From Ruminococcaceae bacterium UBA5579 (lineage in GTDB: Bacteria; Bacillota; Clostridia; Oscillospirales; Ruminococcaceae), in NCBI GenBank assembly GCA_002425305.1, contig DILZ01000085.1:31854-54292 (forward strand): a stretch of DNA of 22,439 nt. Direction: 5' to 3'. The position numbers and the translations under genes are program-made. Position 1 is the stretch's first letter; the number at the start of each line of letters is the position of its first letter. The notes under the pieces are model-generated. The model was given only the letters and a program-made list of their open reading frames with translations, had not been told where the DNA came from and did no database searches. This document shows positions 1-22,439 of this stretch, piece after piece.

Positions 1-1
1 C

Positions 2-649
2 GACGAGGAGGGGCGGCTCGACCCGAACGACTTCCGTATCGAGGGGATCGATATCGGTGCTGCCTCGCGCTATTACGTCGGTGACAAAGAGGGCTTCGCG
101 GAACTGCTGGAGCTTTACTTTATAGACGGTCAGCGCAAAAAGGAACTGCTCTGCGAGCTTTCCGGTTCGGATATATCCCGCTACTGTGTGGAGGTACACG
201 GACTTAAAAGCGCTTCGGCAAATATCGGAGCGATGAAGGTTTCAAATATGGCACGCGAACACGAGAATGCCGCTTCACAGGGCAATACGGAGTTCATCGC
301 CAAAAACTTCCCGCGCCTGCTGGAGTCCTATGAAACGCTTCTGCTGCAGATCGGACTGTTTCTGGACAGCCGCAATCAGCACGACGCTCAGGATAAGCTC
401 CCGCCCCTGACCGCCCGCGAGCTGAAGGAGCAGACGGATATGGCTCTGCATAAGCTGGAATGTTTTAAATCGCGGGAATGTTTTGATATCGTGGAGGAGC
501 TGCTGCGCCACGAGCTGCCGCAGGACGCGGCGGACAGTCTTTTGGAGATCCACGGGCAGCTGAAGCTGTTTGAGGACGACAACGCGGAAGAGCTGCTGCG
601 AAAATTATTAAACAGACTTGATGAAAAGGAGGATACGGCAAATGATTAA
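2..649 (+). CDS. HPt-domain protein, C-terminal part (5' end outside window)
   Basis: The reading frame is open from the left edge, so only the last 215 residues are visible. The segment around residues 15-95 is a histidine phosphotransfer (HPt) domain: a lead helix beginning with GIDIGAASRYY, then the signature VHGLKSASANIGA. The phospho-accepting His is encoded at 197-199. A second, charged helical segment (about residues 130-215) follows and is not recognised. HPt domains relay phosphate between a hybrid histidine kinase and receiver proteins, and this one probably ends a multidomain hybrid sensor kinase, though the kinase itself is not visible. The stop codon overlaps the start of the next gene by 8 nt, so the receiver downstream is translationally coupled and a likely partner. 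The GTG at 188 is internal to the domain and is not a real start. Confidence 0.85.
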   Translation, partial: DEEGRLDPNDFRIEGIDIGAASRYYVGDKEGFAELLELYFIDGQRKKELLCELSGSDISRYCVEVHGLKSASANIGAMKVSNMAREHENAASQGNTEFIAKNFPRLLESYETLLLQIGLFLDSRNQHDAQDKLPPLTARELKEQTDMALHKLECFKSRECFDIVEELLRHELPQDAADSLLEIHGQLKLFEDDNAEELLRKLLNRLDEKEDTAND

Positions 650-1046
650 CAGAATTCCCGGAAAACGCATTTTGGCGGTAGACGACGCGGCAATTATCCT
701 GCAAAGAATAACGGATATTCTGGGAAAATACTATGAAGTTATCACAGTTAATTCGGGGTCGCGCGCTTTGAGGTATCTGCAGGAGGAAAAACCCGACCTT
801 ATCCTGTTGGACATTCGTATGGCACCCAAAGACGGCTTTGAAACGCTGCGGGAGATCCGCGCCATGGAGGACAGAGCCGACATTCCTGTAATTATGCTGA
901 CAGGCGTGGAGGATAAGCGGTTTGTTATGGAGGGCATCAATTTAGGCATTTGTGATTATGTACTGAAGCCCTTCGCGTCAAACGATCTGTTGGAGCGTAT
1001 CTGGCGTGTCCTGAAGGACAACAGCAATTCCTCACCCAAAGCATAG
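642..1046 (+). CDS. Single-domain response regulator (receiver)
   Basis: This 134-residue protein consists of one receiver domain and no output domain. The acidic pair is D14/D15, the phospho-acceptor is D57 (LLDIRM), the conserved Thr is T87 (MLTG) and the conserved Lys is K109 (LKPF). The ATG at 642 is preferred to the upstream alternative at 618 because AAAGGAGG lies at 625-632, nine bases before it, and the earlier codon has no such site. The gene overlaps the HPt gene by 8 nt and is followed after 19 nt by a CheX-like gene. It probably takes phosphate from the HPt protein and signals by protein-protein contact, as CheY does. Stand-alone receivers of this kind are hard to assign to flagellar, cyclic-nucleotide or other outputs from sequence alone. 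Confidence 0.9.
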   Translation: MINRIPGKRILAVDDAAIILQRITDILGKYYEVITVNSGSRALRYLQEEKPDLILLDIRMAPKDGFETLREIRAMEDRADIPVIMLTGVEDKRFVMEGINLGICDYVLKPFASNDLLERIWRVLKDNSNSSPKA

Positions 1047-1065
1047 GACAGAGGAGTTACGACGT

Positions 1066-1569
1066 ATGGACGCGATCATAAACAAGGAAACGCTTGAACG
1101 GATACTGGATCAGGCTCTTCAGGACGTAACGGAGCAGACAGCGGGCGTGCGCCTGCACCAAGGGGACAAACCTCCCGGGGAAAACCTCTGCACCGTTCAT
1201 ATCACATTTGACAAAGGGTTCGACACCGGTCTTACTCTTTACGCGGACACGAACCTGCTTGTCCGTATGGCTCAAAACTCCTTCCACGAGGAAACGGTGA
1301 CGCAGGAAGATCTGGAGGAATTCAGCAAGGAATATTTTAACGTGCTTTGCGGAAAGATCGCCGGCGCTTTGTATCGGGAAACGCAGGTAGCGGCTCATTT
1401 CAGCCAGCCGACGTTTTATCACGGGCGTTATATTCCGGAGGGACGGGAGGCGCAGTTCGTTCTCACATATTCCGACGAGAACAGCGAGGGAGCGCAGCTT
1501 ATACATCATATTCCCAGCAAAGCCGGTATTGATGAGAACGGTCAGAAAGGAGGCAGCACAAGTGACTAA
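1066..1569 (+). CDS. CheX-like chemotaxis phosphatase-domain protein
   Basis: The protein has 167 residues. The central segment EEFSKEYFNVLCGKIAGAL carries the ExxN pair (E89, N92) followed by Gly, the hallmark of the CheC/CheX/FliY family that dephosphorylates CheY-P. The fold-typical strand-rich half (about residues 40-70, 120-150) also fits CheX. The upstream acidic position of the full family motif is Glu rather than Asp/Ser, so catalytic activity is likely but not certain. The RBS GAGGAG lies before the ATG. The last bases overlap the next gene, a CheY-like receiver, by 8 nt, so kinase relay, receiver and phosphatase are made together, as expected for a signal with fast reset. I did not assign cheX because many such proteins in Clostridia are not part of the flagellar pathway. 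Confidence 0.75.
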   Translation: MDAIINKETLERILDQALQDVTEQTAGVRLHQGDKPPGENLCTVHITFDKGFDTGLTLYADTNLLVRMAQNSFHEETVTQEDLEEFSKEYFNVLCGKIAGALYRETQVAAHFSQPTFYHGRYIPEGREAQFVLTYSDENSEGAQLIHHIPSKAGIDENGQKGGSTSD

Positions 1570-1924
1570 GAGAGTAATGGTGGTTGACGATTCCCGACTC
1601 GTCAAGGTTCAGCTGGAGGACGCTTTGAAGGGAACGGATTACGAAATAGCGGCTCACTGCCGCAGCGGCGAGGACGCAATTGAACAATACGCTTCGATAC
1701 AGCCGGATCTGGTGACGATGGACATTATTATGCAGGGAATGGACGGGCTGGACGCCGCAGAGATCATTCTTAAAAAGAATCCGGAGGCGCGGATAGTAAT
1801 GGTTTCATCTCTGGCATACAACGATACGATCGAAAGAGCGGAAGCCATAGGCGTCAAGGGCTTTGTTGAAAAGCCGTTTCATCAGGAGCAGCTTCTGAAG
1901 ACGTTTGAACAGGCGCTGAAATAG
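1562..1924 (+). CDS. CheY-like receiver protein
   Basis: This is a 120-residue single receiver domain: D9/D10 acidic pair, D54 phospho-acceptor (VTMDIIM), S82/S83 in the Thr/Ser position (MVSS) and K104 (EKPF). The proposed start is the GTG at 1562, because AAAGGAGG at 1546-1553 is correctly spaced from it. The upstream ATG at 1529 has no ribosome binding site and would add a non-domain leader deep inside the CheX-like gene. Motifs and length are typical of CheY from Firmicutes, and the gene directly follows the CheX-like phosphatase, its likely eraser. It is the last gene of the operon and is followed by a hairpin terminator. Whether it binds a flagellar motor or another target cannot be told here. 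Confidence 0.88.
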   Translation: MTKRVMVVDDSRLVKVQLEDALKGTDYEIAAHCRSGEDAIEQYASIQPDLVTMDIIMQGMDGLDAAEIILKKNPEARIVMVSSLAYNDTIERAEAIGVKGFVEKPFHQEQLLKTFEQALK

Positions 1925-1993
1925 AAAAAGCTCGCACATTGATCTCATATTATATTTTCCCGCTGCGGCGGGGAAGTTATGTTTATAAAAACG

Positions 1994-2021
1994 GAGCGGC
2001 AAAAAATGCCGCTCTCTTTTT
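1994..2021. terminator. Bidirectional rho-independent terminator
   Basis: GAGCGGC (1994-2000), a 7-nt A-rich loop and GCCGCTC (2008-2014) are followed by TCTTTTT. On the opposite strand the same stem is followed by CGTTTTT. It sits between the convergent cheY-like gene and the acyl ligase gene and can serve both. Confidence 0.85.
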
Positions 2022-2034
2022 ATGAAATAAAACG

Positions 2035-3564
2035 TCAGATGATATCTCCCTGCACGGTCTGACTGCGCTTTATTTTACGCGATGTCGTTTTTTCAAACTC
2101 TGTTTCTCTCACTCTGATGCGGCGAATAGCCTTTGAGGACGGCAGCGTTTTGTTAAGCTGCTTTACCTTTTCCCTTATCTCCTCGTAAGCCTCCTCTTTG
2201 GTCTTGCCCTTATAAAGCTCCGTTCCGAGGAACAGCTCCAGCGTCAGCGCCTCGTCCTCGGAATACACCATCTGCTCCTGGGCAATCTGCGCCGCTTCCA
2301 CTTTGTTTTCAAGCTCCTCCGGGGAAACGTTTTCGCCGTTTGAAAGGATTATCAGATTTTTCTTTCTGCCCGTAATGAACAAGCGGTTTTCATCGTCCAC
2401 ATAGCCGAGGTCGCCCGTATAGAGCCAACCGTCCCTGAGGGTTTCGGCGGTAGACGCCTCGTCCTTGTAGTAGCCCTGCATAACGGAGGGGCTTTTTACG
2501 GTTATCTCGCCGTCGACTATCTTCACCTCGCAGCCCTTAACGACCGTTCCGACGTCGCCGATGGATTTGCGCGAGAGGTCGCCCGTCGTTATTCTCGGCG
2601 AACACTCCGTCATACCGTAGCCCTGAGCTATTTGCAGACCAAGCTCCTCATACGCCTTGATAAGCTCCGGATTTAGATACGCGCCGCCGCTGTATATCGT
2701 CTTGAGCCGTCCGCCGAACACGCTCTGCGCAAGTGCTTGTATGGGGATATTGGGGTTCGCCTTTGCAGCGCTGCTTATCTGCTTGTATATTGTCGCGACG
2801 ATCATCGGTACAAGCAGTATGATCGTCGGAGAAAACAGCTTTAAGTTCTGCGCGACCTTCATCAGAGAATCATTTACGCAGACCGTTGTGCCGTATCTCA
2901 GCGAAAGCAGGATATCGCAGGTAAAGCAGTAAACGTGGTGAATGGGCAGAACGGTAAGCAGCGCGTCCTCAGTGGTGCTTTCGTTATCACAGCAGAGTAC
3001 GTTATCCATAAAGTTGCCGTGCGAAAGCATAACGCCCTTTGCCTTCCCCGTTGTTCCCGATGTGAACAAGATAGCCGCAAGATCGTCCGCGGCGGGAGCG
3101 GCGGGAGCATCGGCGGAATAGTCTGCTTTAATGTTTCCCATAGAAAAGCTCTCAGAGCTGTCGGAAAGCGAAATATATTCCTTTATGTTCGGGCAGGCAC
3201 TTTTAAAGACAGGCAGCGCCGCCGCAAACCGCTCATCATAGAACAGCACCTCAACGTCGGCTCTCACAAGCAGCTCGCAGATATCCGGCGGCGCGAGCAG
3301 CGCGTCGATAGGCACGGCGGCGTTACCGCCGGAAACCGCGCCGAGATAGCTCACAAGATAGTTGTAGCTTGTGGGACCTATAATTCCCGCGTGAATCTTT
3401 CTGCCGAATTTGCCCTTTATAAACGCGGCTGTTTTAAGCGCGTCCGAATAAAACTCGCCAAACGTCTTTGCGCTTATCTCTTCGCCGTTTTTCTCTTTAA
3501 TGAACACCAGATCGCCGTATTTTTCGCCGGCTGTCTTAACCAAGTCGAACAATGTTTTCATCAT
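2035..3564 (-). CDS. AMP-dependent acyl ligase (acyl-CoA synthetase / adenylation enzyme)
   Basis: This is a 509-residue member of the ANL superfamily: it activates a carboxylate as acyl-AMP and hands it to a thiol. All core motifs are present. They are the phosphate-binding loop FTSGTTGKAKG (167-177), YGMTEC (316-321), YTGD (382-385), the hinge GRKKNLI (399-405) and the C-terminal catalytic Lys K497 in TSRKIKR. Length and the LPIHHVY segment resemble long-chain acyl-CoA/acyl-ACP ligases more than amino-acid adenylation domains. An acyl carrier protein gene lies 53 nt upstream, so the likely acceptor is that carrier's phosphopantetheine rather than free CoA; this is inference. It starts at the first of two tandem ATGs with GAGG upstream. 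It is the last gene of the operon with hydrolase, condensation protein and carrier. The acyl substrate is unknown. Confidence 0.9.
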   Translation of the reverse strand: MMKTLFDLVKTAGEKYGDLVFIKEKNGEEISAKTFGEFYSDALKTAAFIKGKFGRKIHAGIIGPTSYNYLVSYLGAVSGGNAAVPIDALLAPPDICELLVRADVEVLFYDERFAAALPVFKSACPNIKEYISLSDSSESFSMGNIKADYSADAPAAPAADDLAAILFTSGTTGKAKGVMLSHGNFMDNVLCCDNESTTEDALLTVLPIHHVYCFTCDILLSLRYGTTVCVNDSLMKVAQNLKLFSPTIILLVPMIVATIYKQISSAAKANPNIPIQALAQSVFGGRLKTIYSGGAYLNPELIKAYEELGLQIAQGYGMTECSPRITTGDLSRKSIGDVGTVVKGCEVKIVDGEITVKSPSVMQGYYKDEASTAETLRDGWLYTGDLGYVDDENRLFITGRKKNLIILSNGENVSPEELENKVEAAQIAQEQMVYSEDEALTLELFLGTELYKGKTKEEAYEEIREKVKQLNKTLPSSKAIRRIRVRETEFEKTTSRKIKRSQTVQGDII

Positions 3565-3617
3565 AATATCCTCGCTGCAATCGGAACGTCTGTTCCTATC
3601 TTTTGTGTGAATATAAT

Positions 3618-3845
3618 TTAGCCTTGAAGCTTCTCGATATATTTTATCGCGTCCCCAACGGTCGCAAGCTCCAAAAGGTCGTTCTCGTTAACGTGAACGC
3701 CGAACTTCTCCTCGGCTTCCCCGAGAAAGCTCATAAAATCAAAAGAGTTGAAGCCCAGATCGTCAACGAACTTTGATTCCGGCGTTATCGCGTCGCGCTC
3801 GACCTCCACATAATTGCAAATCAATTCCTTAAGTTCTTCCAGCAT
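3618..3845 (-). CDS. Acyl/peptidyl carrier protein
   Basis: This 75-residue carrier protein has the phosphopantetheine attachment motif DDLGFNSFDFM, with S34 as the modified Ser. Flanking acidic helices (LEELKELICNYVEVE and FLGEAEEKFGVHV) match ACP/PCP architecture. A strong AGGAGG lies just before the ATG. It is not the housekeeping ACP: no fatty-acid synthesis genes are nearby, and it sits between a condensation-domain gene and an acyl ligase gene on the same strand. Its most likely role is to carry the acyl group loaded by the ligase and present it to the condensation protein. A 4'-phosphopantetheinyl transferase is not encoded in the window and would have to come from elsewhere. Confidence 0.93.
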   Translation of the reverse strand: MLEELKELICNYVEVERDAITPESKFVDDLGFNSFDFMSFLGEAEEKFGVHVNENDLLELATVGDAIKYIEKLQG

Positions 3846-3904
3846 ATTATCCTCCTATTCTCGTTTACACGGTTTCCGCTGCGAACAAAATTGCGGAAGC
3901 CGCG

Positions 3905-5314
3905 TCAGATCATCTCCAGGATCTGACCGACGGTCCTCTCCTTATCCTCTATACCTCTGAACAGTATGCGGCAAAGGTAATAGTACAGAAATTCCATTTC
4001 CTTTTCACTCACAACGTCCTTTCTGTATTCAAAGCTGAAGTTCAGACCGTTGTCCTCGGGGCGGTGCATTACCGTGAGATAAAGCGGCTGAGCCGCAACG
4101 CCGTTTGAATACCAGAATGTCTTGTAATCGATATCGGGCATATCGGAATCCCTAGATCGCAGCGTCAGCGGCTGATAAGTCAGCGAAATGCTTTCATAGC
4201 TAGCGCCCGGAGCGAATTTCCGATACTTAGCGCGCTTCATAGTAAGCTCTATCGGGTCGTAATTCGCGTGACGGAATATCTGATTCTGCTTCGCCTGTAT
4301 CAGTCTTATTCCCTCGACAAAGCTCGTTTCCGGCTCTATTATCGTGCGCAGCGGGAAGAAGTGTATCCTCGTGCCGCCGCTGTGCTTTTCGAGGAGCGTT
4401 CCGCGCCGCGCTATGCAGGTCTTTACGGAAACGTCCTTTTCGTCGTTGTTGAACTTTGAAAGCACTGTGCGAAGCCCCATCAGCAGCAATCCCGCCATAG
4501 TCACCCTGTTCTCCTCGCAGAACTTCATCAGCCTTGCGGACGGCTCTTCCTCCAGGTGGTACACCGATATCGACGCTTCCATACTTTTCGAGATGACCAC
4601 CGCGCTTCGGAGATCCGGGTTGCCGCTTTCACGGCGCTGCGTGATAAGCCGCCCGGGTCCTGTGAAATCGGTGTAGATAGGCTCGTCGGCTTCTATCTCC
4701 GCTTTCCAGTACTCCTCGTCCGCAATGTGCGCGGGGTTGTCTTTCTTTTCATATTCAAGATCCTTTTTCAGCGCCTCTATATACGGCTTCATTGGCTTTG
4801 GCGCGGGATATTCGTAAAGCTTGGAGCAATACAGTTCCAGCACCCGCTTATTAAACTCTATAATAGAGCTTGAATCCATCGTCATATGATCGACCTTGAG
4901 ATAAATACCGTTATAGCCGCCCGGATATTTTATCATCACGACCCTGTTCATCGCGGAATTAAAGCGCTCTAACGGCTTCTCCGTCCATCTGCACATCTCC
5001 GCGTGAGCGTCCTCCTCTTTCCAATCGGAGAAATCGAAAAAGCCTATCTCGTGCTCGTCAAACGGAACGATGTACTGATACGGCGTGCCGTCCTCGTCCT
5101 CAATAAAACGAAGCCTCATCGTATCAAAGCCCGCGATGGTTTCTCTTATGCTGTCCTTCAGCACACCGAAATCCACATCGTTATTGATATACAAGCCCGT
5201 GCCGATGTTCAGCACCTGCGGTTTGGAGAACTTTATCGTGTAAAAATGCAGCCTTTGCGCGGCAGTAAGCGGATAACACTGCATTACTGTGCCGTTTATG
5301 TTAAATTCCTTCAT
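3905..5314 (-). CDS. Stand-alone condensation-domain protein (NRPS C-domain / acyltransferase fold)
   Basis: This 469-residue protein has the two-lobed chloramphenicol-acetyltransferase-like fold of NRPS condensation domains. It starts with a C1-like segment (YPLTAAQRLHFY, residues 14-25). The active-site motif HHxxxDG appears as DHMTMDS (142-148), so the second His (H143) and the Asp (D147) remain while the first His and the Gly are changed. Later segments (YESISLTYQPLTLRS and the C-terminal third) fit the family's second lobe. There is no fused adenylation or carrier domain. It overlaps the hydrolase stop codon by 4 nt (ATGA) and is followed after 59 nt by the carrier gene, so it probably transfers the carrier-bound acyl group onto an amine or alcohol. 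PapA-like ester-forming acyltransferase activity is an alternative. Confidence 0.8.
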   Translation of the reverse strand: MKEFNINGTVMQCYPLTAAQRLHFYTIKFSKPQVLNIGTGLYINNDVDFGVLKDSIRETIAGFDTMRLRFIEDEDGTPYQYIVPFDEHEIGFFDFSDWKEEDAHAEMCRWTEKPLERFNSAMNRVVMIKYPGGYNGIYLKVDHMTMDSSSIIEFNKRVLELYCSKLYEYPAPKPMKPYIEALKKDLEYEKKDNPAHIADEEYWKAEIEADEPIYTDFTGPGRLITQRRESGNPDLRSAVVISKSMEASISVYHLEEEPSARLMKFCEENRVTMAGLLLMGLRTVLSKFNNDEKDVSVKTCIARRGTLLEKHSGGTRIHFFPLRTIIEPETSFVEGIRLIQAKQNQIFRHANYDPIELTMKRAKYRKFAPGASYESISLTYQPLTLRSRDSDMPDIDYKTFWYSNGVAAQPLYLTVMHRPEDNGLNFSFEYRKDVVSEKEMEFLYYYLCRILFRGIEDKERTVGQILEMI

Positions 5315-6282
5315 ATTTCCTCCGAATATACTCCCAAATGTTCGTTCAAGAACTCCGTCACGGTTTCCTTATAAAGCTCTTCGTTTTCATAAAGCGACGC
5401 CGCGTGTCCCGCGTTTTCAATAATCAGCAGCTTTTTCGGACTTGTACACGCGTTATAGTTATCGACCGACATTCGAGGCGGCACAAACATATCCTCGTCG
5501 CCGTGAATGAACAAGATCGGACACGCGCCCGCTTCCATAGCATCAAAAGTGGAATAATCCGCAAAGCCGTAACCCGCCTTCTTTTTGCAAATACGCTCGT
5601 TTATGTCCATAACGGGGTGCGGCGGAAGGTGATAATCCCTTTTCAGAATGTGCTTGAAGATGTCATACGGCGATGTGAACGCGCAGTCGGCAATTATCGC
5701 CTTAACGTTTTCCGGAAAGCCCTCCGTGCCGCTTGCCATAAGCACGGTTGCGCCACCCATAGAAACGCCGTAAAGCACCACGTCCGAATCCTCGCCGAAG
5801 CGAGCCAATGCGTATTCTACCCACTTTATACAGTCAAATCTGTCAAGTATGCCGAAGCCGATGTATCTGCCCTCGCTTTTTCCGTGTGACCGCTGGTCGA
5901 CTATCAAAGCGTTATATCCGCGCTCCATAAAATACTCCGCCATCGTCGGACAGTCGTTCATACCCTGACTCGTGTAGCCGTGGAACAGTATCGCCGTCCG
6001 CTTTGAGGCGGGGCTTGCCGTGAAAAGCTCTCCGTGCAGAGTAAGAAGGTCGCGGGATTCTATTGTGACGTGCTCGGACGGACGCCGGAGCAGCTTATCC
6101 TTTTCGCGGTGGATTATTTTGATGTACTCCTCCCACTTTTTTGCGTCCGCCATTTCGCTCACGTCCACTCTGAGCTCGTCTTGACGCGGAATCACGCGGT
6201 TAAACAGGGTACGCGCCCCGAGATAGCTTGCGGCTGCTCCCGTAGCAAGCAGACCTGCGGCGGCCGCGATAACAAAATTCAT
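5311..6282 (-). CDS. Membrane-anchored alpha/beta hydrolase
   Basis: The protein has 323 residues. An N-terminal hydrophobic segment (residues 2-23, FVIAAAAGLLATGAAASYLG) is a likely membrane anchor or uncleaved signal. The alpha/beta hydrolase core follows: oxyanion-type HGYTS (101-105), DQRSHGKS (129-136), nucleophile elbow GVSMGG with S174, acid D264 in HGDEDMFVP, and H293 in ENAGHA. It resembles bacterial peptidase S9/BAAT-like and monoacylglycerol-lipase-like hydrolases. The ATG at 6282 is chosen because AAGGAG (6291-6298) is 8 nt away; the GTG at 6291 overlaps that site. It is the first gene of the operon and is coupled by ATGA overlap to the condensation gene, so it may act as thioesterase, editing enzyme or product-processing hydrolase of the pathway. 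The substrate is unknown. Confidence 0.88.
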   Translation of the reverse strand: MNFVIAAAAGLLATGAAASYLGARTLFNRVIPRQDELRVDVSEMADAKKWEEYIKIIHREKDKLLRRPSEHVTIESRDLLTLHGELFTASPASKRTAILFHGYTSQGMNDCPTMAEYFMERGYNALIVDQRSHGKSEGRYIGFGILDRFDCIKWVEYALARFGEDSDVVLYGVSMGGATVLMASGTEGFPENVKAIIADCAFTSPYDIFKHILKRDYHLPPHPVMDINERICKKKAGYGFADYSTFDAMEAGACPILFIHGDEDMFVPPRMSVDNYNACTSPKKLLIIENAGHAASLYENEELYKETVTEFLNEHLGVYSEEI

Positions 6283-6440
6283 AAAAGTCACTCCTTTTCC
6301 GACTATCAGTCAATCGCATTGACGGCAGATGGCTTCTCCAACGCGATCCGAAAGAGCCGTCCGGCAAGGCAGTTTTAACAGTCAAAACGCGCTTGAGAAC
6401 CAATGGGGTAAATCGAACACCGCTCAATGTTTCTAATCAT

Positions 6441-6469
6441 ATACTATCACATTTTCGACCGCCAGTCAA
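6441..6469 (-). promoter_or_regulatory. Sigma-A promoter of the hydrolase/condensation/carrier/ligase operon
   Basis: On the minus strand, TTGACT (6464-6469), a 17-bp spacer and TAGTAT (6441-6446). The leader to the hydrolase ATG is about 155 nt. It diverges from the tetR promoter, with the two -35 boxes 19 bp apart. Confidence 0.75.
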
Positions 6470-6470
6470 G

Positions 6471-6504
6471 TATTTTTTAAAAAATATATTGAATTTTTTT
6501 CAAT
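6471..6504. promoter_or_regulatory. Candidate TetR operator palindromes
   Basis: TATTTTTTAAAAAATA (6471-6486) is a perfect 16-bp palindrome between the two divergent -35 boxes. ATTGAA/TTCAAT (6488-6493 and 6499-6504, 5-bp gap) overlaps the tetR -35. Either could let one regulator dimer close both promoters. AT-rich palindromes can arise by chance, so this is a positional inference. Confidence 0.5.
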
Positions 6505-6517
6505 TTTGTGATACAAT
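6489..6517 (+). promoter_or_regulatory. Sigma-A promoter of tetR
   Basis: TTGAAT (6489-6494), 17-bp spacer, TACAAT (6512-6517). The leader is about 60 nt and ends in AAAAGGAG before the tetR ATG. Confidence 0.75.
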
Positions 6518-6583
6518 ACAAAAAGAAAGGTCAAAAATCGGTCTTGCCCGTTAAAATTACCGAGCAGAAAAAGGAGCGATAAA

Positions 6584-7207
6584 ATGAAGCAGGACAAGCG
6601 AAAACAGATATTCGACGCTTTGGAAGAGCTGATGTCCAATGTTCCGTTTAAGGAAATATCAGTCGATCTGATAGCGCAGAAGGCAAACATCGGCAAGGGC
6701 AGCATCTATTATTATTTTGAGAGCAAGGACGAGATCTTGGAAAGTCTTATCGAGCGCAGCTACCGCAGAGCTATCCGCGAATATCTCGACAATATACAGC
6801 ACGAGCAGACTGCGCTCGGGCGCATAAAGCAGCTGTTCAAAAGCGTCATTAAAAAGGATTTTGACGACAGCCGCAAAAACCTCATTATAACGCTGCACCT
6901 GAACGACGACGTCGTTCTGCACAACAAACTGAAAGCTTTTGCCGTGCAGGAGCTTTCACCGATACTGACAGTACTGCTGGAGCAAGGCATTCAGGACGGC
7001 TCGATCGAAATGGATTATCCCCGGGAGAGCGCCGAAATAATCGTTTCCGTGCTTACGGTGTTCCTGGACAACACGTCCTCGCCGCAGGATATCAGCTCTA
7101 TAAAAAAGAAGCTGAAGATATTCGCCAACGTACTCGAAACCTGCCTTAAAACGCAAAAGGGCAGCTTCGACTTTCTGTTTGACACCATAGACGAAGCATA
7201 CGCGTGA
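6584..7207 (+). CDS. TetR/AcrR-family transcriptional regulator
   Basis: This 207-residue protein has an N-terminal TetR DNA-binding domain (residues 1-47). The HTH is in VDLIAQKANIGKGSIYYYF, followed by SKDEILESL, a very typical TetR signature. The all-helical remainder (about 55-205) is the ligand-binding and dimerisation domain, which is too variable to predict an effector. AAAAGGAG lies 8 nt before the ATG. The gene is divergent from the acyl ligase/condensation operon, and palindromes lie between the promoters. By family habit it is expected to repress itself and that operon, perhaps with an acyl-CoA or the pathway product as inducer. It is followed by a strong hairpin. Confidence 0.92.
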   Translation: MKQDKRKQIFDALEELMSNVPFKEISVDLIAQKANIGKGSIYYYFESKDEILESLIERSYRRAIREYLDNIQHEQTALGRIKQLFKSVIKKDFDDSRKNLIITLHLNDDVVLHNKLKAFAVQELSPILTVLLEQGIQDGSIEMDYPRESAEIIVSVLTVFLDNTSSPQDISSIKKKLKIFANVLETCLKTQKGSFDFLFDTIDEAYA

Positions 7208-7241
7208 AGACAGGGAACTTTGACACAGATTCACAAAAAAA

Positions 7242-7279
7242 GTCCGAGGGAGGAACGTTTCCTCTCCCGGACAGTTTTT
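7242..7279. terminator. Hairpin terminator between convergent tetR and fapA-like genes
   Basis: GTCCG plus GGGAGGAA pairs with TTTCCTC plus CCGGAC with one small bulge, followed by GTTTTTA on the + strand. On the minus strand it is followed by a T-run from the A7 at 7235-7241, so it probably works both ways. Confidence 0.8.
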
Positions 7280-7290
7280 ATTCAATCGGC

Positions 7291-8679
7291 TTACAGCGGA
7301 ACAAAGACGATATCGCCGCCCTGAACCGTCGCTCTCACCCTGTTTTCGGCGGAATTTACCTTCAGCACCGACGAGTTTATTCGCAGCGTTACTCCGGGAT
7401 ATATTATCCGCTTTACCGACACGAACAGATTTTGCATAAGCTGAAGCGCTTCATCGATCTCCATTATCCGTTTTTGGTTTGCACGCAGTTGATTAAGCAG
7501 ACGAAGACGGTTGCGCCGCGCGTCGGTCTGCATTTGTTCGCGGTCGGGCGACAGCTTTCCCTTTTTTGCAAATTCCGCCAAGGTCAACAGTATCTTCCCA
7601 AGCTGATCCGCCTGGTCGTCCAGCTGAGAATTCTCCTTTTCAAGCTGCTCGCGCTCTTCGGAAAGCACGGCGTTGTTGCCTAATGTCACAAGCGTTTTCG
7701 TATAGTTCTCCGAGCCGATCACGGAAGCCTCCACGCCGTTGAGCGCGGTGTATTTTCCGCCCACCATAACGCCCTTGCCCGAAGCGATTATCTTTTCCGA
7801 CGCGAATATCTCTCCGCCTACGAACGACGGACTTTCAACGCTGCCGTTGGCGGTTATGTCACTGTTTTCGCAAAAGCCTACCTTAACATTCGCCTTGCTT
7901 ACCACCTTTGAATTAATAACGCCGCCCTTGACCATAACATCTCCGTCAGCAACGATCTCCGCGCTGGTAACAAGCCCCATTATGGTGACGCTGCGCTTTG
8001 AAGCAACACGAAATCCTTCAAAAACGCCGCCCTTTATCATCACATCTCCGATAAAATCGATGTTGCCGCTCGACACGTCCACATCGCCGTTAATAATGAT
8101 CTTTTCCTCAACGACGAACGCGCCGCCTTTGAACACAAGGTTTCCGTTTATCGCGGCGACTATCTGCGTATCCCCATTCACAAGCTGAGTACCCGCGCCA
8201 ACATTGTATCTCGCGGGCGTACCCACCTTTTGCGGAACTTTCATTCCGGTTATATCAATCCCCGGCTCGCCCTCCGTCGGAAAGCTTATTTCCGCTATCG
8301 GAGTTCCCGCCGTGATATTATTTATAAGACCAAGGTTCTTGTAATCGACCACTCCGTGCTCGTCCTCAACGGGCGCGATGTGCTTATCCTTGTTAAAATA
8401 ATACTGAACGACGCCGTTGATGCCGTTAACTGGCGGCTGCCATTTTGCGGCGCAGATATTTTCGTTATAGCGCTTTTGCTCCACCGCCTTTTTCAGATCA
8501 TCCTCAAGTATCCCGAAAGAGATGAAGTTCTCGTCCAGCGCCTTTCTCACCTTTTCCATAGTCATATCCGAGCCGCCGTTTTCGGGCTGCGTAAATGAAA
8601 TAAACGCAGCCGTGCGGTTTGGATCAACAGATATCTCCACCGTCGAGTTTACCGGTATCTTGTTTTCAAATTCTGACAT
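7291..8679 (-). CDS. FapA-family (DUF342) protein
   Basis: This 462-residue protein matches the FapA/DUF342 family. The N-terminal part holds the regular DUF342 region with ITAGTPIAEI and the GIDITGMKVP segment. A right-handed beta-helix-like middle (about 190-330) shows repeated motifs such as INGDVDVSSGNIDFIGDVMIKGGV. A coiled-coil segment follows (about 340-415, EEREQLEKENSQLDDQADQLGKI), then a small C-terminal beta domain. In other bacteria FapA-like proteins are linked to flagellar or cell-surface assembly, with poorly known mechanism. The start is the ATG at 8679 with GAGG at 8685-8688; the upstream in-frame ATG at 8724 would lie close to the promoter and has no site. No flagellar genes are adjacent. 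It has its own promoter and shares a terminator region with tetR. Confidence 0.85.
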   Translation of the reverse strand: MSEFENKIPVNSTVEISVDPNRTAAFISFTQPENGGSDMTMEKVRKALDENFISFGILEDDLKKAVEQKRYNENICAAKWQPPVNGINGVVQYYFNKDKHIAPVEDEHGVVDYKNLGLINNITAGTPIAEISFPTEGEPGIDITGMKVPQKVGTPARYNVGAGTQLVNGDTQIVAAINGNLVFKGGAFVVEEKIIINGDVDVSSGNIDFIGDVMIKGGVFEGFRVASKRSVTIMGLVTSAEIVADGDVMVKGGVINSKVVSKANVKVGFCENSDITANGSVESPSFVGGEIFASEKIIASGKGVMVGGKYTALNGVEASVIGSENYTKTLVTLGNNAVLSEEREQLEKENSQLDDQADQLGKILLTLAEFAKKGKLSPDREQMQTDARRNRLRLLNQLRANQKRIMEIDEALQLMQNLFVSVKRIIYPGVTLRINSSVLKVNSAENRVRATVQGGDIVFVPL

Positions 8680-8738
8680 ACACGCCTCACTTTCCTGTAT
8701 AAAAACGCTGAAAAGAACGCACAATATTCCTTATAATA

Positions 8739-8767
8739 ATTATATCATAATCCTTGTTTTTTTGCAA
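8739..8767 (-). promoter_or_regulatory. Probable sigma-A promoter of the fapA-like gene
   Basis: On the minus strand, TTGCAA (8762-8767), 17-bp spacer, TATAAT (8739-8744). The -10 is perfect and the -35 has two mismatches. The leader is about 53 nt. Confidence 0.65.
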
Positions 8768-8841
8768 CAGCACTTGACAAATTTGGGCATTTCACACAAA
8801 ATAGGCTGCTTTTATTTGACAAATCAATTAACTCGAAAGCC

Positions 8842-9762
8842 TCATTTAACGTGGTCGCTAAGGTCGAACGGGGTTGTTTGGTATACGAAATAATTCAGCC
8901 AGTTTGTATAGATCAGGGTCGAATGTGCCCGCCAATTCAGCACCGGGGGCTTGGTCGGGTCGTCGTCGGGGTAATAATGCCGAGGTATCTGCGGTTCCAG
9001 ACCTTTGGCAAGGTCACGGCGATACTCGTTATCAAGTGTTTCCGCGTCATATTCGGAATGTCCCATAATAAAAAATCTGCTGCCGTCCTCGCTGCCTACC
9101 GCATAGACCCCCGCCTCGTCCGATACCGCCATAAGACGCAGCTCGGGAACCTTCATTATATCCTCGGCCCGAACCTCGGTGTGCCGTGACTGAGGCGCGA
9201 AGAACACACTGTCAAAGCCGTGAAACAGCCGTGATTTCGGCGTGAGAAGTCTGTGCGGAAACACTCCGGACACCTTTTGCTCCACCGGATACTTCTTTAT
9301 CCCATAGTGATGATACAACGCCGCCTGAGCGCCCCAGCAAATGTGAAACGTCGAATGAACGTGATCCGTCGTCCAATCCATAATGCGGCACAGCTCGTCC
9401 CAATAATCGACATCCTCAAACTTCATCTGCTCCACCGGAGCGCCTGTTATTATAAAGCCGTCGTAATTCACTTGCCGAATATCATCGAACGTCTTATAAA
9501 ATGCTATCAGATGCTCCTGAGGCGTGTTTTTTCCCCGGTGCGTGGACGCCTGTATGAAATCGACCTCTATCTGAAGCGGAGTGTTCGACAGACTGCGCAA
9601 TATTTGAGTTTCGGTTACTATCTTTGTTGGCATAAGGTTTAAAATCCCTATTTTCAGAGGACGTATATCCTGGTGAAGCGCGCGAAACTCTGTCATCACG
9701 AATATGTGTTCATCTTCAAGTATGCTTTGGGCCGGTAAGCCGTCCGGTATTTTTATCGGCAT
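8842..9762 (-). CDS. metA: Homoserine O-acetyltransferase (MetA-type)
   Basis: This 306-residue enzyme of methionine synthesis acylates the hydroxyl of L-homoserine. Family landmarks are [13 protein letters not shown] (41-53), the catalytic Cys C142 in HICWGAQ, the RHTEV segment and GHSEYD near the C-terminus. Counting from the ATG at 9762, residue 111 is Glu (TGAPVEQ). In this family Glu111 is known to select acetyl-CoA and Gly111 succinyl-CoA, so acetyltransferase activity is predicted despite the common name homoserine succinyltransferase. The ATG at 9762 is preferred to the TTG at 9771; AAAGGA precedes it by 10 nt. It has its own consensus promoter and a leader too short for a SAM riboswitch. 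It is a monocistronic housekeeping gene. Confidence 0.95.
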
Positions 9763-9800
9763 ATATGTCAAGTCCTTTCAATAACAAACTATTAGATTTT

Positions 9801-9829
9801 ATTATACACCTTTTTGCGGTTTTTGTCAA
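9801..9829 (-). promoter_or_regulatory. Consensus sigma-A promoter of metA
   Basis: On the minus strand, TTGACA (9824-9829), exactly 17 bp, TATAAT (9801-9806). It is a perfect match to consensus. The leader is only about 32 nt. Confidence 0.9.
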
Positions 9830-9957
9830 GACACGAGGACGATTTACAGTAAAAACCGCAATTTTGAACGCTCCAACGCTCTTCCCGCCGGCAGAAACAC
9901 GGAACTCGCCCACGATCCGCTGTTTTGGGAGCCGAATAAAAAATCTGCAAAAAGCCC

Positions 9958-9986
9958 TTGACAAATTCTCTTATTTGTGCTATAAT
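9958..9986 (+). promoter_or_regulatory. Consensus sigma-A promoter of tRNA-Ser
   Basis: TTGACA (9958-9963), 17-bp spacer, TATAAT (9981-9986), 33 bp before the mature 5' end of the tRNA. Confidence 0.9.
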
Positions 9987-10019
9987 GAGTTTTGTGATTG
10001 ATACTGTTATCGGCACTTT

Positions 10020-10109
10020 GGAGAAATACCCAAGTGGTGAAGGGGCTCCCCTGCTAAGGGAGTAGGTCGGGAGACCGGCGCGAGGGTTCAAATCCCTCTT
10101 TCTCCGCCA
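10020..10109 (+). tRNA. tRNA-Ser (anticodon GCT)
   Basis: This is a 90-nt class II tRNA. The acceptor stem GGAGAAA (10020-10026) pairs with TTTCTCC (10099-10105), followed by G and an encoded CCA. The anticodon stem CTCCC/GGGAG encloses the loop CTGCTAA, with anticodon GCT at 10053-10055 (reads AGC/AGU). The long variable arm and the T-loop TTCAAAT fit tRNA-Ser. The 3' part from 10087 on is duplicated at 19757-19781, so this gene is the integration site of a mobile element and has been restored by it. Confidence 0.97.
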
Positions 10110-10111
10110 AT
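10087..10111 (+). repeat. attL, 25-bp core direct repeat
   Basis: It starts in the T-loop (TTCAAATCCC) and runs through the acceptor strand, CCA and two further bases. It is identical to 19757-19781. The adjoining bases differ on both sides, which defines the exact limits of identity. Confidence 0.95.
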
Positions 10112-10116
10112 ATTAT

Positions 10117-10161
10117 ATCCCTCACAAACAGCTTTGTTAAGCCGCTTATGAGGGATTTTTT
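10117..10161 (+). terminator. Terminator of tRNA-Ser supplied by the element
   Basis: ATCCCTCA (10117-10124) pairs with TGAGGGAT (10149-10156) and a T-run follows. It lies inside the element, just past attL, so transcription of the occupied tRNA gene ends in element DNA. Confidence 0.75.
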
Positions 10162-10201
10162 ATACCCTTTATTCTAAATATACCCTTTAATTTACCCTTT
10201 A
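10161..10201 (+). repeat. TACCCTTTA repeats, left end (3 copies)
   Basis: TATACCCTTTA at 10161-10171 and 10179-10189 and TTTACCCTTTA at 10191-10201, between attL and the left GTGTCCGA array. Two more copies lie at the matching place near the right end. Likely binding sites for excisionase or integrase. The remaining bases to 10295 are AT-rich with nothing recognised. Confidence 0.6.
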
Positions 10202-10295
10202 CTTTAATTAACATATATCAACTATTAGAATTTATCATACAAATCATATCATTAACTATATACCTATTATATAAATATATAGTGGTATAGGGTTT

Positions 10296-10437
10296 AGAAG
10301 TGTCCGAAGCGTCCGAAAAGGCTTGTAGAACGGCTTTGTGGGCATTTTTAAAGTGTCCGAGACTTGTCCGTGCTAAAGTGATAAAGCGGCTCGAAGCGCA
10401 TTGTTATGCGAAATATTGTGCTTTAAGAAGTGTCCGA
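10296..10437 (+). repeat. Left subterminal GTGTCCGA array (inverted copy at right end)
   Basis: Copies of AAGTGTCCGA start at 10298, 10351 and 10428, with variants AGCGTCCGA (10308) and TTGTCCGT (10364). The stretch, including the hairpin GCATTGTTATGC (10398-10409), aligns along its whole length with the reverse complement of 19425-19587. The right copy has one extra 11-bp unit. A 61-residue open frame over this array is a by-product of the repeat. These look like arm-type sites for the integrase; a replication or regulatory role is possible. Confidence 0.75.
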
Positions 10438-10483
10438 AGAATAGCTGCACGATTGCGGTGCGTTTTTTCTTTTTCAGCCCTGT

Positions 10484-10515
10484 AAAACAAAAAGGCTGCG
10501 CCGAAACGCAGCCTT
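10484..10515 (-). terminator. Terminator of small RNA B
   Basis: Stem AAGGCTGCG/CGCAGCCTT (9 bp, loop of 6). On the minus strand it is followed by TTTTTGTTTT. Confidence 0.85.
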
Positions 10516-10527
10516 AACTTTTAGAAC

Positions 10528-10630
10528 TCCCACTCACAGTAGGGTACACTGCTTTTACCAGCCCCACTCACAGTAGGGTACACTGCTTTTACCAGTCCCA
10601 CTCACGGTAGGGTACACACGCTTTTTACAG
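10528..10630 (-). repeat. Three tandem 34-35-bp repeats in RNA B
   Basis: Two copies differ by one base; the third is more diverged and one base longer. They are directly adjacent with no spacers, which excludes a CRISPR array. Confidence 0.9.
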
Positions 10631-10669
10631 AAGCCGCAACTTCCATACAGAGCATTTCTGCTCACTTAT

Positions 10670-10698
10670 ATTATATCACACTAATCACCTTTTGTCAA
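10670..10698 (-). promoter_or_regulatory. Consensus sigma-A promoter of small RNA B
   Basis: On the minus strand, TTGACA (10693-10698), 17-bp spacer, TATAAT (10670-10675). Confidence 0.85.
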
Positions 10699-10781
10699 TC
10701 CAATTTCAACAGATTTAAAATTTTTTTATTGCTTTCTAAAGAAAACCCCATCGCCAATCAGCAAGGAAATGACAAAACTGC

Positions 10782-10801
10782 AATTCGCTATTGGAGAATT
10801 T
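10782..10801. repeat. Degenerate copy of the element's AATTCGCC palindrome
   Basis: AATTCGCTATTGGAGAATTT differs at two positions from the copy at 18601. It lies downstream of the PBECR-like ORF. Confidence 0.55.
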
Positions 10802-10806
10802 ATAAG

Positions 10807-10835
10807 TAAAAGCCTTGCTCGGTTTGAGCAAGGCT
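10807..10835 (-). terminator. Terminator of the PBECR-like ORF
   Basis: AGCCTTGCTC (10811-10820) and GAGCAAGGCT (10826-10835) form a 10-bp stem. On the minus strand it is followed by TTTTA. Confidence 0.75.
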
Positions 10836-10841
10836 GTTTGA

Positions 10842-11282
10842 TTATTCAATGGATTCGGGCTTGTTTGCATATAGTTTTTTAGCCCTTGCCTTGTCAATCT
10901 GCTCCGAAAGGGAAAGTTTGCCCTGCTCCTTGTCGGGATGCTTGTCAGCCTTTTCAACAGGGCTTTTATGGCTCTGCTGAACATAACCCAAAGGAACTTC
11001 GTTTAAGGGCTTGACATTTTCGAAGGAATATGCTATACTGTTACCAAAGCAGATAATTGTCGCTGATTGGGGGAATTGGACTCCCGTATCCAAGTACAAT
11101 TTGTCTGCTTTTTCTTTATTCATTGCAAGAACGCTGTTGCTTTTGGTCATCTTTTCCATACAGTTCTCGATGTTTTTCTTGCCGTGAATAGTTAAAACCT
11201 TGTTGACACGTCCGTGTTGCCCTTTTACGTTTAACATAATCGGAACAATAATACTATCTTGTTGTTTATCTTTAAAGTTCAC
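10842..11282 (-). CDS. PBECR-like nuclease-domain protein, probably 5'-truncated or frameshifted
   Basis: The ORF has 146 codons. Residues 10-100 resemble, from memory, the PBECR (barnase/EndoU/colicin E5-D/RelE-like) nuclease region at the end of large phage and conjugative polyvalent proteins: IIVPIMLNVKGQ, a HGKKNIEN segment, then TGVQFPQSATI. The tail (100-146) is charged and low in complexity. The only start available at the 5' end is GTG with no good RBS. A different frame just upstream encodes KGSPVVISEL, which in such proteins precedes the IIVP strand; joining the two needs a +1 shift at CTT-TAA (11272-11277). So this may be a remnant of a larger gene, or a toxin-like gene read from the RNA A promoter. 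It sits between two tandem-hairpin RNA genes. Confidence 0.5.
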   Translation of the reverse strand: MNFKDKQQDSIIVPIMLNVKGQHGRVNKVLTIHGKKNIENCMEKMTKSNSVLAMNKEKADKLYLDTGVQFPQSATIICFGNSIAYSFENVKPLNEVPLGYVQQSHKSPVEKADKHPDKEQGKLSLSEQIDKARAKKLYANKPESIE

Positions 11283-11357
11283 TGATTACAACAGGAGAAC
11301 CTTTTTCAGTCCATCCCTTCGCGCCGATAGCATTTTGCTTTTCTTTTTCAGCTTTGT

Positions 11358-11391
11358 AAAAGAAAAAGGCTTCGGCAAACGCCGAAGCCTT
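11358..11391 (-). terminator. Terminator of small RNA A
   Basis: AAGGCTTCGGC (11366-11376) with GCCGAAGCCTT (11381-11391), an 11-bp stem with a 4-nt loop, followed on the minus strand by TTTTTCTTTT. If it leaks, the PBECR-like ORF 76 nt downstream would be transcribed from the same promoter. Confidence 0.88.
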
Positions 11392-11398
11392 TCTATCG

Positions 11399-11506
11399 TT
11401 CCCACTTCTACGGTAGGGTTCTCCTCTTTAATAGTTCCCACTTATACGGCTGGGTTCTCCTCTTTGATAGTTCCCACTTATACGGCTGGGTTCTCCTCTT
11501 TATGGG
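11399..11506 (-). repeat. Three tandem 36-bp repeats in RNA A
   Basis: The middle copy and the promoter-proximal copy are identical for 31 bases. The terminator-proximal copy differs in the hairpin loop and one stem base. The last five bases of the promoter-proximal copy diverge. Confidence 0.9.
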
Positions 11507-11509
11507 ATA

Positions 11510-12427
11510 TCAATCCCCTAGCAAGCTTTCGCTCTTTTTTATTATACAACACTTTGACGGATTTGTCAAGACTTTTTTTTGCAACAGCTCGTTGAAGTCT
11601 TTTACACCGTTTTCTTCAAGTATGCGCCTACACGGGCGCAAGCCGTGTTCTGACGTAAACTCGCGCCCCGGGTCGTCATTGTCGGCACAGGAGTAGATCA
11701 CCATTCCGCTGTCGGCAAACCTCTTGATTGAGCTATACTTAAGACCCGCCATTGAAACAAGCACCGAGCCTTGTATCTTCTCGTTGTCGGCGAGCTGCCA
11801 AAATGAGAGTAAATCAATTGCGCTTTCGAAGGCATAACACCTCCGCGGTTCTCCGAGCTTTATTGAGAATACGCTGTCGGTCGTCCCTTTGGCAACTCCC
11901 TTGAAACGCTTCTTGGAATTTGTACCTTGAATTTCCGCGCCAACAGCTGCGCCCGTGCTGTCGTAATGAACAAATACCGCGTTCCCACAAATATCTTGGT
12001 ACAACAGCCTGTTATGGGCGAGCTGCGAAACAATCTCCCGGCTGATTTTCCGAGTTTGGCATAAGTACACGAAAACCTTTCGCATATTGTCGGCTCGTTT
12101 TGGCAGCGTGAAGCTTTTCTTTTCATCCTTGTGAATTTCATCACGGCGAATATCATAAGCGCAGTCCTTTGTAAGCTCGTTTACAGCTGTCAAAAAATTC
12201 ATTCCGATTGCTTTTGTCAAGCAGTTTAGGGAATTCGCGCCGCCCTTGCTTATTTTAAAGCAATGCCATTGATTAGTGACGGTGTTCACATAAAGCCCAC
12301 CAAAGCCTCTTATGTGAAGCTCATCTTGCAGACGTTCGCAGTCGTAGCCGCCACCAAGAAAATACTCGGTAAGATCGGCGTTCCGTGCCCGCGCAATCCG
12401 CTCTTTTGATACATAGCCTTTATCCAT
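11510..12427 (-). CDS. DUF3991/TOPRIM-domain protein (primase-like)
   Basis: The protein has 305 residues. The N-terminal part (1-95) resembles the DUF3991-type zinc-finger-like module of mobile-element primases: LTEYFLGGGYDCERL, then NQWHCFKISKGGANSLNCL. A TOPRIM domain spans about 195-290, with E201 (AFESAIDLLSFW) and the DxD-like CADNDDPGREF (D249, D251). It probably primes or processes DNA for the element during transfer or replication, together with the SF3 helicase, which lacks a primase domain of its own. The ATG at 12427 has GAGGTGG six bases upstream. A REP-like palindrome lies just before that RBS. The last codons contain the perfect promoter of small RNA A, so the C-terminal tail may have been changed when that unit was acquired. 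Confidence 0.8.
   Translation of the reverse strand: MDKGYVSKERIARARNADLTEYFLGGGYDCERLQDELHIRGFGGLYVNTVTNQWHCFKISKGGANSLNCLTKAIGMNFLTAVNELTKDCAYDIRRDEIHKDEKKSFTLPKRADNMRKVFVYLCQTRKISREIVSQLAHNRLLYQDICGNAVFVHYDSTGAAVGAEIQGTNSKKRFKGVAKGTTDSVFSIKLGEPRRCYAFESAIDLLSFWQLADNEKIQGSVLVSMAGLKYSSIKRFADSGMVIYSCADNDDPGREFTSEHGLRPCRRILEENGVKDFNELLQKKVLTNPSKCCIIKKSESLLGD
11541..11569 (-). promoter_or_regulatory. Consensus sigma-A promoter of small RNA A
   Basis: On the minus strand, TTGACA (11564-11569), 17-bp spacer, TATAAT (11541-11546). It lies entirely within the end of the TOPRIM coding sequence. Confidence 0.85.
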
Positions 12428-12437
12428 ATTCCACCTC

Positions 12438-12456
12438 AATTCGCCACCGGCGAATT
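12438..12456. repeat. Palindrome AATTCGCC/GGCGAATT before the TOPRIM gene
   Basis: Arms of 8 bp with the 3-nt centre ACC. It directly follows the stop codon of the TnpW-like gene and directly precedes the RBS GAGGTGG, so in mRNA it is a hairpin against the ribosome site. Confidence 0.8.
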
Positions 12457-12648
12457 TCAAAGCCCGCTCTTTCCCTCGGACAATTCCTCGGCTACCTTTG
12501 CCTCAATCAGTTTAATCAATTTCTCTTTTGCTTTAGACCGCGTAATTTCCTCGCCATACGTAGAAACTATGTATGTTGTTTTCCCGATTTCGTGTTTGGA
12601 AACACTATCGGGGGTTTGAATTTTATCCGTAAATGCCTTTTTTTCCAT
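12457..12648 (-). CDS. TnpW-like small transposon protein
   Basis: This 63-residue protein has a core of IGKTTYIVSTYGEEITRSKAKEKLIKLIEAK. It resembles the TnpW family of small proteins found in clostridial conjugative and mobilizable elements (recognition from memory). Its function is not known. It has a beta-hairpin-like TTYIVSTY followed by an amphipathic helix. GGAGG stands 7 nt before the ATG. The gene lies between relaxase and TOPRIM genes with short junctions, each filled by the same palindrome, so it is part of the mob operon. Confidence 0.65.
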   Translation of the reverse strand: MEKKAFTDKIQTPDSVSKHEIGKTTYIVSTYGEEITRSKAKEKLIKLIEAKVAEELSEGKSGL

Positions 12649-12659
12649 ATCACACCTCC

Positions 12660-12676
12660 ATTCGCCATTGGCGAAT
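12660..12676. repeat. Palindrome ATTCGCC/GGCGAAT before the TnpW-like gene
   Basis: Arms of 7 bp with a 3-nt centre, between the relaxase stop codon and the GGAGG of the next gene. The arrangement is the same as at 12438. Confidence 0.8.
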
Positions 12677-12677
12677 T

Positions 12678-14057
12678 TTACAACTCGTTGTTTTTGTCCT
12701 TATCTTTGTTGCTTTCTTTGTCAAGCTGTTCAAGCTGCTTTTGTTTCTTTTTCACCTCCGCAATTTCCGTTTTGATTTTGGTGTAGCTCTCAAACAAAGC
12801 CGCCTTCTGCTTCCCAAGCTCTGCAATTTCCTTTTCGAGATTTGTACGCGAAGGCAGCTTCCCGTTTGCGTTCAGAAGCGGCTCAACTTCCGCTTTGGCT
12901 GCGTCATATAAGTGCAGCTCGTCCTCGTGTTCGCGGAAGAATTTCTCCCTGTTTTTCGCCGCTCTGTACTCGGAATATACGGGCTTCAAATCAAGATATG
13001 CTTTGATTTTCTTTGCCGCAAGCTGCTTTTCGGATATTTCGCGCTCGCATTTTTTTATCGAACGAGTGATATCGAGCTGACTGTCATAGAGATCAACCAT
13101 TCGATTTTGAAGTCCTTCGCGAATACCAACACCTTTTTCGGTAAGCTCGTTTATAAGCGCGGACGCGTTTTTCATATTCTGAAGCATAGCCCACCGCTTT
13201 AAGCCTTCGTTCTCTGCCACCTTGCCCTCGATAGCGATGATCCTTTCGTTACTCTGAACGGGCTTATATGGGGCTTGAGCTTCGCGCTGCTCCTGCCGCA
13301 GTCTGAACTCGATCCGTCGTTCAATCCTGGTTCGCAGCTGCTCCTCTTGGTAAAACCAACCGAGGGTCTTGGAGCGCGTAAAACGCTCCTGTCCGCTTGC
13401 CCGAAACGAGATGTATTTCCCGCGCTTTATCTCATAGCCCTTTTCTTGCATTTTCCAAAGGAAATCATCAAACGAAGCCGCCGTCATTACGCAGTCGTCA
13501 ATGTTCTCTTTCAGCTTCGCCTTCCAGGAGTTCCCTGCCTTGTTCTGCTCCCACTCATAATGGGACTTGCCTTTGCCCTTGTCGGGAATCTGAATTATCG
13601 ACAAGCCGTTTTCGCGGCAAAGCTTATCGCTTATTTGGCGGATAGCTTGCCACGCGGGAAATGGCTTTTGGTCGTGTTCTCTGCTGAAGGACTTCCCCGT
13701 TTCATAGTTCACCGAATTTATGATGATATGATTATGAATATGCGCCTTGTCGCAATGGGTCGCGAGGACGTATTCATACTTGCCGCCGAGCAGCTCGTCA
13801 CACATCTTTTTTCCTATCTCCTGCGCCTGTTCAAGAGTGGCTTCACCCGGGGCGAATGACTGTATCAAATGATACGCTAAATTCTTTCCGCTGAAGCCAA
13901 ATTTATGGCGCGTTTGATCAAATTCCAAACTCGCAAATTCGGGAGAACAGTTACAACCAAACACATTTTTTTGCTTCTCGGTTTTGCTTGCGTTTGTGAT
14001 ATAATCTATCGCCTTGTCTAGCGTAGTTTTGATAGGATGGATTTTTGTAGCTGCCAT
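12678..14057 (-). CDS. MOBP-family relaxase (mobilization nuclease)
   Basis: This 459-residue relaxase nicks oriT and carries the strand into the recipient. Family signatures are the candidate catalytic Tyr Y19 in LDKAIDYITN, the H63 motif (NLAYHLIQSFAPGE) and the metal-binding three-His motif HIHNHII (H106, H108, H110). The nuclease domain occupies about 1-250. The rest (about 290-459) is helical and coiled-coil, ending in a Lys/Asp/Asn-rich tail (SNKDKDKNNEL), as is common in Firmicutes MobA/VirD2-like proteins. AGGTGGAG precedes the ATG, and the start overlaps mobC by 40 nt, so the two are translationally coupled. No coupling protein or secretion genes are in the element, so transfer needs a helper. 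Confidence 0.93.
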   Translation of the reverse strand: MAATKIHPIKTTLDKAIDYITNASKTEKQKNVFGCNCSPEFASLEFDQTRHKFGFSGKNLAYHLIQSFAPGEATLEQAQEIGKKMCDELLGGKYEYVLATHCDKAHIHNHIIINSVNYETGKSFSREHDQKPFPAWQAIRQISDKLCRENGLSIIQIPDKGKGKSHYEWEQNKAGNSWKAKLKENIDDCVMTAASFDDFLWKMQEKGYEIKRGKYISFRASGQERFTRSKTLGWFYQEEQLRTRIERRIEFRLRQEQREAQAPYKPVQSNERIIAIEGKVAENEGLKRWAMLQNMKNASALINELTEKGVGIREGLQNRMVDLYDSQLDITRSIKKCEREISEKQLAAKKIKAYLDLKPVYSEYRAAKNREKFFREHEDELHLYDAAKAEVEPLLNANGKLPSRTNLEKEIAELGKQKAALFESYTKIKTEIAEVKKKQKQLEQLDKESNKDKDKNNEL

Positions 14058-14353
14058 ATTTTCTCCACCTCGCCTTTGAGATAATTCAAGTCGTCTTGGT
14101 AGGCATTGCCTGTCGCATTTACACGTGCCGCGACTTGATTTATATTCACGCCGATCTTGTTGATTTCCTTGGTCATATCTCGAAGAGCCAACTCGTCATA
14201 ATCGTACACGAGAACGCGTTCGCAAATGGCGGCGTCGCGAATATACTCCGACATATTTTTCCGTTTAGAAAGCGTCGTTTTTTTCTTGATAATTTCCCTC
14301 TCTTCCGGCGTTACCCAGAAGTTCAGATTTATATTTCGCTTTCTTTTTTCCAT
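14018..14353 (-). CDS. mobC: MobC-like relaxosome accessory protein
   Basis: This 111-residue protein begins with a ribbon-helix-helix-like segment (INLNFWVTPEEREIIKKK). It continues with the MobC signature around INKIGVNINQVAARVNATGNAY, which is highly typical of MobC proteins. MobC binds near oriT and helps the relaxase open the DNA. The gene lies directly before and overlaps the relaxase gene. A candidate oriT is one gene upstream. AGGTG is present 12 nt before the ATG, a slightly long spacing. Confidence 0.9.
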   Translation of the reverse strand: MEKRKRNINLNFWVTPEEREIIKKKTTLSKRKNMSEYIRDAAICERVLVYDYDELALRDMTKEINKIGVNINQVAARVNATGNAYQDDLNYLKGEVEKIWQLQKSILSKLR

Positions 14354-14374
14354 TTGATTTTTGCACCTGCCATT

Positions 14375-14761
14375 TCAATCAATTTCACCGATCATTAACC
14401 GCAGCTTTGCAAGAATTCCCTTGCGCCTTCGCCAACACCAAATGTAAGTCACTTTTTTCATCTCCGCAAGTTCTTTGAGCGTGTAATTCTCAAAGAAATG
14501 CAGATTGATAAAGTCGAATTCATCAGCCGAGAGCTTGTTCAATGCCGACCATAATTTTCGCGACCTCTCCGCGCGTTCAAAATCCTCCTCAATGTTATAT
14601 TTCGAAGCAGGTGGCGAGTATAATTCCTCAATGCTCACAACGCCGTTTGCTTGCTCCTGTTCGTGGCAATATCGCTCCCTTCGTTGGGACATTCGATACT
14701 GCCTATACACATCTTCACTTACATCAACCTTTTGTCTGCCGATTTTCAAGTAAAAACCCAT
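14375..14761 (-). CDS. Sigma-70 region-4-like HTH protein
   Basis: The protein has 128 residues. The C-terminal half has a sigma region 4-like layout (LSADEFDFINLHFFENYTLKELAEMKKV followed by a basic helix WCWRRRKGILAKLRL). The N-terminal half is charged and contains no sigma region 2. Such small sigma-like proteins are common in mobile elements of Firmicutes and may act as transcription or relaxosome factors; no target is evident. The ATG at 14761 is chosen because GGAAGGA lies before it. It is the first gene after the candidate oriT and is followed after 21 nt by mobC. Confidence 0.7.
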   Translation of the reverse strand: MGFYLKIGRQKVDVSEDVYRQYRMSQRRERYCHEQEQANGVVSIEELYSPPASKYNIEEDFERAERSRKLWSALNKLSADEFDFINLHFFENYTLKELAEMKKVTYIWCWRRRKGILAKLRLMIGEID

Positions 14762-14833
14762 TTTTATCCTTCCTTCCGAGAGATGCCGTTGCACCTAAAA
14801 ATTCATTCCGCCGCCTCACACTTTGCGGCATAA

Positions 14834-14930
14834 TCGGTCGATGTTTTTCATCGACCGAACAGGGGTTTGGGGATACGCCCCAACAAGCATTTTGCCCCGC
14901 TCGTCTTGGACGAGCAACAGGGGGCAAAAT
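14834..14930. other. Candidate origin of transfer (oriT)
   Basis: Three inverted repeats lie within 97 bp: TCGGTCGATG/CATCGACCGA (14834-14858, loop TTTTT); TTGGGG/CCCCAA (14867-14883); and a large cruciform with arms ATTTTGCCCC (14889-14898) and GGGGCAAAAT (14921-14930), holding an inner GCTCGTC/GACGAGC stem. The region is GC-rich and non-coding and stands at the head of the mob operon, the usual place for a MOBP oriT. The nick site cannot be fixed by eye, though CCCCAACAAGC next to the second repeat is a good candidate. Confidence 0.65.
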
Positions 14931-15013
14931 CGTCAAATGTATGTACATTGACGTTGCTTGCTATTTTTGTAAACGCCAAATTTCATTTTGTGGGATTATG
15001 TGAATTTTTTAGA

Positions 15014-15166
15014 TTAGTAACACTCCCACTTTTCACAAAAATTATCTTCGTAAAGTTCGCGATACGTCATAGATTTTCCGCGAGCTTTCCCAGACATTTT
15101 CAGCGCGAAAAACGCTGCCACAAATGCCGAGATTGATAACCCGATTGCCCAGACTTTCCCGCCCAA
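15014..15166 (-). CDS. Small single-pass membrane protein (tentative)
   Basis: The open frame of 50 residues starts at TTG 15166, 9-10 nt after a strong GGAAGGAG. It encodes one hydrophobic segment (VWAIGLSISAFVAAFFAL, residues 5-22) followed by a basic then acidic tail. A rival ATG at 15174 uses the same RBS but yields only 24 unremarkable residues. It lies 19 nt after the helicase gene on the same strand. No family is recognised. The clear transmembrane segment and RBS support it; the unusual start and small size count against it. Confidence 0.4.
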   Translation of the reverse strand: MGGKVWAIGLSISAFVAAFFALKMSGKARGKSMTYRELYEDNFCEKWECY

Positions 15167-15185
15167 ATTTTCATCACTCCTTCCC

Positions 15186-16460
15186 TTAATAAATCGGCTT
15201 GATTTTAATTCCGCGAAACCCTCTGACCTCAAGCCCGGAATTATTCCTGATGTGATTGTCGTTTTGAATTCCGTACTTGCGTTTGTTATCGTGAAGCCAC
15301 GCAACAAACGTATGTTTTTTCAGCGGCTCTAAAGCGTTCCTTCGACACCAGCAAGAATATGTGAAATACAACTCGGCACTCGCCGTTTCGCCCTCTCCGA
15401 TAACGACGTAATTCTCATCAGCCAGGAACTGAATTATGTTGCAGTTGTCGGTCATAGCGTCGACGAGATTTTGCCGCGCTTTCTCGGAAATTGTAAACCG
15501 AAAATTATTTCCGACAAGCCGTTGAAGTCCACGAAAACACCACAAGAATATTTCGTTTTTCTCCTCGATAAACCTATCGGCGATGTACGGATCATCAAGC
15601 CTGTCGGGCGGCTTGGGCTTGGTCGTCAAAATCAAAAGCCGCCGCGAAAAGCCCTCGCTCTTGTCGTACAATGCTTTCGGCGAACCGTTTCCGAGGCACA
15701 AAAACCGACTGTACAGCAATTCTTGGCGCGATTGCTGCCCTTTAGCCTCAACATCGATTGGAGTTTCGGCGGTGATAATGCTCTTAACATAGCCCGTGGA
15801 TTTCAGCGCGGACATCTGCATATCATCATCAACCATCAGCAGCTTGTTAATGAGGTTGTATCGAAAAAATCTGTCACTCTCGATACGGTGAAAATCCCCG
15901 GTAAGCATTGCATTTCCGAAAATCGAGTTAAGCATCACACCTATACGGCTTTTTCCCTCGCCGCCGCTTCCGATGACAAACAACGCGGTCTGCCCTTTTG
16001 TGGACGGAACAAGGCAATAACCGAGGTATTCCTGCAGCGTTTGAATATCCTCGCCATCAAGAAGCTCGTTGAGATACGCGAGAAAGCGCTTGGGTTCACC
16101 CGCATTCGGAACGTACTCCACCTTCAAGCGATTTACGCAGAAACGCTTCTGCGGAGAGAATTTTCCGTTGGTATTCAAAACCCCGTTCTGCACGTGTATC
16201 TCGTTCGCGTTAACCGAGAGCGGCTCACTGTGGCAATATAGCTTGAGGGCTTCGTAAAGGTTGAGCGTTTTGGTCGCAATTCCCGATTTTATGCCACTTT
16301 GGAATATCATATCGCCAATCCTCGCCTTGATGTTCTCCGCGCTCTCCTCACCGTCCACGCTGTAAAGCCGTCCGCCGATGCACTTCAGCGGAAGTACCCT
16401 GGCAAACTCCGCGCAGAACTCGCGCTCGTCTATCTTCCCCTCGGCTGAGAGCCATTTCAT
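15186..16460 (-). CDS. SF3 (D5/P4-type) helicase, without primase domain
   Basis: This 424-residue protein belongs to the phage/plasmid primase-helicase (P4 alpha, D5-like) superfamily. The D5 N-terminal-like region covers about 60-150. The SF3 ATPase core carries Walker A GSGGEGKS (164-171), Walker B LLMVDDD (207-213), the motif C Asn in LCLGNGSP (N258), and an arginine pair in FSRRLL (272-276). The C-terminal winged part ends at residue 424. It unwinds DNA in replication of the excised element or during transfer. The usual N-terminal AEP primase domain is absent, and the separate TOPRIM protein may supply priming. The start codon overlaps the stop of the HTH gene (ATGA), so it is translationally coupled. 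Confidence 0.88.
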   Translation of the reverse strand: MKWLSAEGKIDEREFCAEFARVLPLKCIGGRLYSVDGEESAENIKARIGDMIFQSGIKSGIATKTLNLYEALKLYCHSEPLSVNANEIHVQNGVLNTNGKFSPQKRFCVNRLKVEYVPNAGEPKRFLAYLNELLDGEDIQTLQEYLGYCLVPSTKGQTALFVIGSGGEGKSRIGVMLNSIFGNAMLTGDFHRIESDRFFRYNLINKLLMVDDDMQMSALKSTGYVKSIITAETPIDVEAKGQQSRQELLYSRFLCLGNGSPKALYDKSEGFSRRLLILTTKPKPPDRLDDPYIADRFIEEKNEIFLWCFRGLQRLVGNNFRFTISEKARQNLVDAMTDNCNIIQFLADENYVVIGEGETASAELYFTYSCWCRRNALEPLKKHTFVAWLHDNKRKYGIQNDNHIRNNSGLEVRGFRGIKIKPIY

Positions 16461-16729
16461 AGCGGGTCACCGTTGGATTCGTCTGTTTCTTTGGCGGCGT
16501 CGGGAATAAGATTATTTTCCGCTTTTAGCTCTTCTTTGACCTTGCACTTCTCAAGCCAGGCGAAAAAATCATCTTGCTTTATTAGCTTGCGGTCCCCGAT
16601 CCTGATTACGGGAACGTCCTCACGGTTTAGTATGCGATACGCCATATATCGGGTAATCCCCAACTTAACAAGGTCTTTTGCAGATAGCAGTAGCGGCATA
16701 TCATAGGGTTTGTTCTGTTCTTTTTTCAT
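16457..16729 (-). CDS. Excisionase-family HTH protein (Xis/AlpA-like)
   Basis: This 90-residue protein has a MerR-like winged HTH at 12-60: LLLSAKDLVKLGITRYMAYRIL, then VPVIRIGDRKLIKQDDFFAWLE. This pattern is standard for the excisionase family. It probably bends the element ends to help integrase excise, and may also regulate the operon it leads. The remaining tail is acidic. It is the first gene of the leftward operon under a consensus promoter and overlaps the helicase gene by 4 nt. AAAGGA is present about 14 nt before the ATG, which is long and suggests modest translation. Confidence 0.8.
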   Translation of the reverse strand: MKKEQNKPYDMPLLLSAKDLVKLGITRYMAYRILNREDVPVIRIGDRKLIKQDDFFAWLEKCKVKEELKAENNLIPDAAKETDESNGDPL

Positions 16730-16775
16730 TGTTTATTCAATTCCTTTCTTTACATCATATCAATCCAACTTCGAG

Positions 16776-16794
16776 CCAAATAACTCATATTTGG
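16776..16794. promoter_or_regulatory. Candidate operator of the XRE regulator
   Basis: CCAAAT (16776-16781) and ATTTGG (16789-16794) form an inverted repeat with 7-bp gap, just downstream of the predicted start of the leftward transcript. Position suggests repression of the xis-helicase operon. Confidence 0.4.
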
Positions 16795-16805
16795 ATTATA
16801 TAAGT

Positions 16806-16834
16806 ATTATACAACATATCGTATTAAAAGTCAA
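16806..16834 (-). promoter_or_regulatory. Sigma-A promoter of the leftward xis/helicase operon
   Basis: On the minus strand, TTGACT (16829-16834), 17-bp spacer, TATAAT (16806-16811). Confidence 0.85.
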
Positions 16835-16874
16835 TAGATTTTTTCGATTTTATATTCCATTTTTTTATTAGATG

Positions 16875-16883
16875 TGTTATAAT
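16875..16883 (+). promoter_or_regulatory. Extended -10 promoter of the XRE regulator and integrase
   Basis: TGT directly before TATAAT (16878-16883) is an extended -10; the -35 region is poor. Transcription would start near 16890, which rules out the upstream ATG at 16889 as the regulator start. Confidence 0.6.
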
Positions 16884-16918
16884 ATATAATGAGAAAGTAT
16901 ATGCGAGGTGTCGTTGCG

Positions 16919-17407
16919 ATGACGAGTGGTGAAAAAATTAAGAAAATTCGCGAGCTAAAGGGATTATCCCGAAAAGAGTTGGCTTTTTTGTGTGGAATGA
17001 GCGAATTTACAATCAGGAACTATGAACAGGGTGTTCGAAACATATCTTCAAAGCAGCTAGAGATAATCGCCACCAAGCTAGGTGTCAATATAAACGCGCT
17101 GTCTAATCCAACAGCAGCCGACACCTTTGTTTCGGTCGCGCACATACTCTTTGATTTTGAAGATGAGTTCGGACTTGCCGTGTCCCAGGAGGATGGCTTC
17201 TTATGCATACGCGCCGAGGAGCTGACAACAAACAATTTCCTGCTTGAATGGTACACTATGAAGGAGAAGCTCGACAAAGGAGAAATCACGCGCGAGGAGT
17301 ACGATATGTGGCGGTATAACTACCCTACATCTCAAGCAAAAATTTTTCAAGAGCAGATAAGGAAAATGCGCGGAAATCAATCCGATAATGGCAAGGACGA
17401 CAAGTAA
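16919..17407 (+). CDS. XRE-family transcriptional regulator
   Basis: This 162-residue protein carries a Cro/CI HTH at about 3-58 (GEKIKKIRELKGLSRKELAFLCGMSEFTIRNYEQG). The C-terminal region, about 60-162, is of unknown function. It is divergent from the excisionase/helicase operon and 24 nt upstream of the integrase, the position of an element master regulator that keeps excision genes off. The ATG at 16919 has GAGGTG 8 nt upstream and is preferred to the ATG at 16889, which coincides with the predicted transcription start. It has no protease or ImmA partner, so the inducing signal is not visible. Confidence 0.87.
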   Translation: MTSGEKIKKIRELKGLSRKELAFLCGMSEFTIRNYEQGVRNISSKQLEIIATKLGVNINALSNPTAADTFVSVAHILFDFEDEFGLAVSQEDGFLCIRAEELTTNNFLLEWYTMKEKLDKGEITREEYDMWRYNYPTSQAKIFQEQIRKMRGNQSDNGKDDK

Positions 17408-17410
17408 GCA

Positions 17411-17424
17411 TTTTTTTGGGGGGG
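17411..17424 (+). promoter_or_regulatory. T7-G7 tract forming the integrase ribosome binding site
   Basis: Seven T followed by seven G, then CGGCTTT and the integrase ATG. No other Shine-Dalgarno is present, so the G-run is the RBS. Both runs are prone to slippage. Confidence 0.6.
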
Positions 17425-17431
17425 CGGCTTT

Positions 17432-18583
17432 ATGGGAAGAAACGCACAAGGCAACGGCTCAATTCGCCGCCGCAAGGACGGCAAGTGGGAAGGTAGATAC
17501 ACGTTGGGCAGAGATCCGAAAACGGGCAAGCAAGTTCAGAAGTCCGTTTACGGTAAAACGCAGCAGGAAGTCCGCAAGAAGCTGGCGCAGATCACCGCCG
17601 ATATAGATAACGGAGTGTTTGTCGAGCCTTCAAAAATCACTGTTGGAGAATGGCTTGATGTGTTCTTAAAGGACTATAACCGCGACGTTAAGGAGCATAC
17701 ACAAAAGTCTTACGAAACGTGCTGCAGATGTCATCTGAAGCCTATGCTTGGGCGTGTTAAGCTTACCTCTCTGACCGCTCCTATGATACAGAGCGCGTAT
17801 AACGCGATTTTAGAGGGAGAAACGAGTAATAAAGCTCTTTCCCCTAAAACATTGAAAAATTGCCACGGCGTGCTTCACAAGGCTCTTAAAATCGCTCTGA
17901 AGGTAGGGTACATACGTTCTAACCCCGCAGACGCTGTTGCGCTTCCTTACGTTCAAAAGCCCTGTATTAACCCTCTGAACGACGAGGATATTGCAAGGTT
18001 CTTAAAAGCAATAAAATGGCACAAATACGAGGACTTGTTCAAAGTAACCTTATTTACGGGTATGCGGCAAGGCGAGGCTTTGGGGCTGACGTGGGATTGT
18101 GTGGATTTTAAAAAACATACAATCAGCATTGAAAAGCAGCTTATTCGGGAAAAGAAAAAGGGCGGTAAATACAAGTTCGCGCCCCTAAAGAATGACAAGT
18201 GCCGCGTCGAGCAGCTGCCCGACACGATATTCGATATTTTTGTTAAGCTGCACGAGCTGCCGACCTCACAAAACGAAATGAACCTTGTGTTTGTGAAGGA
18301 GGACGGTAAGCACCTATCGCATTGTACGGTAAGCAAGAATTTTAAGGAAATTGTGAAAGAACTTGGTCTGTCAGAGCAGCGTTTTCACGATCTGCGCCAT
18401 ACATTCGCGGTTCTTTCGCTCCAGAACGGCGACAGTATCAAAACCTTGCAGGAAAATCTCGGTCACGCGACCGCTGCCTTTACAATGCAAGTTTACGCGC
18501 ACGTTTCCGATAGAATGAAAAAGGAAAGCGCGGACAAAATGCAAGCCTATATAGACAGTATCGAGAATGATAAACAAGGCTGA
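17432..18583 (+). CDS. int: Tyrosine integrase (Tn916/phage type)
   Basis: This 383-residue integrase has an N-terminal arm-binding AP2-like domain (GSIRRRKDGKWEGRYTLGRDPKTGKQ, about 9-65). A core-binding SAM-like domain follows (about 70-165), then the catalytic domain. The catalytic set is complete: R212 (TGMRQGEAL), K253, H319/R322 (HDLRH), H345 (LGH) and Y355 (MQVYAHVSD). It catalyses recombination between attP and the 3' end of the tRNA-Ser gene. The arm domain suggests that repeated sites exist near the ends, and GTGTCCGA arrays are in fact found there. The gene follows the XRE regulator and is translated from an unusual G-run RBS. Confidence 0.96.
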   Translation: MGRNAQGNGSIRRRKDGKWEGRYTLGRDPKTGKQVQKSVYGKTQQEVRKKLAQITADIDNGVFVEPSKITVGEWLDVFLKDYNRDVKEHTQKSYETCCRCHLKPMLGRVKLTSLTAPMIQSAYNAILEGETSNKALSPKTLKNCHGVLHKALKIALKVGYIRSNPADAVALPYVQKPCINPLNDEDIARFLKAIKWHKYEDLFKVTLFTGMRQGEALGLTWDCVDFKKHTISIEKQLIREKKKGGKYKFAPLKNDKCRVEQLPDTIFDIFVKLHELPTSQNEMNLVFVKEDGKHLSHCTVSKNFKEIVKELGLSEQRFHDLRHTFAVLSLQNGDSIKTLQENLGHATAAFTMQVYAHVSDRMKKESADKMQAYIDSIENDKQG

Positions 18584-18600
18584 AAAGAAATGAGAAGCAC

Positions 18601-18619
18601 AATTCGCCATTGGCGAATT
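18601..18619. repeat. Palindrome AATTCGCC/GGCGAATT between int and vapB
   Basis: AATTCGCCATTGGCGAATT: 8-bp arms and centre ATT, 17 nt after the integrase stop and just before the vapBC promoter. It is the same unit as at 12438 and 12660. Confidence 0.85.
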
Positions 18620-18628
18620 TGAAAGCTA

Positions 18629-18658
18629 TTGACAAAATGCCGTTTTTTAGTGTATACT
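18629..18658 (+). promoter_or_regulatory. Sigma-A promoter of vapBC
   Basis: TTGACA (18629-18634), 18-bp spacer, TATACT (18653-18658). The leader is short and carries GAGGGGTG. Confidence 0.8.
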
Positions 18659-18681
18659 ATAAGCAAAGAGGGGTGATATAT

Positions 18682-18945
18682 ATGGCTATAGCAAAAATAC
18701 TCACAGACGGGAATACCCAGATAATGGTGATCCCCAACAATCTGCACCTCAACTGCAACGAGGTGGAAGTTAGTCAAGTCGGTTTAGAGCTTAGGGTAGT
18801 GCCTGTAGCGGCAGAAAAAGCCGACAAAGGATTTGAGAAATTCTTAAACTCCATATCCGAATTGGGCGAATTTCCGAATGATGTTCTTGAAACCATCGAG
18901 GATGCCCGAAGAAATGAAGTTCCGTCAAAGAGGGAAGCGTTATGA
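18682..18945 (+). CDS. vapB: VapB-like antitoxin
   Basis: This 87-residue protein has an N-terminal AbrB/SpoVT-like DNA-binding fold (AKILTDGNTQIMVIPNNLHLNCNEVEVSQVG), the usual VapB layout. A C-terminal tail (about 55-87) would wrap the toxin. The ATG at 18682 is preceded by GAGGGGTG; the upstream in-frame start at 18610 would lie before the promoter. The stop overlaps the vapC start (ATGA), the standard coupled arrangement. It neutralises VapC and is expected to repress its own promoter. The pair probably stabilises the element in the host population. Confidence 0.85.
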   Translation: MAIAKILTDGNTQIMVIPNNLHLNCNEVEVSQVGLELRVVPVAAEKADKGFEKFLNSISELGEFPNDVLETIEDARRNEVPSKREAL

Positions 18946-19340
18946 CATATATGCTTGACACAAACATCTGCATTTACGCACAAAAAGGAGTATCTGCGGT
19001 CATTGAAAGAATGCGAGTAGAATCGCGTAACGGCTTGGCTATTTCGGCAATAACATTGGCAGAGCTTTGGCACGGCATTGAGGGCTCTGCAGCCTATGAT
19101 AAAAATGTTCTGCGTCTGAATGGTCTTTTGAATGTGGTCGAAGTCATCCCATTTGACGATAACGCTGCGGCTCATTATGGTAAGATAGCGGCTTATCTTC
19201 GGCAAAATGGTACTCCAATAGGCACAATGGATATGCTGATAGCCGCGCACGCACGATCGCAAGGATTAACTGTGGTCACCAACAATGTCCGAGAGTTCGA
19301 GCGCGTTCCCGATTTAAAGATTGAGAATTGGATCGAATAA
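18942..19340 (+). CDS. vapC: VapC toxin (PIN-domain ribonuclease)
   Basis: This 132-residue PIN-domain protein starts MTYMLDTNICIYAQKG, with catalytic D6. It continues with the conserved Glu in LAELWHGIE and the Asp in GTMDMLIAAHA. Close to the C-terminus is TNNVREFERVPDLKIENWI, the usual VapC ending in which an Asn often holds the fourth position. VapC enzymes cut tRNA or rRNA and stop translation when VapB is lost. Overlap with vapB is 4 nt. A strong terminator follows 5 nt after the stop. All key residues appear intact, so the toxin should be active. Confidence 0.93.
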   Translation: MTYMLDTNICIYAQKGVSAVIERMRVESRNGLAISAITLAELWHGIEGSAAYDKNVLRLNGLLNVVEVIPFDDNAAAHYGKIAAYLRQNGTPIGTMDMLIAAHARSQGLTVVTNNVREFERVPDLKIENWIE

Positions 19341-19345
19341 TACTG

Positions 19346-19372
19346 AAACGGCACTGAAAAGTGCCGTTTTTT
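19346..19372 (+). terminator. Terminator of vapBC
   Basis: AAACGGCACT (19346-19355), loop GAAA, AGTGCCGTTT (19360-19369), then further T. The bases to 19424 hold nothing recognised. Confidence 0.9.
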
Positions 19373-19424
19373 ACAAGTCTGAAAAAGAAAAAACATTAAA
19401 TAATTATCATACTGTAATCAATAT

Positions 19425-19587
19425 GGGACACTTCTCGGACACTTCTAAAAAGAACAAATTTCGCATAACAATGCAGTTTAAACCGTTTTCGCGCTTTAGC
19501 ACGGACACTTCTCGGACACTTCTCGGACACTTTAAAAATGCCTGTAAAGCCGTTCTGCAAGCCGTTTCGGACGCTTCGGACACTTCT
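19425..19587 (-). repeat. Right subterminal GTGTCCGA array (inverted copy of left array)
   Basis: On the minus strand, AAGTGTCCGA copies lie at 19435-19444, 19512-19521, 19523-19532 and 19576-19585. Variants lie at 19425, 19502 and 19567. Neighbouring copies at 19512 and 19523 have an 11-bp period. The stretch with CGCATAACAATGC (19462-19474) is shared with the left array. A 100-residue open frame across it (19407-19709, minus) mirrors the left-end frame and is judged non-coding. Confidence 0.75.
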
Positions 19588-19618
19588 TTTTTAACTCTCG
19601 CGCGCGAGGAACGGCTAT

Positions 19619-19641
19619 TTATACCCTTTAAAATACCCTTT
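19619..19641 (+). repeat. TACCCTTTA repeats, right end (2 copies)
   Basis: TATACCCTTTA (19619-19629) and AATACCCTTTA (19631-19641), in the same orientation as the three copies at the left end, between the array and attR. The 115 bp from here to attR are AT-rich with nothing recognised. Confidence 0.6.
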
Positions 19642-19756
19642 ACCAGTTGTGATCTATCGAAAAAAGCAAATATATTCAAAACAGGAAACCCCATAATAGA
19701 GCCATTCATAAGACGCTTTTATATCCAAGAAACACATAAAAACTTTATATGGATAT

Positions 19757-19781
19757 TTCAAATCCCTCTTTCTCCGCCAAT
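19757..19781 (+). repeat. attR, 25-bp core direct repeat
   Basis: Identical to 10087-10111. It is a partial tRNA-Ser 3' end without the rest of the gene, as left by integration. Confidence 0.95.
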
Positions 19782-19811
19782 GCGGCTTAGACCGCACAAC
19801 ACACAAAGAAC

Positions 19812-19840
19812 AAAGCCGTAAGGGTAAGCCTTACGGCTTT
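19812..19840. terminator. Strong hairpin after attR, probably the original tRNA-Ser terminator
   Basis: AAAGCCGTAAGG (19812-19823), 5-nt loop, CCTTACGGCTTT (19829-19840), then GATTTAA. A smaller TGCGG..CCGCA hairpin directly follows attR. Before integration this would have been about 30 bp from the tRNA 3' end. From here to 19959 there is only a 26-codon start-less open frame ending at 19923, possibly a gene remnant. Confidence 0.65.
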
Positions 19841-19959
19841 GATTTAACGCTTATGCCGGATATGTGGACGAGCATAGCGATGTTGCAAAGACCGAAAGTA
19901 ATAAATCGGACGAACAAGATTAAAAAAGATTGTACTGTTTTTGATTTTTGGAGACTATT

Positions 19960-20433
19960 ATGGGATTTATGAATTCGTACAAAAGGCTTGATAATCTATG
20001 CCGAGATATGAACGGCATAGGCGTTACAGGCTATATTGAAGACATGGAACATACTGCAAACGGAGAAAAATATGTGCCCGGATGGAAAAAAGATTATTTG
20101 CAGCTCAAACACTATCGATACATTCGAAATCAAATCGCTCACGAAAATTATGCAGACGAAGATAATATGTGTTCCGATGAAGATGCAGTTTGGATCGAAA
20201 ACTTTTATAAGCGTATTATGGTTCAAAGCGATCCTCTTGCTCTTCATTATAAAGCTACAAAGCCACGCCCTGCCAACAAAATCTCCGCACCAAATATTCA
20301 AAGCAATCAATATATACCAAGTAATTCCAATACATACAAACACATACGAAAAAATAACGGATTAGCCGTGGTGATTCTGTTGGCTATTGCTATTGCTGTT
20401 GCTGTGCTTGTCCTATTCATCTTGTTTTCTTGA
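19960..20433 (+). CDS. Small C-tail-anchored membrane protein (DUF6548-like)
   Basis: This 157-residue protein is of unknown function. The soluble domain (1-105) has the pattern YKRLDNLCRDM, GWKKDYLQLKHYRYIRNQIAHE and a DPLALHYK end. From memory it resembles a family annotated DUF6548 in gut Clostridia. The RNQIAHE motif recalls HEPN-like and abortive-infection helices (RxxxxH: R53 to H58), but this may be chance. A polar Asn/Pro/Ser linker follows, then a C-terminal transmembrane helix (about 136-156, LAVVILLAIAIAVAVLVLFI). GGAG lies 6 nt before the ATG at 19960. It is outside the element, just after attR, alone on its strand, with no clear promoter. Confidence 0.7.
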   Translation: MGFMNSYKRLDNLCRDMNGIGVTGYIEDMEHTANGEKYVPGWKKDYLQLKHYRYIRNQIAHENYADEDNMCSDEDAVWIENFYKRIMVQSDPLALHYKATKPRPANKISAPNIQSNQYIPSNSNTYKHIRKNNGLAVVILLAIAIAVAVLVLFILFS

Positions 20434-20522
20434 TTGGCTTCTTTTACATTGGTGCTTCTCTTTTTATCTCACTTTGCATCGCTGTTTTCTAAACTTCCGC
20501 ATCAAGTCCTTAAAATGTATAT

Positions 20523-20601
20523 GCAGACGTATCGAAGCGGTCATAACAAGAACGAATCAAAATCGTTTGTACCGTAGGCTTGAATCCCACCGCCCCACCG
20601 G
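20523..20601 (+). pseudogene. Degenerate tRNA-Ser-like sequence
   Basis: Segments match a clostridial tRNA-Ser pattern in order. These are a D-arm (ATCGAAGCGGTCATAAC), an anticodon stem-loop (AACGA-ATCAAAA-TCGTT, loop with U33), a start of a variable arm (TTGTACCGTA) and a T-arm-like end (GTAGG-CTTGAAT-CCCAC). The variable arm lacks its second half, the T-loop is altered and the acceptor strands pair poorly, so it should not be functional. Probably a decayed tRNA or an integration scar. The rest of 20434-20706 shows no gene. Confidence 0.45.
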
Positions 20602-20706
20602 TAATTGCGTTCGTCTGCGCCCTGCGGGCTTTACCTCAGCCCTTTAACAGGCGCCGCTCCCGTTTGTTGAGTGATCGTTTTAGATCCGCTTTGGTCACGA
20701 TAACAA

Positions 20707-20743
20707 AAAGCCGTTTGTGAACGCATCACAAACGGCTTTGTTT
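20707..20743. terminator. Strong bidirectional terminator
   Basis: AAAGCCGTTTGTGA (20707-20720), 5-nt loop, TCACAAACGGCTTT (20726-20739): a 14-bp stem with T-rich flanks on both strands. It serves the chemoreceptor gene from the right. Confidence 0.85.
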
Positions 20744-20822
20744 TATCTGAAAACTGTTATTGAGCACTAAAGAACTTCCGTACAATTAAGTTCAAGCGGA
20801 TAAGAGGGTCAAATCCAACCTA

Positions 20823-22439
20823 TCAGCTCTCAAGCTTGAACTTGCCGATAAGCTCCTTCAGAACCTCTGCCTGTTCGGAGAGCTCATCAGATGCCGCAGA
20901 GCTTTCCTGCGCGTTCTCGGAGTTGGACTGAACGACGCTGGAGATACCGGATATGCCGTTGTTGATCTCAACGACCATATCCGCTTGTTTGCCGCCCGAT
21001 TCGGCGATATCGTCAACGATTTTCTTAATCTGATGAGTATACTCTTCAAGCGCTTTCATAGACGACGCTGTTTGAGTTGTTATTTCCGTACCGTTGTTGA
21101 CCGCCGCTATGGAGCTTTCAATCAGCTGCGTCGTATCCTTTACCGCTTCTGCGGACTTGGACGCGAGCTTGCGCACCTCATCGGCAACGACCGCAAACCG
21201 TTTGCCCGCCGTTCCCGCTCTGGCAGCCTCAATAGCCGCGTTCAGCGCGAGAATATTTGTCTGGAACGCTATATCCTCGATAGACTGGATTATCCTGCCT
21301 ATCTTGTCGGAACACTCCTTGGTCTCGTTCATTGCGGCGATGAGCTCGTTCATCTTTTCGGTAGCGTGAGCCATTTCTTCGCCTGCTTCGTTGGTCTTAG
21401 CCATCGCGTCCTTAGCAGCGGAGGCGTTGTTGTTTATCTGTACCGTCACCTCCTGGATAGTAGCGGCAAGCTCTTCAACGGACGACGCCTGCTCGGTAGT
21501 ACCCTGAGAAAGTGCCTGCGCACCTGAGGATACCTGATTTGCTTCGCTGAGTACAGAATCGGAGATGTCGTTGATGTTCGACAACGCCTTATTGATCCTG
21601 CCTCTGAAATTACGGATAGAGGTTATCAGCTTGAAATAGTCGCCCTTATAGATATTCGCATCGGCGGACATGGTGGTAAGGTCGCCCTGCTCCATGCCTC
21701 TTAATATCTGACCGAGGTCGGCGATTATCTCGTTATTGTTCTTGCACAGCACTCTCATGCTTTCGGCAAGCTGACCTATCTCATCGTTCATATCGTATTT
21801 TATATCGACATCGAAGTTGCCCTCGGACATCTCGTTTATAACGCCTACGATATCACGCAGCGGGTTCAGTCTTATAGTGAATTTTATCTTGAAGAATATA
21901 GTGCCTAATATCACGGCTGCGATACCTACGCCGATTATCATGAGATTGGTGGTGAGCGGCTCGGCATTTACCTCGTCGTACCGTGCTGCATATACCAGCT
22001 TCCAGCCGGTCTTACCAAGCTCAACGATGGGGTAGAAGCGGCTTACGCCGTCGGGACCTGTGCCCTCTAATATATTTTCGTCGGAATATTTTTCGTCAGG
22101 CGAATAAAAAGGCAGCACATCGCTGAGTGCGGCGACTATCTCCTTGCCGCCTTCGAGGTGGTGCGAATTTACCTCGTGGCGTGAATCGACTACCACATTG
22201 CCCGATGCATCGGCAAGTATTGCATATCCGTCATCGTCGGCACGCATATCCTTTGCGAGATTAAGAAGCTCGGTGATGTCTATATCAAGCCCCGCACAGC
22301 CTATCATTGTGCCTGCGTTGTTCTTTATCGGAGTTGCTACGGTTATTACTATCTTTCCGGTGAACGCGTCTATGTACGGGTCGGTGATTATCGTCTTGTT
22401 AGCCGCTTTTGCCGATTTGTACCAGCCGCGCTGCTCGGG
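20823..22439 (-). CDS. Methyl-accepting chemotaxis protein (N-terminus outside window)
   Basis: The frame is open to the right edge; 538 residues are visible. The first about 150 are the distal part of an extracellular dCache sensor ([19 protein letters not shown], then a second PAS-like lobe ending [14 protein letters not shown]). A transmembrane helix spans about 166-184. A HAMP domain follows, with a further HAMP-like segment ([11 protein letters not shown]). The long cytoplasmic coiled-coil has the conserved signalling tip [23 protein letters not shown] near residue 390-410. The tip reads [18 protein letters not shown], with Thr and Arg where Glu and Gly are usual. It senses a small extracellular ligand, often an amino acid for dCache, and controls CheA. 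A strong terminator lies about 80 bp downstream. No che genes adjoin. Confidence 0.95.

What the first reader, a model, noticed from the sequence alone, without database searches (positions are those of the whole stretch)
10484..11569. Two homologous tandem-hairpin RNA genes with perfect promoters in one mobile element
RNA A (11534 to 11358) and RNA B (10663 to 10484) have the same design and nearly the same length: TTGACA-17-TATAAT, short structured leader, three directly adjacent 34-36-nt repeats, a GC-rich terminator and an identical TTTTTNTTTT tail. Their repeat cores align (CCCTAC-GT-AGTGGG), but the hairpin is built from different pairs: CCCA/TGGG in A, CCC plus ACT with AGT plus GGG in B. 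That is compensatory change expected for selection on structure. No ORF explains the repeats. I know no RNA family with this form.
Basis: partly seen in the sequence, partly recalled or inferred. Interest (0 to 1): 0.85.

Follow-up and report, generated by a model that had tools for sequence, protein, structure and literature searches.

The report
Two toxin-free type III antitoxin RNAs
Two small RNA genes on a bacterial mobile element are antidote RNAs of a known toxin-antitoxin kind that sit there without their toxin, apparently kept intact, perhaps to protect the cell or the element from toxins carried by other elements.

Summary
The two RNA genes are real. They are not a new RNA family: both are type III (ToxI-like) antitoxin RNAs. 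Relatives lie directly upstream of ToxN/AbiQ toxin genes, and 64 distinct repeats show a covarying H-type pseudoknot, as in ToxI, rather than a simple hairpin. What is unusual is that neither window RNA has a toxin. Both lie in a 9.7-kb integrative mobilizable element in a tRNA-Ser gene, and no ToxN was found in the (75.6% complete) genome. Among 53 related arrays, 22 have an intact ToxN directly downstream, 8 a remnant, 20 none, and 3 could not be judged. Orphan arrays are as intact as paired ones. Some lie in clusters of 3 to 5 mostly separately promoted arrays; the clearest cluster has five toxin-free arrays whose repeats match different toxin-linked arrays elsewhere ('antitoxin bank'). Best explanation: stand-alone antitoxins that neutralise ToxN-type RNases of other elements in trans (anti-addiction or counter-defence). 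That function is inferred; leftovers of broken ToxIN modules is the main rival. Seven paper searches listed no report of orphan type III antitoxin RNAs. New variant of a known kind.

The parts
10087..19781 (.). Integrative mobilizable element carrying both RNA genes, inserted at the 3' end of a tRNA-Ser gene
   Evidence: 25-bp exact direct repeat at 10087-10111 and 19757-19781; tRNA-Ser 10020-10109; integrase, relaxase, MobC/NikA
11541..11569 (-). Promoter of RNA A, TTGACA-17-TATAAT
   Evidence: 12 of 12 consensus
11503..11534 (-). RNA A leader, resembling the leader of the ToxN-linked array L040
   Evidence: window 11534-11398 aligns 88% over 141 nt to L040:1107-1247
11395..11502 (-). RNA A: three 36-nt ToxI-like repeats (type III antitoxin)
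   Evidence: best toxin-linked match 0.92, 0.92 (L040) and 0.94 (L054) per repeat
11365..11392 (-). RNA A terminator (12-bp stem, U tail)
10670..10698 (-). Promoter of RNA B, TTGACA-17-TATAAT
   Evidence: 12 of 12 consensus
10620..10663 (-). RNA B leader (two small hairpins), shared with orphan relatives and similar to leaders of toxin-linked arrays
   Evidence: same leader type upstream of ToxN in G065 and G208
10518..10619 (-). RNA B: three 34-nt ToxI-like repeats (type III antitoxin)
   Evidence: best toxin-linked match 0.86 (L057) for repeat 1 and 0.91, 0.94 (L051) for repeats 2 and 3
10492..10515 (-). RNA B terminator
10842..11282 (-). ORF between the two RNAs, 146 aa, partial MuF_C domain (profile 46-102 of 103); not a ToxN
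   Evidence: PF18819 E=4.4e-07; no ToxN HMM hit in the window
11510..12460 (-). DUF3991/Toprim protein; its 3' end overlaps the RNA A promoter and leader
   Evidence: four close relatives are 315-341 aa
12678..14057 (-). Relaxase (MobA/VirD2)
   Evidence: PF03432 E=6.4e-38
14018..14353 (-). NikA/MobC mobilisation protein
   Evidence: PF21983, PF05713
15186..16460 (-). DUF5906 protein (probable replication helicase/primase, function recalled)
   Evidence: PF19263 E=2.2e-17
16889..17407 (+). HTH regulator
   Evidence: PF01381
17432..18583 (+). Tyrosine integrase
   Evidence: PF00589 E=1.4e-26

Best explanation
RNA A and RNA B are ToxI-family antitoxin RNA genes of type III toxin-antitoxin systems that stand alone (orphan) on a mobilizable element. 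Each has its own promoter and terminator, and three repeats of two different specificities. Shown: homology to arrays that precede ToxN/AbiQ toxin genes, the pseudoknot that covaries across the family, absence of a toxin gene next to them, and conservation of such orphan arrays in other elements. Inferred: the RNAs are made, and the repeats are bound, and perhaps cut into units, by ToxN RNases that come from other elements, and so neutralise them in trans. This would let the element displace or survive loss of a ToxIN-bearing plasmid or island (anti-addiction), or blunt ToxIN-type abortive infection. Related clusters of arrays look like banks of several specificities. My separate estimates: type III antitoxin RNA 0.96; orphan in this genome 0.85; kept for trans-neutralisation 0.55.
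For: (1) Relatives precede ToxN: Fusobacterium plasmid array directly upstream of an annotated ToxN/AbiQ toxin; 22 of 53 arrays have a ToxN hit spanning at least 140 profile positions within 150 nt; two of the toxins match PF13958 (E 5e-49 and 6e-31), one matches PDB ToxN 4ato, 2xd0, 7d8o and AbiQ 4glk, another the PADLOC AbiQ model. (2) Pseudoknot: 396 of 448 cells paired in 64 distinct repeats, versus a mean of 368 and a maximum of 379 in 2000 shuffles, and 158-231 when partners are slid; S1 alone 204 of 256 versus a shuffle maximum of 196. (3) Unit length and copy number (34-36 nt, about 3) match ToxI/antiQ in the review PMC5086642. (4) Orphans look maintained: S2 183 of 183 pairs, 17 of 20 promoters at 12/12; outside A-type repeats S1 is 137 of 144 in orphans and 216 of 228 in paired arrays; 17 of 20 orphans keep at least three repeats, while 5 of 8 arrays with a toxin remnant have two; window B versus orphan copies in L055 and L071: repeats nearly identical, no match in the flanks. 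(5) Clusters: L071 has five orphan arrays, each with a promoter; L072, L073, L074 and L044 hold 3-5 arrays; the L071 arrays match different toxin-linked arrays of other loci at 0.83-1.00. (6) Second sample found with a covariance model: 9 paired, 9 orphan, 1 undetermined of 19 arrays examined. (7) 11 of 18 orphan-bearing genomes searched have no ToxN match.
Against: No expression data. The host genome is a 75.6% complete assembly, so a cognate ToxN could be missing from it. A-type repeats, RNA A included, pair S1 poorly: 60 of 100 cells in orphans, 14 of 28 in paired arrays, and just two canonical pairs per repeat in RNA A. 8 of 53 arrays carry toxin remnants, and the same-genus genome G380 has a one-repeat array before a broken ToxN, so plain toxin loss does happen. 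Three patterns found nothing in viral contigs, so carriage by phages is not supported. The sampling started from the window's own motif. If 11 orphan-bearing genomes lack ToxN, the proposed targets must come from outside, which was not observed.
Confidence: 0.6

Rival explanations
1. Leftovers: ToxIN modules whose toxin gene was lost, with the antitoxin RNA remaining for a while because its presence costs little. No present function.
For: 8 of 53 arrays have a ToxN remnant; G380 has a one-repeat array before a broken ToxN; L073 has a ToxN fragment after one of its arrays; RNA A's nearest relative L040 still has its ToxN; 11 orphan-bearing genomes have no ToxN to neutralise.
Against: Orphans keep S2 183 of 183 and 17 of 20 perfect promoters, S1 as intact as in paired arrays outside A-type, and mostly three repeats; orphan B is conserved across elements with no match in the flanks; L071 has five orphan arrays 260-330 nt apart, with promoters and terminators and differing repeats, and no ToxN hit in its 20 kb.
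Confidence: 0.27
2. Split module: the cognate ToxN is encoded elsewhere in the same genome and these arrays are its antitoxin in trans.
For: G342 carries five orphan arrays, a further orphan and one ToxN with a differing array; one repeat of an L071 array is 0.94 identical to that ToxN's repeats. G378 and G136 have orphans and ToxN homologs elsewhere.
Against: No ToxN in the own genome: none, best E 0.068 over 61 residues; no ToxN match in 11 of 18 orphan-bearing genomes searched, six of them 94-100% complete.
Confidence: 0.08
3. RNA A is the antitoxin of the ORF that follows it: the MuF_C-domain protein is an unrecognised toxin that replaced ToxN.
For: The ORF starts about 115 nt after the array, behind the terminator, the type III arrangement; in L048 a MuF_C protein follows a second array.
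Against: The ORF lacks profile positions 1-45 and a stop lies two codons before its start; in L048 the MuF_C protein is fused to a guanylate kinase-like domain and follows a different, 43-nt array; window and L048 proteins share 23% over 70 aa; no PADLOC match; A-type arrays of L040 and L054 have ToxN.
Confidence: 0.04
4. A new regulatory RNA family of nested hairpins unrelated to toxin-antitoxin systems, as first proposed.
For: No Rfam family but tRNA at gathering score in the window.
Against: Sequence homology to ToxN-linked arrays and a covarying pseudoknot.
Confidence: 0.01

Closest known systems
ToxIN / AbiQ type III toxin-antitoxin systems (ToxI, antiQ RNAs)
   Same: 34-36-nt tandem repeats, about three copies, promoter, terminator after the array, H-type pseudoknot; relatives sit before ToxN genes
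   Different: No toxin gene follows RNA A or RNA B; two arrays of different specificity on one element
Pseudo-ToxI of phage PhiTE (PMC3475682; abstract, outline and passages seen)
   Same: ToxI-like repeats without a toxin on a mobile genome that suppress ToxN anti-phage activity
   Different: PhiTE wild type has 1.5 repeats, expanded by escape mutation; here full three-repeat genes with own promoter, leader and terminator, on a mobilizable element, of two specificities
Anti-addiction modules and orphan antitoxins of protein type (PMC12548467, passages seen)
   Same: Antitoxin activity proposed against toxins of other elements
   Different: The passages speak of chromosomal toxin-antitoxin loci and cite a phage enzyme antitoxin; not of stand-alone type III RNAs
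CptIN and TenpIN type III systems
   Same: Tandem-repeat RNA antitoxins; some neighbouring arrays in the clusters (41 and 54 nt) are near their lengths (45 and 50 nt, PMC12373285 passage)
   Different: Longer repeats, about two copies; window RNAs fit the ToxI size class
AbiF/RCd22 RNA antitoxin of C. difficile (PMC12373285, passages seen)
   Same: Small RNA antitoxin active in cis and in trans against an RNase toxin
   Different: Two hairpin motifs, HEPN toxin; no RF03085 match in the window

Membership tests
Type III antitoxin RNA, ToxI class | Tandem array of 34-36-nt repeats, about 2-6 copies | tested here: met
   A 3 x 36, B 3 x 34; sizes of ToxI_Pa, ToxI_Bt and antiQ from PMC5086642
Type III antitoxin RNA, ToxI class (RNA B and family) | Each repeat folds as an H-type pseudoknot, S1 of four canonical pairs (PMC8860590 passage) | tested here: met
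   Covariation over 64 distinct repeats; window B repeats 2 and 3 have S1 4/4 and S2 3/3; repeat 1 needs a bulged U
Type III antitoxin RNA, ToxI class (RNA A) | Each repeat folds as an H-type pseudoknot, S1 of four canonical pairs | tested here: inconclusive
   RNA A repeats have S2 3/3 but S1 2/4; toxin-linked A-type repeats are alike (14 of 28 cells)
Type III antitoxin RNA, ToxI class | Sequence homology to arrays that sit with ToxN | tested here: met
   Per-repeat identity 0.86-0.94 to ToxN-linked arrays L040, L051, L054, L057
Type III toxin-antitoxin system (complete module) | ToxN/AbiQ-family RNase gene directly downstream, behind a Rho-independent terminator | tested here: not met
   Terminators present but no ToxN hit downstream of A or B or elsewhere in the window, nor in the 75.6% complete genome
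Type III antitoxin RNA, ToxI class | Processed by and neutralises ToxN | not testable with these tools
   Needs expression and binding assays
Rfam families | Score above gathering threshold | tested here: not met
   One match in the window, a tRNA; 16 weak matches, all below gathering, in 10400-11650
abiF RNA motif (RF03085) | Match to the covariance model | tested here: not met
   Not listed at gathering or at E up to 10 for 10400-11650
CRISPR array | Repeats separated by unique spacers | tested here: not met
   Repeats are directly adjacent

The most novel reading that the evidence does not exclude
Clostridial genomes and mobile elements keep banks of stand-alone type III antitoxin RNAs: clusters of mostly separately promoted, ToxI-like arrays (and possibly other array types) with different specificities, acquired and diversified as an RNA-based immunity against ToxN-type toxins of competing plasmids, islands and defence systems. 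The two window RNAs are a portable two-specificity version on a mobilizable element.
Probability: 0.42. Interest if true: 0.82.

Novelty: new variant of a known kind. Interest (0 to 1): 0.62.

Why it matters
Type III systems are described as antitoxin-plus-toxin operons (PMC5086642, passages seen). If antitoxin-only arrays are common, as in 20 of 53 arrays here and 9 of 19 in a second sample, then RNA antitoxins have a life of their own, toxin annotation alone misses them, and an RNA-level arms race among mobile elements becomes directly testable: each orphan repeat predicts which ToxN it should neutralise.

Tried and rejected
Rejected: (a) nested hairpins as the conserved fold: the third inner pair fails in 47 of 64 repeats while pseudoknot pair S1.2 holds in 58 of 64; the first two inner pairs hold in 63 and 64 of 64, so they do not decide. 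(b) Decoy ribosome-binding sites or CsrA-type GGA decoys, suggested by AAAGAGGAGAA in A: the motif is not shared by B, and homologs explain it better (inference). (c) CRISPR: no spacers. (d) Rfam low-score hits: the three best (BSnc120, ctRNA_p42d, BjrC68) are below gathering and all cover the RNA A terminator. (e) RNA A as an insertion splitting a long ORF: four close DUF3991 relatives are 315-341 aa, like the window's 316 aa; more distant matches lie in open frames of up to 3628 aa. (f) Further copies in the own genome: RNA A and RNA B each occur once, and the repeat model finds these two places.

Dead ends: viral contigs with three patterns gave nothing. The phage collection gave 66 records, 80-90% identical; those listed cover 3-4% of the query, none over the repeats, and the best (E 4e-6) lies over the small-RNA region near 11010-11059. 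The plasmid collection gave 2 records, one of them the Fusobacterium plasmid. The one homologous protein returned for the MuF_C ORF was the window's own. The closest relaxase is 54% identical, and its 6.4-kb contig (L115) shows no array. The PF13958 search rang in none of its control genomes, so I rely on the protein and alignment searches. Region L075 was fetched from a wrong contig and not used.

Rows dropped or set by hand: of 158 extracted repeat units, 7 were dropped as artefact or contig edge, and duplicates were collapsed to 64. L060 (33-nt array) was missed by the array script and is in no count. L050 was moved from remnant to undetermined (309 nt downstream), and L054:5349 was counted as orphan although a second array and then a ToxN follow it. 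L058 (329 nt downstream) and L033 (661 nt) are counted as remnants although the stretch held is short. In some searches the arrays with E up to 2e-8 not already in the first set were classified (19); weaker matches were not. A looser script confused strands and was not used. Of the nine orphans, G434 has the same array sequence as L063, G661 has 564 nt downstream, and G208's next ToxN (1196 nt away) belongs to another array; overlap of the other 18 with the first set was not checked systematically. Orphan-bearing genomes of L037, L054 and G208 were not in the ToxN searches.
Full report
What is there. Promoter perfection alone means little, because 7 of 400 random 140-base stretches of the fetched loci also reach 12 of 12. 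Both genes lie inside an integrative mobilizable element whose ends are a 25-bp exact direct repeat, at 10087-10111 (the end of a tRNA-Ser gene) and 19757-19781. The element carries an integrase, a relaxase, NikA/MobC, DUF5906 and DUF3991 proteins and a PIN-domain (VapC-like) gene. A 146-aa ORF with part of a MuF_C domain lies between the two RNAs.

What it is. A core-pattern search of 297 genomes of the same family matched in 12. Tandem arrays of the same kind stand in four of them, the own genome, G065, G208 and G224; the other eight have single matches with no array around them. A ToxN-like ORF follows the array in G065 and in G208. A Fusobacterium polymorphum plasmid has three related repeats (78% identical over 90 nt) directly upstream of a gene annotated as type III ToxN/AbiQ-family toxin. 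The G065 toxin matches PF13958 ToxN_toxin (E 5.2e-49) and solved ToxN and AbiQ structures (4ato E 2.3e-15, 2xd0, 7d8o, 4glk). One scan of the genome-contig collection with a repeat-junction pattern gave 39 stretches. RNA A and RNA B are therefore ToxI-family antitoxin RNAs. The review PMC5086642 (passages seen) gives ToxI_Pa, ToxI_Bt and antiQ as 36, 34 and 35-nt repeats in 5.5, 2.9 and 2.8 copies, with a terminator before the toxin gene.

Structure. Among 64 distinct repeats the pairs that covary are those of an H-type pseudoknot. S2 pair 1 is C-G in 49, U-A in 14 and U-G in 1; S2 pair 2 is C-G in 62 and U-A in 2; S2 pair 3 is C-G in 63 and U-G in 1. S1 pairs 1 to 4 are formed in 37, 58, 64 and 45 of 64; S1 pair 2 is G-C in 41, A-U in 16 and G-U in 1. 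In all, 396 of 448 cells form standard pairs, against a mean of 368 and a maximum of 379 in 2000 column shuffles, and 158-231 when the partners are slid by 1-3 bases. S2 was part of the search pattern, so S1 is the fairer test: alone it gives 204 of 256 against a shuffle mean of 188 and maximum of 196. Shuffles do not keep relatedness. A-type repeats pair S1 poorly, in orphans (60 of 100 cells) and in toxin-linked arrays (14 of 28) alike, and RNA A has two canonical S1 pairs per repeat. That is a weak point for RNA A.

Orphan state. With a ToxN profile built from the relatives, 53 arrays were found in 40 of 41 loci examined. 22 have a ToxN hit spanning at least 140 profile positions within 150 nt, 8 have a remnant, 20 have none, and 3 are too close to a sequence end (choices made by hand are listed under Tried and rejected). 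A second sample came from a covariance model, with matches in 13 of 394 genomes of the order and 22 of 396 of the family (the samples overlap). Of 19 strong arrays not already classified, 9 are paired, 9 orphan and 1 undetermined; one of these orphans has the same sequence as an orphan of the first set. Of 18 orphan-bearing genomes searched for ToxN, 11 have no match. The other 7 include two with only broken copies (G297/G342 and G302/G224 counted once, as judged from contig lengths and features; G305 and G434 may also be one species). The window's own genome has no ToxN match at E up to 0.001, the best protein match being E 0.068, but it is only 75.6% complete.

Are orphans maintained? In orphan arrays S2 is intact in 183 of 183 pairs, and 17 of 20 have a 12/12 promoter (mean 11.6; paired arrays mean 10.5; random stretches 8.0). 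S1 is paired in 197 of 244 orphan cells and 230 of 256 paired cells; the difference comes from A-type repeats, for without them the values are 137 of 144 and 216 of 228. 17 of 20 orphans have three or more repeats, against 3 of 8 arrays with a toxin remnant. RNA B aligns to orphan arrays of a same-genus genome at 92% over 213 nt (L055) and 90% over 226 nt (L071). The repeats are nearly identical there, and the match stops near the promoter and the terminator. By contrast, a broken ToxN in G380 follows an array reduced to one repeat. RNA A's nearest relative, L040, still has its ToxN, so RNA A could be a capture or a loss.

Banks. L071 holds five orphan arrays in about 1.25 kb, each with its own promoter and a terminator, between an integrase gene and a Zeta-toxin gene. 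L073, L074, L044 and L072 hold 5, 4, 4 and 3 arrays; L074 and L044 include one with a ToxN, L073 one with a ToxN fragment, and some arrays have other repeat lengths (41, 42 or 54 nt). One array of L074 has no promoter of its own by the pattern used. The repeats of the five L071 arrays best match different toxin-linked arrays of other loci: L040 and L054, L051, L032 with L055 and L057, L074, and L057 (0.83-1.00 identity); L055 is from the same genome as L071, the others are not. In four loci where an orphan array lies beside a ToxN, its repeats resemble that toxin's array less (0.67-0.80) than they resemble the best toxin-linked array elsewhere (0.86-0.94), though the latter is a best-of-many value. 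This is what a set of antidotes to foreign toxins would look like; it does not prove it.

How it most likely works. Shown: transcription-unit layout, homology and pseudoknot covariation. From the literature: ToxN cleaves the precursor into units and is held inactive in RNA-protein rings (PMC5086642 and PMC8860590, passages seen); toxin-free ToxI-like RNA on a phage can suppress ToxIN (PMC3475682, abstract and passages seen). Inferred: RNA A and B neutralise ToxN of other elements, so that the mobilizable element or its host is not held hostage by a ToxIN plasmid or island, or is spared ToxIN activation. The main rival is slow decay after toxin loss.

Novelty. Seven full-text searches listed no paper whose title or abstract start speaks of orphan type III antitoxin RNAs or clusters of them. 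Five papers were opened, by passages; 'orphan' does not occur in the type III review. The library holds only openly licensed papers, and the 2012 type III census could not be read. I class it as a new variant of a known kind.

Noticed in passing
window 11011-11112 (+); L071 11487-12180 (+); L073 6100-7190 (-); L044 3819-4160 (+): A second small-RNA gene type: consensus promoter, then a hairpin RNA of about 68-87 nt with varying outer stem and a tip near GGGNAAUUGNAGUCCC, ending in a U run. One copy in the window, antisense to the MuF_C ORF; tandem copies with about 112-116-nt spacing beside the antitoxin clusters of L071, L073 and L044. No Rfam match above gathering and only weak ones below. 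A 50-nt stretch there also matches a fecal phage record at 86%. Possibly another bank of small RNAs.
   Followed up: partly
L024 2660-3724 (Fusobacterium polymorphum plasmid): A second likely type III module upstream of the first: a 47-nt array (2.9 copies) followed by a 'hypothetical protein' that the two-sequence ToxN profile hits at E 2e-34, though Pfam gives it no family.
   Followed up: partly
L073 7646-7765 and 8022-8134; L074 17220-17323 and 17504-17618; L044 1826-1945; L054 4119-4233: Arrays of 41-nt and 54-nt repeats inside the clusters; in L054 the 41-nt array precedes a ToxN homolog split over two frames, the others have no ToxN hit directly after them.
   Followed up: no
L163 6200-8000 (G380, same genus): Orphan three-repeat array, then a promoter, a long leader-like stretch and a 369-aa ORF of unknown kind, then a one-repeat array and a broken ToxN.
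   Followed up: no
L047 81-1718: ToxN N-terminal stretch (profile 15-75) at the start of a much longer open frame, apparently a chimeric protein behind a two-repeat array.
   Followed up: no
window 10296-10487 and 19369-19587: Inverted repeats of 75-87 nt near both ends of the element, rich in TGTCCGA words; the tail sequence after RNA A and RNA B (TTTTACA..GCTGAAAAAGAAAA) has a similar copy at 19369-19394 after the PIN-domain gene.
   Followed up: no
L048 2083-3428: A 43-nt array (2.1 copies), terminator, and a guanylate kinase-like plus MuF_C protein; MuF_C also follows RNA A in the window, a possible but weak hint of a MuF_C link with repeat RNAs.
   Followed up: partly
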